In this document: positions 1-64,000 of the stretch, in pieces
Layout of the letters: each line of letters begins with the position of its first letter
Position numbering within the stretch: the first letter of the stretch is position 1
Assembly (NCBI RefSeq): GCF_009834875.1
Contig: NZ_WVHT01000002.1
Span: forward strand, 434,001-498,000
Length of the DNA stretch: 64,000 nt
From: Hufsiella arboris
GTDB taxonomy: Bacteria; Bacteroidota; Bacteroidia; Sphingobacteriales; Sphingobacteriaceae
Direction: 5' to 3'
Translations under genes and position numbers: made by a program
The notes under the pieces: generated by a model
Told to the model about the DNA's origin: nothing
Seen by the model: the letters and a program-made list of their open reading frames with translations, nothing else
Databases searched by the model: none

Positions 1-1031
1 TCTTCATCAGGCCTTAAGGAACAGACACCATTGGAAAGCCTTTCGGGAAGCATTGGAATCACTCTGTCTACAAGGTAGACGGATGTGCCCCGTTCGAACG
101 CCTCCTTATCAAGGTGTGTATTGGGCTTTACGTAATGTGAAACGTCAGCGATGTGAACACCAACTTCGACATTGCCGTTATCGAGCCTGCGGAAAGAGAT
201 CGCATCGTCAAAGTCTTTAGCATCAACAGGGTCGATGGTGAATGTGAGAATGTTTCTGAAATCTTTTCTTCTGGCAATTTCATCCTGGCTTATTTCTTCC
301 GAAATTGCATTGGCTTCATTTTCTACATCTGCCGGAAACTCTAGCGGGAATCCGAAATCGGCGAGAATAGCATTCATTTCGGTATTGTTCTCGCCCTGGG
401 CCCCCAATACGTGCTTAATCTTCCCGATCGGATTTTTAGCATCTTCGGGCCATTGGACAATACTTGCGACGGCTTTTTCGCCGTTTTTAGCGCCGTTAAG
501 GTCCTCAAGCGGAATAAAAATATCATGCAGCATCTTGCGGTCGTCGGGTACGAAGAATGCGAAGCGTTCGGAAAGTTTTACGATTCCTGTAAAGTCGGTT
601 TTGGCCCGCTTTATAATTTCTACCACTTCACCCTCTTTACGCCGTCCTTTACTTTTTGCGTAAACGTATACTTTTACGATATCGCTATGGAGAGCAGTTC
701 GCAATTTACGTGGAGCTACATATATATCATTCTCAAACTCATCATCGGGTACGATAAAAGCTGAGCCGTCGGCGGTCATATCTACCTTGCCCGTAATAAA
801 GTTCTTGAGTTCTTTCAGGTTGAATCTGCCTTTTTCCGTTTCCTGGAACAGGCCTTTCCTGGTTTCTTCAATCAGAATATCGCGAATAGTGTCACGCGAC
901 TCGTTATCTGATAAATTGAGTTTAGCTGAAACCTGTTTATAGTTAAGCGGCTTGTTGCCGGTTTTTTCAAATACATCGCTGATTAGCTGTGTTAATACCA
1001 GCTGAACGTGGTTAGCTTTGTTTTTAGCCAT
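1..1031 (-). CDS. rnr: Ribonuclease R, 3' part cut by window edge
   Basis: Exoribonuclease of the RNase II/R (VacB) family, which degrades structured RNA 3' to 5' in the cytoplasm. The reading frame is open from an ATG at 1031 to the left edge, giving about 343 residues; the rest lies outside the window. It starts MAKNKANHVQLVL and has a winged-helix-like N-terminal region and cold-shock-like domains. The RNB catalytic domain begins near residue 264 with the metal-binding signature DPVDAKDFDDAIS, followed by GVHIADVSHYV and VDRVIPMLPERLSNG, all typical of RNase R. The start lies 21 bp after the stop of the upstream exonuclease gene, so the two are probably cotranscribed. The truncation is caused by the window, not by a lesion. 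Confidence 0.95.
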   Translation of the reverse strand, partial: MAKNKANHVQLVLTQLISDVFEKTGNKPLNYKQVSAKLNLSDNESRDTIRDILIEETRKGLFQETEKGRFNLKELKNFITGKVDMTADGSAFIVPDDEFENDIYVAPRKLRTALHSDIVKVYVYAKSKGRRKEGEVVEIIKRAKTDFTGIVKLSERFAFFVPDDRKMLHDIFIPLEDLNGAKNGEKAVASIVQWPEDAKNPIGKIKHVLGAQGENNTEMNAILADFGFPLEFPADVENEANAISEEISQDEIARRKDFRNILTFTIDPVDAKDFDDAISFRRLDNGNVEVGVHIADVSHYVKPNTHLDKEAFERGTSVYLVDRVIPMLPERLSNGVCSLRPDE

Positions 1032-1052
1032 TAATTCGTTTTCTTAATTCAA

Positions 1053-1766
1053 CTATTCTACAATCGTAATGTTTTCGTCAGCAATAAGCGGCTGACACCT
1101 GAAACGCAGCAATAGCTGGGCTGTGGTTATCACATCTTTCTGGCAATAAGTTTTAATCCGGGCTACATCGCCTTCGTTCCAGTAAACGCGCTGCACATCT
1201 GCGCCGGTAATATCGTCTTTGGGAGTTGGAATATTAAATATCGCAGCCAGCAGGTTTAGCGACGTGTAATTTTTATAGTCGCCGAACTTCCAGAGTTCCA
1301 TTGTATCCAGGTGATTGATCTCCCATGGTTTTTTTCCGCTAATTTGAAGTTGCTCGGGAATCGGAATACAGTTGATCAGCATGCGTCGACAGAGGTAAGG
1401 AAAGTCAAATTCTTTTCCATTGTGGGCGCACAGCTGAATGCCTGCCGGCTGTTTATTCAACAAATCGATAAAGCCGTGTAACAATTCTGCTTCATCATGG
1501 CCGAAAAACGATTTTACCCTAAAACCTAATTTTCCGCTTTGGCGGGTAAAAGCACCTACCGAGATGCAGACGATTTTTCCGAATTCCGCCCAGATACCAG
1601 CCCTGGAATAATATTCTTCAGCCGTTTCATTTTCCTTGCGTTTATAAAGGGATTTTTGATTCCACAGTTCAGACAAATGCGGTGGAACTTCACTGAAATT
1701 GGCATATTGAGGCACTGTTTCTATATCCAGAACAAGCACCTGCTGCAGATCGATTTGATTTAGCAT
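1053..1766 (-). CDS. Predicted 3'-5' exonuclease, PolB-exonuclease-like (DEDDy)
   Basis: 237 residues forming a stand-alone RNase H-fold exonuclease related to the proofreading domain of family B DNA polymerases (Pfam DNA_pol_B_exo2 type). The ExoI motif is DIETVP at residues 14-19, ExoII is seen in CAHNGKEFDFPYL, and ExoIII is YCQKDV with the tyrosine of the DEDDy subclass. These supply the four acidic metal ligands. There is no polymerase domain and no signal peptide, so the enzyme should be cytoplasmic. The ATG at 1766 is the only reasonable start. The gene is followed at 21 bp by rnr, suggesting a small nuclease operon. Substrate (DNA or RNA) cannot be told from the sequence. Confidence 0.85.
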   Translation of the reverse strand: MLNQIDLQQVLVLDIETVPQYANFSEVPPHLSELWNQKSLYKRKENETAEEYYSRAGIWAEFGKIVCISVGAFTRQSGKLGFRVKSFFGHDEAELLHGFIDLLNKQPAGIQLCAHNGKEFDFPYLCRRMLINCIPIPEQLQISGKKPWEINHLDTMELWKFGDYKNYTSLNLLAAIFNIPTPKDDITGADVQRVYWNEGDVARIKTYCQKDVITTAQLLLRFRCQPLIADENITIVE

Positions 1767-1862
1767 GTCTGTAAATTTAACAGATAAAATGAAAAATCAA
1801 CATAATTGGCTGGCCGGCCTAAGCAAACAGCTTGTTATAAAGAGAATAAAGTTTGTGCGGCA

Positions 1863-3065
1863 TCAAAATAGCTTAAGCTGGATATCGACCGGCGCTTTAG
1901 CGTTACCGAAAACAGTTCTGCCGCCATAGCGCCATGAATTGTCGCGTTCATTTTGGATAACCTGCTCAAAGTTCGCGCTCGGCCGGAAATCTTTTTCCGC
2001 GCGTTGGGCTATTTCGGTCAATTTTTTTATTGCTTGCTGCTTATCTGTATACCCGATTTTAGCCTGATGAACTGCTTTCTGAAGTGTTCCGATTGTTTCA
2101 TCATAAACTTTTAAGGGAACGGGAAAGGGGTGTCCGTCCTTCCCACCATGTGCAAACGAAAATCGCGCCGGATCATTAAAGCGGGTCGGTGCGCCATAGA
2201 TAACCTCGCTAACCAGGGCAAGGGACTGCAATGTGCGCGGACCAAGGCCTTCCAGCAAAAGTAAATCCTCAAAATCGGATGGTTTTTTTTCGTGCGCCAG
2301 CCAAAGAACCGTACCGAGGCGTTTTAAATCTACATCTTTGGAACATACATCGTGATGAGCCGGCATGATCAGTTTCCGGGCTTCGGAAAGCATTTTATCC
2401 GGATGCTCTGCACTTATTTCCAGCATCGTGTTGCGTGCGTTCGAAGCATCACGACTTACCATATTCAATATTTTTCCCTGGTTCTTACCGTAAATGAACG
2501 TATGTGGTTCGTTTACAAAGGAAGTTAAGTTTGATGAATGCCAGTGATAGCGTCTTGCCGTTGAACTGCGGTCGCTCATGCCTTGCTGCACAACTGCCCA
2601 ATGTCCATCATCGCTGACAATAAAGCTATGAAGATACAGTTGAAAGCCATCTTGTATGGCCGTATTATCAACCTTGGCGCTTAACTTGCTGCATCTTACC
2701 AGGTAATTACCGTTAAGTCCTGTACGGTTGCTAACTGCGATCAATTCATTCGGCGTTTCACGGGATGATTTACCCTTGCCACCGCAAATGTAAATTCCCA
2801 TTTCCTTAGAATGCGGATTGATCGCTCGTTTCAAAGCACCCATAACAGATGTTGTAATTCCTGACGAATGCCAGTCCATTCCCATTACAGCGCCGAGGCT
2901 TTGAAACCAGAAGGGATCGCTCATGCGCCTGATCATTTCCGCTTTTCCGTATTCAGTCAGAATAGCTTCCGTGATAGCCAGGCCAAGTTTTCCCATTCTC
3001 TCGGCCAGCCACTTGGGTACATGCCCGTTATGTAAAGGTAAATCTGCCGATCCGGAACGCTTCAT
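1863..3065 (-). CDS. DUF763 domain protein
   Basis: 400 residues when started at the ATG at 3065 (MKRSGSADLPLHNGHVPKWL). A longer frame to a TTG at 3095 adds ten hydrophobic residues that do not belong to the family, so the ATG is preferred. The N-terminal RSGSADLPLHNGHVP block is the hallmark of DUF763, a conserved family with no established function. A segment near residue 270, EGLGPRTLQSLALV, resembles a helix-hairpin-helix and hints at nucleic-acid binding; this is an inference. It begins 35 bp after the stop of pbpC and could be read from the same transcript. Two exonuclease genes lie just downstream. Confidence 0.85.
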   Translation of the reverse strand: MKRSGSADLPLHNGHVPKWLAERMGKLGLAITEAILTEYGKAEMIRRMSDPFWFQSLGAVMGMDWHSSGITTSVMGALKRAINPHSKEMGIYICGGKGKSSRETPNELIAVSNRTGLNGNYLVRCSKLSAKVDNTAIQDGFQLYLHSFIVSDDGHWAVVQQGMSDRSSTARRYHWHSSNLTSFVNEPHTFIYGKNQGKILNMVSRDASNARNTMLEISAEHPDKMLSEARKLIMPAHHDVCSKDVDLKRLGTVLWLAHEKKPSDFEDLLLLEGLGPRTLQSLALVSEVIYGAPTRFNDPARFSFAHGGKDGHPFPVPLKVYDETIGTLQKAVHQAKIGYTDKQQAIKKLTEIAQRAEKDFRPSANFEQVIQNERDNSWRYGGRTVFGNAKAPVDIQLKLF

Positions 3066-3100
3066 TGCTAACAAAGTTAGTAAAAATAAGCTCAACGTGT

Positions 3101-5491
3101 CTACCTCTTCTTATCCAAAACCTCAAAAACCTGCACCAGCCTGTTTCCTTTATCGTCAATCAGGGTGATAGTATGCTTTCCGTCGGGCGGACTTAAAGCC
3201 AGTTCATGATAGTCGGTTGTGGTTGCAATATATTGATTATCCAGGTGCCAGAAAATCTTTGCTTCCGAATTCCTGTGCGCAGCATTAAGGATCATTTTAC
3301 CACGACTGCCGTCAATTTCGACTGGTATATAAACTTTCGCATTGTTTTTCGGATAGATGAGTTCCATCGGCCGGTAATCATCCTGGTTAATCAGGCAAGA
3401 TGTTTTAAAAGCAGGCAACGACTCGTAATCGCGATGACGTAGTTTATAATAATATTCCATCGACGGCGGCAAGACGAACCAGCTTTTATGAAGCATGTTT
3501 TCCGGTGATTCGCAATCCGAAGTAACCTGGAATGTTCCTGTTTTATCCAGGTGAACCAATTGATGGTACGGGCAAACCGGTGATTTAACCCCTGGAATCT
3601 GAACGAAGGTCGTATCCTTATCCGGGCAATTTTTACCGGCACGAAAGCCGCTCTGTCTGCAAACTTCGATTCGCATGAGCCGGTCGACCGGCGATTTGAA
3701 CCAATCTGATCGCGGCAGCAGGTCGAAAATATCAAACAGGATGGGAGCAGCCGTTTCAATTCCCGTTAAGCCGGGACGGCCTTCGCCATCGGCATTTCCA
3801 ACCCAAACACACACTACATATTTTGAGGTTGAGCCAATCGCCCAACCGTCGCGGAAGCCGAAGCTTGTACCTGTTTTCCACCCGATTTTTTGTGATGATG
3901 AAAACTGCTCCCACAATCCTTCTTCCCCCGGACGCATTACTTCCTGCATCGCCTGGAAGGTAAACCATAACGACCCGTAATCGATAACAGATGAAGGGGA
4001 CTTTGAATGTTCAGACTTCTCTAACGTCTTTAAGATATATTTCGGAGCATGATAATCTGCCTGATCGTACTGACGATTATTTTGATCAAAATGATTCAGC
4101 GTTCTGGCCATACTTGCATAAATACCCGAGAGTTCCCACATGGAAGTTTCACAGCCGCCAAGGATAAGCGATAACCCGTAGAAATCCGCTGGTTTAACTA
4201 ATGTTGTCATTCCCAGCTTTTTTAACTGCTGATGAAAACGTTCGTATTTATATTGCTGCAGCATTTTAACCGCGGGAATATTCAACGACCGGCTCAGCGC
4301 TTTTGAAGCGGGAATGGCTCCGTCATAACCCAAATCAAAATTTTGAGGTGTGTAACCACCAATTTGTGTTGGGATATCCGGGATTAAGGTGTTCGGTAAA
4401 ATCAATCCGTCCGTAAGCATGCTAGCATATAACAAGGGCTTGAGCGTGCTTCCCGGGCTTCGCAGCGAAGGAATCATATCTACGTAGCTTTCCATTTCAG
4501 GATTGTTCGGTTCGTTGATATTACCAACGTAGGCCAGCGCGTTCCCTGTTTCTACATCTAAAACTAAGGCGGCGGCATTATTTATTCCATTTGCTTTAAG
4601 CGTTTGGTGATAGCGCTGAAGCAACGAACTGACATTTTGCTGTAACGCAAGTTTAACGGTGCTTTTGATAAGGGTAACACCTTCCGGCTGTTTTTTATAA
4701 TCCGCTTTAAACCTCGAAAGCAGGTGAGGAGCCAGCTGCGGGAGAGGCAGCGGTTTATCGGGAATAGGTTCCAGCCTGGCAAGGCGGCAGGTAACCGGAT
4801 CGATAACTTTTTCCGTTTGCAATCTGTCAAGCAAACGGTTGCGTTTTGCTAACAGGCTGTTCCTGTTTCTGCCCGGATGAACCAGCGATGGAGAATTTGG
4901 CAAAACGGCTAAGGTCGCTGTCTCTCCCCAGGATAATTTGTCCGCACTTCGGCCGAAATAACGCCAGGCTGCTGCTTCCAGGCCAATTACATTGGTTCCA
5001 AAGGGTGCATTGCCGGCATAAAGCGTCAGGATTTCCTTTTTCGAAAAGGTCATTTCCAACCTTAGGGCGACGATTAATTCAATAATTTTTTGCCAAATGG
5101 TACGCGGCCTGTTTCGACTGAGCCGGATAACCTGCATGGTTAATGTACTTCCTCCGCTTACAACACGCTTTGCATTCAAGTTTTGACTAATGGCACGCGC
5201 CATCGCCAACGGATCAAAACCTGGATGATAAAAAAACCGGTTGTCCTCATAAACAGTGATACACTTTGCAAATTTCTCCGGAACGGAATCATTTGCCGGA
5301 AAACGCCACTGCCCGTCGCTGGCAATGGATGCGCTTAAAAGCTCACCGTTATCGGCTTCAACCACGAAAGAAGTAGGCGCTTTAAACAGTGTAAGAGGAA
5401 GTGAAAACCAAAACCAGGTTAACATGCCGATTCCCAAAACAACCGGTATAAATACTTTGGGCCGCCTTAACCGACTATAAAATTTTTTCAA
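3101..5491 (-). CDS. pbpC: Penicillin-binding protein 1C
   Basis: 796-residue bifunctional peptidoglycan synthase anchored in the inner membrane by one helix (about residues 12-34). The GT51 transglycosylase domain contains the catalytic glutamate in EDNRFF (82-87) and the GGSTLTMQ block. The transpeptidase domain has SxxK as STLK near residue 345, SxN as SLN near 400, and KTG near 541. The C-terminal stretch from about 700 matches the extra beta-rich domain of PBP1C. The start is a TTG at 5491, 8 nt after the stop of the alpha-2-macroglobulin gene; no ATG lies before the membrane helix. The two genes form the well-known A2M-PbpC pair, thought to combine envelope defence with wall repair. Confidence 0.93.
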   Translation of the reverse strand: MKKFYSRLRRPKVFIPVVLGIGMLTWFWFSLPLTLFKAPTSFVVEADNGELLSASIASDGQWRFPANDSVPEKFAKCITVYEDNRFFYHPGFDPLAMARAISQNLNAKRVVSGGSTLTMQVIRLSRNRPRTIWQKIIELIVALRLEMTFSKKEILTLYAGNAPFGTNVIGLEAAAWRYFGRSADKLSWGETATLAVLPNSPSLVHPGRNRNSLLAKRNRLLDRLQTEKVIDPVTCRLARLEPIPDKPLPLPQLAPHLLSRFKADYKKQPEGVTLIKSTVKLALQQNVSSLLQRYHQTLKANGINNAAALVLDVETGNALAYVGNINEPNNPEMESYVDMIPSLRSPGSTLKPLLYASMLTDGLILPNTLIPDIPTQIGGYTPQNFDLGYDGAIPASKALSRSLNIPAVKMLQQYKYERFHQQLKKLGMTTLVKPADFYGLSLILGGCETSMWELSGIYASMARTLNHFDQNNRQYDQADYHAPKYILKTLEKSEHSKSPSSVIDYGSLWFTFQAMQEVMRPGEEGLWEQFSSSQKIGWKTGTSFGFRDGWAIGSTSKYVVCVWVGNADGEGRPGLTGIETAAPILFDIFDLLPRSDWFKSPVDRLMRIEVCRQSGFRAGKNCPDKDTTFVQIPGVKSPVCPYHQLVHLDKTGTFQVTSDCESPENMLHKSWFVLPPSMEYYYKLRHRDYESLPAFKTSCLINQDDYRPMELIYPKNNAKVYIPVEIDGSRGKMILNAAHRNSEAKIFWHLDNQYIATTTDYHELALSPPDGKHTITLIDDKGNRLVQVFEVLDKKR

Positions 5492-5499
5492 TCAGCTTT

Positions 5500-8400
5500 T
5501 TACTTAACTACTTCCACCCACTTTCCAGTTGTCGTTGCCTGGATCGAATTATCGTACATGGCCGAGCAATTCGTTGCCGGCAGGTAATATCTGCCCAAAT
5601 AAGAAGCATTCAACAATACCTTAAACGTCAGCGTTTCGCCTGCGCGGATGTTAAAATACGTCAGCACCCGGTCATCGCGAATATCACGATACGTGTAGGA
5701 CGACGATGCCGCTGCGCTTTCCTGGTCGTTCAGCCGTGTATTTATAATCTCCCAGCCTGAAGAAAATATCTGCGTGAGCGCCATTTGCTCATAATAACCC
5801 CTGTTGCCTGGATTTTTAATGGTAACTTCCGCGACGAAATCCTTGCCCTGAGGCAGTTTTGCAGCATCCACAACCTCGCCGGACTGAGTTTTATAAACTA
5901 CATTTATATCCAATGAAGACGGATCATTTGTGGTTTGAAGATCCGACCCGACCGGAGCCTGACCTTGCCGGATAAGCCTGACGTACAACCTGTTGCTTCC
6001 CTGGTTAACAACCGATACATTACCTGTTGAACCGCCAGGGAACCGGTTGATGAATGAGCCGGAACTAACCGATTTTTTCGAACCGTTTAAAGCATATGTG
6101 TATGTTAGTTTGGGGCCGGTTTTGGCAACGCCGCAATATTTAGCAATCGCGATCAGCGAATAGGCGGTTGTTTGTGTGCTGTACCATTGGTCCTGCGAAA
6201 GTTGGGCAGCAATAGACTGCAGAAGTTTACCCGCTTCCTGCCGGTTTCCCAAATCTGTTAATGTTTCCATGATCATTGCCTGGTCGCGCAGATCAGAGCC
6301 GAATGTTTGTCCCAATTGATTATACTGTTTGACTGCAGTTGTCAGCCCTTTAACCAGGCTGCCTGCAATTTCGTTCTGGCCAATCATTTTATAAGCATCC
6401 GCTAACCGCCATTTTGCTTGGGACGATAAATATTGAAACTCTTTGAGCCGGTTCATCGCGCCAATTTCGGGCGATTTTGCCAAAGCAAGCAAGTATAACC
6501 GGTAGGACTGGATCAGATCACCGCCATAAAAGTTCGCCGAGTTTGGAATCCAGGACACGGCTTTGTTACGCTGGTATTTTTTCCATTGGTCTAAAAATCC
6601 TGCCGGCAAACTGTAACCGCGTGCCTGGGCTTCGAGCATAAAATGTCCGGCGTAATTTGTTCCCCAGTCATCGGAATTTCCTTCGCCCGGCCAGTAGCTT
6701 AAGCCGCCGTCGGTAGTTTGAAATCCGCGAAGGCGATTGATGGCAGCCTTTACATTCCGGGTGATGTTTGCCTTCTGCGGCTCGGTTAAGTCGGTCACCT
6801 GGTTTAACAACAATTGCGGGAAAGCCGCTGAAGTTATCTGTTCTACACAACCATGCGGATACTGGATCAAATAATTTAATCTTTTGGTGAGATTCATTGG
6901 CGGAATTGCGGAGATCTCCAGCATGCTGCTGTTTGTTCCACCGGTTCCAATCGGTGTTAGTGTGGCCGACCAGCTTTTACCGGCAGGTAATTCAGCGCCG
7001 GTTACAGCTGTGATATACGGATTCGGGTTTCGAACATCAAGCTCAACCTCGTACGAAGTTTTGTCGCTTCCGCTTGTTGCGGTAATTTTGACCTTCGCCA
7101 CACCGATTAAATCCTTCACGTTTATATCGGCGAAAGCCATTTTTTCACCAGGCTTATCAAACGTCAGTACCTGATTAGTTCCCGAGGATGTCAGCATGTT
7201 ATTCGTTTCGATTTTCAGGTTAACCGTTTTAATCCTGTTTTCCATGGCAAACACCGTGATGGGAAGTTTGAAAGTTTCGCCCGGACCGGCGACACGCGGG
7301 AGCGTTGCCAGCAACATCAGCGGTTGTTTTACCTCTACTGTCTTTTCCGCATAACCGTAAGCGCCATCCTGGCCGGCGATCACCATTGCCCGAACTGAGC
7401 CGACATATTGCGGAAGCTTAAACTGGTGTGTTTTCTTTTCGCCTTTGCCAATAGCGAACGGACCGAGGAATTTGACCACAGGCTTGAAGCGGTTCGCTTT
7501 CGCGGGATTTACATTCCTGTTCAGGTCGCCGTCGCCACCGATGCTTAGTATGCGTTCCAAATCGCCGCCCCAGGCACCGATCACCTGGTCAAACAGATCC
7601 CAGGTTTTAACGCCCAGCGCTTCACGGGCATAGAAGCTGCCGTGAGGATCCGGCGTTTTAAACCGTGTAAGATCGAGTAAGCCATCGTCTACAAGTGCAA
7701 TCGTATAGGTCATTGCTTTACCCGAACTTTCGGAAACGGTGATGGAACTTTGTGTTTCCGGTTTCAGAACACCGGCTATGCTGATCACAGGCTTTAATGT
7801 CGTTTGCGGATCTTCCACCAGCAGCGGAATAACACCGTACATCCGGATCGGAAGATCGTTGGCTGTTTGGGCATGTGGCTGCAGCAGCGTCACGTTCGCG
7901 TAAACGTTAGGGGCCATCTCTTTTTCAATATTAAATTTGAAACTGGTTTGTCCCTGCTGCGTTTCAATCCACCAGGTTTTTAAAACCTTACTTCCATTTT
8001 CGATGCTTACCAACCCGCGGCCGCCTTTGCTAGATGGAATTGTCAGGGTCACTTCTTCGCCAACTTTGTATTTTTCTTTATTCGCGGTAAACGACAACAT
8101 CGAAGCATCGGTTGGATTGTTCTGCTGTTCACGCTCGGCCCAGCCCGGCCAGTCGATGTATAATGTTTCGCCGGTAGTATGGCCGCTTTGCAGATCTTTA
8201 ACCCGTACAAGGTACCTGCCCCAATCAGGATAGTTGATTTTTAAGTTCCATTTGGCCGTTCCGTTAGTAAGGCTAATTACCTCTTTACGCAAAAGCTGGT
8301 TGTAGCGGTTTTGAGTAAAGTTACTCAGGCTCTGATCTTCCTGATCCCACCACCAGCGCCACTGAATTTTATACAGTTCAACCTGTACCTGCCGGTTTCC

Positions 8401-11076
8401 GCCAATGAGTTTTCCGTCAGTATCAACATTTGCAATACTGATGACGTGGTTCTGATCGGTAAGCAGCCGCCCTGACAAACGGTCGCCTTCCGGAACCTTT
8501 ATTCCCGCGTATGAATTATAAACATGGTAGGGAATAGAGAAGTTATTGATGCTGAAATTGCCGCCCGGCTCAAATACTTTTGTTGTGAAGTTAGCATTCA
8601 ATATCCCCGGCGCTGCAGTAGTTGAACTGATATCCGCCTGGATCGCCGCACTGCCATTGCCGTTTAAGCGGCCATCGAATATCGTTTTATTTTCAGCCTG
8701 GAAAGCACTTGTGGGATCATCAAAAACATAGCCATTAAAGTTTTTAAAAGTCGTTTTTCCGGGATTTAGAGTGACATCTACTTTTGCCTTTAAATTTTGA
8801 ACGCTCGCTCCAAAAAGCCACCTCGCTGAAAGGGTCCCATTCGCGGATGTGCCTTTGACCAATTCTTTTTTACCTCCAAAGTCTAGGTTGATTTTAAGCC
8901 GGTTGGGCATAACGGTTTCGACTTTAACCGACTTCTGGAATACTGCGCCTCCAACCTTTACTTTTGCCAGCCAGTTACCGGTAGGAGCGGTAGTGTTAGT
9001 AGCTAAACGGAATGTATAAAATCCATTTAACGACTTCGTTTGAATGATGCGGTTATTCAGTTGCCCCTTCGGATTATAAAACTCGAGACTGATCGGATGC
9101 CCTTCCGGTAGCTTGTTTTCCTTGTCTTCCAGGATAAAACTCATGTAAATTGAATCGCCCGGACGCCAAACACCGCGTTCGCCGTAAATGAAGCCTTTGA
9201 TGCCGTTTTGCACTACATCGCCGTTTACATTAAAGCGGCTTAAAGGAAGCGAACTGCCATCGTCAAGTTTCAGATAGCCGCGCTCGGAACCTTTTTTTGC
9301 AATGAGAATAAATGGCTTGCGGATATTTTCAATCGTTGCCAAACCATCACTGTTCGTGGTAGCAGTCTGTAAAACCTGCTGCTGGTAATCCAGTAATTGC
9401 AGCTCAACTCCCTGCAGCGGCATTGTAGTTAGAATGTCCGTTGCTATCACGGTCACTTGTCCGTTGTTGCCCCGCTTGGTAATTAAACCAATATTGGATG
9501 CAAGTACATTCCGCGACGCCCAGCGTTCGGTAGTGTAATATGAATCCGAGCAGGGGTCTTCACGCTCATCCCAGTTATAACCTGCGGGATAATAGTTGTT
9601 GTAACGAGTCCAGAAGTCATCATCTTCGTCGATCTTTTCACCATAGTTATTCCCGTCTTCGTCATCATCGCTTTGCGTTCCGGAAGCTGATACATCTTGA
9701 CAGGCGAAAATGGAGTACGACTTCCGGAATCCAATGGTGATGCGATAAATGGCTCCAGGCTCGGCGCGCAGAAACTTGTCAATATCTAAGGAAAAGCGGT
9801 TCTTTTTCTTCAGATTCAAGCTTTTGTCGCCGTCCAGCCGGATGGTTTTTTGTATCACCGGTTTGGCAACTCTTCTCAGATCGTTGCCGCCATTTGCATC
9901 ATTTGCCTGCAGGTATTGGGGGATATTATTTTCATAAATCTTAATAATAGTAACGTCAACGGCATTTAGATTAATTGCTTCAAAAGGAAACGTAAGCTTG
10001 CCTGAATTAGGCAAAATGGTGCCTTTTCCCGGAATTGTAACTGAGGGTAACTGGTTTTCGAAGTTGACGTTAGCGGCCATTGTCGCCGTGATCTTTTTAG
10101 CGACGATATTTTCGATTCCTTCATTAACTGTTACGGAATAATCGCCTTCCAGGCGGTCGGGTGCGTAAATTTTTATTTCACTTCCGTCAATGGTGTATCG
10201 TAAATCCTTTTGATTGCTGACGCTGATGAGGCCCGTTAAATCCTGCGAAACCAGGATAGGATCCGAAAATTGAACCAGCACATATTGCTCCGGATCCTGA
10301 ATGGCTTTTACTGTAAGCACTTTAAAATCGCCCACTGCAGGAACTTTGATCTTGCTTTCACCATTTTTATCCGAATTGATTGGCGCGCCGTCCCATTTCA
10401 ACTGCAGTTCCTGTTCACTTTTGCCGCGTACAATGTTTTCGATGGTAAAAGCAGATGTATGCTGTTCGCTGTTATGTGCCCATTTCACGGGTAAGTTTTT
10501 ACCCTGGTAAGTAACGGTAATAAGCTTTTGAATGCTGGCGTCATTTTCGTAATCGGCCGTATAAATGACGCCCGTAAATTTCATTTTATCGAGTGAAGAG
10601 GTGACGGCCGCTTTTAAACCGTTTTCTTCCATTTCGAAGGATGGTTTTACTATCCGGAAATTGAACTCGAATTCGTCCAGATCAGCAGCCACTTTGGTGA
10701 CTTTTCCTAACTTAAAAATGGTGTGATATTCCGTTCCTGGTGCCAGGGGCTGAGCGGGCCGGAATTCAATTGTTTTCGCATCCAGCCAATAGCTTTTTCC
10801 TTTAACAGCGGGGTCGAACTCAAATAAATCCTGATCCTCAGCCTGGCCCTGATTGTGAAGTGTGCTTACCTCAGAAGCGAGATGAATCAGAATGGTTCCT
10901 CTTTTGGAAATAACCCCCGAAGTATACGAATCGATGTATTTACCGAACGCCGGATCGATTTTTTCCGAGGCGGGTTTTTTAAGGAGAAAGTAACTGCCGA
11001 TGCCGATACATAAAAAGGCGGCAACCGCTGCGACAATATACAAGGTCTTCTTGTTTCCGGGAAGTTGGGTGTCCAT
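5500..11076 (-). CDS. Bacterial alpha-2-macroglobulin (protease trap)
   Basis: 1858-residue periplasmic protein anchored by an N-terminal helix at about residues 11-32 (YIVAAVAAFLCIGIGSYF). There is no lipobox cysteine, unlike the E. coli YfhM lipoprotein. It has the string of MG-like beta domains, a bait-like region, and the thioester motif CVEQ near residue 1408 in YPHGCVEQ, followed by the alpha-helical toroid region (terpenoid-cyclase-like). The thioester would covalently trap proteases after bait cleavage. It is directly upstream of pbpC (8 nt), the usual partner. A low-complexity acidic stretch (DDDEDGNNYGEKIDEDDD, about 465-485) lies between MG domains. Annotation as A2M is secure; the protease target is unknown. 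Confidence 0.93.
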   Translation of the reverse strand: MDTQLPGNKKTLYIVAAVAAFLCIGIGSYFLLKKPASEKIDPAFGKYIDSYTSGVISKRGTILIHLASEVSTLHNQGQAEDQDLFEFDPAVKGKSYWLDAKTIEFRPAQPLAPGTEYHTIFKLGKVTKVAADLDEFEFNFRIVKPSFEMEENGLKAAVTSSLDKMKFTGVIYTADYENDASIQKLITVTYQGKNLPVKWAHNSEQHTSAFTIENIVRGKSEQELQLKWDGAPINSDKNGESKIKVPAVGDFKVLTVKAIQDPEQYVLVQFSDPILVSQDLTGLISVSNQKDLRYTIDGSEIKIYAPDRLEGDYSVTVNEGIENIVAKKITATMAANVNFENQLPSVTIPGKGTILPNSGKLTFPFEAINLNAVDVTIIKIYENNIPQYLQANDANGGNDLRRVAKPVIQKTIRLDGDKSLNLKKKNRFSLDIDKFLRAEPGAIYRITIGFRKSYSIFACQDVSASGTQSDDDEDGNNYGEKIDEDDDFWTRYNNYYPAGYNWDEREDPCSDSYYTTERWASRNVLASNIGLITKRGNNGQVTVIATDILTTMPLQGVELQLLDYQQQVLQTATTNSDGLATIENIRKPFILIAKKGSERGYLKLDDGSSLPLSRFNVNGDVVQNGIKGFIYGERGVWRPGDSIYMSFILEDKENKLPEGHPISLEFYNPKGQLNNRIIQTKSLNGFYTFRLATNTTAPTGNWLAKVKVGGAVFQKSVKVETVMPNRLKINLDFGGKKELVKGTSANGTLSARWLFGASVQNLKAKVDVTLNPGKTTFKNFNGYVFDDPTSAFQAENKTIFDGRLNGNGSAAIQADISSTTAAPGILNANFTTKVFEPGGNFSINNFSIPYHVYNSYAGIKVPEGDRLSGRLLTDQNHVISIANVDTDGKLIGGNRQVQVELYKIQWRWWWDQEDQSLSNFTQNRYNQLLRKEVISLTNGTAKWNLKINYPDWGRYLVRVKDLQSGHTTGETLYIDWPGWAEREQQNNPTDASMLSFTANKEKYKVGEEVTLTIPSSKGGRGLVSIENGSKVLKTWWIETQQGQTSFKFNIEKEMAPNVYANVTLLQPHAQTANDLPIRMYGVIPLLVEDPQTTLKPVISIAGVLKPETQSSITVSESSGKAMTYTIALVDDGLLDLTRFKTPDPHGSFYAREALGVKTWDLFDQVIGAWGGDLERILSIGGDGDLNRNVNPAKANRFKPVVKFLGPFAIGKGEKKTHQFKLPQYVGSVRAMVIAGQDGAYGYAEKTVEVKQPLMLLATLPRVAGPGETFKLPITVFAMENRIKTVNLKIETNNMLTSSGTNQVLTFDKPGEKMAFADINVKDLIGVAKVKITATSGSDKTSYEVELDVRNPNPYITAVTGAELPAGKSWSATLTPIGTGGTNSSMLEISAIPPMNLTKRLNYLIQYPHGCVEQITSAAFPQLLLNQVTDLTEPQKANITRNVKAAINRLRGFQTTDGGLSYWPGEGNSDDWGTNYAGHFMLEAQARGYSLPAGFLDQWKKYQRNKAVSWIPNSANFYGGDLIQSYRLYLLALAKSPEIGAMNRLKEFQYLSSQAKWRLADAYKMIGQNEIAGSLVKGLTTAVKQYNQLGQTFGSDLRDQAMIMETLTDLGNRQEAGKLLQSIAAQLSQDQWYSTQTTAYSLIAIAKYCGVAKTGPKLTYTYALNGSKKSVSSGSFINRFPGGSTGNVSVVNQGSNRLYVRLIRQGQAPVGSDLQTTNDPSSLDINVVYKTQSGEVVDAAKLPQGKDFVAEVTIKNPGNRGYYEQMALTQIFSSGWEIINTRLNDQESAAASSSYTYRDIRDDRVLTYFNIRAGETLTFKVLLNASYLGRYYLPATNCSAMYDNSIQATTTGKWVEVVK

Positions 11077-11403
11077 TTAGGGAAGGTTTTGAGTGGTATC
11101 CAAAATAAGAAAAATACGAATAAAATTAACGCGCTATAAAGCGACCTGAACGGAGCTAATGACACACTGTTAGAACAAATCAGAACTTGTGACGGTCTTA
11201 TTGTTACTTTTAAGCCAAAACCAAACCTAATAAATTGCCCCGTAACGTTTTATGAATAGATAAGCTCAAGCTCGTTCAGCCAGAAGGCGATCAATTTAAA
11301 TTAATATAAATAGATAAACTGCGGGTTACTACTTTAATTAAGCCTATATTTAAAGTCATCGGGTTGCTTTCCTTTAATATCGTCATTATCGGCCGGTTAT
11401 ATT
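11077..11403. other. Gene-free stretch
   Basis: About 330 bases between the divergent alpha-2-macroglobulin gene (minus) and a candidate small ORF (plus). The sequence is AT-rich and should hold the promoter of the minus-strand A2M-pbpC operon, but I could not assign a convincing -33/-7 pair. No repeat, RNA gene or conserved ORF was seen. Confidence 0.5.
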
Positions 11404-11571
11404 ATGGAATGTACTTCATTTACCCATTTGCATGCCGATATTAAACTGAATAGTAACATGAAAATTGGACAATATCATATTGGGTTGACAGAGTGGCTCC
11501 TGATATTTCTGGCGCTATGTGTCGTCGCACTCATTTTGAGGAATATTTTTATCAAACAGGTAAAAGAATAA
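11404..11571 (+). CDS. Possible small single-pass membrane protein
   Basis: An ORF of 55 codons from the ATG at 11404, or 37 codons from an in-frame ATG at 11458, ending at TAA 11569-11571. The shorter form reads MKIGQYHIGLTEWLLIFLAL followed by more hydrophobic residues and a basic tail, RNIFIKQVKE: one clear transmembrane helix with a charged end. It stands alone on the plus strand between two minus-strand operons. I do not recognise a family. The hydrophobic helix and positive tail argue for a real small protein, but an ORF this short can occur by chance. Confidence 0.4.
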   Translation: MECTSFTHLHADIKLNSNMKIGQYHIGLTEWLLIFLALCVVALILRNIFIKQVKE

Positions 11572-11583
11572 TCCGGCTCAACT

Positions 11584-12687
11584 TTAGTTAAACGGAAAAG
11601 TTAACAATGAATGTTGGCTCGCCGTATGAATATCCCGCCAGACACGGTTAATTTCTGAATCGCTGTTGGCGGCCTGCATTCCGCAGAAAGGGTATAAGTC
11701 GTCGACAAGTTTAAGCGCGCTATGAGCCAGTTTCCGACTGGTTGTACTGACGTTTTTTAAGGTTTCTTCAGTGATGGGTTTCCGCGTTTCCAATTCATTC
11801 CATGAAGCGTCGAGCGCTTTGAAGAATGAACCGCGGTGGATATTGAAATCGTTTAAAAGTTGTTCTTTTTTGCCGTCAATATATTTCGACTTAGCGTTGG
11901 ATAGATTATTTTTTGATTGAACACACACTTCAGCCAACTCCAGGAAATGAATAGCCATTCCGCTGAAGTTTGCGACCAACGTAGCTTCGGCGAGCTGCAG
12001 GAAGGGATAGTTAAAAATTATATTTTGATCTGTTGCATGTTCCGGATCGATGCAGAACATCCTGTTTTTCGGAACCGTTAAATTCCTGACTTCGTACCAG
12101 TGACTACCGGTAGCCTTTAACCCCATATAATTCCAGCCCGGAAGTATCGTTGCTTCTTCTTTCCTGAAAATAAACGAGCGGATCATATCACTGCCGTCCT
12201 CGTTCTTTTGCACGATGTTATTTTTCCGAATGATGCAATTGGCCGTTAAATGTGTCGCGTGCAGAATTCCGGAGGCATAAAGCCAGTTTCCGTTAACTAT
12301 AAATCCGTCATCGGTTATGTCGGCAGTGCCGGTACTTGCACCGCTTCCTGCAAGAATTGTTTTTTTATCACTAAAGATTTCCGCCGCAAGTTGTTTGTCA
12401 AGATATCCGGCAAAAAAAGCGGCGCCGCTGCAAAGTGTCATCGTCCAGCCCAGGCTTCCATCCGCCCAGCTAAGGGCTTCTTCCAGTTTAACGATTTTTG
12501 GAAGGCTAAGCTCAAGTCCGCCCAATTCTTTAGGGATATAGGCGTTGAACCATCTCTGATCATAAATAAGGCCGAGTTGTTTTGGCGTTAACTGGCTGAT
12601 CTTTTCAGCTTCTGGAGCTTCGTTCCGAATAAGGTCTGCCTGGCCGGAAGTTAATTGTTTAGATGGATGATCAGCAATCACATTCAT
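11584..12687 (-). CDS. Acyl-CoA dehydrogenase-fold flavoprotein, likely monooxygenase type, in a TPP-riboswitch operon
   Basis: 367 residues from the ATG at 12687 (MNVIADHPSKQL). That ATG overlaps the TGA of the transporter gene as ATGA, so translation is probably coupled; the longer frame reaching 13011 is an out-of-frame read of the transporter gene. The fold is acyl-CoA dehydrogenase-like: N-terminal helices, then a beta domain with GSGASTGTADITDDGFIVNG and GLKATGSHWYEVRN. The C-terminal end lacks the EGT-type catalytic motif of true dehydrogenases and instead has RVWRDIHTASQH near residue 350. That resembles the DszC/HsaA class of flavin-dependent monooxygenases (Acyl-CoA_dh_2 type). Being behind a TPP riboswitch suggests a role in handling thiamine or an analogue; this is an inference. 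Confidence 0.75.
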   Translation of the reverse strand: MNVIADHPSKQLTSGQADLIRNEAPEAEKISQLTPKQLGLIYDQRWFNAYIPKELGGLELSLPKIVKLEEALSWADGSLGWTMTLCSGAAFFAGYLDKQLAAEIFSDKKTILAGSGASTGTADITDDGFIVNGNWLYASGILHATHLTANCIIRKNNIVQKNEDGSDMIRSFIFRKEEATILPGWNYMGLKATGSHWYEVRNLTVPKNRMFCIDPEHATDQNIIFNYPFLQLAEATLVANFSGMAIHFLELAEVCVQSKNNLSNAKSKYIDGKKEQLLNDFNIHRGSFFKALDASWNELETRKPITEETLKNVSTTSRKLAHSALKLVDDLYPFCGMQAANSDSEINRVWRDIHTASQHSLLTFPFN

Positions 12688-13331
12688 GCGGCTTGTAAGG
12701 TTTGTGTCGGGTTCTTTTTTAAAAGTTTTTTCCAGTCGAGATAACCAAAAATGGCGATTACGAACAGGAAAATAGTTAGCAATGCAAACAGAATCAGTTG
12801 TTTGTGAAACAAAAGAGGAATGGCTACCAGGTTCGAAATATTCAATAAGATCCAGTTTTCGACCTTTCTTCGGGCTAAAAGCCACATCCCGGCCCAGGCT
12901 GTCGCCGAGACAAAAGAATCCAAAACAGGGACCGTGGAAGGAGTAAAATATTTTAGAATAAGATATAATACAAGCCAGCCGCCGAATGAAACCGCCAGGG
13001 TGATGAACCAATCATCACGGCTTGATGATGTGATCGGGAGTTCCGGTTCATTTCTGTTCCGGTGCCAATGGATCCATCCGTAAACACTCATCACCAGGTA
13101 ATAAATATTTAATCCAGATTCTGCATATAACTGGACATTAAACAACAGCACAGTAGAAATAACAGTTGCAATGATCCCGGCAGGATAGAGGAGAACGTTA
13201 TTTTTCCTGGCAAGCAATACTTCGGCAACGCCAAATCCAACGGCCAGCCATTCAAAAACTGTGGTATGCTTAAACTGATCGATAAAAAGCGAGACCCATT
13301 CCTGGACGTCAAAAAGTAATAATTGCGGCAT
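12684..13331 (-). CDS. pnuT: PnuC-family transporter, probable thiamine transporter PnuT
   Basis: 215-residue integral membrane protein with about seven hydrophobic helices. It carries PnuC-family features including ARKNNVLLYPAGIIAT near residue 40, YGWIHWHRN near 85 and SFVSATAWAGMWLLARRKVENW near 140. PnuC relatives carry nicotinamide riboside, riboflavin or thiamine by facilitated diffusion. The leader is a TPP riboswitch, so thiamine is the likely substrate (the PnuT subgroup known in Bacteroidota). The start ATG at 13331 is about 50 nt from the aptamer. Its stop overlaps the start of the following flavoprotein gene. The usual companions of PnuT in Bacteroidota, a TonB-dependent receptor and thiamine pyrophosphokinase, are not next to it here. 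Confidence 0.85.
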   Translation of the reverse strand: MPQLLLFDVQEWVSLFIDQFKHTTVFEWLAVGFGVAEVLLARKNNVLLYPAGIIATVISTVLLFNVQLYAESGLNIYYLVMSVYGWIHWHRNRNEPELPITSSSRDDWFITLAVSFGGWLVLYLILKYFTPSTVPVLDSFVSATAWAGMWLLARRKVENWILLNISNLVAIPLLFHKQLILFALLTIFLFVIAIFGYLDWKKLLKKNPTQTLQAA

Positions 13332-13383
13332 AAAATTTATTTGCGCACAACATACAGGGGCAATATGTAAGCTTGTTTATCAA

Positions 13384-13551
13384 AATCCCTACGCCGGCAT
13401 TATCCGGATCAGGTGCTCGGTTGAGTAGTTAGTAGAAAGTATCAAGGCAGGGCTTATAACTTAGTACTTATGACTTTAAACTCAAACGATGGGTATAATC
13501 TCAGCCTGGTTACTTCGGTTAGGAAGAGTAGGCACCCCATGAGAATGGGGT
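13384..13551 (-). promoter_or_regulatory. TPP (THI-element) riboswitch with an enlarged internal insertion
   Basis: Read on the minus strand, the aptamer landmarks occur in order: GGGGTGCC (13538-13531), GGCTGAGA containing CTGAGA at 13504-13499, ACCC at 13494-13491, then CCTGATCCGGATAATGCC with GCGTAGGGA ending near 13384. These match the conserved TPP-binding cores. The spacer between ACCC and CACCTGATC is about 75 nt, where about six is usual; TTGAG and CTCAA near its ends could close it as an extra stem. A hairpin CCCCAT...ATGGGG just upstream overlaps the P2 strand and could compete with it. No terminator lies between the aptamer and the pnuT ATG, so translational control is more likely. 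Confidence 0.93.
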
Positions 13552-13741
13552 AAAGGTATGGATTTAAATTCAGCTTAGAACGTGAGCTATGTAAATTTTG
13601 ATTTTAAAGAATGCTAAGCTGTTGTATTGAAAGATGAGTTTTTGAGCGATTTGTTTTTTGAGCAATCATACTGATAATGGCGGCATTTTATTTTAACGCT
13701 AGACTGTATTTAAATGAGTTGATTTTTGTTTAATTAAATCT

Positions 13742-14003
13742 TTTTGAAGCGCAATGTCCATCCTGCAATTAAAGTATATTCCGGCTTTCCGCTAATACTA
13801 CACAGGCATTAGCCACTTGGGCCGGTATCCGCTTCAATCCGGGCTAAAATGCAAGGGCTGTTCCATAATTTTTGGCAGTTGCCGGGCAAGCTGAACATAG
13901 CAGAACTGTCCTGCCATCAATAAACCCAATGGTAGCGGCAGCTTTTGCGTCGTTCAGCAGTTGCGATCATTTTTGCATAACCAGCAAAACTACAGCGGAC
14001 AGT
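13742..14003 (+). repeat. Dispersed intergenic repeat, copy A
   Basis: Begins TTTTTGAAGCGCAATG and ends near CTACAGCGGACAG. It has a central imperfect hairpin built around GCTAAT...ATTAGC, then GGCCGGTATCCGCTTCAATC and GGGCTAAAATGCAAGG. Further on it shares AAGCTGAACATAG and CATCAATAAACCCAATGG with the copies at 14148 and 36431. It has no coding potential that I can support. Confidence 0.8.
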
Positions 14004-14147
14004 GGGACTGAAGCGGCCAATGTATGCCGTCATTGCTTTTCTTAAAAAGAAATTAAAATCAATTAAAGTTTTATAGAAAAATCATTTTAATTTTCATCCA
14101 GTCAATGAATTTTAGCCAACATTAATTACGTCGTTAAACAGATTATT

Positions 14148-14416
14148 ATTGAAGCGCAATGTTAGTTCAAGATTTAAAGTTTGTTCCCGCTATCCGCTTT
14201 TACTCCTAACCCCGCTACACAAATCTTCCCTTCGTTCGGAGTAACCGCTGCTATCGGGGCTAAAGGGCAAGGACTAATCCTTGGTTTTCGGTTGCGCCCG
14301 GCAATCTGAACATAGAAGAATTGTATTAACATCAATAAACTCATTGGAAGCGGCAGCTTTTGTATCGTTCAGCAATTCCGCTCATTTGCGTAATCAAGCA
14401 AAACTACAGCGGACAG
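14148..14416 (+). repeat. Dispersed intergenic repeat, copy B
   Basis: Diverged direct copy of the element at 13742, in the same orientation about 400 bp downstream. It shares TTGAAGCGCAATGTTAG, CATCAATAAACTCATTGGAAG, GGCAGCTTTTG and CTACAGCGGACAG. Its central part carries the alternative form TTCCCGCTATCCGCTTTTAC with a GCTATCGGGGCTAAAGGGC tail. Confidence 0.8.
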
Positions 14417-14672
14417 AAGCGACCAAAGAGTGTCTGTCATTGTTTTTTTAAAAAAAAATCGTAAGTTTTTCTTGCAGTCGAGAAGCACGTATACAGTAGC
14501 TAAAAAAAGCCATCTCTATGAACTTCACAGCGTTGCTTCCCATCAATTTCAGAACGTGATTTTTCTTCAAATTAATTCACTTTAAACGCGTTAATCCCAC
14601 CTTTTTGACTAATTTTAGCGCCCGAATAAAACCTTATTTACTTAGTTAAAATATCGAAGCTTAAGCCGTAGA

Positions 14673-15983
14673 ATGAAAATTTTAAAATTTGGAGGAACCT
14701 CTGTAGGTAGTCCCGAACGGATGAAAAAATTACTGGATATCGTCCGTCCGGAGGAAAAACAAATTGTGGTATTGTCAGCTGTTTCCGGCACCACGAATAG
14801 CCTTGTCGAAATTTCTAACGCCTATTTGAACGGCGATAAGCGAAAGGCGAAAGAACTTACAAAGGCATTACACGATAAATATGAGTTGTTCATTAATGAA
14901 CTTTTCACTTCTAAGGAAGGGCTTACAAACGGTAAAAACCTTATCGATTATCATTTTAACCTGATATCGGGTTTTTCGAATGAGCTGTTTACGCCAATCG
15001 AAGAGAAGATTATCCTGGCGCAGGGCGAGCTGCTTTCAACTACCTTGTACCATTTTTATCTAAATGAGATCGGCGTATCATCGGTGCTTTTACCGGCGCT
15101 TGATTTTATGAAGATCGATGAAGATAATGAGCCGATGGTTGAATTTATCGGTCAGCATTTACAGCCCCTGATTGATAAACATCCGGATAAAACTTTATTC
15201 ATCACCCAGGGATACATCTGCCGCAACTCATTTGGCGAAATCGATAACCTTCGTCGTGGCGGAAGCGATTATACAGCTTCGCTCATCGGTGCCGCTATCC
15301 GGGCGGAAGAAGTGCAGATATGGACTGATATTGACGGAATGCACAATAACGATCCGCGTATCGTTAAAGGAACTTCACCGATTGCGCAGCTTTCATTCGA
15401 CGAAGCAGCCGAGCTTGCTTATTTCGGAGCTAAAATCCTGCATCCGCAGAGCGTTTTTCCGGCTCAGAAATATAAAATTCCCGTTCGTTTATTAAACACG
15501 ATGGAGCCTTCGGCTGCCGGAACATTGATTACAAACGATAGCGAGAAAGGAAAAATCAAATCGATTGCAGCCAAAGACGGAATTACGGCTATTAAAATTC
15601 AGTCGAGCCGTATGCTGCTTGCTTATGGATTTTTGCGCCGCGTGTTTGAAATATTCGAGCGCTATAAAACACCGATCGATATGATCACTACCTCGGAAGT
15701 GGCCGTTTCTTTAACAATCGATGAAACTGATTATTTGCAGGATATCATTAAGGATTTAAATGACTTTGGTTCGGTAGAACTCGATAAGGATCAAACTATC
15801 ATTTGTGTAGTAGGCGATTTCGGTGCCGAGCAACATGGTTACGCTTCCAGGGTGCTCGACGCGTTAAAGCACATTCCGCTTCGCATGGTATCATACGGAG
15901 GCAGCAACAACAATATTTCGCTTCTTGTAAATACAGCAGATAAAACGGAAGCGCTTCGAAGTTTGCATAACAGGTTGTTTTAA
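14673..15983 (+). CDS. lysC: Aspartate kinase
   Basis: 436-residue monofunctional aspartokinase that phosphorylates L-aspartate in the first step of lysine, threonine and methionine synthesis. The kinase N-terminus MKILKFGGTSVGSPERM is diagnostic. RRGGSDYTASLIGAA and DIDGMHNNDPRIV near residues 195-230 belong to the amino-acid kinase core. The C-terminal ~150 residues form a pair of ACT domains for feedback control, for example TSEVAVSLTIDETD. The length is normal for the Bacteroidota enzyme. It precedes lysA in the same direction with a 139-bp gap containing a hairpin repeat, so the two lysine genes are close but perhaps not a single tight operon. Confidence 0.95.
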   Translation: MKILKFGGTSVGSPERMKKLLDIVRPEEKQIVVLSAVSGTTNSLVEISNAYLNGDKRKAKELTKALHDKYELFINELFTSKEGLTNGKNLIDYHFNLISGFSNELFTPIEEKIILAQGELLSTTLYHFYLNEIGVSSVLLPALDFMKIDEDNEPMVEFIGQHLQPLIDKHPDKTLFITQGYICRNSFGEIDNLRRGGSDYTASLIGAAIRAEEVQIWTDIDGMHNNDPRIVKGTSPIAQLSFDEAAELAYFGAKILHPQSVFPAQKYKIPVRLLNTMEPSAAGTLITNDSEKGKIKSIAAKDGITAIKIQSSRMLLAYGFLRRVFEIFERYKTPIDMITTSEVAVSLTIDETDYLQDIIKDLNDFGSVELDKDQTIICVVGDFGAEQHGYASRVLDALKHIPLRMVSYGGSNNNISLLVNTADKTEALRSLHNRLF

Positions 15984-16014
15984 ATCAGGATTTCGGCTCA
16001 ACTTGACAAATAAT

Positions 16015-16089
16015 AGTTACAAGTGCCACATTGAGCGGGTCGAAATTTGAATTAAAATAAGGCTTCGACTCCGCTCAGCCTGACAAAAT
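16015..16089. repeat. Inverted-repeat hairpin between lysC and lysA
   Basis: TTGAGCGGGTCGAA and TTCGACTCCGCTCAG can pair across a loop of about 20 nt, giving a strong hairpin after the lysC stop. The half CTTCGACTCCGCTCAGCCTGAC is of the type frequently scattered between genes in Bacteroidota. A related hairpin lies on the other side of lysA. It could act as an mRNA stabiliser or attenuator between the two genes. Confidence 0.75.
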
Positions 16090-16122
16090 CAGCGAAAATT
16101 AACGTCACAAAGTGGATAATTC

Positions 16123-17274
16123 ATGTTTAATCAAGATATATTAAATCGTTTCCAAAATGAGGAAACACCATTTTACTACTACGATCTGAATGTTTTACAG
16201 CAAACATTGGACGCCTGCACCAACGCTGCAAACCGGTATAACTTTCATGTGCATTATGCTATGAAAGCCAACTTTAACCCAACTGTGATTTCAAAGATTA
16301 GACAAGCCGGATTGGGTGCAGATTGCGTTAGTGGAAATGAGGTTTTAAAAGCCGCTGAAGTTGGCTTTGATCCTTCCAAAATCGTTTTTGCCGGCGTTGG
16401 GAAATCTGATAAGGAAATTAATCAGGCCCTTGATCTTGATATCTTTTCATTTAACGTTGAGTCGTTACAGGAATTAGGCGTGATAAACTCGCTGGCCGGT
16501 GTAAAAGGTAAGAAAGCTAAGGTTGCAATCCGTATTAACCCCAATGTTGACGCCCATACTCACCACAACATTACAACCGGTTTAGAAGAGAATAAATTTG
16601 GTATAAACCAATGGGAGCTAAATGATTGCGCGGACGCGCTGCGGCAGTCGCCAAATCTCGAACTTATTGGTATTCATTTTCATATCGGCTCGCAAATCAC
16701 TGACCTGAATGTTTTTAAAAGCCTTTGTGTGAAGGTAAATGAATTGCATCAATGGTTTGAAGAGCGGGGCTTCAATTTGAAAGTTCTAAATGTGGGCGGT
16801 GGTTTCGGGGTGGATTATCACCATCCTGATACTAATACAATTCCTGATTTTGAAGGATATTTTAAAGTGTTCGATCAGTTTCTGGAAAGGAAACCGGCAC
16901 AGGAAATTCACTTCGAATTAGGTCGCGCGCTGGTTGCGCAGTCGGGCAGCCTGATCAGCCGGGTTTTATATGTAAAAAACGGTATAAAGAAAAACTTCCT
17001 TATCCTGGATGCGGGTATGACAGAACTGATGCGCCCGATGCTTTACCAGGCTTATCATAAGATTGAGAATATTTCCAAAGGTGATGTTGCCGAAAGTAAT
17101 AAATACGATGTCGTTGGCCCTATCTGCGAATCAACTGATTGTTTCGGAAAAGAAGTGGAACTTCCTGCGTCAGAGCGTAATGATTTAATAGCTATCAGAA
17201 CCGCCGGTGCTTATGGCGAGGTAATGGCTTCAGGATATAACTTGAGAGAGAAAGTTAAGTCAGTATATTCTTAA
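16123..17274 (+). CDS. lysA: Diaminopimelate decarboxylase
   Basis: 383-residue PLP enzyme that decarboxylates meso-diaminopimelate to L-lysine, the last step of lysine synthesis. It is a fold III barrel: the PLP-binding lysine is in HYAMKANFNP near residue 48. Other motifs are HFHIGSQI near 185, the glycine-rich GGGFGVDYHH near 223, and the substrate residues of CESTDCFGKE near 345 and GAYGEVMASGYN near 365. The length is short compared with E. coli LysA (420) but usual for Bacteroidota. The ATG at 16123 starts right before the conserved N-terminus. The gene is flanked on both sides by hairpin repeats of the same family. Confidence 0.95.
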   Translation: MFNQDILNRFQNEETPFYYYDLNVLQQTLDACTNAANRYNFHVHYAMKANFNPTVISKIRQAGLGADCVSGNEVLKAAEVGFDPSKIVFAGVGKSDKEINQALDLDIFSFNVESLQELGVINSLAGVKGKKAKVAIRINPNVDAHTHHNITTGLEENKFGINQWELNDCADALRQSPNLELIGIHFHIGSQITDLNVFKSLCVKVNELHQWFEERGFNLKVLNVGGGFGVDYHHPDTNTIPDFEGYFKVFDQFLERKPAQEIHFELGRALVAQSGSLISRVLYVKNGIKKNFLILDAGMTELMRPMLYQAYHKIENISKGDVAESNKYDVVGPICESTDCFGKEVELPASERNDLIAIRTAGAYGEVMASGYNLREKVKSVYS

Positions 17275-17288
17275 GGAAGAGATATGCC

Positions 17289-17336
17289 ATGTTGAGTGGA
17301 GTCGAGACAATTGTAGACCTTCGACTCCCCTCAGGA
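17289..17336. terminator. Bidirectional hairpin between convergent genes after lysA
   Basis: TTGAGTGGAGTCGA pairs with TCGACTCCCCTCAGG around a loop containing CAATTG. It sits between the convergent ends of lysA and the small membrane-protein gene, where a two-way terminator is expected, but it lacks a long T run. It is related in sequence to the hairpin at 16015-16089. Confidence 0.6.
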
Positions 17337-17359
17337 CGGCAAACGATTGAAATTTAATT

Positions 17360-17572
17360 CTAGCTTTTCTTTGAAGTAGCTAAAACAACAATTCCGCCAA
17401 CAAGCAGCAGCCCGCCAACATACGGAGGCCAGTTTACGGTTTTCTGTTTATCTGCTGATACCTGTATCGGTCCGGCATCGATGATTTTTTCTTTCTTGGT
17501 ATAAGTGAAGCCTGTCCAGATAAGCATGACAACGCCAAGTACAATTAATATTAAGCCAACGGTTCTGTTCAT
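17360..17572 (-). CDS. Small two-helix membrane protein
   Basis: 70 residues with two transmembrane helices, about 4-22 (TVGLILIVLGVVMLIWTGF) and 50-66 (YVGGLLLVGGIVVLATS). They are joined by a polar loop that probably faces the periplasm or cytoplasm (KKEKIIDAGPIQVSADKQ). This arrangement is common in Bacteroidota genomes as a hypothetical (DUF3185-like) protein; I do not know a function. It is convergent with lysA and lies 51 bp upstream of the broken esterase on the same strand. Confidence 0.75.
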   Translation of the reverse strand: MNRTVGLILIVLGVVMLIWTGFTYTKKEKIIDAGPIQVSADKQKTVNWPPYVGGLLLVGGIVVLATSKKS

Positions 17573-17623
17573 ATCATAAAAGTTTTTTCACATAAAAGAA
17601 AAATGACTGAAATTGTTTTACAG

Positions 17624-18708
17624 TTACCACTTGAATTTTTCTTCAATGAACTGAATTAATTGGTTAGACATTACTTTTTGCTCATTTATTTTTGGATGTC
17701 CGGCTGTGTTTTTATACGGGAAAAAGTAGGTGTATACAGCTTGGTCGTCCAACTGTGAGACCGCTTTGCTGATGTATCCCGGCCATGGTGAACCTTCTTT
17801 TGTTGCATCCATATTGCCTAAAGCGCAAATGATCTTCGCTTTGGGATATTTTTCCCGAATTGATTTTAGAAACGACAAGTAAGAACTGACAATTTTGTCC
17901 TCAGTAGGCGGTATAGTGCCGAACAACCGTTTAAACTCTACATGTTCCGGGCGTTTGGTTAGCCACGAATCATTCTGGAATAGGTTAATCACGACAATTT
18001 CGGGACTGAATTTTGAAAAGTCCCACTTGCTTTTGGGATCATTCGGATCAAGCCGGTCATAAACATCCGGCATTACATACGGAAACCAGCTGATCAAAAT
18101 TCCGATACCGCTTTTAGCGATGCAGTTATAATTTGCGTTGAAATGCCGGGCAGTTAACGCGGCGTAGCTTAAATAATGATTTTCATACTGGCTTGCCGGG
18201 GAATCTTTGTCGGAGGTATCTTCGACGCTGTAGCCGCAGGTAATTGAGTTTCCATAAAATTCGATCCGGTGTTTAGCAGCGGTTGGAGGATTTTTGAGTT
18301 TGCTTCCTGAATTTAGCTTGAAGCCATAAAATCTGGTCGTTCGCGATCATATTCTGTTATTTTGAACAACTCGACCTGGTGATTTCCTTTCGGAAGATCG
18401 GCGGCAAGCTGATAGGTTTTTTTTACAGAGTCTACCTTAAGTTTATAGGTGCTGTCCCGGTCAATAACTACGTAAAAATAATTGTCGGCACGCTCATCTT
18501 TTAAGTCCGCGCTAACTCCGGTCCCTTTAAAACGCAGCGTGGCTGAAGAGCCCGACCAGTAAAATTCAGCAAACTCTTTTTTCATTCCAATTCTTCCGGA
18601 ATAACGGATGTGTGTATCATTAATTTTTACATGTTGAGCAAAAGAAAGCGTTCCTGAAAGCAGGAAGCAGGCGGCCAGGCAAAACTTCATCATAGTTATT
18701 TGCGGCAA
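17624..18708 (-). pseudogene. SGNH/GDSL esterase (CE2-like) broken by a single-base deletion
   Basis: Two frames on the minus strand make up one protein. 18708-18313 encodes a signal peptide (MMKFCLAACFLLSGTLSFA) and the N-terminal beta-sandwich, through ELFKITEYDRERPDF. The rest continues in another frame as FYGFKLNSGSKL, then IEFYGNSITCGYSVED with the nucleophile serine block, and on to 17624. Adding one A to the A4 run at 18328-18331 restores a single ORF of about 361 residues. The layout (sandwich domain then SGNH hydrolase) matches CE2-type acetyl-ester hydrolases, secreted deacetylases of plant polysaccharides. It is either a recent frameshift or a homopolymer sequencing error; the rest of the frame is intact, which favours a recent event. 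Confidence 0.85.
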
Positions 18709-18776
18709 AATAGATAAAATCTCTTAAGTTAGAAGAGCCGCAAACTTTACTAACAGCTTCGATGTATCCTTAATAT

Positions 18777-19892
18777 ATGGAACGATCACAAACTCCTTTC
18801 TATAGCCGGTTAATGTATATCCTGGTTAGCCTGATTGCGTTAGGCTATCTCGCTATTATTGGCAAGGAAATAATTTCTCCGCTCATGTTTGCGTTTCTTT
18901 TCGCTATTCTGCTAATTCCCGTCGCCGATTTTTTTGAACGGAAATGGAAGTTTTCGCGAGCTATATCGTCGTTGGCATCAATTTTAGTGCTAATGATCAT
19001 CGTTGGATTAATTCTTTATTTTCTTGGTTCACAGCTAAGTAACCTGGTAAACGACTGGCCGGTTCTTCAAAAGCAAGTTGGCAAAGCGATTAGTGAATTA
19101 CATATTTGGGTGGAGCGAACCTTTAAAATAAATGCTGATAAACAAATGTCCTATATTGACGAGGGAACGTCAAAAATGCTTAGTTCGACGGTTTCCGTTG
19201 TTGGTGTCACGCTTTTAACGGTATCAAGCACATTTCTTTTTTATGCGTTCGTATTGCTGTTTACCTTTTTTATGTTGCTGAACCGGCGCTTGCTTTTCAG
19301 TTTCATCGTAGGAGTTTTCCATAGTCAGCATAAAGAAACCATTCACGAAATATCTGAACAAATTAAGTATATCATTAAGCGATACATTTTAGGGTTGTTT
19401 TTGCAAATGTGTGTCATCGCCATTATAACCTGCACGGTGCTAGCCATTTTAGGAGTGAAGTATGCGATCCTGCTTGGTTTGGTAACTGCAATTTTCAATA
19501 TTGTTCCGTACATAGGAATCTTCACCGCTTTGCTGATCAGTGTACTTATAACCTTTGCCACAGTTTCTGCAGGCAAGGCACTAATTGTCGCTATTGCGAT
19601 GGTTTGTATTCACGCGCTGGATGGCAATGTCCTTATGCCGCTGATTGTTGGCAGCAAGGTGAAGCTAAATGCACTGATCGTTATGCTTGGAATTGTGGTC
19701 GGTGAAATGATGTGGGGTATTCCGGGTATGTTTCTTTGTATTCCGTATATCGCCATCATGAAGGTGATTTTTGATCGGATCGATACCTTGAAACCCTGGG
19801 GCATGCTGCTTGGCGATGAGGAACCAGCAGACAAACCTGTCAAAAAGATGCGGAAAAAGTTGGATTTGGAGGTGTTCGGAAAGAGTAGTTAG
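18777..19892 (+). CDS. AI-2E family transporter (UPF0118/PerM-like)
   Basis: 371-residue inner-membrane protein of the AI-2 exporter family, with about eight hydrophobic helices. A helical insert at roughly 95-125 contains a tryptophan-rich amphipathic stretch. The conserved C-terminal block includes LGVKYAILLGLVTAIFNIVPYIG near 225 and PLIVGSKVKLNALIVMLGIVVG near 290. Members export signalling molecules or act as sodium/proton antiporters; the substrate cannot be told from sequence. It is a single gene, divergent from the broken esterase and followed by a repeat-bearing spacer. Confidence 0.88.
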   Translation: MERSQTPFYSRLMYILVSLIALGYLAIIGKEIISPLMFAFLFAILLIPVADFFERKWKFSRAISSLASILVLMIIVGLILYFLGSQLSNLVNDWPVLQKQVGKAISELHIWVERTFKINADKQMSYIDEGTSKMLSSTVSVVGVTLLTVSSTFLFYAFVLLFTFFMLLNRRLLFSFIVGVFHSQHKETIHEISEQIKYIIKRYILGLFLQMCVIAIITCTVLAILGVKYAILLGLVTAIFNIVPYIGIFTALLISVLITFATVSAGKALIVAIAMVCIHALDGNVLMPLIVGSKVKLNALIVMLGIVVGEMMWGIPGMFLCIPYIAIMKVIFDRIDTLKPWGMLLGDEEPADKPVKKMRKKLDLEVFGKSS

Positions 19893-19904
19893 TATTTTGT
19901 CTAA

Positions 19905-20379
19905 TTAGAAGGGAACAAGAGGAAATATCATTAGAGTCTGAAATTTAGGTTTTGAAAAGCAATGGCAGTTTATCGCGATTTTTCTGATAGTAAAAGCGAG
20001 AACAAAAAAATGAAGTTTAGTTGAATAATTATTGATGGAAAAGCAATGATAGTTTTTCATATGGACGGTTGTTCCCGTGCTCCGCTCATACTGCACAGGC
20101 ATTAGCCACATTGGCCGGTATCCGCTTTGCCCGGGTTTAAAATGTAAGGATTGTATACAAAAGGAATCGCGACATAACGTAAATAGCTTAGTTATCCCGC
20201 CGATTTTAAACCTGATTGAAATGGAAAGCCCGCAAACGAGGTACGAGTGCGGACTTGTAATGGAAAGCAGGGTCGAATTAACCGATGAAAGCTAAACCTT
20301 GCTTTTCTAAAAATTATTCTCTTAAAATCTGTTTCTTGCCCGGTATTCGTGTTCTCAACAATAATACTATACTTGGTCT
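19905..20379. other. Gene-free region containing repeat copy D
   Basis: About 475 bases between the convergent transporter and glutaryl-CoA dehydrogenase genes. It contains one dispersed repeat (20036-20150) preceded by a partial echo (TTTTGAAAAGCAATGGCAG near 19950). Short frames here read through the repeat and have no family features. No clear intrinsic terminator was seen. Confidence 0.55.
20036..20150 (+). repeat. Dispersed intergenic repeat, copy D (short)
   Basis: Begins GGAAAAGCAATGATAGTTTT and continues TTGTTCCCGTGCTCCGCTC, ACTGCACAGGCATTAGCCAC and TTGGCCGGTATCCGCTTTGC, ending GGGTTTAAAATGTAAGG. It matches the first half of the copies at 13742 and 36431 and lacks their second half. 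Confidence 0.75.
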
Positions 20380-21570
20380 TTACTTAAACGCATTCAACCC
20401 TGTCACATCCATGCCGGTAATCAGCAAATGAATGTCATGTGTTCCTTCGTAAGTAACAACTGATTCCAGGTTCATCATATGGCGCATAATGGAGTATTCG
20501 CCCGTAATGCCCATTCCGCCTAACATTTGCCGGGCGTCACGGGCAATGATTTGCGCCGTTTCCACGCTGTTCCGTTTTGCCATAGATATTTGGGCAGGAG
20601 TTGCACGGTTTTCATTTTTAAGGGTTCCCAGGCGCCAGACAAGTAATTGTCCTTTTGTGATTTCCGTGATCATCTCCGCCAGCTTTTTTTGTTGCAGCTG
20701 GAAACCGCCGATAGGCTTATCAAACTGAATACGCTCTTTGGAATAGCGTAAAGCAGTGTCGTAACAATCCATCGCAGCGCCTAGTGCTCCCCATGAAATT
20801 CCAAACCGTGCCTGGTTCAGACAGCCTAACGGGCCTTTCATTCCTTTAACATTGGGAAGAATATTCTCCTTCGGAACTCTCACATTATCAAAAACCAACT
20901 CGCCGGTTGCTGAGGCACGTAAACTCCATTTACCATGCGTTTCAGGGGTTAAAAACCCTTCCATGCCTCGTTCTAAGATCAATCCGTGAACATCGCCGTT
21001 TTCATCCTTGCCCCAAACAACGGCGATATCCGCGAAAGGAGCATTAGAGATCCACATTTTGGCGCCATTCAAAATAACGTGGTCGCCGGCATCTTTAAAA
21101 TTGGTAACCATGCCTGATGGATTACTTCCGAAATCCGGCTCTGTTAAACCAAAGCAACCCATGAATTCTCCTGAAGCCAACTTTGGAAGATATTTCTTCT
21201 TCTGCTCTTCGCTTCCAAATGCAAAAATCGGGTACATCACCAGCGATCCCTGGACAGAAGCAGTTGAGCGGATGCCCGAATCTCCGCGTTCCAGCTCTTG
21301 CATGATGATGCCATATGAGATGTAATCCAAACCGGCACCACCGTATTCTTCCGGAATCGTCGGTCCGAAAGCGCCAATTTCGGCAAGGCCCTTAACCAGG
21401 TGTTTTGGAAATTCGGCGCGCTGAGCGAAATCTTCAATAACCGGGCTTAATTCCTTTTTTACCCATTGCCGAACCGTCGAACGAATCAGTTTATGTTCCT
21501 CGGAAAGCAATTCGTCGAGCAGGTAATAATCCGGGGATTCGTATTGGTCTTGTTTTGAAGATTTTTGCAT
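20380..21570 (-). CDS. gcdH: Glutaryl-CoA dehydrogenase
   Basis: 396 residues from the ATG at 21570 (MQKSSKQDQYESPDYY); the open frame extends upstream, but that part reads antisense through the neighbouring GH130 gene. It is an FAD acyl-CoA dehydrogenase that oxidises and decarboxylates glutaryl-CoA to crotonyl-CoA in lysine and tryptophan breakdown. Motifs include GCFGLTEPDFGSNPSGM near 145, the FAD/substrate block WISNAPFADIAVVWGK, and the catalytic region TYEGTHDIHLLITGMDVTG near 380. The glutamate of YEGTHD is the expected base, and the TGLNAF ending is typical of GcdH. It lies 37 bp downstream of the GH130 gene on the same strand and near other acyl-CoA genes. Confidence 0.92.
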   Translation of the reverse strand: MQKSSKQDQYESPDYYLLDELLSEEHKLIRSTVRQWVKKELSPVIEDFAQRAEFPKHLVKGLAEIGAFGPTIPEEYGGAGLDYISYGIIMQELERGDSGIRSTASVQGSLVMYPIFAFGSEEQKKKYLPKLASGEFMGCFGLTEPDFGSNPSGMVTNFKDAGDHVILNGAKMWISNAPFADIAVVWGKDENGDVHGLILERGMEGFLTPETHGKWSLRASATGELVFDNVRVPKENILPNVKGMKGPLGCLNQARFGISWGALGAAMDCYDTALRYSKERIQFDKPIGGFQLQQKKLAEMITEITKGQLLVWRLGTLKNENRATPAQISMAKRNSVETAQIIARDARQMLGGMGITGEYSIMRHMMNLESVVTYEGTHDIHLLITGMDVTGLNAFK

Positions 21571-21607
21571 TGGTAAGCCTTTGAATTCAGTTCCAAATTT
21601 AGAAGAA

Positions 21608-22786
21608 TTATTTAACCGGAATCGGGTCGGGCAATGAGCGGTTTGCGGGATCATAAACTGCAACGGCAACCCTTGAATCAGCGCAGCCGTAATATAAAAA
21701 CCACTTATTTTTAAGATAGGCCATACCCTGTATAAAAACGGTTCCATTGATATATTGCCCGCTTTTCTCAAACGGCTCCATCGGCCGCAAAAAAGGAACA
21801 TCAAGACGCGCGATTGCTTTCGTAGGATCGTTTTTATCGAACAAAACCTGGCCCGCGCAATACGTGTTGGCGTTAAATCGCGGATCACCGTCAGCTCCAG
21901 CCTTATTTTTTCCGTTGTAGAATAATAAAATACCTTTGTCTGTAAGCAAGGCCGGTGGGCCGCATTCAGTTAGTTCGCTATCAAAATAGCCTTTTCGTGG
22001 GGAAATAAGTTCAACCAATTTTTGGTTTTTGTCAACCAATGGTTGCCAGTCGACCAGATTTTCCGATGTAGCAGCAAACACATGAAGCTCGCCCCAGTAA
22101 AGCCAGTATTTGCCGTTCACTTTGGCGATAACCTGTTTGCCGTTTTTAATTTGGGTGAGGATAGATGCCGATTTATTTGCAATATGAAAGAATTTGTTGT
22201 CGTACGCATCCTGGAAGATAGGCCCATGTTTCGTCCATTTTTTTAAGTTTTTTGAAGTGGCGACGCCCAGCCGTGGCAGATCCCGGTTCCATTGTGTGTA
22301 GAAAACCACGTAAGTTCCGTCTTCCGTGACTGCAACACGAGGATCTTCGCAGCCGCCAGGCCATTCAAATTGCTTTTGATCATCGTTTGAAGGGAACAAT
22401 ACCGGATGTTTTCTTCTTTTAAAATGAAGCCCGTCGCGACTTGAAGCATAACCAAGTCTCGATGTCCTGAATCCAATTCCAATTCCAAACTTGTCTTCGG
22501 CACGGTAAAGCAACACAACTTCTTTTCCTTTTTTGGTAGCTCCCGGGTTAAATGTGTCATTCGATTCCCAGTCTACCAGCTTATTCTGAATCGGATCCGG
22601 AAACCTCGAATTTTCATTTGGAGAGATTATGGGGTTAAGATCCTTCGGCCGGACAAAGCCGCCAAATGCCCAGGAGGGAAGGGAATCCGTTCGTAACGTC
22701 TGTGCGTCAATTTCACTTCCGCAAAAAAGAAGTAAGACAAATGATAATTTCGAAATTAATTTCATAAGCATATTTCTAAAACTCAT
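21608..22786 (-). CDS. Secreted GH130-family mannosidase or phosphorylase
   Basis: About 390 residues with a signal peptide (KLISKLSFVLLLFCGSEIDA); the start may be any of three close methionines at the N-terminus. Five-bladed propeller motifs of GH130 are seen: FNPGATKKGKEVVLLYRAED near 80, GGCEDPRVAV near 145 with the acidic catalytic aspartate, TECGPPALLTDKGILLFYNG near 270, and LYYGCADSRVAVA near 375. GH130 enzymes act on beta-mannosides, either as phosphorylases or as beta-1,2-mannosidases. Export to the periplasm favours a hydrolase, because phosphorolysis usually occurs inside the cell; this is an inference. No polysaccharide-utilisation genes (SusC/SusD) are nearby. Confidence 0.85.
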   Translation of the reverse strand: MSFRNMLMKLISKLSFVLLLFCGSEIDAQTLRTDSLPSWAFGGFVRPKDLNPIISPNENSRFPDPIQNKLVDWESNDTFNPGATKKGKEVVLLYRAEDKFGIGIGFRTSRLGYASSRDGLHFKRRKHPVLFPSNDDQKQFEWPGGCEDPRVAVTEDGTYVVFYTQWNRDLPRLGVATSKNLKKWTKHGPIFQDAYDNKFFHIANKSASILTQIKNGKQVIAKVNGKYWLYWGELHVFAATSENLVDWQPLVDKNQKLVELISPRKGYFDSELTECGPPALLTDKGILLFYNGKNKAGADGDPRFNANTYCAGQVLFDKNDPTKAIARLDVPFLRPMEPFEKSGQYINGTVFIQGMAYLKNKWFLYYGCADSRVAVAVYDPANRSLPDPIPVK

Positions 22787-22845
22787 ATCAGAAACTAGGC
22801 ATTGGATTACGCAGTCAATAGTAAGATGGACAGAATATTTTTAAA

Positions 22846-22975
22846 CCCGGTTGAAGCGGTTACCCCGCAGCGAAGCCTGGCCGGTGCGGATGAGCGAGGA
22901 GTAAAAGCGGAAGACGGGACTATCAGTTCTATGGAAAACTGCTATTGCTTTCCAATCAATTTCAACAATAGTTTC
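22846..22975 (-). repeat. Dispersed intergenic repeat, copy E (inverted)
   Basis: On the minus strand it reads GATTGGAAAGCAATAGCAG, TTCCGCTTTTACTCCTCGC, CTTCGCTGCGGGGTAACCGC and TTCAACCGGGTTTAAAA. This matches the plan of copies B and D (AAGCAATG...TCCGCTTTTACTCC...GGGTTTAAAA) in the opposite direction. It lies in the spacer between the GH130 and carboxylase genes. Confidence 0.7.
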
Positions 22976-23082
22976 CCGATTCAACTAAAGCTCTCGAAAA
23001 TCCAAAACCTAAAAACATTAACCTAATATCAATCTTTATTTCTAACCCGCTAAGTCTCAACTTCTTTTTTTAACCTTAAATC

Positions 23083-24672
23083 CTACGTCTGTATCACACC
23101 CACATTATACCGCTTTGTCATCGGCGCGTGATTAGCCGCTTCAATTCCCATCGAAATGATTTTTCGTGTTTCCAGCGGATCAATCACACCATCAACCCAT
23201 AACCGTGCAGCGGCGTAGTAAGGACTCAGCTGTTCATCATATTTTTTTGTGATGTTATCAAGCAATGCTTTTTCCTCTTCAGGCGAAATCTCAATTCCCT
23301 TCGCCTTTAAAGTTGCTTCCTGGATTTGAAGCAACGTTTTGCCGGCGGCAGAACCGCTCATCACCGCCATTCTTCCGGTTACCCAGGAATAAATTAACCG
23401 GGGATCATAAGCTTTACCGCACATGGCATAATTACCAGCACCATATGAGTTGCCGACGATGAACGTAAACTTGGGAACCACCGAATTGGCCATTGCCGAT
23501 ACCATTTTGGCGCCATCTTTTATTATTCCCCCATGTTCCGAGCGGCTGCCGACCATAAAGCCGGAAACATCCTGCAGGAACACGAGCGGTATTTTTTGCT
23601 GGTTGCAGTTCATGATAAAACGCGCTGCTTTATCCGCTGAATCGGAGTAAATAACGCCGCCCATCTGCATTTCGCCGCTTTTTGATTTCACCACTTTACG
23701 TTGATTGGCAACAATTCCCACCGACCAGCCATCGATGCGGGCGAATCCGCAAAGCAACGTTTGACCATAGAGTTCTTTATACTGCTCGAATTCAGAGTTA
23801 TCAACCAGCCGCTCGATAACTTCGAGCATATTATAGGGCTTAGTTCGGTCTTCCGGTAACAGCGTATGTATCTCTTCCTCGTTTTTCTGCGGAGAAGCTG
23901 GCTCAATACGATCAAACCCGGCTTTTAAAGCGTGCCCGGTTTTATCGATGATTTTCCTTATCGCCTCTATACATGACTGATCATCCGGAAACTTATTATC
24001 CGTAACTCCGGAAATCTCACAATGAGTGGAAGCCCCACCCAGCGTTTCGTTATCTACATCTTCACCAATTGCTGATTTTACTAAATAAGATCCTGCCAGA
24101 AAAACAGAGCCGGTTCCTTCAACAATCAAGGCATAATCCGACATAATCGGCAGGTAAGCGCCGCCCGCAACACAGCTTCCCATAATGGCGGAAACCTGTA
24201 AAATGCCTTCAGAAGACATATGTGCATTGTTCCGGAAAATCCTTCCAAAATGTTCCTTGTCGGGAAAAACATCTTCCTGCATAGGTAGATAAACGCCTGC
24301 GCTATCAACCAGGTAAATCACCGGAATTTTATTTTCCATCGCGATTTCCTGCGCCCTTAAGATTTTCTTCGCGGTGATTGGAAACCAGGCGCCGGCTTTC
24401 ACCGTGGCATCGTTGGAAACAACAACGCAAAGCCGTTTCGAAACATATCCAAGTACCACTACCACTCCTCCGCCCGGGCAGGATTCGTCGTACAGATTAT
24501 CTCCTGCAAAAGCACCAACTTCCAGGGCATCGGTATCTTCATCTAACAAATGATCAATTCGTTCCCTGGCGGTAAGCTTGTTCTTTTTATGATGGGACTT
24601 GATTTTTTCAACTCCGCCACCTAATTGTACGGCCTGGTATCTTTCTTCGAGTTCCTGAAGTAGTTGCTGCAT
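23083..24672 (-). CDS. mccB: Acyl-CoA carboxylase beta subunit, probably methylcrotonoyl-CoA carboxylase
   Basis: 529-residue carboxyltransferase subunit of a biotin-dependent acyl-CoA carboxylase. It has crotonase-fold N and C halves: KLTARERIDHLLDED at the start, DVFPDKEHFGRIFRN near 155, MGSCVAGGAYLPIMSDY near 180, and QDVSGFMVGSRSEHGG and GNSYGAGNYAMCGKAYDPR in the C half. The DVFPD...FGRIF block and the neighbours (acyl-CoA dehydrogenase, enoyl-CoA hydratase, HMG-CoA lyase) fit methylcrotonoyl-CoA carboxylation in leucine breakdown. The partner alpha (biotin carboxylase/carrier) subunit is not in the window and must be elsewhere. The gene is divergent from the leucine genes on the plus strand, with 116 bp between. 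Confidence 0.85.
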   Translation of the reverse strand: MQQLLQELEERYQAVQLGGGVEKIKSHHKKNKLTARERIDHLLDEDTDALEVGAFAGDNLYDESCPGGGVVVVLGYVSKRLCVVVSNDATVKAGAWFPITAKKILRAQEIAMENKIPVIYLVDSAGVYLPMQEDVFPDKEHFGRIFRNNAHMSSEGILQVSAIMGSCVAGGAYLPIMSDYALIVEGTGSVFLAGSYLVKSAIGEDVDNETLGGASTHCEISGVTDNKFPDDQSCIEAIRKIIDKTGHALKAGFDRIEPASPQKNEEEIHTLLPEDRTKPYNMLEVIERLVDNSEFEQYKELYGQTLLCGFARIDGWSVGIVANQRKVVKSKSGEMQMGGVIYSDSADKAARFIMNCNQQKIPLVFLQDVSGFMVGSRSEHGGIIKDGAKMVSAMANSVVPKFTFIVGNSYGAGNYAMCGKAYDPRLIYSWVTGRMAVMSGSAAGKTLLQIQEATLKAKGIEISPEEEKALLDNITKKYDEQLSPYYAAARLWVDGVIDPLETRKIISMGIEAANHAPMTKRYNVGVIQT

Positions 24673-24722
24673 TTGGAAGGAAAATTGGTTAGTTAATAAG
24701 GAATCTCAAAACTAATGATAGA

Positions 24723-24752
24723 TTTGAAATTTGCGCCCTCCAACTAAATTTA
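24723..24752 (+). promoter_or_regulatory. Candidate Bacteroidota promoter for the leucine-breakdown genes
   Basis: TTTG at 24723-24726 and TAAATTTA at 24745-24752 are separated by 18 nt, close to the Bacteroidota pattern TTTG / TAnnTTTG with one mismatch. This would start transcription about 30 nt before the acyl-CoA dehydrogenase ATG. It is a match by eye only. Confidence 0.4.
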
Positions 24753-24788
24753 TTATTAGTTGTTTATTAAAAACCAATTATAACCAAT

Positions 24789-25949
24789 ATGAACGAAAAT
24801 TTAAATGCGCAGATCGAAGATTTAGATCTGATCAGGCGCAGCGCCAGTGATTTTGCACAAATGTATATCAAGCCACACGTGATGGAATGGGATGAGTCGC
24901 AAACTTTTCCTGTAGAAATATTCCGACAGATGGGAGACCAGGGCTTTATGGGTGTTCTGGTTCCTGAGTCCTATGGCGGATCTGGGTTGAATTATGAAGC
25001 TTATATCGCTGTACTGGATGAGATATCGCAGGTTTGCGGCTCAATCGGGCTTTCTTTAGCGGCACATAACTCTCTATGTACCAATCACATTTTACTGTTC
25101 GGCAATGAAGATCAAAAATCAAAATACCTGCCGTTACTGGCAAGTGGAAAGTGGATCGGCGCCTGGGGTTTAACTGAAACAAACACTGGTTCGGATGCTG
25201 GTGCCATGCAAACGGTGGCGGTTCGCGATGGAAATGACTGGATCCTGAACGGATCAAAGAATTTTATCACACACGCCATCAGCGGCGATGTATCAGTTGT
25301 TATCGCGCGAACAGGCGCTGTAGGCGAATCAAATAGTACCACTGCCTTTATAATTGAAAAAGGAACCCCGGGATTTACCGCCGGGAAAAAGGAAAATAAG
25401 ATGGGAATGCGTGCCTCGGAAACCGCTTGTTTGTTTTTTGATAACTGCCGCGTACCGAACGAAAATGTTTTAGGTAAAGTCGGCGAGGGTTTTAAACAAT
25501 CGCTGGGAGTGCTAGACGGCGGCCGGATTTCCATCGCAACTTTAGCGCTTGGAATTGCAAAAGGTGCGTATAAAGCGGCTCTAGATTATGCTCAGCAACG
25601 TGAACAATTCGGTAAACCAATCGCGCAATTTCAGGCAATAGGTTTTAAACTGGCGGAAATGGCAACTAAAATTGAAACGGCAGAATTACTAATTATGAAA
25701 GCCGGCTCGTTAAAAGATCAGGGCCAAAAGGTTACGAAAGTGTCTGCAATGGCCAAATATTACGCTTCGGAAATCGCTGTTGAGGTTGCTAATGAATCTG
25801 TTCAGATTCATGGCGGTTATGGTTTTACCAAGGATTATCCTGCCGAGAAATTCTACCGCGATGTGAAATTGTGCACAATAGGCGAGGGCACCACCGAAAT
25901 TCAAAAAATCGTAATTTCCAGGGAAATTTTAAAGGAAGCTAAAGCGTGA
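24789..25949 (+). CDS. Acyl-CoA dehydrogenase (isovaleryl-CoA or short-chain type)
   Basis: 386-residue FAD enzyme of the medium/short-chain acyl-CoA dehydrogenase family. Motifs: GVLVPESYGGSGLNYEAY near 55, WGLTETNTGSDAGAM near 130, MGMRASETACLFFDNCRVPNE near 205, QREQFGKPIAQFQAIGFKLA near 275, and the catalytic IGEGTTEIQ near 370 containing the active-site glutamate region. As first gene of a tight three-gene set with HMG-CoA lyase (4-bp overlap) and enoyl-CoA hydratase, it most likely acts in leucine degradation as an isovaleryl-CoA dehydrogenase. Sequence alone does not separate this from butyryl-CoA dehydrogenase. Confidence 0.85.
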   Translation: MNENLNAQIEDLDLIRRSASDFAQMYIKPHVMEWDESQTFPVEIFRQMGDQGFMGVLVPESYGGSGLNYEAYIAVLDEISQVCGSIGLSLAAHNSLCTNHILLFGNEDQKSKYLPLLASGKWIGAWGLTETNTGSDAGAMQTVAVRDGNDWILNGSKNFITHAISGDVSVVIARTGAVGESNSTTAFIIEKGTPGFTAGKKENKMGMRASETACLFFDNCRVPNENVLGKVGEGFKQSLGVLDGGRISIATLALGIAKGAYKAALDYAQQREQFGKPIAQFQAIGFKLAEMATKIETAELLIMKAGSLKDQGQKVTKVSAMAKYYASEIAVEVANESVQIHGGYGFTKDYPAEKFYRDVKLCTIGEGTTEIQKIVISREILKEAKA

Positions 25950-26800
25950 TAAAACTCATCGAGTGCCCCCGGGACGCCATCCAGGGAATCAATCCATTTA
26001 TTCCAACTGAAAAGAAAGTACGATATATCAATGAGCTTTTAGGTGTCGGTTTTGATACAATTGATTTTGGAAGTTTTGTTTCGCCAAAAGCGATTCCTCA
26101 AATGGCTGATACAAAAGAAGTTTTGGAACTGCTTGATACCAGTTCGACAAAATCAAAACTGTTAGCTATTATAGCCAACGAGCGGGGAGCAACCGAGGCT
26201 TGCAAATTCTACCAGGTTAGCTGCCTTGGATATCCGTTTTCGATTTCCGAGACATTTCAGCTTCGGAATACTAACGCGACAATAAAAGAATCTGTTGAAC
26301 GCGTTAAAGTCATCGCGGAGCTCTGCCACAAATATGAAAAAGAACTCGTTATCTATATTTCGATGGCGTTTGGCAATCCCTATGGCGACGATTGGAACGC
26401 AGATGTTGCGTTAAAATGGATGGGCGAACTGGAAAAACTTGAGATTAGAACCTTTTCCCTGGCTGATACCGTTGGCGTTGCCGAACCCGAAACGATAAGT
26501 TATTTATTTACTAACCTGTTAACTGAACATCCGGGACTCGAATTTGGCGCTCATTTCCATACCAGGCCTGATAATTGGAAGGAGAAGATTGAATCGGCAT
26601 GGAATGCCGGATGCCGGCGTTTCGACAGCGCGGTGCTGGGATTTGGGGGATGCCCGATGGCTGCTGACGAATTGGTAGGTAATATGGCTACTGAAAATTT
26701 GCTCAGTTTCTTTGATGAAAAGAGTATCCCGACAGGGATCCGTACTGAGCAACTTCAGCAGCAGATTCAATCATTTAAACAGTTAATTTCTGACCACTGA
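25946..26800 (+). CDS. Hydroxymethylglutaryl-CoA lyase
   Basis: 284-residue TIM-barrel lyase that splits HMG-CoA into acetoacetate and acetyl-CoA, the last step of leucine degradation. Key residues seen: the arginine-aspartate of ECPRDAIQG at 7-15, the metal histidines in GAHFHT near 200, and the active-site cysteine in GFGGCPMA near 233. The metal motif reads HFHTR, where the better-studied enzymes have HCHDT, and the N-terminal block is RDAIQ rather than RDGLQ. This points to a divergent subgroup, but all expected ligands are present. Its ATG overlaps the end of the acyl-CoA dehydrogenase gene by 4 bp, so translation is coupled. Confidence 0.88.
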   Translation: MIKLIECPRDAIQGINPFIPTEKKVRYINELLGVGFDTIDFGSFVSPKAIPQMADTKEVLELLDTSSTKSKLLAIIANERGATEACKFYQVSCLGYPFSISETFQLRNTNATIKESVERVKVIAELCHKYEKELVIYISMAFGNPYGDDWNADVALKWMGELEKLEIRTFSLADTVGVAEPETISYLFTNLLTEHPGLEFGAHFHTRPDNWKEKIESAWNAGCRRFDSAVLGFGGCPMAADELVGNMATENLLSFFDEKSIPTGIRTEQLQQQIQSFKQLISDH

Positions 26801-26802
26801 CT

Positions 26803-27624
26803 ATGTATTTTAAACCCGAAGACCTTGATCGATTCGAAGACGTCTCGTTATCGCTCATCAAAACAGAACTTGCAGATAAATTATTAGAGATCACACTAAA
26901 CCGTCCGGAAAAACGCAACGCTTTTACACCGACAATGATAAGGGAACTGGCTTTTGCGCTGGAATATGCTCAACGAAACAGCGACATATGGAACGTTATT
27001 ATAAAGGCTGAAGGCCCGGTTTTCTGTGCCGGAATGGACTTGAAAGTGTTTAAAAATCCTGACTTGGATCAACTGAATCCGTCACTTCCTGTTGCTGAAA
27101 ACGACCCGAATTTAGGCGACATTTTTCGATCATTTACGAAACCGTCAATCGCTTGCGTGGAAGGCAATGTTTATGCTGGTGGTTTTCTGATTGTTGCGGG
27201 ATGTACATTCGCGGTAGCGTCCCGCGAGGTGGATTTTTCTTTAACGGAAGTGCAGCGCGGCCTTTTCCCCATGCAGGTTATGGGAGCGTTACTTCCTATC
27301 ATGCCGGCTAGAAAAGTACTGGAACTTTGCCTTCTTGCAAAAACCATTTCGGCGCCGGAAGCACATCAACTCGGCTTGATAAGTCATGTGAGTGATGGCG
27401 ATGTAACAGATATGGCGAGAAGTTTATCTGCTAAGCTGATGGAAAATGCACCACTAGCTATACACAAAGGTCTCGAAGCTTACAATTGGCTTCGTGCTGT
27501 TCCGGAGGAAGAAAAGTTTAAATTTCTGGCTGGTGAGCTGGATAAAATCCGTTTGTCAGAAGATTTTGCGGAAGGACTAAAGGCGTTCGAAGAAAAAAGA
27601 AAACCTGTTTGGAAAAACAAGTAA
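26803..27624 (+). CDS. Enoyl-CoA hydratase/isomerase, possible methylglutaconyl-CoA hydratase
   Basis: 273-residue crotonase-family enzyme. The core starts at about residue 25 with LEITLNRPEKRNAFTPTMI. The oxyanion-hole sequences are VFCAGMDLKVF near 75 and VYAGGFLIVAGCTFAVA near 125, followed by SLTEVQRGLFP. In other crotonases the catalytic glutamates lie near GG and in the EVQRG-type block; the one in EVQRGLFP is visible. Two bases separate it from the HMG-CoA lyase stop, so it closes the three-gene operon. Methylglutaconyl-CoA hydration is the step between carboxylase and lyase, and is the best fit by context. Confidence 0.8.
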   Translation: MYFKPEDLDRFEDVSLSLIKTELADKLLEITLNRPEKRNAFTPTMIRELAFALEYAQRNSDIWNVIIKAEGPVFCAGMDLKVFKNPDLDQLNPSLPVAENDPNLGDIFRSFTKPSIACVEGNVYAGGFLIVAGCTFAVASREVDFSLTEVQRGLFPMQVMGALLPIMPARKVLELCLLAKTISAPEAHQLGLISHVSDGDVTDMARSLSAKLMENAPLAIHKGLEAYNWLRAVPEEEKFKFLAGELDKIRLSEDFAEGLKAFEEKRKPVWKNK

Positions 27625-27625
27625 T

Positions 27626-27660
27626 AAAACGCAGGCAGCGTTCGAACACTGTCTGCGTTT
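27626..27660. terminator. Bidirectional intrinsic terminator
   Basis: AAAACGCAGGCAG pairs with CTGTCTGCGTTT around CGTTCGAACA, with A and T runs on both sides. It sits between the convergent enoyl-CoA hydratase and DUF6799 genes, 2 and 9 bp from their stops. Confidence 0.85.
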
Positions 27661-27668
27661 ATAAGCGA

Positions 27669-28019
27669 TTACATTTTATGCATCGGCATCATTTTTCCAT
27701 TCATATCCACAGACTCGCCATTCTTTAGCTTCATTGATTTACCGGACTTAGATTTAACTGTTCCGTCGGTCATGATCATGGTTCCGTTTTTCAGGGCCAT
27801 GTCTTTTGTCATTTCCATCGTTTTGCCGTCTTTCATCAGCATCATTTTTCCATCTTCCATCATTACACAATCTTTCATCTGATGATCCATCTTCATTTTG
27901 CTTTTGGTTGTATCCTGCCTTGCGGTTGAAGGATTTACAGGCATAGCATAAGCAGAAGACAGGCAGGCGAGGTACGTTACAGCAAGGGCTGCTGACATAA
28001 TTTTAATACTTGTTTTCAT
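27669..28019 (-). CDS. DUF6799 methionine-rich exported protein
   Basis: 116 residues with a signal peptide (residues 1-25, ending SSAYA). The mature part consists of two similar repeats with many M, K and D residues: DCVMMEDGKMMLMKDGKTME and NGTMIMTDGTVKSKSGKSMK, followed by NGESVDMNGKMMPMHKM. These repeats are the Bacteroidota family DUF6799. The methionine and aspartate pattern suggests copper or other metal binding in the periplasm, but this is an inference; no function is established. It is a single gene convergent with the leucine-degradation operon. Confidence 0.85.
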   Translation of the reverse strand: MKTSIKIMSAALAVTYLACLSSAYAMPVNPSTARQDTTKSKMKMDHQMKDCVMMEDGKMMLMKDGKTMEMTKDMALKNGTMIMTDGTVKSKSGKSMKLKNGESVDMNGKMMPMHKM

Positions 28020-28115
28020 TTTATTAGGGGTTAGTGATTATATTAGTTACAGTTGTTTTCGTAATTAGTTTCTGCTTTTCGAATCAAATTATAAGCAAGT
28101 CTTATATTTGCCTTC

Positions 28116-28481
28116 ATGGGAGCATTCCGCCAGAAAGTCGCTTTAGAAAACGTACGTTTTTTTGCCTATCACGGTTTTTATCCCGAGGAACAATTGACTG
28201 GAAATGAATTCGTATTAACGCTTGAAACTGAACAGGATATCTTTACTAACAGTTCTGAGGACTTATCATCGACCGTTAATTACGAACGTTTATTTGAAAT
28301 AGCTAATGATCGGATGAAGCAGACGAAAAAACTGCTTGAAACTGTTGCCTATGCTATTTTGGATGACATACACCGCGAGTTTTTAGCAGTAGACTTTATC
28401 CGTGTTTCCATTCGTAAAACTAATTTACCCATGGCCGGCGATATCGGCAATTCGCTGGTTGAACTAACCTATAAAAGATAA
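28116..28481 (+). CDS. folB: Dihydroneopterin aldolase
   Basis: 121-residue enzyme that converts 7,8-dihydroneopterin to 6-hydroxymethyl-7,8-dihydropterin in folate synthesis. The FolB pattern is clear: VALENVRFFAYHGFYPEEQL at the N-terminus with the conserved tyrosine-histidine-glycine, the TVNYERLFEI block near 55, LLETVAYAILDDI near 80, and SIRKTNLPMAGDIG near 102 containing the catalytic lysine. The length is normal. It is followed after 1 bp by the FAD oxidase gene. Confidence 0.93.
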   Translation: MGAFRQKVALENVRFFAYHGFYPEEQLTGNEFVLTLETEQDIFTNSSEDLSSTVNYERLFEIANDRMKQTKKLLETVAYAILDDIHREFLAVDFIRVSIRKTNLPMAGDIGNSLVELTYKR

Positions 28482-28482
28482 G

Positions 28483-29880
28483 ATGCCTTTTAACAAAATT
28501 ACCGACGAATTATTTCAGCAGTTTGAAAAGATAACAGGGAAAGACTTTTTATTTCGCGACGACGATAATCTTGAAAACTACTCTCATGATGAAACAGAAG
28601 ATCTTCGATATAAACCCGAGCTTGTAGCCAAGCCGGCTGATTCTATTCAGGTTTCACAACTTCTTAAACTTTGTAATGAACACCGGATTCCTGTAACTCC
28701 AAGAGGTGCGGGCACAGGTTTGAGCGGTGGTGCACTTCCTGTTTTTGGTGGTTTGCTGATCTCGATGGAGCGATTCAATAAGATCCTGGATATAGACGAA
28801 CAAAACCTCCAGGCAACGCTGGAACCCGGAGTTATTACAGAAGTGTTTATCGATTCTGCTGCCGAAAAAGGCCTGTTATACCCGGTTGATCCCGCAAGCA
28901 AGGGAAGTTGCTTTATCGGCGGTAACATCTCACATGGTTCAGGCGGACCGAGAGTTGTAAAATACGGTACGATCCGTGAATATGTACTGAATCTAGAAAT
29001 TGTGCTTCCTAACGGTGAGATCATTTGGACTGGCGCCAATACGCTGAAATACGCCTCAGGCTATAACCTTACACAATTGATCATTGGCTCGGAAGGAACT
29101 TTAGGAATTGTGACGAAGATTGTCGTTAAACTTATTCCAAAGCCGACACAGGATGTTTTGATGCTGGCTTCTTTTGCAACGAATGAGGATGCATGTGCAG
29201 CGGTGTCCGCAATCTTTCGTGCCGGTGTAATTCCTTCTACTCTTGAATTTATGGAAAGGCGCGGCGTGGAATGGGTGATTGAATACGATCATATTCAGTT
29301 TGAATTGAAGGACGGAATTGACGCCTTCCTGCTTATTGAACTGGACGGCAATAATCTTGATATTTTGTTCAATGATGCTGAAAAAGTGAATGAGGTACTT
29401 GAGGCAAATAATTGCATGGACGTACTCTTTGCAGATACATCATCGCAAAAAGAAGAGCTATGGCGAATCAGGCGCACTATGGCTGTTTCTGTTAAATCGA
29501 ATTCGGTTTACAAAGAGGAGGATACGGTAGTACCAAGAGCAGCTTTACCTCAATTGATCAACGGAATCAAGGCGATCGGCAATGCTTATGGTTTTCAATC
29601 GATTTGTTATGGGCATGCCGGCGATGGAAACCTGCACGTCAATATTATTAAAGGCGGCATGACTGATGAAGATTGGAACACTAAATTAAAAGACGGCATC
29701 CGCGAGATTTTTGAATTAACGGTTAAACTTGGCGGCACGATTTCCGGTGAACACGGGATCGGATTGGTACAGAAGGATTATATGCCGGTAAAGTATTCCG
29801 ATGTTAACCTCGGAATTATGCGTGGCATCAAATCAGTTTTTGATCCCAACGGAATTCTGAATCCCGGTAAGATTTTCTAA
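28483..29880 (+). CDS. FAD-binding oxidase, D-lactate dehydrogenase/glycolate oxidase GlcD type
   Basis: 465-residue flavoprotein with an N-terminal FAD_binding_4 (PCMH) domain containing VTPRGAGTGLSGGALPVFGG near 75 and the IGGNISHGSGG block near 145. The C-terminal FAD-oxidase domain has CYGHAGDGNLHVNII near 380 and GTISGEHGIGLVQKDYMP near 415. The family oxidises 2-hydroxy acids such as D-lactate or glycolate with transfer to quinone or a partner iron-sulfur subunit. No partner subunits are adjacent. It begins 1 bp after folB and is probably cotranscribed, with no obvious functional link. Confidence 0.88.
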   Translation: MPFNKITDELFQQFEKITGKDFLFRDDDNLENYSHDETEDLRYKPELVAKPADSIQVSQLLKLCNEHRIPVTPRGAGTGLSGGALPVFGGLLISMERFNKILDIDEQNLQATLEPGVITEVFIDSAAEKGLLYPVDPASKGSCFIGGNISHGSGGPRVVKYGTIREYVLNLEIVLPNGEIIWTGANTLKYASGYNLTQLIIGSEGTLGIVTKIVVKLIPKPTQDVLMLASFATNEDACAAVSAIFRAGVIPSTLEFMERRGVEWVIEYDHIQFELKDGIDAFLLIELDGNNLDILFNDAEKVNEVLEANNCMDVLFADTSSQKEELWRIRRTMAVSVKSNSVYKEEDTVVPRAALPQLINGIKAIGNAYGFQSICYGHAGDGNLHVNIIKGGMTDEDWNTKLKDGIREIFELTVKLGGTISGEHGIGLVQKDYMPVKYSDVNLGIMRGIKSVFDPNGILNPGKIF

Positions 29881-29902
29881 ATTCATTTATTAAAAATGAA
29901 AA

Positions 29903-30550
29903 GTGCTCGATTTTACCTTACATAGCGATGAATTGATATCGGTCTGCGTATCACTGCTTTGCGGGGCAATGATCGGCTTTGAGCGTGAATACCGGAATAA
30001 GGCGGCCGGCCTGAGAACTATTATGCTCATCAGCCTGGGCGCCACTATATTTACGCTTGTATCCTGGCATTTTCGCAGTGGGACAAATGACCGGGTTGCG
30101 TCTAACATTGTTACCGGCATAGGCTTTATCGGCGCAGGTGTGATTTTCAAGGAAAAAATTTGGGTGCGAGGTTTAACAACCGCGGCCGTGATATGGATAT
30201 CGGCCGCTATTGGTATCATGGCCGGCACACATTACTATTTCTTCGCCTTGCTTTTAGCGGTTATAACTGTGACCGTATTATCTGTTTTTCACCTGCTTGA
30301 AAAAGCGATTGACGATTATAGCCACAAGCGCGAATTTATAATTCAGTTTAAAGATCTGGAAGTACGGCATCTTGATTTCATTCAGAACGAAATGAAGAAA
30401 CATCATCTCCGGTCCGAAAAAAAACTCGTTTATCGAACCGAAAGTCAATTGATCGTTGTGCTTGACGTTCGCGGAAAAAGAAAGCTGATAAATCACATGA
30501 ACGAGTTAATGCTCGTGATGCCCGGCGTTGCTTCGTTTGAGGTTATGTGA
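29903..30550 (+). CDS. MgtC/SapB family membrane protein
   Basis: 215 residues. The N-terminal ~140 form four to five transmembrane helices with the family motifs GAMIGFEREYRNKAAGLRT near 20 and GIGFIGAGVIFKE near 72, then GLTTAAVIWISAAIGIMAG. A soluble ACT-like C-terminal domain follows. MgtC proteins act in adaptation to low magnesium or acid, in some species by inhibiting ATP synthase. The start is a GTG at 29903; no ATG in frame precedes the first helix. Its last 8 bp overlap the convergent thioesterase gene. Two magnesium transporter genes lie 20 kb away, not linked. Confidence 0.88.
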   Translation: MLDFTLHSDELISVCVSLLCGAMIGFEREYRNKAAGLRTIMLISLGATIFTLVSWHFRSGTNDRVASNIVTGIGFIGAGVIFKEKIWVRGLTTAAVIWISAAIGIMAGTHYYFFALLLAVITVTVLSVFHLLEKAIDDYSHKREFIIQFKDLEVRHLDFIQNEMKKHHLRSEKKLVYRTESQLIVVLDVRGKRKLINHMNELMLVMPGVASFEVM

Positions 30551-30968
30551 CCAGCATTTCGAAATCTTTCATTTTTGCCAGCTGATAATCTGGGATAGGC
30601 ACACTCTTGCCGATCGAATGATCATAAGCAATACAAACGGTTTTTCCGGTGGCGACAATCTCTTCTGAATCTTTCTTTGCTACAGCCAGCACATATTCCA
30701 GGTCAAAGCTGCTTTTTCCTGTGCGGGAAGTGCGAACATATGCATACAAAACGTCGCCGTATTTTAAAGGCACAAGGTAATTGACTTCGGCTTTACCGAT
30801 CACCACGGATAATTTACTCCAATCCCAGCGCACTACTTCTTTCCAGTAACTGGAACGGGCTATTTCAAAATAAGTTAAATACAGAGCGTTGTTTACATGT
30901 CCGAACGCATCCATATCGCAAAAGCGAATAGGTATTAGTGTTTTGAAGTTAAAATTCTTAAGATTCAT
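30543..30968 (-). CDS. Acyl-CoA thioesterase, hotdog fold
   Basis: 141 residues from the ATG at 30968 (MNLKNFNFKTLIPIRF); an upstream TTG adds three residues only. It belongs to the 4-hydroxybenzoyl-CoA thioesterase/YbgC group, shown by the active-site block RFCDMDAFGHVNNALYLTYF at residues 15-34, with the aspartate in the DxxGHVNN position. It hydrolyses acyl-CoA thioesters; the substrate is unknown. The 3' end overlaps MgtC by 8 bp on the opposite strand. It is a single gene. Confidence 0.85.
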   Translation of the reverse strand: MNLKNFNFKTLIPIRFCDMDAFGHVNNALYLTYFEIARSSYWKEVVRWDWSKLSVVIGKAEVNYLVPLKYGDVLYAYVRTSRTGKSSFDLEYVLAVAKKDSEEIVATGKTVCIAYDHSIGKSVPIPDYQLAKMKDFEMLVT

Positions 30969-31111
30969 TTGCGACAAAATGGCGTAGTAAAATAATTATA
31001 AAAGACAAAATGTCTTATTGCTGGTGTTTTGAAGGTTTAATTGGCAATTGGAATGTGGTTTGAATAATACATTCCAAACACAGTAAATAACAATTTAAAA
31101 AGAAATAGTTT

Positions 31112-31552
31112 ATGACACTTGTAAAATTTGCCAATGGAAATAAAGGAGCTTCGGTGAGCCCTTTTTTAAACGATGTTTTCGGATCTTTTTTTAACGATGC
31201 ATATGTTTCAGACAGATTGGTTTCTCGTGTTCCAGCGGTGAACATCGCCGAAACGGAAAATCATTATCACATTGAATTAGCTGCTCCTGGTTTAAGTAAA
31301 GAGGATTTCAAATTAAATCTTGAAAAAGATGTTTTAACGATTTCAGCGGAAACTAAATCAGAAAGCACCGACGAAAACAAAAAATATAACCGCAAAGAGT
31401 ATAGCTACTCTTCCTTCGTTCGCTCGTTTACATTACCTGAAACAGCCGATCATGCTAATATCGAAGCAGAATACAACAACGGCGTTTTAAAAATCAACGT
31501 TGCGAAAAAAGAAGAAGCAAAGATCGTTAACAGAGAAATATCTGTAAAATAG
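31112..31552 (+). CDS. Small heat-shock protein, Hsp20/alpha-crystallin family
   Basis: 146-residue ATP-independent chaperone. The alpha-crystallin domain runs from about residue 40 (VPAVNIAETENHYHIELAAPG) to 138, including FVRSFTLPETADHANIEAEY and the NGVLKINVAKKEE block. The C-terminal tail has an I-x-V-type motif (REISVK) that binds neighbouring subunits in oligomers. The N-terminal segment (SPFLNDVFGSFFNDAY) is the flexible substrate-binding arm. It is a single gene ending in a strong terminator. TTGGCA near 31039 and ATAATA 17 nt downstream could be its promoter, but this is a weak call. Confidence 0.93.
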   Translation: MTLVKFANGNKGASVSPFLNDVFGSFFNDAYVSDRLVSRVPAVNIAETENHYHIELAAPGLSKEDFKLNLEKDVLTISAETKSESTDENKKYNRKEYSYSSFVRSFTLPETADHANIEAEYNNGVLKINVAKKEEAKIVNREISVK

Positions 31553-31578
31553 GTTCATTAGTTTTGGTTTAGGTTGAT

Positions 31579-31610
31579 TGGGTTCCGGCAACGGAGCCCT
31601 TTCTTTTTTT
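31579..31610. terminator. Intrinsic terminator after hsp20
   Basis: GGGTTCCG and CGGAGCCC pair around GCAA and are followed by TTTCTTTTTTT. It is strong for the plus-strand gene; the minus-strand PAP2 gene ends 4 bases beyond. Confidence 0.85.
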
Positions 31611-31613
31611 AAG

Positions 31614-32351
31614 CTAGTTACTTACCTGGCTGTCCGTTTGTAAATCACTGGATTTAGCTGCTTTCTTTTTGCTGAATTTTTCAATCTGCGTTAATGTGGT
31701 AATTGAAATAATTAACCAGATCGTACCCATGCAAAACCCGGCGATCACGTCGGTAGCGTAATGCACCTGGAGATAAATTCTGCTGAAGCCTATGGATAAA
31801 ATCAATAACGTCAATAAAAAAATAAGACCGATGCGAATTGGTTTTTTTAAGCCTGTGTTCCAGATGAAAAATATGATGAGGCCGTAAAACGTAACACTGC
31901 TCATAGCGTGTCCGCTCGGAAAACTTAAACCGCGTGCCGGATCGAGAAGTGGTGTCAGTGGCCGGTGACGATTAAAGATTTTTTTCAAAACCAACATCAT
32001 CAATACGCTGCTTAGCGCTATTGCCGGAACACGGATTGAATACCACCGGTGCTTCCTTACAAATAAAAAGAAACACATGAGCAACAAGTTGGCCGCTATC
32101 AGAAACTGGTAGTCACCCAAAAAGGATATCGCAACCATCAGGTTGTTGTTTCGCGGCGAAACTAATGTGCGGGTATAACTGAACGCCTGTTCGTCGAAAA
32201 GGTGATTATTATCGACAAAAATATAGTCAACGATATAAAGAAAACCTATGATAGCAAGCCCAAACAGTAAAAGTGAAAGCAAAGATTCAACTGTAAGAAG
32301 TAACAGCGACGCAACAACTTTTTTATAAATTTTCTTTGTTGAACTTATCAT
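31614..32351 (-). CDS. PAP2-family membrane phosphatase
   Basis: 245-residue membrane protein with about six helices and the three PAP2 phosphatase motifs: KKIFNRHRP (K-x6-R-P) near 120, SFPSGHA near 143, and SRIYLQVHYATDV near 195 with the catalytic histidine. Members dephosphorylate phosphatidic acid, undecaprenyl diphosphate or related lipids at the outer face of the inner membrane. The N-terminal helix follows a basic start (STKKIYKKV). It could serve wall or lipid A carrier recycling; the substrate is not decided by sequence. It is 33 bp downstream of the unknown gene on the same strand. Confidence 0.9.
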   Translation of the reverse strand: MISSTKKIYKKVVASLLLLTVESLLSLLLFGLAIIGFLYIVDYIFVDNNHLFDEQAFSYTRTLVSPRNNNLMVAISFLGDYQFLIAANLLLMCFFLFVRKHRWYSIRVPAIALSSVLMMLVLKKIFNRHRPLTPLLDPARGLSFPSGHAMSSVTFYGLIIFFIWNTGLKKPIRIGLIFLLTLLILSIGFSRIYLQVHYATDVIAGFCMGTIWLIISITTLTQIEKFSKKKAAKSSDLQTDSQVSN

Positions 32352-32384
32352 TTAAACACTTGATATTGAATAACCACTATTTAT

Positions 32385-33695
32385 TTAAACGGTTTTAACA
32401 TCGCGTGTATCGAAATCTTCGATATCGGAAATGTAATTATTCAAGATCAGGAAATCATAAAGCGGTTTGGCTTCGGCAGAAACGGGCATATTACGTGTGG
32501 TGACGATTTGATTATTTTTTTTGTCAAGGTAAGGGTAGGCATAAAGCTTTACGTTTTTGCTGAAAAGGTCGCTCACATAAGCCAGCAATTCATCGGTGTA
32601 ATTCTCGGTAAAACTGTTTGAATCAAAAATCCGCTTCAAATTTGCCACGTTGGTAGAAATTCCAACACTATGAGGCTTACAACGGGATAAATACTGCGCG
32701 AGTTTATGATTCCTGGAAAAATTAGTTACAATTACGTTATTGCCGGTTGCACTTAGTTCCTCAGCCCGCTTCGCGAATAAAAGCAGGTCATCCGTGTTAA
32801 GCTGCTGATTTTCGCCCAGCATGTTCGCCATTAAAACCTCGATCAGTACGACGAGGTTTTCCTCGTGTACGTCCTGGCATTGTTTAAACTGCTCAACAGC
32901 CCGGTTAAAGAGATCGAAGTTTGGGGTTGATTTTTGCCTGTACTTCGTTCGAAGGATCATAATATCCTTTTTATAAAGCAAATCTTTCGGTTGTTTGGCG
33001 TTGCCATCTTTGTCGAAAATAGCAGCGGCTGAAAATCCTTTAGCCAGCAGGTAAAGATTTACCAGGCGGTCGTTCGCGGTTTTAAACAGCTCGCCATTCA
33101 GGCTGATCAAATCAATTTCAACCGAACCGACAGAAAGATTATCAACCAGCGATTCGATCATCGTTTGCACATCATTGTTATGATAAAATGCGGCATAAAC
33201 GAGATTGACGCCTAAAATACCTAAAACCTGCTGCTGCAAACTTGCGTCGCTGTCGAGTAAACGTACATGGAAAACGATATCATTAAAATTTCCACCCGGT
33301 GTAACCTGGAAACGTATTCCGAGCCACCCATGCGGATCATTTGTCTTGCTGAAATTAATAGTTGTTACCGTATTGGCAAAGGAGAAAAATGTTCGCCCAC
33401 GGTATTTTTCTGCCACTAGACGTTCTGTAAGCAGGTTGTATTCATGCGCAAGCATTTTTTCGAGCCTTGACTCGCTAACATATCTTCCGGAATCTTCCTC
33501 TCCGTAGATAGAATTACTGAATGCCATATCGTATGCCGACATGGTTTTGGCAACAGTTCCGGACGCTGCGCCGGCGGTAAAAAAGTTTCTTGCAACTTCC
33601 TGCCCGGCGCCGATCTCTGCAAATGTTCCGTAGATGGCGTAATCTAAATTTATCTTTAATGCTTTTCGCTTGGTTTCAAGTATCTCTCTGGCCAT
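32385..33695 (-). CDS. Large conserved protein of unknown function
   Basis: 436 residues starting MAREILETKRKALKINLDYA. No signal peptide and no transmembrane helix is apparent, so it is probably cytoplasmic. Recognisable blocks are YGTFAEIGAGQEVARNFFTA near 22, SFANTVTTINFSKTND near 104, GWLGIRFQV near 122, and a C-terminal part rich in hydrophobic helices. I recognise this as a family repeatedly seen in Bacteroidota and some other bacteria, but it has no assigned function and database names for it vary. It is followed at 33 bp by the PAP2 gene and preceded at 83 bp by the two membrane-protein genes, all on one strand. Confidence 0.8.
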   Translation of the reverse strand: MAREILETKRKALKINLDYAIYGTFAEIGAGQEVARNFFTAGAASGTVAKTMSAYDMAFSNSIYGEEDSGRYVSESRLEKMLAHEYNLLTERLVAEKYRGRTFFSFANTVTTINFSKTNDPHGWLGIRFQVTPGGNFNDIVFHVRLLDSDASLQQQVLGILGVNLVYAAFYHNNDVQTMIESLVDNLSVGSVEIDLISLNGELFKTANDRLVNLYLLAKGFSAAAIFDKDGNAKQPKDLLYKKDIMILRTKYRQKSTPNFDLFNRAVEQFKQCQDVHEENLVVLIEVLMANMLGENQQLNTDDLLLFAKRAEELSATGNNVIVTNFSRNHKLAQYLSRCKPHSVGISTNVANLKRIFDSNSFTENYTDELLAYVSDLFSKNVKLYAYPYLDKKNNQIVTTRNMPVSAEAKPLYDFLILNNYISDIEDFDTRDVKTV

Positions 33696-33777
33696 GGGCC
33701 AAAATTAAGAAATTTTGATCTAGTGGCGCGGCGAAATCTTGGCGGCAACGGACGACGTCCTTTTAAGCCTTGCTTCG

Positions 33778-34509
33778 TTAATACTGTTCGCCTTTGGTAG
33801 CAACTGCCCCCGAAATTTTGTTGGCGGCGTACGGTACGATGCCCACACCCAACGCAATTAGCAAAGTGGAAAGTCCAGCGAGGTCCGGCGTGCATCCTTT
33901 AGATAAATAATAATAGATATAAAAACAGCAAACACAAACTACCAAAATTATTATTAACAGGCTGCTGATAAACGCGATATACCGGCTTATACTTGGTCTA
34001 TAGTCCGTTTCAGGTAAGTGATTGGGTTCAATTGGCGATGATAATGCGAAAAGTGTTTGCGCAGTTACCTCTATAGTAGGTGGTATGTCTTTTAACTTGT
34101 CAGGATCTGAGCCTGGCACGTATAATGGGTTTTGGATTGTCAGCTTTGCAAGTTCATTTTCCTTTAAAGCCTCCACAACATTAAAGTCCTTCAGTCCGGT
34201 GCCAAATAATAAAGAGAAAAGAACAACGAAAATTGCTAATGGAAGAAAAGAAAGAACCCACTCACCAAAAGACAATGTATGCTCTTCTGGCAAACAAATA
34301 CCTTTTTCAATCTTAATGGAATCAATTGAAGATGCAGCGATACCTGCCACAACCTGCTTTTTATTCAATGAAGTTTCGGGCGAAGGTAGAGCGCCCTTAT
34401 TTTGAGCTTCTACTGTAACCGTTGTATCACTTGCAAGGGAATCCTGAGGAGCCGCATATAGAAAAAGTCCTAAGAAAATAAGACATGTTGTGAATATTAC
34501 TTTTCTCAT
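33778..34509 (-). CDS. Unknown exported membrane protein, pair partner
   Basis: 243 residues. A signal-like helix at 3-20 (VIFTTCLIFLGLFLYAAP) is followed by a polar stretch, a helix near 85-102 (VLSFLPLAIFVVLFSLLFG), a polar loop, and a helix near 180-200 (YIAFISSLLIIILVVCVCCF). A further hydrophobic stretch lies near 214-232 (LAGLSTLLIALGVGIVPYA). I do not recognise a family. The gene starts 12 bp after the stop of the next membrane protein, so the two are an operon and probably interact. The perfect inverted repeat upstream of that partner would control both. Confidence 0.75.
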   Translation of the reverse strand: MRKVIFTTCLIFLGLFLYAAPQDSLASDTTVTVEAQNKGALPSPETSLNKKQVVAGIAASSIDSIKIEKGICLPEEHTLSFGEWVLSFLPLAIFVVLFSLLFGTGLKDFNVVEALKENELAKLTIQNPLYVPGSDPDKLKDIPPTIEVTAQTLFALSSPIEPNHLPETDYRPSISRYIAFISSLLIIILVVCVCCFYIYYYLSKGCTPDLAGLSTLLIALGVGIVPYAANKISGAVATKGEQY

Positions 34510-34521
34510 CTGTCGTGCATG

Positions 34522-35514
34522 TTAATTGTTCTTGGTTGGTGTAATGTCCTGCGGAGGACGTTTTTCGTCTGGCCGTTTACCCGCCGCCCGTATGTTCACC
34601 GCTTTATTCATCAGGTCAAACCAATAATTTGAGCCTAGTTGCAGTGCAAATGCTGTGATAAGGATGCCGATAATTTTCGCCCAGAAGTGTTTTTTCCATT
34701 CATTCAAAAAATCCTGGGAGGAAGTAAAACCTAGCGTATAACCACTTGAAGCTTCATAAACAAGCTTGATTTGTTTGACTGTGCTATCAGCTTTAGATAT
34801 CCTGGTTTTTATCGATACAGAGGTATCAGAAATATTCAGCGAGTTAAGCTCACCCGCTTTTGATAAGTTGGCGGTAATGTTATCAACTGCTTTTCCGAGT
34901 TTTTCCTTATCACGTAATGCATCCTGTGTTATTTTTACCGTATCAATATTTAAAATTACGGACAATACAATTGCGATGATGAGAAGCATCGTGCGGGTTT
35001 TTCGTTTGTACCAGCCCCCTGCTCGATCCATTGTGCTGTTATAAAAATCTTCGATTCTTTTTTCAAACTCTGCTACCTGGCGTCCGGGATCGGAGTGTAT
35101 CGCCTCAACCTGTATTGCAAAGTCATACAGTATTTTCTTCAGGGGAACAGGTATCACAAGTTTATCAACAGACTCACTTAATTTCACTTTACCATAATCA
35201 GACTTGCCGTCTTCACTACTGTTTTTAAATTGCTCAATGACAGCGAGAACGAAATTTTTAGCCGGAATGTAGGCGGGGTAACGACCGTTTTTCTTCATTA
35301 ACGATTGTATGTGCGGGCTCCTTGCAATATTTCGTTGGATAAAAAACTTCCAATCCTTATCGAAGAAGATATGCTCAAGTGCGAATTTTAATTGCTTTGG
35401 CCGTAAACGCAGTCCTCCGGCGATAGCCTCATTAATTGCCGATAAAATGAGGCTTCCGATGAAATAAGTAAACGACAGAAGTATAACCAGGTCAAGTACA
35501 GGAGAAATAGACAT
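34522..35514 (-). CDS. Conserved membrane protein of unknown function
   Basis: 330 residues. An N-terminal membrane helix (LVILLSFTYFIGSLILSAIN) leads into EAIAGGLRLRPKQLKFALE. A cytoplasmic region with YPAYIPAKNFVLAVIEQF and FEKRIEDFYNSTMDRAGGWY follows, then KRKTRTMLLIIAIVLSVILN as a second helix with NIDTVKITQDALRD. A last helix near 290 is LITAFALQLGSNYWFDLM. The FYNSTMDRAGGWYKRKT / NIDT pattern recurs in a scattered bacterial family that has no named function. It lies upstream of and linked to the other membrane gene (12 bp), and is divergent from the sulfite-oxidase-like gene with an inverted-repeat operator between them. Confidence 0.75.
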   Translation of the reverse strand: MSISPVLDLVILLSFTYFIGSLILSAINEAIAGGLRLRPKQLKFALEHIFFDKDWKFFIQRNIARSPHIQSLMKKNGRYPAYIPAKNFVLAVIEQFKNSSEDGKSDYGKVKLSESVDKLVIPVPLKKILYDFAIQVEAIHSDPGRQVAEFEKRIEDFYNSTMDRAGGWYKRKTRTMLLIIAIVLSVILNIDTVKITQDALRDKEKLGKAVDNITANLSKAGELNSLNISDTSVSIKTRISKADSTVKQIKLVYEASSGYTLGFTSSQDFLNEWKKHFWAKIIGILITAFALQLGSNYWFDLMNKAVNIRAAGKRPDEKRPPQDITPTKNN

Positions 35515-35595
35515 GCATAGATTTTAGGTTTCTTAAAGGCACCGGGCAGCACCTCGCGACAATCCAATAAATATATTCAGACGGCATGATGTAAT

Positions 35596-35617
35596 AAATA
35601 GCTATTTCTAGCTATTT
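35596..35617. promoter_or_regulatory. Candidate operator 1: inverted repeat AAATAGCTA / TAGCTATTT
   Basis: Perfect inverted repeat with 9-bp arms and the 4-nt spacer TTTC, between the divergent membrane-protein operon and the sulfite-oxidase-like gene (79 and 54 bp from the two starts). The same bases also read as two tandem copies of TAGCTATTTC at a 10-bp period, typical of response-regulator sites. A near-identical site occurs at 36788-36811. Confidence 0.6.
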
Positions 35618-35670
35618 CTAAGTCTATTTTTAGTTGAACAGATGATTTCAACGCGGTCTTTCTTATTTTT

Positions 35671-36381
35671 ATGGTAATAAAATTACCTATGGAGGAAGAT
35701 AAACTAGCAAGAATAATCGAGGCCCGGATGAAACTGAAAGCTCGGTTTCAGGATAAAATAAAAGAAACTCCGTCACTATCCGACAATGCTCCGAAAGGAA
35801 CCGGCGAGATAAACAGGCACGGCATGCCAGGCATCCCGATCGGGCAAACCGTTACAGGTAAATGGCCGGTTTTGGACCTGGGCTATCAGCCAAACATTTC
35901 ACTCGACCGTTGGCGGCTAATTATCGACGGCGCGGTTGAAAATTCCTTGCGTTTGACATGGAAAGAGTTTATTGCTTTACCTCAAACAAAGGACACGTCG
36001 GATTTCCATTGCGTAACAACCTGGTCGAAGCTTAATATGCACTGGAAAGGAGTAAGCCTGTTGGATCTGGCTGCGTTAGTCCATCCGGTGGAAGCTGCAA
36101 CTCATATCATGTGCTATGGATATGATACTTACACAACGAACTTATCCTTGGAAGAAGCGCTTAAACCAGATGTACTTTTAGTGCATACCTATGATGGACA
36201 ACCGTTACCGAAAGAACATGGAGGTCCGGTACGCATGATTACGCCTCAATTATATGCCTGGAAAGGCTCGAAATGGATCAAAAGAATTGAGTTTTTGACA
36301 GAAGACAAACTCGGTTTCTGGGAGGATAGAGGTTATTCCAATACAGCCTATCCCTGGCGAAACGATCGTTATAGTGACTAA
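35671..36381 (+). CDS. Sulfite-oxidase-like molybdopterin oxidoreductase
   Basis: 236 residues of the sulfite-oxidase/YedY fold (oxidoreductase molybdopterin-binding domain). The cysteine that should bind molybdenum is in DFHCVTTWSK near residue 114, and the pterin-binding block is YGYDTYTTNLSLEEAL near 150. HTYDGQPLPKEHGGPVRMIT near 174 and WKGSKWIKRIEFL complete the domain. There is no signal peptide or Tat motif, so it should be cytoplasmic. The family includes unnamed sulfite-oxidase-like enzymes with no known substrate. The start could be the ATG at 35671 or 35689; both lie before the first domain. Confidence 0.85.
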   Translation: MVIKLPMEEDKLARIIEARMKLKARFQDKIKETPSLSDNAPKGTGEINRHGMPGIPIGQTVTGKWPVLDLGYQPNISLDRWRLIIDGAVENSLRLTWKEFIALPQTKDTSDFHCVTTWSKLNMHWKGVSLLDLAALVHPVEAATHIMCYGYDTYTTNLSLEEALKPDVLLVHTYDGQPLPKEHGGPVRMITPQLYAWKGSKWIKRIEFLTEDKLGFWEDRGYSNTAYPWRNDRYSD

Positions 36382-36430
36382 CAAAATGGATGTTATAAAT
36401 GCTGACTTCCTTAATAATCACTAATATATT

Positions 36431-36630
36431 TTTTGAAGCGCAGCAGCAGTTCGACGGCTAAAGTTTGTTCCGGCTTTCCGCTAATACTGCACAGGCCTTA
36501 GCCACGTGGCCGGTATCCGCTTCAATCCGGGCTAAAATGCAAAGGCTGTCCTCCGATTTTGGGTAGTTTACGGTCAAGCTGAACATAGAGAACTGCACTG
36601 ACATCAATAAACCCAATGGCGGCGGCAGCT
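36431..36630 (+). repeat. Dispersed intergenic repeat, copy C
   Basis: Begins TTTTGAAGCGCAGCAGCAG and has TTCCGGCTTTCCGCTAATAC, GCACAGGCCTTAGCCAC, GGCCGGTATCCGCTTCAATC and GGGCTAAAATGCAAAGG. It ends with AAGCTGAACATAGAG and CATCAATAAACCCAATGG, the same second half as copies A and B. It is closest to copy A. Confidence 0.8.
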
Positions 36631-36787
36631 CCAATATTGAATTAGGACTATAGCTAACAGCCGGATTACCGGGGCCTATAAACACAAGGCATTGCTTCCT
36701 TAAAACTACCTTCAACAGTATCTTATCGGCAACCTTTTAAATGTCAGTGAAAAATAGAGATAACGAATTGTGTTAATCAGGCATTAC

Positions 36788-36811
36788 AAAATAGCTATTA
36801 TTAGCTATTTT
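36788..36811. promoter_or_regulatory. Candidate operator 2: inverted repeat AAAATAGCTA / TAGCTATTTT
   Basis: Perfect inverted repeat with 10-bp arms and spacer TTAT, 130 bp before the first coiled-coil gene. The nine inner bases of each arm are identical to operator 1 (35596-35617). It also reads as tandem TAGCTATTAT / TAGCTATTTT at a 10-bp period. Confidence 0.6.
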
Positions 36812-36940
36812 ATTTCAAGACCATTCGCTGTATTTTGTATTTGTATGATAAGTCACACAACTCCTTGTCTGACTTACTTGCTCAACCAGTAAAAACCAAA
36901 TCCTATTGCCCCACCGGTTTGGCGTGACAAAGCAAATATT

Positions 36941-37321
36941 ATGGATAAAACTTTCAGGCTCATTTTAATTGGCATCATCGCTTTGTTGGTGATTAACGGT
37001 ATATTTTCTCTTTTTCAAAATAGTAACATTAACGAAGCGCTGCGGGGAGTAAAGCGGGCCGAAAAGCTTTCCGATTCCGTTTTAATGCATCTGCAGGAAA
37101 GCCAGGACAAACTAAACATCGTGTTAAAAGAGCTTGACGAGAGTAAATCGTACATACAGGCGTTAAAAGTAAAAGCCGAAATAAGTGAGCTTGAAAAGAA
37201 AACCAAGGATAAAGTCACCAATAAAAAACTGGATAGTTTAGACGAGGAAAGGAAAAAGTTGGAAGCCGAGCAGGAAAAATTTAAAAGTGATTCGACTATC
37301 GGATTTAAGGTAAAAAAATAG
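36941..37321 (+). CDS. Small membrane-anchored coiled-coil protein
   Basis: 126 residues. One N-terminal helix (LILIGIIALLVINGIFSLF) is followed by a long charged region from about residue 30 rich in K, E, L and D with heptad spacing (SVLMHLQESQDKLNIVLKEL and KLDSLDEERKKLEAEQEKF), as in a coiled coil. No family is recognised. It is 5 bp before the next coiled-coil gene and lies downstream of the second inverted-repeat operator. The pair suggests two membrane-anchored coiled-coil partners. Confidence 0.7.
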   Translation: MDKTFRLILIGIIALLVINGIFSLFQNSNINEALRGVKRAEKLSDSVLMHLQESQDKLNIVLKELDESKSYIQALKVKAEISELEKKTKDKVTNKKLDSLDEERKKLEAEQEKFKSDSTIGFKVKK

Positions 37322-37326
37322 CGGCG

Positions 37327-37896
37327 ATGAAAACAAATGTACTGAGACTCGTGATTTTTCTTCTTTTTAGCATTGGCTGTCAGACAAAAGGGTGGTGCCA
37401 GAAAACTAAAACCTTCACGTTAGAAGATTGTCAGGTGAATACTGTTTTGCAAGCCGACAAAGGCGATAGTGTGCTGATCATGTGCGATACTGTTTACGTT
37501 GTCAACGCAAAGACTTTTCATTTGCTGGAAAACTTGAATAACAAGTTTAGGAGCGGCGACTACATTCCTAAACAATTATATAGTAACGCTTCACAAACTA
37601 TTCAAGTGCAAAAGGAGACCTTGGAAAGGAATCAGCAAGAATACGATCAGCTTAAACTGCGTTTTGACAGCCTGGCAAATAACGCGATAAAAGTTATAGA
37701 CAGCGCTACTGGTGGTATAAAGGATGCGCAGGTTTCGATAAGCGCAGCAATGGATGATACGCAAAAGTTAAAAGCCGAACTTCAAAATGTACAGGCTTTG
37801 CTTGAAAAGGAAAAGAAACAGCGGTTGAAAACAAAGATTACCTGGGGAATCGGCGGTGCAGTAGTAGGTGTTATTGCCGGGCTGCTGGCATTTTAA
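37327..37896 (+). CDS. Exported coiled-coil protein with C-terminal helix
   Basis: 189 residues. A signal-like N-terminus (MKTNVLRLVIFLLFSIGCQT) is followed by a small exported region with three cysteines, then a helical part with coiled-coil character (KETLERNQQEYDQLKLRFDS). The C-terminal helix is WGIGGAVVGVIAGLLAF. GC at the end of the signal (SIGC) could be a lipobox, but it fits poorly. It has no recognised family. It is probably read with the 36941 gene (5-bp gap). A role as spanin-like or complex-bridging partner is only a guess. Confidence 0.65.
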   Translation: MKTNVLRLVIFLLFSIGCQTKGWCQKTKTFTLEDCQVNTVLQADKGDSVLIMCDTVYVVNAKTFHLLENLNNKFRSGDYIPKQLYSNASQTIQVQKETLERNQQEYDQLKLRFDSLANNAIKVIDSATGGIKDAQVSISAAMDDTQKLKAELQNVQALLEKEKKQRLKTKITWGIGGAVVGVIAGLLAF

Positions 37897-37925
37897 GTAT
37901 TGCAGTTAGTTGGTTGTGATTTTGC

Positions 37926-38399
37926 TTACTCCGTTATTACAGCTGCAGCATCGCCCTGAATGTCACTTTGTTGTTTGATAGAAAATGATTGGCTGGCAGG
38001 AAGTTTTTTAGTGCTCACATCAAGGTTTGAAACTTCATAACCAGTGCATCTAACTTGCAATGTGATTTTCTTATCCTGACACTCTTTCGGAACTATAATT
38101 TTAAATGTACCGTCGGCATTGGTAACCGATGAATACGAGGTTCCCATTATGACGATAGTGGCTCCTTGTAAAGGGCCGTTTTTCGTTATATCGTAAACAT
38201 TTCCCGAGATGTAGGCATTGGAATTCTTTTCCCTCGCAGCGTTGCTTCGTTCATTTCGGGGGAAATTTTTAACTGACTTATAACCGGATGATGTTTCTGA
38301 TTTCACCGCGATAGGAGCGATCAGGATAGTTGCACATAATGCTGATTTAAGGAAAAAATTCATCATTGGCTTGCTTTGCATCATCTTCATCAATGTCAT
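37926..38399 (-). CDS. Exported carboxypeptidase-regulatory-like domain protein
   Basis: 157 residues with a signal peptide (about 1-34) and one CarboxypepD_reg-like beta-sandwich, shown by ISGNVYDITKNGPLQGATIV, NADGTFKIIV and KKITLQVRCTGYEVSNLDV. This domain usually sits at the N-terminus of TonB-dependent outer-membrane receptors; here it stands alone. It has no receptor part in the flanks. It may bind surface or periplasmic partners; its function is unknown. It is a single gene, convergent with the coiled-coil pair. Confidence 0.75.
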   Translation of the reverse strand: MTLMKMMQSKPMMNFFLKSALCATILIAPIAVKSETSSGYKSVKNFPRNERSNAAREKNSNAYISGNVYDITKNGPLQGATIVIMGTSYSSVTNADGTFKIIVPKECQDKKITLQVRCTGYEVSNLDVSTKKLPASQSFSIKQQSDIQGDAAAVITE

Positions 38400-38650
38400 A
38401 AAAAAATGAATTATCGGTCGTTAACTACGGTCAGGTATTACCGAAGATAAAGAATCACTTTTGCAGGCAGCAAATAAATTTGAATAATTGTCATTTTTAC
38501 ATCACTTCTTTTGAATCGTTTAAGATTTTGTAAAAATGTTTGCGAGGTGTCGCCAAATTTAAATTTTACAAATTTGCAATCAGTGTCGTAAAAAAGAATT
38601 AATCTTCGAAAAGGCGCAAAGACGTCATCCAGGATCTAGATCAACTAATG

Positions 38651-41197
38651 CTATAATTCCTTTTTTAAGTCATTGCCAGATCTTTCCTTGATTTTATTAG
38701 TTTTTCGTGTTTTCGTTTTTTCTTTGATGTAGATGTCCTGCTGAGGGAATGGAATTTCGATATTGTTTTCCCGGAATGCAAAATCAATAGCCTGAATGAT
38801 GTCACTTTTTACAGCCAGCCAGTCATTAAAATGACGAACCCAAAAGAATAGCTTAAAATCGACTGAACTACTGTTAAAATCCAACAGAATAACCGCCGGT
38901 TGCGGATGGCTCATTATGCGATGTTCGGCAAGCAACACATCAGTTAAAACCTGCTTAGCTTTCCCGAGGTCGGTGCCATAGGCGACTCCAATGGGAATGT
39001 CGACTCGCCGGCTATTACTACCGAGTGTCCAATTGATAAGGTGCTGATTCAGCAAATCCCCATTTGGTATAATCATGTCAGAACCTTCCCAGGTAGAAAT
39101 TATGCTGCTGCGGAATCCAATTGACGTCATCGTGCCGGACTTACCACCAATTTCTACGATATCGCCAACGCTAACCGGCTTTTCAAAAGAAATGATCAGG
39201 CCGCTTACCAGGTTATTAACGAGAGTCTGTAAGCCAAATCCGATACCAACTCCCAACGCTCCAATTATGATGGTAATCCGATCCATCGGTATGCCTGCTG
39301 CGGCGAAAGCCAGGAATAAACCAGTACTTAGAATCCCAATTCGTATTAGCAGGAGCCAACTGCCGATTTCTTTCTTTAATGGATTATGGGATGCATTATC
39401 AAAGTCTTTATCCGCCGCGAAAAATGATACAACTTTAGAAACGCCGGTCGACAAGATGATAATTCCGAAAAAAACCAATATGCTTTTTATGGTATAAGAG
39501 GTATTACCAATCATTCTTTCCTGAAAAAGGAAATCGTGCAGTGGCTCGGTTATAAGTCTGAAAGAGTAGAAGTTGCGGCCGAACAAAATGAACCAGCCGA
39601 TTATGAGGAAAACGTAAAGTATCAGAGGAGCTTTATCACCAACACGCTTAAAATTTATGTAAAATGATTTTCCTTCGGGCCCTTTGTATGCCTGTGAGGC
39701 CAATGAAAGCGCTTCGTTGATTAAACGTATTGTCCAAAGGAACGATACACCGATGACTACATTGAAATAACCGCTGTTTCCTAATGTTTTGCTCATATTA
39801 TATCTTCCAAACATGTTTAATATAAGGGATAACGATTCGAGACAAATCACGAAGGCGATAAAATAAAGAATGCTTTTTTCTTTTAGTTCATTCCGGTGGC
39901 CTTTCAGGAGTATTACTGAGCAAACAATTATTCCGCACAACGCCAACAGAAGCATCATCCATCTTTCAACTCTTGACGCTTGCAGGATGGAATTATCTGC
40001 GCATGCAAGCAAAAACAGAAAAAATATTGCCAGCCAGGAATAGAGCCAGTACTTTGAGATAAATTTTCTGAATAAAACTGTTAATGATAACGCGGTAGTT
40101 ATCCATAAAAGCGCTTTAAATAAAAATGGAGGATTGGGAAATACAAATTGGAAAAGGCTTATGACAATAATCAGTGCCGATAATAAGGGGTGATGAAGCA
40201 CTAATTTGTCCGCAACATCCTTTTCTGAAATGCCTTCACTTAACAGTTTGGTTTTTAAAGATTTTAAGAAAATATATACGGTTATAACGAGCAAGATAAG
40301 AACAGCTATTTTATCAACATTGGCTAATGCATAGAATTTAAAAGCTAACATGCCTTTCACTGCTGAATAGGTTATTATTTCTGAAAACGGACGAGCAAAG
40401 GCGACCGAAGCCCATAAATCAGGCATCTCCCTGTTTAGCGAACTGGATGATATATTCTTTCTGAAATTTTCAATTTCATTTAAATCTGAACTGTAACGGA
40501 TTACAGATCTATTCACCCTGATCTGTAAATTTCTGACGCTGTTTAATGTTGAATTTAATAAATTGATGTTTGGCGTTAGCTCAATAGTAATTGTTTGTAA
40601 TTTTTTTTCGTAATGCAATAGATCTGCTGAATCTTTTGGAAGCTGATAAATTAAAGGCTGGCTCGCGAGTGAGTCAATTTCGTTTCGAAAACCTGTAAGA
40701 CTTTTGTAATACTTGTCGAGTGAAACTTTTCGTGCCAGGGCCTTATTATACAGCTCTGAAATAATTATTGCCGAGGTGGCCAGGTTTCGATGCGTCTGGG
40801 AAGTACCAGTATTGGTAAATACGCCGTCGCCGGCAATCCGATGCAGGCGGTCGAGATCGTTTAAATCTTCAACGATGCCGGTCGTATCAATACCGCTTTT
40901 CAAAAAGGACTTTATTTTATCGTTAGTCTTCAGGATTTTTTCCAATATTTCATCCTGTTTGATACCGGCTTGACTGTCTTTGAATTCTGAAATATTTTTC
41001 TTTTCCGCTTCTTCTATTTGTTTTCTATAGGTAGAAAGGTAGCTGTCAATAGAATCTGTCGCATCAACTTTAACTGAATCATTTTGCTGACCGTATGATA
41101 CTATCGAGGAGTAAACGATAAATATTATAAGCCATGCTTTTTTTGCCGGTATTGAAAGGAACTGAAGCGACTTTGAAATAAAATTGAAACGAGTCAT
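38651..41197 (-). CDS. Large MscS-family mechanosensitive channel
   Basis: 848-residue member of the extended MscS (MscK/MscM-like) group. After a signal or first helix (AWLIIFIVYSSIVS) comes a periplasmic helical region of about 260 residues, then roughly ten membrane helices. The MscS pore and beta domain is near residues 640-800, with GALGVGIGFGLQTLVNNLVS, FEKPVSVGDIVEIGGKSG and the IPNGDLLNQHLINW block. It opens at high membrane tension to protect against osmotic shock; the large N-terminal extension resembles MscK. It is a single gene with a long upstream gap. Confidence 0.9.
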   Translation of the reverse strand: MTRFNFISKSLQFLSIPAKKAWLIIFIVYSSIVSYGQQNDSVKVDATDSIDSYLSTYRKQIEEAEKKNISEFKDSQAGIKQDEILEKILKTNDKIKSFLKSGIDTTGIVEDLNDLDRLHRIAGDGVFTNTGTSQTHRNLATSAIIISELYNKALARKVSLDKYYKSLTGFRNEIDSLASQPLIYQLPKDSADLLHYEKKLQTITIELTPNINLLNSTLNSVRNLQIRVNRSVIRYSSDLNEIENFRKNISSSSLNREMPDLWASVAFARPFSEIITYSAVKGMLAFKFYALANVDKIAVLILLVITVYIFLKSLKTKLLSEGISEKDVADKLVLHHPLLSALIIVISLFQFVFPNPPFLFKALLWITTALSLTVLFRKFISKYWLYSWLAIFFLFLLACADNSILQASRVERWMMLLLALCGIIVCSVILLKGHRNELKEKSILYFIAFVICLESLSLILNMFGRYNMSKTLGNSGYFNVVIGVSFLWTIRLINEALSLASQAYKGPEGKSFYINFKRVGDKAPLILYVFLIIGWFILFGRNFYSFRLITEPLHDFLFQERMIGNTSYTIKSILVFFGIIILSTGVSKVVSFFAADKDFDNASHNPLKKEIGSWLLLIRIGILSTGLFLAFAAAGIPMDRITIIIGALGVGIGFGLQTLVNNLVSGLIISFEKPVSVGDIVEIGGKSGTMTSIGFRSSIISTWEGSDMIIPNGDLLNQHLINWTLGSNSRRVDIPIGVAYGTDLGKAKQVLTDVLLAEHRIMSHPQPAVILLDFNSSSVDFKLFFWVRHFNDWLAVKSDIIQAIDFAFRENNIEIPFPQQDIYIKEKTKTRKTNKIKERSGNDLKKEL

Positions 41198-41337
41198 TTA
41201 ACAAAATTCAACATTTATATACTGATGAGCAGAAAATGCTCCTTATGGCGGGCAGCGGAATACCTAAAAATACAAATTTTTAATTAGCTCCACCTGGCTT
41301 CGGATCGCGTAGTTGATTCGTTTGAAGTAATGCGTCG

Positions 41338-41808
41338 TTAATGCTCACTGTTTAAAAGCTGGCTTAACTCTTCCAGAACAGGCAGTTGATATGCATAAAT
41401 TTTAATTTTTGCTTCATCAAAAGTAAACCACTCTGCTTTATCAGCTTCCGGAAAATATTGTATTTTGCCCGAATGCGGCGGCCACTCTAACGGAAAATCA
41501 TTTGAACATATAAAGGGGATTTCAAAATTTTCGTTAACCGCGAAAATATGCACCACTTTACCTGCTTTTGTTTTAACAGGCTTCAAAAGTGTGTAGTTAT
41601 CGGATGAAATGCTATTTCCTGTCTCTTCAGTAAATTCGCGCCTTGCAAGATCCCATAGATCTTCCTGGTTGTCGTTTTCGCCTTTTGGAACAGACCAGAC
41701 ACCTGCGTCTTTTTTAACGAAAAAGGGTCCGCCGGGATGAACAAGTAATATTTCAGTTTGTCCTTCGGCAATTCTGTAGGCAAGTATTCCGGCGCTTTCT
41801 TTCGGCAT
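41338..41808 (-). CDS. Nudix hydrolase
   Basis: 156 residues. The Nudix box is complete in GENDNQEDLWDLARREFTEE followed by TG, near residue 43, with the metal-binding glutamates. The N-terminus ESAGILAYRIAEGQTEILLV and the C-terminal WFTFDEAKIKIYAYQLPVLEEL fit a small NTP pyrophosphohydrolase of the MutT/DR1025-type group acting on nucleotide or dinucleotide polyphosphates. The substrate is not decided by sequence. It is a single gene, divergent from msrC. Confidence 0.88.
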   Translation of the reverse strand: MPKESAGILAYRIAEGQTEILLVHPGGPFFVKKDAGVWSVPKGENDNQEDLWDLARREFTEETGNSISSDNYTLLKPVKTKAGKVVHIFAVNENFEIPFICSNDFPLEWPPHSGKIQYFPEADKAEWFTFDEAKIKIYAYQLPVLEELSQLLNSEH

Positions 41809-41911
41809 GGGTAGTAGTTTTCGCTAATTTATCATTCGTCAATGAAACTTTAAAGCAGGTGATACCGGTATAGAAATTTCTTACGTTAATCTAAACCTCT
41901 ATTTTTGTACA

Positions 41912-42394
41912 ATGGCAGAAGATCTTAAAATTATACAGGGACATAAGGAACAGCAATATCAATCATTACTTCCGCAGATTGACGCGCTTGTAGGTGGAGA
42001 AACCGATCTCATTGCAAATCTTGCTAATATATGCGCTGCGTTAAAGGAACAGTTTAACTTTTTTTGGGTAGGCTTTTATTTGGTGAAGGAAAACGAACTG
42101 GTATTAGGGCCTTTCCAGGGGCCGGTAGCATGTACAAGGATTTTACCCGGAAAAGGCGTTTGCGGAACATCCTGGCAAAAAGCGGAAACGCTTATCGTGC
42201 CTGATGTTGAATTGTTCCCCGGCCATATTGCCTGCAGTTCGCTGTCGCGGTCTGAGATTGTTATCCCTTTGATTCACGAAGATAAAGTTTGGGGAGTGTT
42301 GGATGTGGACAGTGAATTTCTAAATCACTTTGATGAAGTTGACGCAGATTATCTGACGCAGATTATAAGATCTTTAAATCCTTCTTATTTTTAA
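41912..42394 (+). CDS. msrC: Free methionine-(R)-sulfoxide reductase, GAF domain
   Basis: 160 residues with one GAF domain. Cysteines occur at residues 74, 84 and 108 (VACTRILPGKGVC and HIACSS), with the same spacing (10 and 24) as the three conserved cysteines of E. coli fRMsr. This suggests it reduces free methionine-R-sulfoxide in the cytoplasm as part of oxidative-stress repair. DVELFPGHIACSS and SEIVIPLIHEDKVWGVLDVD are other family blocks. It is followed closely (10 bp) by the 3-methyladenine glycosylase gene, also a damage-repair gene. Confidence 0.88.
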   Translation: MAEDLKIIQGHKEQQYQSLLPQIDALVGGETDLIANLANICAALKEQFNFFWVGFYLVKENELVLGPFQGPVACTRILPGKGVCGTSWQKAETLIVPDVELFPGHIACSSLSRSEIVIPLIHEDKVWGVLDVDSEFLNHFDEVDADYLTQIIRSLNPSYF

Positions 42395-42404
42395 CTCGCT
42401 TTTG

Positions 42405-43034
42405 ATGAAGTTATCAGATGATTTTTATCGTCGCGAAGACGTCGTGCTTATTGCAAAGGAACTTCTAGGGAAATTTTTGTATACCAGGATAAATGGTATT
42501 GTAACGGGTGGAATGATCGTTGAAACCGAAGCTTACCGAGGGCCCGAAGATAGAGGATCACACGCCTACAACGGCCGTCGAACACCGCGTAATGAAACAA
42601 TGTATGCGGCGGGAGGGCATGTTTATATGTACATCTGCTACGGCATACATGATATGCTTAACATCGTTACCGGACAAGAAGGAACTTCTCATGCAGTATT
42701 AATACGTGCCGTAGATCCGACAGAAGGAATTGACATCATGCGTGAAAGAAGAAATATTTTTGGCAACGACAGTCAGCTCTGTAAAGGGCCGGGCGCATTG
42801 GCGAAAGCTCTTGGCTTGGCAAAAATACATAACGGTACATCATTGCATGGTAGCGAAATATGGATCGAAGACCGAAATGTTAACTATTCAGAAGATCAAA
42901 TTATAGCATCACCGCGAATTGGGATGAATTTTGCAGGGCCGTATAAAACGATTCCGTGGCGATTTTATGTCAAAGGCAACAAAAACGTAAGCGGAAAAAA
43001 ATATACTTCAGTAAACGAGGCAGCTGAAAGTTAG
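42405..43034 (+). CDS. DNA-3-methyladenine glycosylase (AAG/MPG type)
   Basis: 209 residues from the ATG at 42405; an upstream TTG adds one residue. It belongs to the AAG/MPG family that excises alkylated and deaminated purines. Family blocks: GMIVETEAYRGPEDRGSHAY near 45 with the catalytic glutamate, RTPRNETMYAAGGHVYMYIC near 67, and GPGALAKALGL near 130. It begins 10 bp after msrC, and its last 4 bp overlap the convergent omega-amidase gene. The combination suggests a repair operon. Confidence 0.9.
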   Translation: MKLSDDFYRREDVVLIAKELLGKFLYTRINGIVTGGMIVETEAYRGPEDRGSHAYNGRRTPRNETMYAAGGHVYMYICYGIHDMLNIVTGQEGTSHAVLIRAVDPTEGIDIMRERRNIFGNDSQLCKGPGALAKALGLAKIHNGTSLHGSEIWIEDRNVNYSEDQIIASPRIGMNFAGPYKTIPWRFYVKGNKNVSGKKYTSVNEAAES

Positions 43035-43807
43035 TTCTTGAGGCTGAATTTATCCATGTCTCTTAAAAAGGGGAACAGCCGGCGCGTTTTAATCACTTCC
43101 TCCTTTGAAATGGAAAATGTATATAAATCCTCATCATTAGGTTTATAATAAACAGTGTTTCCAACCGGATCGATACACATTGAATCACCTGAATGATAAA
43201 CTTCATTCCCGTCGTGGCCAACACGGTTTACGGCTACAACGAAAGATTGATTTTCGATGGCGCGGGCCGGAATAAGCGCCCTCCATTGAGCCGATCGCCG
43301 TTCTGGCCAATTGGCAACAATCAGAAGCATATCGTATTCGCCTTCAACATTTCGCAGCCAGACAGGAAACCGCAAGTCATAGCATACAGCCAGCCGGATC
43401 TTCCATTCATTTAACTCGACAATGAGTTGTTTTTTTCCGGGAGTGTAATAATCGTCTTCCTTACCCATTCCAAAAAGATGGCGCTTATCATAAAACTCGT
43501 AAGTGCCGTCCGGGCGCATCCAGATCATACGGTTGTAGAAATGTCCTTTTTCCTGAATAATTATGCTTCCGGTAGTAACGGCATCAAATTTTGTCGCCTG
43601 CTCGTGCATCCATGTCATCGTTTTACCTTCCATATTTTCGGCTAGCGACGTATTCATAGTGAAACCGGTACTAAACATTTCCGGTAAGATTATTAAATCA
43701 GTTTTTTCCCTGATGGATGATAAACGGAGAGAAAGGTTTTGTAGGTTTTTATCAATATTTTCCCAAAAAAGATAGGCTTGAAAAGATGTGATTTTTAAAT
43801 TACTCAT
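43031..43807 (-). CDS. Carbon-nitrogen hydrolase, omega-amidase type
   Basis: 258-residue nitrilase-superfamily amidohydrolase with the Glu-Lys-Cys triad: glutamate in LIILPEMFSTGF near 42, lysine in YDKRHLF near 110, cysteine in LAVCYDLRFPVW near 142. The sequence resembles YafV/Nit2, which hydrolyses 2-oxoglutaramate and 2-oxosuccinamate. It sits next to a methionine aminotransferase (55 bp away, same strand). In the known glutamine-transaminase/omega-amidase route, the amide produced by the transaminase is removed by such an enzyme. Its 3' end overlaps the glycosylase gene. Confidence 0.85.
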   Translation of the reverse strand: MSNLKITSFQAYLFWENIDKNLQNLSLRLSSIREKTDLIILPEMFSTGFTMNTSLAENMEGKTMTWMHEQATKFDAVTTGSIIIQEKGHFYNRMIWMRPDGTYEFYDKRHLFGMGKEDDYYTPGKKQLIVELNEWKIRLAVCYDLRFPVWLRNVEGEYDMLLIVANWPERRSAQWRALIPARAIENQSFVVAVNRVGHDGNEVYHSGDSMCIDPVGNTVYYKPNDEDLYTFSISKEEVIKTRRLFPFLRDMDKFSLKN

Positions 43808-43861
43808 CAGCGAAATACCAATTATTTACAAATGTCAGGTAAGTTACAAATTTGCCTTAAA

Positions 43862-45004
43862 TTAAAACTTCAACAATCTTTCAACGGCTTTTTCGAGCGT
43901 TTCTTGTTTTTTAGCAAAACAAAAGCGCAAAAGTCCGTGATCTGTTTTGCTGCTGTAAAATGCCGATTCGGGAATTGATGCAACGCCAAAATCCCTTGTT
44001 AAGCGCATGGCAAGATCGAAATCAGGTTCGTTTGATACATTTTTATACGATGCCATTTGGAAGTAAGACCCGGAACAGGGAAGCAAGTCAAACTTCGTCT
44101 CATTCATTAATTTTCTGAAAAAATCGCGCTTCTCCTGGAAAAATCCCAACAAGCGAAGATATACTTCCTCGTCTTTTAAATAGTCCGCGATAGCATGCTG
44201 CAATGGTGTATTAACGCTAAAAACCTCGTATTGATGCACCTTCCTAAATTCAGTCATTAGTGCAGCAGGAGCGAGGCAGTAGCCTATTTTCCAGCCAGTT
44301 GTATGCAGCAGTTTGCCAAATGATGCACAAATAAAGCTTCGCTCGGCCAGTTCGGGAAACAAAGCCATGCTCAGGTGTTTTTCGCCATCATAAATTAAAT
44401 GCTCATATACTTCGTCGCTTAAAATGAGAATATCCGTTCCTTTTGTTATCCGTATAAGCTGATCAATATCTTTTTGTTTTAAGATACTCCCGGTCGGATT
44501 GTTTGGCGAATTAAGGATGATCATTCGCGTATGAGAGTTTATGGCCTTCTTTACATTATCCCAGTCGATTTTATAAGGCGGGTCGAGTTTAAACGTTTTA
44601 ACTACTCCGCCGAAAAGCCTGACGGCCGGAGCATAACTGTCGTATGCCGGTTCAAAAACTATTACTTCGTCATCCGGCCTGATAGTTGAACCGATTGCTG
44701 AAAACAGCGCCTGGGTTCCGCCTGCAGTTACAGTAATTTCACTGTCCGGGTTATATTGCGCCTGATATAGCAGTTCGTTTTTTTCGGCAATTCGTTCACG
44801 TAATTTCATCACACCAGCCATTGGTGCGTACTGATTATGTCCGGCTTTAAAACTACTGACGACGAGCTCGGTTAGTTCCGGATCGCAATCATAATCCGGA
44901 AAACCCTGTGATAGATTGATTGCGCCGGTTTCAGCAGCCAATTGTGACATTACCGTGAAAATGGTCGTTCCTGTAGCCGGTAGCTTTGAATGTAGATATA
45001 GCAT
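43862..45004 (-). CDS. Methionine/aromatic aminotransferase (YbdL-like)
   Basis: 380 residues from the ATG at 45004. Fold I PLP aminotransferase. Family features are INLSQGFPDYDCDPEL near 34, NSPNNPTGSIL near 170, the PLP lysine in SFGKLLHTTGWKIGYC near 232, and LLRFCFAKKQE at the end. The group is close to methionine aminotransferase YbdL and kynurenine-oxoglutarate aminotransferases, and can use glutamine as amino donor. It is adjacent to the omega-amidase gene (55 bp), which supports the glutamine transaminase-omega-amidase pathway for 4-methylthio-2-oxobutyrate recycling. Confidence 0.88.
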   Translation of the reverse strand: MLYLHSKLPATGTTIFTVMSQLAAETGAINLSQGFPDYDCDPELTELVVSSFKAGHNQYAPMAGVMKLRERIAEKNELLYQAQYNPDSEITVTAGGTQALFSAIGSTIRPDDEVIVFEPAYDSYAPAVRLFGGVVKTFKLDPPYKIDWDNVKKAINSHTRMIILNSPNNPTGSILKQKDIDQLIRITKGTDILILSDEVYEHLIYDGEKHLSMALFPELAERSFICASFGKLLHTTGWKIGYCLAPAALMTEFRKVHQYEVFSVNTPLQHAIADYLKDEEVYLRLLGFFQEKRDFFRKLMNETKFDLLPCSGSYFQMASYKNVSNEPDFDLAMRLTRDFGVASIPESAFYSSKTDHGLLRFCFAKKQETLEKAVERLLKF

Positions 45005-45116
45005 CAACGCTAAATTAAGAGGTATCTTTTAATATTGGCAATTTCTGTGTGCATTTGCTGTGTGTATAAGTAAATAGTTATTTTTAGCGCTTGTTAGCCC
45101 TTATTTTATCGCAGAT

Positions 45117-46082
45117 ATGAAAAAGTTGTCCTTCTTATATATCGCTGTCCTTTTAGTTTGCTCATGTAGTCAGAAAAAAAAATCTGCGGTTCCGAAAGTT
45201 GGATTTATAGAAGCTTTCCAGGACGAAACGGTAGGCCAGGCTAAAAATGGTTTTACAGACGCACTGGCGGAGAATGGGTTTAGTGAAAAAAAGAACACTG
45301 TTGAACTGGTTTATCGGAATGCCCAGGGAGATATTCCAACTTTAAGCCAGATTGTCAATTACTTTATTTCCGAGGATGTGGATATAATTGCGAGCAGCAC
45401 CACCCTGGCAACCTTATCAGCCATTCAGAAAACGAAAAAAATACCTGTGTTTATGATGGTGTCGCCAACGCCCGAGCGTATGAAGGTACTTGATAAAGAT
45501 GGTAAGGCTCCGGCTAATCTTTTCGGCGTGATGGAAGATCTCGGTTATATCGACACCTCTTTTACTATAATCACTCAACTCGTTAAACCCAAGGGAAACA
45601 AATTGCTGGTAGGCATGATCTATAATCAGTCTGAACCCCAGTCAGCCGATGCTGTTGAAAAAATCAAACAGCTTGCTGCGCGGTTAAACGTAACTGTCGA
45701 AGCTATGCCTGTTAATACCTCTGCCGACGCGCAACTTATTACCCAGTCTTTGCTTTCAAAAAATCCGGATGCTTTTTTTGCCAATCCTGATAATACTGTT
45801 TTTGCATCTTTCGAAACGATCGTTAAAAGCTGTAATGGTAAAAATATTCCCATTTTTACCAGTGAGGCCGGTTTAGTGAAACGGGGAGCGGTGGCCGCTT
45901 ATGGTGCCGACATGTATCAATGGGGCTATCAGTCGGGCTTGCAGGCTGCGAAATTTCTCAAGACTGGGAGTACATCCGGATTGAAGCCGGAGATGGTAAA
46001 AGTTAGAAAAAGAGTTTATAATGCGGACGCGGCAAGTCGTTTTCATTTGAATATTCCTTCAACTTTCGAAGCCGTTAAATAA
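45117..46082 (+). CDS. ABC transporter substrate-binding lipoprotein, TrpX-like
   Basis: 321 residues with a lipoprotein signal (LYIAVLLVCSCSQ) giving a lipobox at cysteine 16 or 18. The family is ABC_sub_bind (TrpX type): VGFIEAFQDETVGQAKNGF near 29, DVDIIASSTTLATLSAIQ near 88, FMMVSPTPERMKVL near 112, ADAFFANPDNTVF-like blocks near 218 and AAYGADMYQWGYQSGLQAAK near 258. Relatives bind tryptophan or another aromatic or small compound; the substrate here is unknown. It is the first gene of a three-gene ABC operon with the permease beginning directly at its stop. Confidence 0.85.
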   Translation: MKKLSFLYIAVLLVCSCSQKKKSAVPKVGFIEAFQDETVGQAKNGFTDALAENGFSEKKNTVELVYRNAQGDIPTLSQIVNYFISEDVDIIASSTTLATLSAIQKTKKIPVFMMVSPTPERMKVLDKDGKAPANLFGVMEDLGYIDTSFTIITQLVKPKGNKLLVGMIYNQSEPQSADAVEKIKQLAARLNVTVEAMPVNTSADAQLITQSLLSKNPDAFFANPDNTVFASFETIVKSCNGKNIPIFTSEAGLVKRGAVAAYGADMYQWGYQSGLQAAKFLKTGSTSGLKPEMVKVRKRVYNADAASRFHLNIPSTFEAVK

Positions 46083-46952
46083 ATGGAGTTTTACCTGGCA
46101 GCGGTACTTCAGGGTTTATGTTTTTGCGGAATAGCGGCCGGTATTTACATCTCCATGAAGATTTTTAATATACCTGATATTACCACCGACGGCAGTTATA
46201 CTTTGGGAGCGGTTGTAACTGCAATAATGCTTTCTCACGAGATTTCCTGGTATTTTATTTTGCCTGTTGTATTGCTTGCGGGTGCGCTTGCGGGAAGTAT
46301 TACCGGGTTCATTCATACTAAATTGAAAATAAGCGCCTTATTGTCCGGTATTTTAGTGATGACAGCCTTGTACTCGGTCAATTTAAAATTGATGGGCCGT
46401 TCAAATCTGCCTTCGTTAAACTATATCGGACTGTTTTCCGGAAGTTCTCTGATTCCGTCTTCTACCGGTGGCTCATTGACGATACTTGTCGCCTTTATAG
46501 TTATTTTGGGTCTGATCATCGGATATGTTTTGATTACGGATTTTGGACTGGCTATGCGCGCTACCGGAAACAGTGAATCGATGATAAGGGCGTTGGGCAT
46601 TAATTCGGATCGCATGAAGATCATCGGTTTGGCGATGGCAAACGCGTTAACAGCTGTAAGCGGGTTCCTGATGGCGCAATTACAAGGATTTACAGACATT
46701 AACATGGGAATAGGGATTGTAATTGTAGGTCTCGGTTCCGTCATCATTGGCGATACCGCCATCCGCCGCTTCCATATTACCTTGGTGTGGTTAAGCCTCT
46801 TACTTGTTTTTTCCGGTGCGGTTATTTTTCAACTCGTCTTAGCTTTTACCCTCAGTATCGGCGTTGATCCTAATTTACTGAAGCTGGTAACCGCGGTGTT
46901 CGTGCTCCTGATCGTTGCTCTTACCCAGTTGTCTTTTAAACGAAATGATTAA
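46083..46952 (+). CDS. ABC transporter permease, TrpY-like
   Basis: 289-residue membrane protein with about eight helices, of the BPD_transp_2 type used by branched-chain amino acid and TrpXYZ systems. Blocks include FNIPDITTDGSYTLGAVV near 28, the loop GSITGFIHTKLKISALLSG near 71, and RATGNSESMIRALGINSDRM near 160 (cytoplasmic EAA-like loop for the ATPase). It starts right after the substrate-binding protein and its last 8 bp overlap the ATPase gene. Confidence 0.88.
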   Translation: MEFYLAAVLQGLCFCGIAAGIYISMKIFNIPDITTDGSYTLGAVVTAIMLSHEISWYFILPVVLLAGALAGSITGFIHTKLKISALLSGILVMTALYSVNLKLMGRSNLPSLNYIGLFSGSSLIPSSTGGSLTILVAFIVILGLIIGYVLITDFGLAMRATGNSESMIRALGINSDRMKIIGLAMANALTAVSGFLMAQLQGFTDINMGIGIVIVGLGSVIIGDTAIRRFHITLVWLSLLLVFSGAVIFQLVLAFTLSIGVDPNLLKLVTAVFVLLIVALTQLSFKRND

Positions 46953-47694
46953 GTTAACAAGCGTAGGCAAGGATTTCAATAAGGGGAAAGCCAATCATGT
47001 TCAGGCTTTGTCTGATATTAACTTCGAGGTAAACGAAAAGCAGTTCGTTGTCATTTTGGGAGCAAATGGTTCGGGTAAATCTACCTTGCTTAATTTAATC
47101 TCGGGAAATCTCTTTCCTTCCTCAGGAACTATTTATTTTGACAATACAGAGGTTACCCGTCTGCCTGACTTTCAAAGGAGCCGCTGGATTGCCCGCGTGT
47201 TTCAAAACCCGCTTAGCGGAACAGCTCCCGACCTTACCATTCTTGATAATTTCCGGCTGGCAGCGCTAAGGTCAAAGTCAAAAAAACTTTCGATAGGAGC
47301 GACAGACTCATTCAAAAAGCTGGTTCAGGAGAAGATTTCAACATTGGGAATGGGGCTGGAAGATAAAGTTTATCAACCCGTTGGAAGTCTATCAGGTGGT
47401 CAGCGACAAGCAGTTACATTGCTGATGAGTACCATGGACGAAACCAGGATATTGTTACTCGATGAGCCAACGGCGGCGCTTGATCCCAGGTCTGCGGCCT
47501 TGGTTATGCAAACCGCTAATCGTATTATTTCCGAAAATAACCTAACTGCGGTTATGGTAACACATAATTTGAAAGACGCGTACAATTATGGAAACCGAGT
47601 TGTTCAACTAGCGGAAGGTAAGATTATCAGAGATCTCAATACCGAAGAAAAAGCTGCGTTAAACGAAGCCGATTTATTTCACTGGTTTACTTAA
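46945..47694 (+). CDS. ABC transporter ATP-binding protein, TrpZ-like
   Basis: 249 residues from the ATG at 46945, which overlaps the permease stop by 8 bp; an upstream frame start is only a read of that gene. Walker A GANGSGKST near 39, signature LSGGQRQAVTLLMS near 150, Walker B ILLLDEPTAALDPRS near 170, and the H-loop in VMVTHNLKDAYNYG near 205. It powers the importer coded by the two previous genes. Its 3' end overlaps the convergent glycosyltransferase gene by 8 bp. Confidence 0.9.
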   Translation: MIKLTSVGKDFNKGKANHVQALSDINFEVNEKQFVVILGANGSGKSTLLNLISGNLFPSSGTIYFDNTEVTRLPDFQRSRWIARVFQNPLSGTAPDLTILDNFRLAALRSKSKKLSIGATDSFKKLVQEKISTLGMGLEDKVYQPVGSLSGGQRQAVTLLMSTMDETRILLLDEPTAALDPRSAALVMQTANRIISENNLTAVMVTHNLKDAYNYGNRVVQLAEGKIIRDLNTEEKAALNEADLFHWFT

Positions 47695-48700
47695 ACGTTA
47701 ACTGGTTGAATTTCTTTATGCCTTTCACAAAGTAGTCGTACACGATGCTTCCCGGGTAAAAACCTGTAAGCGTCTGTCCGCCTTTTACCGGGATGTTTTT
47801 CTTGCGCACATTTCTCAAAAAATACCAGTGTGCCTTACTTACCGATCGGGCGTTTGCAAACTGACCAATGCTTAAAAACCGGCCAATCGTTATCAGGTCG
47901 AGGAAGTGCCTGATAATAATAATCCTGGTCGCCTTGAAAGGTGGAAGATTCTTCTTTAGCATCATCAGGCTGTTTCTGAAGTTAAGATATGTTTTGAACG
48001 GACTTCCCGTATTTAATGTTCCTGCGCCAACATGGTAAACCGTTGACTGCGCACAGTACATGATTTTATAGCCCAGGTTTTTTAGCCTCCAGCAGATGTC
48101 AATTTCCTCCATGTGCGAAAAAAACACTTCATCGAAGCCTTTGACTTCCTTCCAGCAGCTTTTCCTGATGAAAAATGCCGCCCCCGAAGCCCAGAATATC
48201 TCACGGTCATCATCATACTGGCCGTCGTCTTTTTCTACATAATCAAATATCCTTCCGCGGCAGAAAGGATAGCCATACCGGTCGATATAACCTCCGGCCG
48301 CACCCGCATATTCAAATGATCCTTTTTCATGAAAGGCCTTTATTTTAGGTTGCGCGGCTGCAATTGACGGGTCCGTTACCATCACTTTGATAACTGGTTC
48401 TATCCATCCGGGAGTTACTTCAACATCCGAGTTTAAAAGGACGAAATAGTCCGATTCGATATGTTCGAGAATATGGTTATAACCGCCGGCGTAGCCGTAG
48501 TTTTTATCGTTAACAAGAATTTTAATTCCTGGAAAATTCTCCTTCACAAATTCTAATGAATCATCTGTTGACGCGTTATCACCAACATATATTTCGAGAT
48601 TTTGATAAGTAGAATTGTATACGGAGGACAGATATTTTTCAAGAAGCAGTTTTCCATTCCAGTTAAGGATTACAACGGCAACTTTTGGGAATTCACTCAT
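47687..48700 (-). CDS. Glycosyltransferase family 2
   Basis: 337 residues from the ATG at 48700 (MSEFPKVAVVILNWNGKLLL); the longer frame adds an unlikely 11-residue extension. It is an inverting GT-A enzyme using a nucleotide sugar. The donor-site aspartates are in VGDNASTDDS near 42 and LLNSDVEVTPGWI near 88, and HMEEIDICWRLKNLGYKIMY near 198 is the typical ED block of rhamnosyl- or GlcNAc-transferases. There is no clear transmembrane helix. It is 22 bp after the lipid A acyltransferase, suggesting lipopolysaccharide assembly. Confidence 0.85.
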   Translation of the reverse strand: MSEFPKVAVVILNWNGKLLLEKYLSSVYNSTYQNLEIYVGDNASTDDSLEFVKENFPGIKILVNDKNYGYAGGYNHILEHIESDYFVLLNSDVEVTPGWIEPVIKVMVTDPSIAAAQPKIKAFHEKGSFEYAGAAGGYIDRYGYPFCRGRIFDYVEKDDGQYDDDREIFWASGAAFFIRKSCWKEVKGFDEVFFSHMEEIDICWRLKNLGYKIMYCAQSTVYHVGAGTLNTGSPFKTYLNFRNSLMMLKKNLPPFKATRIIIIRHFLDLITIGRFLSIGQFANARSVSKAHWYFLRNVRKKNIPVKGGQTLTGFYPGSIVYDYFVKGIKKFNQLTFK

Positions 48701-48722
48701 AATAAAACGTTTCTTGATAAGG

Positions 48723-49622
48723 TTAGCCGGCAAAAGATGGTTTTTCCTGAATTTCTTTTGGCTGGAATTTCCAGCGTTTATGCGACCATAACCAAAGTTC
48801 CGGCTTTCTGCGAATGATTTCCTCTAAAGTTTTTGTGTGAAGATCAGTCAGTTCGTAGTCGGCGGTATCTTTGGGATGATCTGTTAAGTGGATAAAAGTA
48901 TTTTCGTAATAACCACGCTTTATCCTGTTCATGTGGCAAAATATAACAGGATACCCGGTCAGCTTCGCGATTTTTTCGACGCCTAAAAAGACCGCCGTTT
49001 TTTGATTCAGGAACTCTGTGAAATACTGGGTTTCGCTTTCTACGGGCGTTTGATCGCCAACCAGTACCCCGCAAAACGTTTGTTGTTTCATCTCGATGAA
49101 TTTTCGCAGTGTACCTTTCATTGGCACCATTACCGCTCCGAATTTTGACCTGATGCGGTTCATGAAAACTTCAAAACTTTTATCGCTGAGTGGTTTATAA
49201 ACTATAAGTGTCGGCGAATTATAGGTTGCCGTAACAATTAAAGATCCCCATTCCCAGTTTGCGTAATGACCGGTAACAGCCAGCACTGATTTTTGCTGAT
49301 CAAAATAATCCTGCAGCACTTCAGGGTTATTCATCCGGAAACGTTTTTTTATAGATTTTTTCGACAGCGTTAGCATTTTCGCCGTCTCAAGCATTTGATC
49401 GCTTAGATATTTAAAGAAGTTTTTCTCAATCAGCAAACGTTCTTCGTCAGTCTTTTCCGGAAATGCATTGGCCAGATTTCCTCTAACCACATCCTGGCGG
49501 TAATGTGCTACATAGTATAAAATAACGTACAAAAAATTTGAAAGCAGGTATAATAACGGAAAGGGAAGCAGCGCTATTAAGTAAAGCATGAGTGCCTGTA
49601 AATAGAATAGTGCTTTTTTCAT
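48723..49622 (-). CDS. Lipid A biosynthesis acyltransferase (LpxL/HtrB family)
   Basis: 299 residues with a membrane-anchoring N-terminal helix (LYLIALLPFPLLYLLSNFLY). The acyltransferase motif HYANWEWGS near 118 supplies the histidine and acidic residue, and GTLRKFIEMKQQTFCGVLVG near 160 and DQTPVESETQ near 182 are other family blocks. It would add a secondary acyl chain to the lipid A precursor. It precedes the glycosyltransferase by 22 bp, supporting an envelope role. The ATG at 49622 is the natural start. Confidence 0.88.
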   Translation of the reverse strand: MKKALFYLQALMLYLIALLPFPLLYLLSNFLYVILYYVAHYRQDVVRGNLANAFPEKTDEERLLIEKNFFKYLSDQMLETAKMLTLSKKSIKKRFRMNNPEVLQDYFDQQKSVLAVTGHYANWEWGSLIVTATYNSPTLIVYKPLSDKSFEVFMNRIRSKFGAVMVPMKGTLRKFIEMKQQTFCGVLVGDQTPVESETQYFTEFLNQKTAVFLGVEKIAKLTGYPVIFCHMNRIKRGYYENTFIHLTDHPKDTADYELTDLHTKTLEEIIRRKPELWLWSHKRWKFQPKEIQEKPSFAG

Positions 49623-49715
49623 CCGGTTTGTTAACGTTTACCCGCTATGTGCCAATTGGGTGTAATCGATTTAATGGTTACTTTCGCGATTGAAAGCACA
49701 AACTTATAAGTTACA

Positions 49716-50324
49716 ATGGAGAATGCCGCAATTGTACCGCTATTTTATTTACCTCCTGTTAGTTATTACACAAAACTGATCCAGTATAAAAACAACTTAT
49801 CTATTGAAGCCTGTGAAAATTTTCCGAAGCAGACTTATCGTAACCGGGCTGTAATTCAGTCGCATAATGGCAGGCTAAATTTGATCGTACCGGTTATCAA
49901 AGGTTCCAAATCGCATACAAAAATTAAAGATGTTAAAATCAGTTACGATTTCAACTGGCAGCGCGAGCATTGGTTGAGCTTACAGACATGTTACAGAACA
50001 TCGGCTTTTTTTGAGTTTTATGAAGATGAATTTTCCGGCCTTTATTCTACCCGTCACAATTTTCTGTTTGATTATAACCTAGGGATATTTGAATTGATCA
50101 ATAAGCTGTTAAAAATTAAGTTATCGTACGATTTCACTATCGCTTATGAAAAAAACTACGACGCTGCCGTAGACCTGCGCGAAAGTATCCATCCTAAAAA
50201 AGCTTCTGCGGAAAAACATAAACCGTACTTTCAGGTTTTTGAAGATCGAAACGGGTTTATGCCTGGCTTGAGTATCGTTGACCTGTTATTTAATCAGGGT
50301 CCGAATTCTTTAAACTATTTATAA
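49716..50324 (+). CDS. WbqC family protein
   Basis: 202 residues of the WbqC-like family found in many Bacteroidota. Recognisable blocks are PLFYLPPVSYYTKLIQYKNN at the N-terminus, YRNRAVIQSHNGRLNLIVPV near 40, ISYDFNWQREHWLSLQTCYR near 75, and the SIVDLLFNQGPNSLNYL tail. The biochemical function is not established; some relatives lie in O-antigen gene clusters. It is 6 bp before corA and probably cotranscribed. It is divergent from the acyltransferase. Confidence 0.88.
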   Translation: MENAAIVPLFYLPPVSYYTKLIQYKNNLSIEACENFPKQTYRNRAVIQSHNGRLNLIVPVIKGSKSHTKIKDVKISYDFNWQREHWLSLQTCYRTSAFFEFYEDEFSGLYSTRHNFLFDYNLGIFELINKLLKIKLSYDFTIAYEKNYDAAVDLRESIHPKKASAEKHKPYFQVFEDRNGFMPGLSIVDLLFNQGPNSLNYL

Positions 50325-50330
50325 GCGTTA

Positions 50331-51443
50331 ATGAAGCGTTTTGTTATAAAAAAACAGACATCAATCATCGCTCCGGGATCATCACCCGGCGCCATTGAAC
50401 TTGAAGACGGCGCTTTAAAGCCGATCATCAGGGTACATTCATACAACGAAAAAAGTTATTTTCAGGACGAGATTAGCTCTGCGGAGGAGCTCGAAATTTC
50501 CCTACGCAAACATAAGGCGTTAACAAAATGGATTGAAGTTCGCGGATTGGGGAGTATCAAAATGCTTGACCTGATAAGCAACAAATTTCATATTCACAAC
50601 CTGGTGATTGAAGATATTGTAACTATCTCTCAGCGCCCGAAACTTGATGAGTATGATGATTATATATTCGCTATCAGCCGTTTGATCTTCGTGAACAAAA
50701 ATCTTGAGATTGAAAACCAGCAGGTTTCGTTTATCGTAATGCCAGATATCATGATCTCTTTTCAGGAAGGCCATGAGGATATGTGTAAAAACCTTATCGC
50801 GCGCTTGAAAGCCGGCAAAGGAATTATCCGTACTGCCGGACCTTCCTTTATGATGTATTCGCTGATGGATGTTATTATCGATCAATATTTCACGCTTCTT
50901 TACCGAATGAGCGACGAGTTGGACGCATTGGAAGAACTCCTTCAGCGAAAACCAAATAAGCACATCATGTATAAGATACAGGATATAAAACGTGTAATGG
51001 TACTTTTGCGGCGAACCGCCTGGCCCGAGCGTGATAAGATCAATGACATGATCCGAAGCGAATCGCGGCTTATAACAGATGAAACCCGGACATTCCTGAA
51101 AGACGCTTACGACCATTGTATGCATGTGGTGGACCTGGTCGAAAGTTTTAAAGACGTAACGACTACGCTCGTTGATATGAACTTGTCGATTATAAGTAAT
51201 CGTATGAACGAGATTATGAAGGTGCTTACCATTATATCTTCTATATTCATTCCTTTGACCTTCATCGCCGGAGTGTATGGGATGAATTTTGCTTACGAGG
51301 ATCCAAAAACGCACCATATCCTGCCTCATAATATGCCGGAGCTCTACGCGAAAAACGGTTACTTGTATACGCTGATTGTGATGGCTATTATCGCCGTAAT
51401 TCAAATCATTTACTTCTGGCGTAAAGGTTGGCTGCGTGATTAA
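50331..51443 (+). CDS. corA: Magnesium/cobalt transporter CorA
   Basis: 370 residues. A long cytoplasmic N-terminal domain leads to two C-terminal membrane helices (VLTIISSIFIPLTFIAGVYG and LYTLIVMAIIAVIQIIYFW) joined by the signature GMN in YGMNFAYED near 320. This is the CorA ion-selective loop. It would act as a pentameric Mg2+ (and Co2+) channel in the inner membrane. It is 6 bp after the WbqC gene and followed 53 bp later by mgtE, so two different magnesium transporters are side by side. A 294-codon antisense frame lies inside but has no family features. Confidence 0.93.
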   Translation: MKRFVIKKQTSIIAPGSSPGAIELEDGALKPIIRVHSYNEKSYFQDEISSAEELEISLRKHKALTKWIEVRGLGSIKMLDLISNKFHIHNLVIEDIVTISQRPKLDEYDDYIFAISRLIFVNKNLEIENQQVSFIVMPDIMISFQEGHEDMCKNLIARLKAGKGIIRTAGPSFMMYSLMDVIIDQYFTLLYRMSDELDALEELLQRKPNKHIMYKIQDIKRVMVLLRRTAWPERDKINDMIRSESRLITDETRTFLKDAYDHCMHVVDLVESFKDVTTTLVDMNLSIISNRMNEIMKVLTIISSIFIPLTFIAGVYGMNFAYEDPKTHHILPHNMPELYAKNGYLYTLIVMAIIAVIQIIYFWRKGWLRD

Positions 51444-51496
51444 TCAGCGGGGTAAGTAACCTAACTTTCAACCATTTTTTTCTATTTTAGCAAGCC

Positions 51497-52846
51497 ATGC
51501 AATCATTTGAGCTTGATAAAACCGATTTGCAGCGCGTTAAACAGGCGCTCGAAGGCGACGAGGAGAACTTAAAGTCCTTGTTATCAGAGTATCATGCTTC
51601 TGAGATTGCAATCCTGTTTGAAAATATCCCGCAGGAGTCCCGTGAACGCATCATTCATATTCTTCCCGCCGAGATTGCATCCGAAGTGCTTTCGGAGATG
51701 GACGCAGAAATTCACCCGGAAAAAATCCTGGAAAACCTGCATCCTGAAAAGCGTTCAGAGATCCTGGAGGAGCTGGATTATGACGATGCTACTGACATCA
51801 TCAGCCAGTTACCCGAACATAAAAAGGAAGAGCTGCTTGGCGAGATGGATGAAGAGGATGCCACGCAGATCCGTAACCTGTTAACTTTCCCGGAAGATAC
51901 AGCCGGCGGTATCATGAACACCGAGGTTATCAAGGTAAACCTGGGGCTCACAAAAATGCAGGCTATCGATGAAATTATCCGGCAGTCTGAAGAGATTGAA
52001 GAATTTTATACGATCAATGTCGTTAACGATAATAATCAGCTTCAGGGAATTGTATCGCTCAAAGACATCATTAAGGCAAAATATACGATACACATCAGTG
52101 AGCTGGTAAACCACGAATTTGTATATGTTAAGGCGCAAACGGATCAGGAAGAAGTTGCCAGGCTTATTTCCCAGTATAATTTAACTACTATCCCGGTTGT
52201 AGACGATGAGATGCACTTACTTGGCCGGATTACATTTGATGATGTAATCGACGTAATGGAAGCAGAGAACACGGAGGATATCCTTAAGATTTCCGGTGTA
52301 TCCGAAGATGAAGAGCTTTCTGGTAACTGGAAAGAGGCAGTAAAAAGCCGTTTACCATGGTTGGTTATCAATCTCGCAACAGCATTTCTGGCGGCTTCTG
52401 TAACCTGGAACTTTAAAAGCACCATTGAGCGGCTTGTTGTTTTATCTGGTTATATGACAATCATCGCAGGAATGGGTGGAAACGCGGCTACTCAGGCTTT
52501 GGCGGTAACCGTCCGGCGTATTTCTTTAAATGACTTGAGTGACAGGCAGGCTTATCAAACCATTTTAAAAGAGATAACCGTGGGGGTAATCAATGGGGCG
52601 GCCAATGGTTTTATCGTTTTCCTGGTGGCGATATTTTATAACTCCAATCCCATGCTTGGACTGGTGGTTTTTCTGGCTATGACAGGAAATTTGTTTATCG
52701 CCGGAATAGCCGGTTCAACCATTCCGCTGTTGCTAAAAAGAGTTGGGATCGACCCTGCAATTGCATCTTCTATCATCATAACGACCTTTACCGACGTCTT
52801 TGGCTTTCTACTAATCCTCGGACTTGCGAGTAAGCTGCTATTATAA
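51497..52846 (+). CDS. mgtE: Magnesium transporter MgtE
   Basis: 449 residues. An N-terminal superhelical domain with MDAEIHPEKILENLHPEKRS and ELDYDDATDIISQLPEHK leads to two CBS domains (about 135-250; TIPVVDDEMHLLGRITFDD). Five C-terminal membrane helices follow, with GMGGNAATQALAVTVRRI near 325 and IPLLLKRVGIDPAIASSII near 410. MgtE is a Mg2+-gated dimeric channel in which Mg2+ bound to the N and CBS domains closes the pore. It is the last gene of the WbqC-corA-mgtE run. Confidence 0.93.
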   Translation: MQSFELDKTDLQRVKQALEGDEENLKSLLSEYHASEIAILFENIPQESRERIIHILPAEIASEVLSEMDAEIHPEKILENLHPEKRSEILEELDYDDATDIISQLPEHKKEELLGEMDEEDATQIRNLLTFPEDTAGGIMNTEVIKVNLGLTKMQAIDEIIRQSEEIEEFYTINVVNDNNQLQGIVSLKDIIKAKYTIHISELVNHEFVYVKAQTDQEEVARLISQYNLTTIPVVDDEMHLLGRITFDDVIDVMEAENTEDILKISGVSEDEELSGNWKEAVKSRLPWLVINLATAFLAASVTWNFKSTIERLVVLSGYMTIIAGMGGNAATQALAVTVRRISLNDLSDRQAYQTILKEITVGVINGAANGFIVFLVAIFYNSNPMLGLVVFLAMTGNLFIAGIAGSTIPLLLKRVGIDPAIASSIIITTFTDVFGFLLILGLASKLLL

Positions 52847-52999
52847 GGCAAACAGATCTGGACTATATAATGGTTTCCTGGGCTTGCTCATGCATTGATT
52901 TTTCATTTATCCAGTTTTCGTATTTTTTTTTAACGCGGCGTAGGGGTGTAGTGCAAGTTTATTGTATTATCTGTAAACAAGCAATTTAAATGTTTACTT

Positions 53000-53689
53000 A
53001 TGATACCGGCAATGTTATTTTGTATCCTCCGACGTTATCTCTCCGATAAAAAAGTAGATCGGAATTTTATAGCGGAGACTTTTACTCAACTGAAAACTTC
53101 CATAAAACCAGTACTGATAGCAATCCTTTTCATTGCCGCCTCGGCAAGCGTTTGTGCGAATGAACAGACATTGAATTACAGTGTGTTACACAATGGAAAG
53201 GTTGTTGGAAGCATGCAGCTTTACCAAAAAAGATCAGGCGAAAACCTGTATCTTCGTATACATTCGGATGTGAAAATGCGTCTTATTGTAGGCATCCACG
53301 TCCAGTTAGAGGAAGAATCGTTTTATAAATACGGGAAACTAATAAACTCGCGTCTTTGCAGAAAAGTAAACGGCGACGAAAAAGCAAACCGGCAAACCAT
53401 TGCGTCGGGAAATAACTATAAAACAATAGCGGAAGGGAGATCTGGTATCATGAGTACTCCAAACATCGATACAAATCTTATTATGCTTTATGTGAATGAA
53501 CCAGGGTTAACGACAAAGGTTTATTCAGATAACTTCCAAAAGTTCCTGAACATCAGGAAGGTTAAAACACATTGCTACAGGATCGATCTGCCTGACGGGA
53601 ATTACAATGATTACACCTACACCAACGGAATATGCAGTAAAATAGATATACACCATACGCTTTATACCATTCAAGTTCAACTCACCTGA
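53000..53689 (+). CDS. DUF6134 exported protein
   Basis: 229 residues as drawn from the ATG at 53000, with a hydrophobic signal near residues 36-52 (KPVLIAILFIAASASVCA). The first 30 residues before it are unusual, and a later non-ATG start may be true; the predicted mature part begins NEQTLNYSVLHNGKVVGSMQ. This belongs to the DUF6134 family of Bacteroidota, a lipocalin-like beta fold of unknown function. It is the first of six genes that are all coupled or nearly so (the next begins 2 bp after its stop), ending in an STN protein. Confidence 0.75.
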   Translation: MIPAMLFCILRRYLSDKKVDRNFIAETFTQLKTSIKPVLIAILFIAASASVCANEQTLNYSVLHNGKVVGSMQLYQKRSGENLYLRIHSDVKMRLIVGIHVQLEEESFYKYGKLINSRLCRKVNGDEKANRQTIASGNNYKTIAEGRSGIMSTPNIDTNLIMLYVNEPGLTTKVYSDNFQKFLNIRKVKTHCYRIDLPDGNYNDYTYTNGICSKIDIHHTLYTIQVQLT

Positions 53690-53690
53690 T

Positions 53691-54677
53691 ATGAAAATTT
53701 TAGTAACAGGCGCCACAGGATTTATAGGGCAGCGCTTAGCCATTAAACTTGCAAAGCAAGGGAATGAAGTGCACGCGTTATGCCGCGATCCTTTTCACCC
53801 ATATTTAGCTGAACACCATAATGTTAAGCCGTTTAAAGGCGATATTCTTGATAAACAAAGCCTGCTCAATGCGATAAAAGATTGCACACAAGTGTATCAT
53901 ACTGCGGCTATGGCAAAAATGTGGACTCATGATAAGTCTGAATTTCATAGGGTTAATGTTTCGGGAACTCGCAATGTTTTGGAAGTCGCCGAACTTTCTG
54001 GCATCGAGAAAATGGTTTATACTTCTAGCTGTGGAGTTATCGGACCCACGATAAATGAACCGTTGAGTGAGAACGATCCAAGAATTACCGGTTTCCCCAT
54101 CGATTACGAGCGGACAAAATACCTGGCTGAGCTGGAAGTAAACAATTTTGCGAAAAGAGGTTTTCCGGTTGTCACTGTAAATCCTTCAAGGGTATACGGG
54201 GAAGGACCTGTTACAGACAGTAATACCGTGAGCAAAATGGTTACAGGTTATCTAAAAGGAACCTGGCGGATTATCCCCGGAAACGGCGAGCAGATTGCTA
54301 ATTACGCTTACCTCGACGACGTTGTTAACGGCCATATCGCTGCAATGAAGCAGGGAAAGATCGGACAGCGTTACATATTGGGCGGTGAAGATATCAGCTT
54401 CAACTCTTTTTTTGATGTAGTGCAGCGTGTATCCGGCAAAAAGAAGCGCTTGTACCACCTGCCGCAGCCTGTTATTAAGTTTTACAGTTATGTTGAGTGG
54501 CTTAAGACGACTCTTACGGGCCTGCCGCCGGTTTTTCTTCCGGAGTTTGCCGACAGGTTAAAATACAATCAGAAATATACCAGTCAGAAGGCTATTGAAC
54601 AATTAACTTATAAAATAACGCCTTTTGAAGAAGGTATGGAGCGGACCGTAAATTATATCAGGAAATGCATCATTTAA
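53691..54677 (+). CDS. NAD-dependent epimerase/dehydratase, dihydroflavonol-reductase-like
   Basis: 328 residues of extended SDR type. The Rossmann motif is VTGATGFIGQRLAIKLAKQG at residues 5-24. The catalytic YxxxK is in IDYERTKYLAELEV near 140 (Y and K four apart), and NPSRVYGEGP near 163 is a substrate-site block. Nearest relatives reduce sterol-like, flavonoid-like or hopanoid substrates; the substrate here is unknown. It lies directly behind the DUF6134 gene and overlaps the next SDR gene by 13 bp, so translation is coupled. Confidence 0.88.
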   Translation: MKILVTGATGFIGQRLAIKLAKQGNEVHALCRDPFHPYLAEHHNVKPFKGDILDKQSLLNAIKDCTQVYHTAAMAKMWTHDKSEFHRVNVSGTRNVLEVAELSGIEKMVYTSSCGVIGPTINEPLSENDPRITGFPIDYERTKYLAELEVNNFAKRGFPVVTVNPSRVYGEGPVTDSNTVSKMVTGYLKGTWRIIPGNGEQIANYAYLDDVVNGHIAAMKQGKIGQRYILGGEDISFNSFFDVVQRVSGKKKRLYHLPQPVIKFYSYVEWLKTTLTGLPPVFLPEFADRLKYNQKYTSQKAIEQLTYKITPFEEGMERTVNYIRKCII

Positions 54678-55510
54678 CTGCGATTGTAACCGGAGCCAGT
54701 GAGGGTTTGGGAAAATGTATTGCCTTCGAACTTGCAAACTACGGGGTTAACCTGGTACTCGTCTCATTACCAGAAAGCGGACTTCCCCAGCTGTGTGACT
54801 TTATCAAGAAAAACTATCACGTAAATGTTCACAAAATTGAAACCGATCTTTGCCGGTTTGAGAATTACGAATCGATTTTTAATGAGCTGAAAGAAGCTGG
54901 AATACGCGTTGATATTTTAATTAACAATGCAGGCGTAGGTAATTTTGCTCTGTTCCTGGATAAGAGTTTAGCTTTCTACAAATCGCAAATCCAGTTAAAC
55001 GCGATGGTGCCGGTACTATTAACACGACTTTTTCTGGAGCAGGTAAAAGATAATTCGCCATGTTATATTCTTAACGTGGGCAGTCTGGGTGGTCGATTTA
55101 TCATGCCACAAAAACAGGTTTACGGCGCTACAAAGTCGTTTGTACGTTATTTTACAAACTGCCTGAGGCTGGAATTATGCGATACCAATGTTAGCGTTAG
55201 TTTGTTAAGTCCCGGCGGGATTAACACCAAGCCGGAATTGTTGGTGCTTCATAATTCGCTAAAAGGTTTATCAAGAGCCAGCATTCTCGAACCGGAAGCC
55301 GTTGCCCGTATTGCAATAAAAGGCATGTTTGCCGGAAAAAAAGAAATTGTACCCGGCCGCTTAAACCAGTTGCTGGTACTTCTGGATAGCCTGCTGCCGG
55401 CAGAAATTAAAGACATCATCATGAAACGGAGGATGAAGAAAATTGTAAGCAAAAATACTCACATACAATCTGCCCATGCCGAATCACTGCTTAAAGAATC
55501 CATGCCATGA
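54665..55510 (+). CDS. Short-chain dehydrogenase/reductase
   Basis: 281 residues of classical SDR type. Cofactor motif TGASEGLGKCIAFELANYGV at residues 8-27, NNAGVGNFALF near 88, and the catalytic tyrosine-lysine in QVYGATKSFVRYFT near 157. The ~30 C-terminal residues form an extra helix and basic tail (MKRRMKKIVSKN). The substrate is unknown, perhaps a 3-oxoacyl or steroid-like compound. It begins 13 bp before the previous stop and its TGA overlaps the sigma-factor ATG as ATGA. Confidence 0.88.
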   Translation: MHHLTAIVTGASEGLGKCIAFELANYGVNLVLVSLPESGLPQLCDFIKKNYHVNVHKIETDLCRFENYESIFNELKEAGIRVDILINNAGVGNFALFLDKSLAFYKSQIQLNAMVPVLLTRLFLEQVKDNSPCYILNVGSLGGRFIMPQKQVYGATKSFVRYFTNCLRLELCDTNVSVSLLSPGGINTKPELLVLHNSLKGLSRASILEPEAVARIAIKGMFAGKKEIVPGRLNQLLVLLDSLLPAEIKDIIMKRRMKKIVSKNTHIQSAHAESLLKESMP

Positions 55511-56130
55511 TAAAAGCACTTATCTTTAATGAAGATTATCTGAATTGCGAAATGGCATACAGCGAACGAGAAACCGTTGACATCCGGACCGGTGAAACTG
55601 AAAAGGCTTTTGAAAAACTTTTCAGGGAAAACTTCAAGAGCCTTCACGCTTATGCTTTTTCGTTCGTAAAGGATAATGAATCGGCAGAAGAAATCGTACA
55701 AAATGTATTTTTTCGGATTTGGGAAAAGAATGAAGAACTCGCGCTCGATAGTTCGTTAAAAGCATATTTATTTCGATCGGTACATAACGAGAGTCTCAAT
55801 CAGCTTAAGAGGCAAAAGATTCGGAAAAGCATTCACATAAGTTATGAATCCGAAAATCTTAGCGCCTCTGGGGTCGCATCGGAAAAAGTAACGGTTTCGG
55901 AATTGCAGCACAGCCTGCAGCAAGCATTGCTGGCTTTGCCGCAGCAATGCAGGACTATATTTCAATTAAGCCGGTTTGACCAGCTTAAATACCGCCAGAT
56001 AGCTGAGGAATTAGGCATTTCGGTTAAGACAGTTGAAAATCAAATGGGTAAGGCATTGAAAATTCTCCGTGTCAAGCTTGCTGAATTCTTGATAATCATT
56101 TTTGCATTAATTTTAAATCAGGTCAAATGA
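55507..56130 (+). CDS. ECF sigma factor (FecI-like)
   Basis: 207 residues. Region 2 is FEKLFRENFKSLHAYAFSFV to IVQNVFFRIWEKN near 35-75, and region 4 helix-turn-helix is RFDQLKYRQIAEELGISVKT near 158, followed by VENQMGKALKILR. The start at 55507 overlaps the SDR stop (ATGA); an inner ATG at 55552 (MAYSERETV) is also possible. Its first 15 residues before that are not typical of the family. It is followed by the anti-sigma FecR gene (ATGA overlap), the usual FecI-FecR arrangement. It probably directs transcription of this operon. Confidence 0.9.
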   Translation: MIKALIFNEDYLNCEMAYSERETVDIRTGETEKAFEKLFRENFKSLHAYAFSFVKDNESAEEIVQNVFFRIWEKNEELALDSSLKAYLFRSVHNESLNQLKRQKIRKSIHISYESENLSASGVASEKVTVSELQHSLQQALLALPQQCRTIFQLSRFDQLKYRQIAEELGISVKTVENQMGKALKILRVKLAEFLIIIFALILNQVK

Positions 56131-57104
56131 ATACCGGTAATAAACATGTAAACGACGATCTGCTGATTAAATACATTATCGGTGAAGCCGGAGATCAGGA
56201 TCGTGCGCTGACTGAAAAATGGATTAATGAAAGCGATGAGAACCGGCAGCGGTACATTCATATCAAACAAATATGGGATGAAAGCAGCGAGGTAATATCA
56301 GGATTACAGGCTGATGAGAATGCCGCATGGAACCGGCTGCAAAAAAGAATCAAAACATCCGGTTCTGCACCCGGACAAAATAAAAAAAATCTCAATTTAA
56401 GATGGTTGCAGGTGGCGGCAGCAATCATTGTAGCTGGGATTTGCGGCCTGATCTTTTACAGGCAGTTTTATCTTCCCACTAATCTGTTAACCTACAAAAC
56501 ACAAAACTCAATTCGTACAGAAATACTTCCTGATGGTTCTGTGGTTACGCTAAATGCGCACTCAACAATAGTATTTCCGGCTCGATTTAGTGGCGAACAG
56601 CGAAATATAACGTTAGCCGGAGAGGCGTTTTTTAACGTTCAGCCAGATAAATCCAAGCCATTTCTGATTCGCTGTGGACAGGTAACCGTAAGGGTGGTAG
56701 GCACCTCATTTAATGTTAAAAGCAATGCCGGAAAAACAGAAGTTAACGTAGAAACAGGGGTTGTTCGTGTTAACAACCCTCAAAGCAGCATTGAGCTTCA
56801 TCCGGGTGAAAAGGTTACGATACGAACCGAAAGTTCGTCCGCTGTTAAAGAAGCTTCAAAAGGGAAATTGTATAACTATTATATCACTAAGGAACTGGTT
56901 TGCGAACAAACTCCTTTATCGGAGCTCGTGGAAACTTTAAACAAGATTTACGGATCAGATATCGTTATCGCTAATTCCAAAATTCGCAGCCTGCCCATTA
57001 CGACAACTTTCAAACAACAATCATTGAACGACATATTAGACGTCGTTTCAAAAACCCTTGATGTAAAGGTCCGTAACAACGGAAAGCAAATCAGCTTATA
57101 TTAA
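56127..57104 (+). CDS. FecR-family anti-sigma factor
   Basis: 325 residues. A cytoplasmic N-terminal part (sigma-binding, about 1-85) is followed by one helix near 92-110 (LQVAAAIIVAGICGLIFYRQ). The periplasmic FecR domain has LLTYKTQNSIRTEILPDGSV, NLAGEAFFNVQPDKSKPFL-like blocks near 163, and the C-terminal DUF4974-like domain near 255-325 (ELVETLNKIYGSDIVIANSK). It receives a signal from an outer-membrane partner with an STN domain and releases the sigma factor. The STN protein follows 6 bp later. Confidence 0.9.
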   Translation: MNTGNKHVNDDLLIKYIIGEAGDQDRALTEKWINESDENRQRYIHIKQIWDESSEVISGLQADENAAWNRLQKRIKTSGSAPGQNKKNLNLRWLQVAAAIIVAGICGLIFYRQFYLPTNLLTYKTQNSIRTEILPDGSVVTLNAHSTIVFPARFSGEQRNITLAGEAFFNVQPDKSKPFLIRCGQVTVRVVGTSFNVKSNAGKTEVNVETGVVRVNNPQSSIELHPGEKVTIRTESSSAVKEASKGKLYNYYITKELVCEQTPLSELVETLNKIYGSDIVIANSKIRSLPITTTFKQQSLNDILDVVSKTLDVKVRNNGKQISLY

Positions 57105-57110
57105 AATTGT

Positions 57111-58829
57111 ATGTTCAAAATGTATATCGCGTTGAACCTGTGCTTCTTCGCTGTAATTTTTGTGCCTTGTGTTAAAGCGCAATCCCTGTTAAGCCGTAAT
57201 ATGTCGATTGCCGCTCATGGACAAAGGATAGATGATGTGCTTCAGATGATTGAAGGAAAAGGTGGATTCAATTTCTCCTATAACAGCGATAATCTTCCAA
57301 AAGACAGCGTAGTTACCATAGAGGCCAATAACGAAACGGTTAAAGAAGTGCTGGATAAACTGCTGAACAACAAATATCAGTACCGTGAAGCCAAAGATCA
57401 TATCATCCTGAAATATTCTCCTTCTGAACTGGTATTAATTACGGAGCGGGCCGAGAACGAGGATAAGAATTACCTGATCAGCGGTTTTATTCATGATAAA
57501 CGAAGTGGAAACAGACTTCCGAATGCCAGCGTGTATGAGCGTAACCAGTTACAGTCGGCAATTACTGATGAACAAGGACATTTTCAAATTAAGCTTCATA
57601 ATAACAATAATCAGCCTCTGGCTATTACTATCAGTAAAGAGTTCTATCGCGATACGACGATTGTTTTTCTCTCGGATATTGCAGTAAACGGACACAATAA
57701 CCGCTACAGGTATTCACCCAATTTCAGTGATCTTGAAAATACCTCTTTCGGACGTTTTTTATTAAGCTCAGCGCAGAAATTACAGGCTTTAAATATCGGC
57801 GATTTTATAGCGGAGCGCCCCTTTCAGATATCTTTATATCCGGGACTCAGCACGCATGGAAAATTCAGCGGACAGGTTGTCAATAATATCTCGCTGAATA
57901 TATTGGGCGGGTACAATGCAGGCGTAGACATGGTGGAAGTGGGGGGATTGTTCAATCTTAACCGGGGCGATGTTCGCTATGTGCAGGTTGGCGGCTTGTT
58001 CAACATCGCCGGGGGTTCTATCACCGGCGTTCAGGTTGGAGGAATCTTCAATAATGATCTGGGTAGAGTAAGCGGCGTACAGGTCGCCGGGATATTTAAT
58101 AACGTCAGGAAAAATTATAATGGCGTACAGGTTGGCGGCATCATGAACAAAGTGAAGGATGAAACGTCAGGAATACAGATAGCGGGCCTTTACAATCATG
58201 TTGCTGCAAGTGTCTCAGGAATGCAAATTGGCGGTTTGTTTAATTTTACAAAGAGCAAGCTTCGTGGCATGCAGATCGGCCTGTTGAATTTCGCAAAGTA
58301 TAATCAGGGTTTTCAGATCGGCCTTATTAATGTTTCTGATAGCTCGTCTGGCATGAGTCTCGGATTGGTAAATATCGTCAAAAACGGATACCATAAAATC
58401 GCACTATCATCCAATGAGACTCAGCCGGCAAACATCCAGTTTAAAAGTGGAAGCAATGCACTTTACACGATCTGGCAGGCGGGAACTAATCTTGGCAATC
58501 AAAAACTGTATTCTTTTGGTGCAGGCTTGGGAACTTCATTGCTTTTCACAAATCGTTTTGGAATGAATCCGGAGCTGAGCAGCCGATATTTATACCAGGG
58601 CAGTTGGGATTATCTCAACCTTTTAAACCGGCTGGACCTTGGATTTCATTACAGTTTTTCTAAATACTTTTCGGTCAGTGCGGGACCGGCATTAAATATT
58701 TATTATTCGGATCAAACCGATCCGGTTTCCGGCTACTCTTTTGTAAACGCCCGTGATCATCATTTTGCAACGAATAACAGTAAGGTTAGCGGCTGGATAG
58801 GATGGATGGCAGCTATTTCTTTTTTCTGA
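57111..58829 (+). CDS. STN-domain outer-membrane protein with tandem GVQVGG repeats
   Basis: 572 residues. A signal peptide ending VKAQ (about 24) is followed by an STN (secretin/TonB short N-terminal) domain at about 25-105, a carboxypeptidase-regulatory-like domain at about 123-190, and a linker. Then come about nine tandem repeats of roughly 20 residues from about 265 to 425, each like xxGVQVGGIFNxxxxxxx (GVQVGGIFN, GVQVAGIFN, GMQIGGLFN). The C-terminal 140 residues have alternating barrel-like strands. The repeats resemble the LA_2272-type surface-repeat family. It replaces the TonB-dependent receptor that normally follows FecI-FecR; no plug or barrel of that kind is present. Confidence 0.8.
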   Translation: MFKMYIALNLCFFAVIFVPCVKAQSLLSRNMSIAAHGQRIDDVLQMIEGKGGFNFSYNSDNLPKDSVVTIEANNETVKEVLDKLLNNKYQYREAKDHIILKYSPSELVLITERAENEDKNYLISGFIHDKRSGNRLPNASVYERNQLQSAITDEQGHFQIKLHNNNNQPLAITISKEFYRDTTIVFLSDIAVNGHNNRYRYSPNFSDLENTSFGRFLLSSAQKLQALNIGDFIAERPFQISLYPGLSTHGKFSGQVVNNISLNILGGYNAGVDMVEVGGLFNLNRGDVRYVQVGGLFNIAGGSITGVQVGGIFNNDLGRVSGVQVAGIFNNVRKNYNGVQVGGIMNKVKDETSGIQIAGLYNHVAASVSGMQIGGLFNFTKSKLRGMQIGLLNFAKYNQGFQIGLINVSDSSSGMSLGLVNIVKNGYHKIALSSNETQPANIQFKSGSNALYTIWQAGTNLGNQKLYSFGAGLGTSLLFTNRFGMNPELSSRYLYQGSWDYLNLLNRLDLGFHYSFSKYFSVSAGPALNIYYSDQTDPVSGYSFVNARDHHFATNNSKVSGWIGWMAAISFF

Positions 58830-58892
58830 AATTATTAAGCGACGAAATTCACAAATGTTTTTTGTTAAATTGATTGATTGTTTTGATTATCA

Positions 58893-59651
58893 ATGGTAAT
58901 TTTAAAAGTGATTAATCTCAAAAAGCATCTCCTGTTCCTTATAATTCTTTTAATCGGTCAAACCTCGCTTGCTCAGCAAAAAATCAAAGGTTCAATCCGT
59001 GACCTGTTAACAGATAAACCTATTCCCGACGTAACCGTCATCAACCAGAAAAACTTTGAATTGACGAAAAGTGATTCAGTCGGAAATTTTTCCATTACCG
59101 CAAAAAATGGAGATTTATTGGTTCTAAAATCATTTGTCTATCAAACTGACACTTTGTTGATCACGTCTCAAAAGCCCATTACTATCTATTTGGTCTCAAA
59201 ACAGAACATGCTGAAAGAAGTTACTGTGAAAGGAGTTAAAACCAATTTGGGTGACATGATAGACCGGGAATTCCACGGGCAAACCATTACTAATCAGATT
59301 GACAAGAAATATTATCCTGCATCAGGCAATAAGCAAGACATTGGCGGTGTCGTTGTTCATGTGGGCTATGGTGAAAATAAGGCAGCTGCTAAACGGCGTA
59401 AAATTGAAAGAGAATTTAGCCTTTACAGCGAGATCGATAGTGTGTTTTCAGAAAAAAATGTTGGAAATTATGTACCGCTTCGGGAGGCCGACCTGCGAGA
59501 TTTTATTGATTTGTATAAGCCGTCTATAAAGACTTATACACAGTCCGGCTTTAATCTGGCGGTATATCTGAATGATAGTTATAAAGAATTTATGGCTCTT
59601 CCACCTGATAAACGCAAACTTCCACCATTGAAGAGCGTAGGAAACCGATGA
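58893..59651 (+). CDS. Exported carboxypeptidase-regulatory-like domain protein
   Basis: 252 residues. A signal peptide (LLFLIILLIGQTSLAQ) is followed by one CarboxypepD_reg-like domain (KIKGSIRDLLTDKPIPDVTV, SVGNFSITAKNGDLLVLKSF). A C-terminal part of about 130 residues contains EREFSLYSEIDSVFSEKN and a helical tail (FIDLYKPSIKTYTQSGF). The group is common in Bacteroidota near sigma/anti-sigma or cell-surface genes; the function is unknown. It is 63 bp after the STN gene and may be in the same transcript. Confidence 0.75.
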   Translation: MVILKVINLKKHLLFLIILLIGQTSLAQQKIKGSIRDLLTDKPIPDVTVINQKNFELTKSDSVGNFSITAKNGDLLVLKSFVYQTDTLLITSQKPITIYLVSKQNMLKEVTVKGVKTNLGDMIDREFHGQTITNQIDKKYYPASGNKQDIGGVVVHVGYGENKAAAKRRKIEREFSLYSEIDSVFSEKNVGNYVPLREADLRDFIDLYKPSIKTYTQSGFNLAVYLNDSYKEFMALPPDKRKLPPLKSVGNR

Positions 59652-59659
59652 ACATTCAT

Positions 59660-59701
59660 TGTGGATAAAACTGTGGATAACTGTTAAGAACATGTTTATA
59701 A
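59660..59701. promoter_or_regulatory. Cluster of DnaA-box-like sequences
   Basis: TGTGGATAA occurs perfectly at 59660-59668 and 59672-59680, the reverse complement of the consensus TTATCCACA. TGTTAAGAA at 59682 and TGTTTATAA at 59693 are degenerate matches in the same direction. The four are spaced 12, 10 and 11 bp apart and are followed by AT-rich DNA. It could be a DnaA-regulated site or part of an origin. Confidence 0.55.
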
Positions 59702-59718
59702 GAAATTTCAAAATTCAC

Positions 59719-59746
59719 TTGACAATTTTTTTTAAAGCCCTATCTT
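59719..59746 (+). promoter_or_regulatory. Candidate strong promoter TTGACA-16-TATCTT
   Basis: TTGACA at 59719-59724 and TATCTT at 59741-59746 with a 16-nt spacer containing a T8 run. This is close to a strong vegetative promoter and differs from the usual Bacteroidota TTTG/TAnnTTTG form. Transcription would begin near 59753. Confidence 0.55.
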
Positions 59747-59752
59747 AGTGTT

Positions 59753-60098
59753 ATTCAAGAACGAAGTTCATTGACAGCCTGAGAGAAAGACCAAAAGAGA
59801 CTACAAGTCGCAAGACTTACCAGTTTCGGAACTTTTAAAACCCGGAAAGAGTTGAAGATTTTATCGGAAGCTGTAAGATGGGATCACATAAAGACAGGCA
59901 TTATCCGATTAAGCACAGATTCTATGGAAAAAAGGCTTTTTGAGGATGAAGATTACGGGTTACCCTGTTTGAGAGAACGGACACTACGAATCAGTTGAAA
60001 AACTTCATGTTTTTGTTTAACTTTTAAAGAGTTACGATTTTTTAAAAGTTGAAACGGGGATCTGAATCGAAAGAGGAAGATTCCCGTTTTGTTTTTTA
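59753..60098 (+). ncRNA. Candidate structured non-coding RNA or long leader upstream of phoH
   Basis: About 345 nt from the promoter to an intrinsic terminator, with no ORF. Several pairings are visible. AAGTC/GACTT forms a small hairpin near 59805. ATCGGA (59863) pairs with TCCGAT (59904), with GCTGT/ACAGGC inside. AACTTTTAAA occurs twice, at 59830-59839 and 60019-60028, and either copy can pair perfectly with TTTAAAAGTT at 60041-60050 just before the terminator stem. The two pairings exclude each other, as in an attenuator. No RNase P, tmRNA, SRP or 6S signature was found. It could be a stand-alone RNA or the leader of phoH. Confidence 0.55.
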
Positions 60099-60099
60099 T
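60052..60099 (+). terminator. Intrinsic terminator before phoH
   Basis: AAACGGGGATCT (60052-60063) pairs with AGATTCCCGTTT (60078-60089) and is followed by TGTTTTTTAT. It ends the candidate RNA and lies about 35 nt before the phoH start, so phoH would need read-through or its own promoter. Confidence 0.85.
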
Positions 60100-60133
60100 A
60101 AAATTTTAGGGCCGAAATCTTTAATTTTATATC

Positions 60134-61480
60134 ATGCGAAACCAATCTGCCCCCGATGCCCGTAAAATCTTCGTGCTCGATACCTCCGTTATTTTATATG
60201 ACCATAATGCCGTACGAAATTTCCAGGAACATGATGTGGTTATACCGATACAAGTTCTGGAAGAACTCGATAACTTTAAAAAAGGAAACGAAACCCGCAA
60301 CTTTGAAGCCCGTAGTTTTATACGTCTTATCGAAGATATCTCTCAAAATAATGTATTAAATAACTGGATCCCCTTAAACGGCCGCTCGCATGGTAATTTT
60401 AAAGTGGTGATGGACTTTAAGGTTTCCAACCAGGACGCAGAAGAAATTTTTGGCGACGCCAAATTCGACCACCGCATACTGAATGCCGCATTGCACATGC
60501 AGCACGAAAATCCTGACAAAAAAGTTGTGCTTGTTTCTAAAGATATTGTCCTTCGGCTAAAAGCAAAAGCATTGAATTTATATGCTGAGGATTACGAAAC
60601 AGGCAAAATTAAAGACGTTGAAAAACTTTACACTGGAAAGACGACACTGGAGGGTGTTTCTGATAAAACGGTTAATCAGCTGATCAAAGCCGGCGTGATC
60701 CCGATAAAGGAACTGAAACAAGACCCACCGAAACGGAACAACCATTTCTTTATTTTGCAGAACAAAAAAAAGACTGTTTGTGCTTTTCATCGCTCAGGTA
60801 GTGAAACTGTTGAATATGTACCTGAAATTGATGTATACGGAATCGATCCCCGTAACGATGAGCAAGCCTGTGCTATTCACGCGTTAATGAATCCGGATAT
60901 TAAACTGGTAACGATACAAGGCAACGCCGGTACCGGAAAAACGCTGCTGGCGCTTGCAAGCGCCCTCGAACAAAGAAAATCGTTCCGGCAGATTTACGTT
61001 ACGCGGCCGATTATTCCGTTAAGTAATAAAGATATCGGTTTCCTGCCGGGTGATGTAAAGTCGAAAATTGATCCGTACATGGCGCCGATCTGGGATAACC
61101 TTCGGTTTATCAAAGAGCAATTCTCAGAAGATGTAAAAGCACAGGCAAAGATCGATGAATTGGTAACCAGCGAAAAGATTGCCATTTCACCGCTGGCATT
61201 TATTCGCGGCAGAACACTGACAAAAATTTTCTTCATTATTGATGAGGCGCAAAATCTCACGCCACATGAGGTTAAAACGATCATTTCAAGGGCCGGCGAG
61301 AATACTAAAATTGTGTTTACTGGCGATATTTACCAAATTGACACGCCATATCTCGATGCCGAAAGTAACGGATTATCTTACTTAATCGATAAGGCTAAAG
61401 ATCATCCGCTTTACGCGCACATCACCCTGCAAAAGGGTGAACGGAGTGAACTTGCAAATCTGGCAACCGAATTGCTGTAA
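60134..61480 (+). CDS. PhoH-family protein with N-terminal PIN domain (PhoH2 type)
   Basis: 448 residues joining a PIN nuclease domain (FVLDTSVILYDHNAVRNF near 13-30, with conserved aspartates) to a PhoH P-loop ATPase. Walker A is GNAGTGKTLLALA near 263, Walker B FFIIDEAQNLTPHE near 367, and the remaining PhoH motif IVFTGDIYQIDTPYLD is near 395. Mycobacterial PhoH2 of this layout is an RNA helicase and RNase; here it may act on RNA in the cytoplasm. The ATG at 60134 is 35 nt after a terminator that ends a structured RNA. It is followed at 12 bp by a sigma-54 response regulator. Confidence 0.93.
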   Translation: MRNQSAPDARKIFVLDTSVILYDHNAVRNFQEHDVVIPIQVLEELDNFKKGNETRNFEARSFIRLIEDISQNNVLNNWIPLNGRSHGNFKVVMDFKVSNQDAEEIFGDAKFDHRILNAALHMQHENPDKKVVLVSKDIVLRLKAKALNLYAEDYETGKIKDVEKLYTGKTTLEGVSDKTVNQLIKAGVIPIKELKQDPPKRNNHFFILQNKKKTVCAFHRSGSETVEYVPEIDVYGIDPRNDEQACAIHALMNPDIKLVTIQGNAGTGKTLLALASALEQRKSFRQIYVTRPIIPLSNKDIGFLPGDVKSKIDPYMAPIWDNLRFIKEQFSEDVKAQAKIDELVTSEKIAISPLAFIRGRTLTKIFFIIDEAQNLTPHEVKTIISRAGENTKIVFTGDIYQIDTPYLDAESNGLSYLIDKAKDHPLYAHITLQKGERSELANLATELL

Positions 61481-61492
61481 CGCCGGATAATC

Positions 61493-62830
61493 ATGCAAAA
61501 TTCGATATTAATAATCGACGACGAAGAGAAACTGCGCCAGCTCCTGGCACGGATCCTTCAGCTTGAAGGCTATTCAATCCTTCAGGCACACAACTTAAAA
61601 GAAGCGTTAAAAATAATTGAACGCGAAGAGCCGCTGTTAGTCCTTAGCGATGTAAAACTTCCTGATGGCAATGGAGTCGACTTTGTCAGCCAGGTAAAAA
61701 GTAAATACCCGGCTATTGAAATCATCGTGCTAACAGCTTACGGTACTATCGCCGATGGTGTAAAAGCTATAAAAAACGGCGCTTTCGATTACATAACCAA
61801 AGGTGACGATAACGACAAAGTAATTCCGCTGGTCAGTAAAGCGATGGATAAAGCTTTGTTGCAACAAAAAGTCATACAGCTGGAAAATAAAATAGCTAAA
61901 AAATACGGCTTTAGCAGTATAATAGGCAAATCGAAAGCCATCCTCTCTGCTGTCGATCTTGCAAGGAAAGTAGCCAAAACTGATACGACGGTTTTGCTGA
62001 CAGGTGAAACAGGTACCGGAAAAGAGGTTTTTGCGCAATCGATCCATTATGAAAGCTCCCGGAAAGACAGGTCATTCGTTGCGCTGAACTGCAGCGCTTT
62101 TTCGAAAGATATTCTCGAAAGTGAACTTTTCGGTCATAAAGCCGGAGCTTTTACTGGCGCTTTGAAAGATAAAAAAGGTCTGATTGAAGAAGCGCAGGGC
62201 GGCACCTTATTTCTGGACGAGATAGGCGAAATGAATATCGACCTGCAGGCGAAACTTCTTCGTGTGCTTGAAAACGGAGATTATTTAAAGGTTGGTGATA
62301 CCAAAACACAAAAAGCGGATGTCCGTGTGATCACCGCAACTAACCGGAATCTTGAAAAAGAAATTGAAAATGGCGGTTTTAGGCCAGATTTATTTTACAG
62401 GCTTTCAGTTTTTGAAATCAAATTGCCATCACTTCGCGAACGCAAAGAGGATATACTGTTGCTGGCAGAACACTTCCTTAAAGGATTCGCATTGAAGATC
62501 AACACACGAATAGAGGGCATGGAAGCGGCTTTCGTCAAAATGCTCGCTAATCATCAATGGAAAGGAAATATCAGGGAACTGAAAAATATCATAGAGCGTT
62601 CCGTTATTTTATGCGATGGCTCAATCCTGACTGCAGATCTTTTTCCGTTTGACTTTTATAGCGCTGTAACAGAAAATAACTCGTCTCTTGATCTTGCAAC
62701 GGTAGAAATGAAGCATATCCGCAAAGTTTTACAGCACACCAAGGGGAACAAAACAGAGGCGGCAAGATTGCTTGGGATCGGTTTAACCACACTTTATCGC
62801 AAACTGGAAGAATTTTCGATTTCGGAGTAA
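61493..62830 (+). CDS. Sigma-54-dependent response regulator
   Basis: 445 residues. Receiver domain at 1-120 with acidic pocket IIDDEEKLR and phospho-aspartate in [13 protein letters not shown] near 54. AAA+ domain at about 140-370 with Walker [19 protein letters not shown] near 169, the sigma-54 contact motif GAFTGA near 217, and Walker [12 protein letters not shown] near 238. C-terminal Fis-type HTH near 417 ([20 protein letters not shown]). It activates sigma-54 promoters by ATP hydrolysis. The cognate histidine kinase is not in this window. It is 12 bp after phoH. Confidence 0.93.
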
Positions 62831-63544
62831 TTATCCGTTGTTCTCCAGGGAATTAATGGTAAGTTCCTTATAATTTCTTCCGATCGGGATTTGTCTGCCA
62901 CCCGTTTCAATGATTGAACTACTGTAAGCGTCAATCTTTGCCTTCGAAACAATGAAGGAGCGATGTATCCGCAAGAAATCTTCCTTGGGAAGCTGCTCTT
63001 CGATCATTCCTAACTGAAAACGGGTGATTAGCGACTTGTCCGGCGTTACAATTTTAACATATTCCTTCAGGCTCTCGATGTATAAGATCTCATCGAAAAA
63101 CACCTTAACCCGCATTTTATTTGTATTTATAAACATGTGATCACGGCTTGTGCTTATTGCCGCGGGTTGACCAGCCTGCATTTCAGACGTCATTGCCTTT
63201 AGTTTGTTGACAGCTTTGAGAAAGCGGCTGAATTCGATGGGTTTGAGAAGATAATCCACAATGTTCAATTCATAACCCTCCAGCGCATATTCGTGATAAG
63301 CAGTTGTTAAAATAATGTGCGGCGGCTCCTTTAAAGTACGAATAAAGTCAAGCCCCTTTAAACGCGGTAGGTTGATGTCCAGGAAAATCAAGTCAATATG
63401 ATTGTCGCGCAGGCTTTCGAGTGCACGCAGGGCGTCAGGGTAAGATTTGATCAGTTTCAGAAAGGGCACATCAGCCACATAGTCCTCCAGTATTTCGGCG
63501 GCAAGCGGCTCATCTTCAATGATAATGCAATTATATTGCTGCAT
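62831..63544 (-). CDS. LytTR-family response regulator
   Basis: 237 residues. Receiver at about 1-115 (CIIIEDEPLAAEILEDYV, IFLDINLPRLKGLDF near 54 with the phospho-aspartate, TTAYHEYALEGYELNIVDYL near 80) and a LytTR DNA-binding domain at about 135-237 (KVFFDEILYIESLKEYVKIV, LPKEDFLRIHRSFIVSKAKI). It is the partner of the LytS-type histidine kinase, whose last 14 bp overlap its start. Its 3' end directly abuts the convergent sigma-54 regulator gene at 62830/62831. Confidence 0.92.
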   Translation of the reverse strand: MQQYNCIIIEDEPLAAEILEDYVADVPFLKLIKSYPDALRALESLRDNHIDLIFLDINLPRLKGLDFIRTLKEPPHIILTTAYHEYALEGYELNIVDYLLKPIEFSRFLKAVNKLKAMTSEMQAGQPAAISTSRDHMFINTNKMRVKVFFDEILYIESLKEYVKIVTPDKSLITRFQLGMIEEQLPKEDFLRIHRSFIVSKAKIDAYSSSIIETGGRQIPIGRNYKELTINSLENNG

Positions 63545-64000
63545 GGCTGTTCAGGTTGATCCAAAGATTGACATTAAAAGTTCCGGCAAGGTTTTCGATG
63601 TTAAGCGAAAATTCCCTGTACATCAGTTCGAGTTGGCGGCGCACGTTGCTTAGACCAATCTTTTCATGCACCTGTGTTTGTTCCTTATCGTGTGAGTTTT
63701 GAATCAGAAAATTCAGATGCCCGTTTTTAACAGAGATGTCAATGCTGATTTGGGTAGATTCTGTCGTTTCGCATATTCCGTGCTTAAAGGCATTTTCGAT
63801 GAACGGAAGTAAAATAAGCGGCGTGATAACCTGGTCGAAATCATCGATATTCTGTTTGAATGAAAGATTCAGGCGATCATTAAACCTGATTTTTTCCAGT
63901 TGAACGTAATCTTCCAGTACCCTGATCTCGTCGGAGATTGGCATCGTCCTGCGATCAGATTCGTAGAGCATAAATCGAAGCAATTTCGACAGCCTCATCA
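63531..64000 (-). CDS. LytS-type sensor histidine kinase, N-terminal part cut by window edge
   Basis: The frame is open to the right edge, giving about 156 residues of the C-terminal kinase core. It starts within the His_kinase domain (SKLLRFMLYESDRRTMPISD after the H-box, which lies outside). The N box is ILLPFIENAFKHGICE near residue 60, the G box is KIGLSNVRRQLELMY near 115, and the tail is NVNLWINLNSHAAI. The methionine near 63998 is internal. It phosphorylates the LytTR regulator that overlaps it by 14 bp. The sensory domain cannot be seen. Confidence 0.9.
   Translation of the reverse strand, partial: MRLSKLLRFMLYESDRRTMPISDEIRVLEDYVQLEKIRFNDRLNLSFKQNIDDFDQVITPLILLPFIENAFKHGICETTESTQISIDISVKNGHLNFLIQNSHDKEQTQVHEKIGLSNVRRQLELMYREFSLNIENLAGTFNVNLWINLNSHAAI

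What the first reader, a model, noticed from the sequence alone, without database searches (positions are those of the whole stretch)
59753..60133. Long structured RNA or attenuator leader ahead of phoH
A 345-nt transcript with a strong promoter, several predicted stems and an intrinsic terminator ends about 35 nt before a PIN-PhoH gene. AACTTTTAAA is present twice and either copy can pair with TTTAAAAGTT next to the terminator, so the fold could switch between states. I found no known RNA family signature. It may be an undescribed leader controlling phoH or a stand-alone small RNA.
Basis: partly seen in the sequence, partly recalled or inferred. Interest (0 to 1): 0.8.

Follow-up and report, generated by a model that had tools for sequence, protein, structure and literature searches.

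The report
New RNA family partnered with PhoH2
Upstream of a bacterial RNA-unwinding and RNA-cutting gene lies an apparently uncatalogued, intricately folded RNA that comes and goes together with that gene in related genomes and whose promoter carries sites that look like those of the DNA-replication initiator DnaA.

Summary
Window 59751-60097 encodes a stand-alone RNA of about 347 nt with a conserved promoter, a covarying 17-helix fold and its own terminator; no Rfam family matches it. Of 151 genomes of the window's family 61 carry the RNA, and they are exactly the 61 with a full PIN-PhoH (PhoH2-type) protein. On a marker tree of 79 of these genomes the joint label changes 13 times, at least 10 on supported branches. 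In 9 of 61 RNA and gene lie on different contigs or over 20 kb apart, in 8 they are divergent, and phoH2 has its own promoter-like -7 element, so it is not an attenuator. Upstream of the promoter, 47 of 52 copies have two or more same-strand 9-mers resembling DnaA boxes (strict form 111 forward, 2 reverse, 2.2 expected). Homologues of about 280-610 nt with similar 9-mers occur elsewhere in the class. Most likely the RNA acts in trans with PhoH2 under DnaA-type control; contact, expression and function are inferred. The AACTTTTAAA 'switch' is local to this copy.

The parts
59660..59701 (+). Array of DnaA-box-like 9-mers: TGTGGATAA 59660, TGTGGATAA 59672, TGTTAAGAA 59682 (loose match), TGTTTATAA 59693
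   Evidence: Within 180 to 30 nt before 52 copies TGTKNATAA occurs 111 times forward, 2 reverse, 2.2 expected; a same-strand pair spaced 0-5 nt occurs once in the 4.8 Mb own genome, here. Binding by DnaA is inferred.
59719..59748 (+). Promoter of the RNA: TTGACA ... TATCTTAG (Bacteroidota-type -7 TAnnTTwG, type recalled)
   Evidence: 41 of 52 copies have TAnnTTWG in the 60 nt upstream plus first 20 nt (5.8 expected by letter shuffles), nearly all 8-10 nt before the first aligned base.
59751..60097 (+). Structured RNA, about 347 nt (working name PhoH2-associated RNA); ends predicted, not mapped
   Evidence: Model R2 match 59751-60095, 225 bits, the window copy being one of the model's 19 sequences; 79 pairs in 17 helices, 90.0% of cells paired against 82.7% shuffled, 0 of 500.
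59763..59782 (+). Conserved 5' block (family form ACGAAGTACTTTGACAGCCTGA); TTTGAC joins a long-range helix
   Evidence: Alignment; column pair 25-260 is C-G in 14 and U-A in 5 of 19 copies.
60019..60050 (+).
   Evidence: Helices 14 and 15: 93.8 and 94.7% of cells paired, 9 of 11 pairs with changes on both sides.
60051..60097 (+). Intrinsic terminator of the RNA
   Evidence: Helix 16: 12 pairs, 99.6% of cells paired, 5 pairs with changes on both sides.
60122..60129 (+). Promoter-like -7 element (TAATTTTA) of the phoH2 gene
   Evidence: TAnnTTTR within 45 nt of the start in 38 of 60 orthologue upstream regions, 6.6 expected; 32 of the 38 at -12 to -15. No -33 element was tested.
60134..61480 (+). 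PIN-PhoH (PhoH2-type) protein, 448 aa: PIN_4 residues 13-155, PhoH 237-435
   Evidence: Pfam PF13638 3.5e-34 and PF02562 1.2e-48.

Best explanation
An undescribed, free-standing structured RNA of Bacteroidota that works in trans with the PIN-PhoH (PhoH2-type) helicase-ribonuclease. SHOWN by sequence: a conserved RNA with its own promoter and terminator, a covarying multi-branched fold, DnaA-box-like sites just upstream of the promoter, one to three loci per genome, and the same presence and absence as PhoH2 in 151 genomes, also where the two are unlinked. INFERRED: that it is transcribed and stable; that it is the PhoH2 ring's dedicated RNA ligand (scaffold, inhibitor or guide) rather than its messenger leader; and that DnaA (or a protein of the same specificity) sets its synthesis, tying PhoH2-dependent RNA turnover to the replication state of the cell. 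The mode I favour is that the structured RNA occupies and restrains or positions PhoH2, the part proposed for the small protein PhoAT in mycobacteria.
For: The same 61 of 151 genomes hold both; none of the other 90 gave either. Marker tree of 79 genomes: 13 changes of the joint label, at least 10 on supported branches; since both lists are identical I gave one label for both traits, so 10 of 10 independent pairs agree (p 0.002). Nearest RNA unlinked in 9, 2-20 kb away in 2, divergent in 8, upstream on the same strand within 2 kb in 42 of 61. Covariation: 46 pairs with two-sided changes against 24.3 shuffled, 0 of 500. 9-mers: 111 forward, 2 reverse, 2.2 expected near 52 copies; 51 of 52 copies have a loose match between -100 and -45, 44 a strict one; 12 forward, 0 reverse, 0.35 expected before 11 class homologues. 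Similar 9-mers lie beside dnaB in three genera. Longest ORF varies from 12 to 70 aa in 52 copies, no shared frame seen.
Against: No contact or expression is shown. In at least the 50 of 61 genomes with the pair within 2 kb one deletion could remove both, which inflates concordance. Four of the 9 'unlinked' cases rest on different contigs of draft assemblies, and in one (G025) the contig ends about 400 nt upstream of phoH2. PhoH2's reported preferred motif AC[A/U][A/U][G/C] (PMC7390352, passages) is not enriched: 124 seen, 140 expected in 52 copies. In the class, G301 (95% complete) has the RNA's 5' motif and G186 (69% complete) an RNA match without a PhoH2 hit, and most of the 134 PhoH2 genomes there gave no RNA hit, perhaps from divergence. 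A looser 9-mer pair occurs 43 times in 38 of 151 family genomes (17 times in 16 for the reversed control); by position only 4 of the 43 sit at RNA promoters.
Confidence: 0.6

Rival explanations
1. Independent regulatory RNA (for example a global regulator). PhoH2 is only its processing or decay enzyme, or the two share a module without direct functional contact.
For: Concordance alone does not show which way the dependence runs; no enrichment of the PhoH2 motif; no RF00013 6S match in 21 genomes, so a vacancy for another global RNA is conceivable.
Against: A mere substrate would not be expected to vanish whenever its nuclease does (reasoning).
Confidence: 0.25
2. Cis-acting leader or attenuator of phoH2 that switches between folds.
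For: Upstream and co-directional within 2 kb in 42 of 61 genomes; alternative pairing possible in the window.
Against: 9 of 61 unlinked, 2 at 2-20 kb, 8 divergent; phoH2's own -7 element; the proposed switch is not conserved. Other competing pairings were not searched for.
Confidence: 0.05
3. RNA antitoxin to a PhoH2 toxin, a type III-like toxin-antitoxin unit (a special case of the best explanation, so the odds overlap).
For: Order promoter, RNA, terminator, nuclease gene; tandem copies in 10 of 61 genomes (my re-reading, split hits of one long copy taken as one); PhoH2 is called a toxin-antitoxin in mycobacteria (PMC7390352, passages).
Against: One large fold, not short repeats; PhoH2 can be unlinked; PhoH2 in 134 of 198 class genomes looks more like a core gene; no toxicity data.
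Confidence: 0.15
4. The 9-mer array is bound by another regulator, not DnaA; the RNA then has no special tie to replication (independent of the other rivals).
For: No such 9-mer in the 3.5 kb fetched around own dnaA; in the own genome same-strand pairs occur only at this promoter; across the family the looser pair is not far above a reversed control (43 against 17).
Against: TGTGGATAA is the textbook DnaA box (recalled); clusters of 3-5 such 9-mers lie beside dnaB in three genera.
Confidence: 0.35

Closest known systems
Mycobacterial PhoH2 with PhoAT (PMC7390352, passages seen)
   Same: PIN-domain RNase fused to PhoH-domain RNA helicase, with a small conserved partner encoded just upstream
   Different: Here the upstream partner is a non-coding RNA with its own promoter and terminator, at times unlinked or divergent, not a co-transcribed small protein
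Type III toxin-antitoxin (ToxIN), recalled
   Same: RNA gene with terminator directly ahead of a nuclease gene
   Different: One large multi-branched RNA instead of short pseudoknot repeats; nuclease family differs; not always linked
Large ornate bacterial RNAs OLE, GOLLD, ROOL (search listing and abstract starts)
   Same: Hundreds of nt, ornate folds; OLE has protein partners and unknown biochemical function
   Different: No Rfam match here; other phylum than OLE; tied to PhoH2
6S RNA
   Same: Stand-alone RNA gene
   Different: Multi-branched, not one long hairpin with a bubble (6S shape recalled); no RF00013 or RF01685 match at gathering score in the window

Membership tests
Any Rfam 15 family | Score at or above the family's gathering threshold | tested here: not met
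   None over the RNA in the window; 20 loci with relatives gave only two tRNAs, both in L006
6S RNA (RF00013) | Model match | tested here: not met
   0 of 21 genomes incl. own; control rings in 5 of 14. RF01685 was tested only through, not genome-wide
phoH leader / attenuator | Lies in cis, co-transcribed ahead of phoH | tested here: not met
   9 of 61 unlinked, 8 divergent, 2 at 2-20 kb; own phoH2 -7 element
Switching leader | Conserved mutually exclusive pairings | tested here: not met
PhoH2 protein | PIN domain plus PhoH domain in one chain | tested here: met
   PF13638 and PF02562
PhoH2 protein | NCBIfam equivalog NF053827 cut-off 680 bits | tested here: not met
   261.4 bits, model positions 2-423 of 427; so 'PhoH2-type', not the curated equivalog
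Type III toxin-antitoxin | Short tandem RNA repeats next to a ToxN/AbiQ/CptN-like nuclease (recalled) | tested here: not met
   Single long fold; partner is PIN-PhoH. Toxicity not testable here
DnaA-controlled promoter | Several DnaA-box-like sites in register with the promoter | tested here: met
   47 of 52 copies have two or more loose matches between -100 and -45, 23 of 52 two or more strict ones; resemblance only
DnaA-controlled promoter | DnaA binding and effect on transcription | not testable with these tools
   Needs footprint or ChIP and a reporter assay

The most novel reading that the evidence does not exclude
A new class of ribonucleoprotein: a DnaA-controlled, multi-branched RNA that is the dedicated partner of the PhoH2 helicase-RNase across Bacteroidia, coupling RNA turnover to chromosome replication.
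Probability: 0.4. Interest if true: 0.93.

Novelty: categorically new. Interest (0 to 1): 0.82.

Why it matters
PhoH2 proteins are highly conserved yet poorly characterised (abstract of PMC7390352). A dedicated RNA partner that comes and goes with the protein would make their role directly testable and, as far as my searches show, would be the first RNA assigned to PhoH2; a replication-initiator array on its promoter would link RNA turnover to the cell cycle. My searches found no such RNA in print (open-licence library only, listings seen).

Tried and rejected
Leader/attenuator: rejected. 6S RNA: no RF00013 in 21 genomes. Coding RNA: no shared ORF. PhoH2 motif enrichment: none. Mobile element: no blastn match of the window RNA in plasmids, nor of one relative in phages. 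DnaA boxes next to own dnaA: none. Window as replication origin: no skew flip at the RNA. Class-wide hits L111 (a lone terminator) and L112 (inside a coding sequence, by eye an exonuclease) were judged false and dropped. A boxA-like reading of GTACTTTGACA is recalled only and untested; the motif did not show in the class-wide 5' ends I read.

Rows dropped: one search kept 52 distinct copies (45 loci) with both a 5' motif and a terminator; terminators without a 5' match (L015, L023 twice, L051, L065) were left out. Alignment A2 for the covariation count used 19 of the 52 (compact, alignable ones). The tree used 79 of 151 genomes, picked by hand from those whose second PhoH gene was listed (41 with the pair, 38 without; a few listed ones were not taken). 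Array pairs outside the RNA: 20 loci of 19 RNA-lacking genomes were fetched, 13 translated.

Full report
1. The observation. The fold is more stable than shuffles (z -4.0, 0 of 100). Rfam gives nothing credible over the region.

2. Relatives. A DNA search of 60 genomes (own included) gave matches in 8, at the 5' end or the terminator end. I then took the upstream regions of 60 PIN-PhoH orthologues found in 151 genomes of the family, added three loci, and collected 52 distinct copies. They share a 5' block (typically ATCAAGnACGAAGTACTTTGACAGCCTGA), hairpins with C(UACG)G and GNRA-type loops, and a terminator AAACGG..AATCGnAAGAG..CCGTTT. The aligned stretches run from 269 to 619 nt. Several genomes hold tandem copies and some hold copies away from phoH.

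3. Structure. On 19 of the 52 copies the RNAalifold structure with ribosum scoring has 79 pairs in 17 helices, among them long-range helices that close the molecule. 90.0% of cells pair against 82.7% when shuffled and 33-49% when the partner strand is slid; 46 pairs change on both sides against 24.3; 0 of 500 shuffles reach any of the five measures. The shuffles do not remove relatedness, and the structure was derived from these same sequences, so I lean most on single strong pairs: column 25 with 260 is C-G in 14 and U-A in 5 of 19.

4. Not a leader. A full-length covariance model found the RNA in 61 of 151 genomes at E up to 0.01 (stricter filters). These are the same 61 that carry a full PIN-PhoH orthologue (set equality of the lists typed; in G012 the gene is split over two contigs). 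Of the 61, the nearest RNA is upstream on the same strand within 2 kb in 42, upstream on the opposite strand in 8, 2-20 kb away in 2, more than 20 kb away in 5 and on another contig in 4. The last four rest on draft assemblies; in three of them the 1-1.5 kb upstream of phoH2 was in hand and showed no copy, in G025 the contig ends after about 400 nt. One search's merging rule gave 46 genomes with one locus, 13 with two and 2 with three; reading again and taking the split hits of one 610-nt copy in G084 and G128 as one gives 48, 11 and 2, with tandem copies in 10 genomes. The own genome has a second copy on another contig. The phoH2 gene has its own promoter-like -7 element (38 of 60 upstream regions, 6.6 expected), 32 of the 38 at -12 to -15. 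The AACTTTTAAA alternative pairing is confined to the window and, weakly, one same-genus copy.

5. Concerted presence. On a tree of the other PhoH gene for 79 genomes the joint label changes 13 times, at least 10 times on well-supported branches. Because RNA and PhoH2 have identical lists I passed the same label as both traits; 10 of 10 independent pairs then agree by that identity (sign test p 0.002). For example G161 has both and its close sister G126 neither. Caveat: where the two are adjacent one event can remove both. The unlinked genomes argue for a functional tie, but they are 9.

6. Promoter array. Upstream of the -35, 9-mers TGTKNATAA recur on the same strand, typically about 58, 69 and 91 nt before the first aligned base, roughly whole helical turns apart: 111 forward, 2 reverse, 2.2 expected between -180 and -30 of 52 copies. 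Between -100 and -45, 44 of 52 copies have a strict and 51 of 52 a loose match, 47 of 52 two or more loose ones; L047 has none. In the 4.8 Mb own genome a same-strand pair spaced 0-5 nt occurs once, here, and a pair spaced up to 30 nt only here (two overlapping hits). The 9-mer fits the DnaA box (recalled consensus TTATNCACA, reverse TGTGNATAA). A looser pair occurs 43 times in 38 of 151 family genomes, with and without the RNA, against 17 hits in 16 genomes for the reversed control; by position 4 of the 43 are at RNA promoters. Of 20 such loci fetched from genomes lacking the RNA none matched the 3' model at a meaningful E-value (best 0.89); of 13 that I translated, three, from three genera (G135, G096, G007), lie beside dnaB in clusters of 3-5 such 9-mers, as expected of DnaA boxes near an origin, while others lie at unrelated genes or inside coding frames. 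None lie in the 3.5 kb around own dnaA. DnaA control is therefore plausible but unproven.

7. Wider class. The full model hits 18 of 198 class genomes at E up to 0.01, 13 of them outside the family, mostly weak; I fetched 12 of these 13 and judged 2 false. Many of the homologues start ATCAAGTGAGAGATAAAAGG or close to it; a pattern for this found 10 of 198 genomes against 2 of 198 for the reversed control. From this block a terminator was recognised within 800 nt in 7 of 11 loci, ending at about 280 to 607 nt. Upstream they carry the same 9-mers (12 forward, 0 reverse, 0.35 expected in 11 loci; loose matches 1 to 4 per locus), which supports homology independently of the RNA. In G283, G341, G251, G048, G216 and G313 the RNA lies next to and divergent from phoH2. 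PhoH2 is found in 134 of 198 class genomes at E up to 1e-40; 9 of the 10 pattern genomes have it, the exception being G301. The 3' model hits 23 of 198, 18 outside the family; 7 of these 18 are weak (E 0.002-0.009), three of them in genomes without a PhoH2 hit (G281, G282, G340), which I take for chance. So at class level the association is compatible but weak, and most PhoH2 genomes show no RNA with my models.

8. Names. A pattern scan of named genomes gave 76 stretches: 67 labelled Mucilaginibacter, two Daejeonella, one Flavihumibacter soli and six MAGs labelled only Bacteroidetes or Sphingobacteriales. The pattern fits only part of the family.

9. Mechanism. Shown: RNA gene, covarying structure, promoter and terminator, array, concordance. 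Inferred: transcription; that the RNA is a PhoH2 ligand; that it restrains or positions the enzyme as PhoAT is proposed to do in mycobacteria (PMC7390352, passages); that DnaA sets its level. The reported PhoH2 motif is not enriched (124 against 140 expected).

10. Novelty. No Rfam match other than two tRNAs in 20 loci with relatives. Text searches found no RNA tied to PhoH2 (listings seen); the term phoH does not occur in the main text of the 2010 survey of 104 RNAs nor of the F. psychrophilum transcriptome paper, of both of which I saw passages. Subscription journals and supplements were not searched.

Noticed in passing
window 13774-13849(-), 14179-14265(-), 20204-20278(+), 36463-36537(-): Four Flavo-1 RNAs (RF01705) above gathering score in one 64 kb window.
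   Followed up: no
G000:C53:160591-160913(-), locus L120: Second copy of the RNA in the window's own genome, on another contig than phoH2, 85 bits.
   Followed up: partly
L210, L217, L224: Clusters of DnaA-box-like 9-mers in intergenic regions beside dnaB (other neighbour a SpoU methylase or ubiE) in three genera: candidate replication origins.
   Followed up: partly
L029, L032, L033, L048: Copies of about 610-620 nt with the same ends but a much larger middle.
   Followed up: no
L129 (G301): RNA 5' motif with the 9-mers but no PIN-PhoH hit in a genome given as 95% complete: possible exception to the partnership.
   Followed up: no
window 59763-59777: GAAGTTCATTGACAG resembles boxA-type antitermination sites of rRNA leaders (recalled); not seen in the class-wide 5' ends I read.
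   Followed up: no
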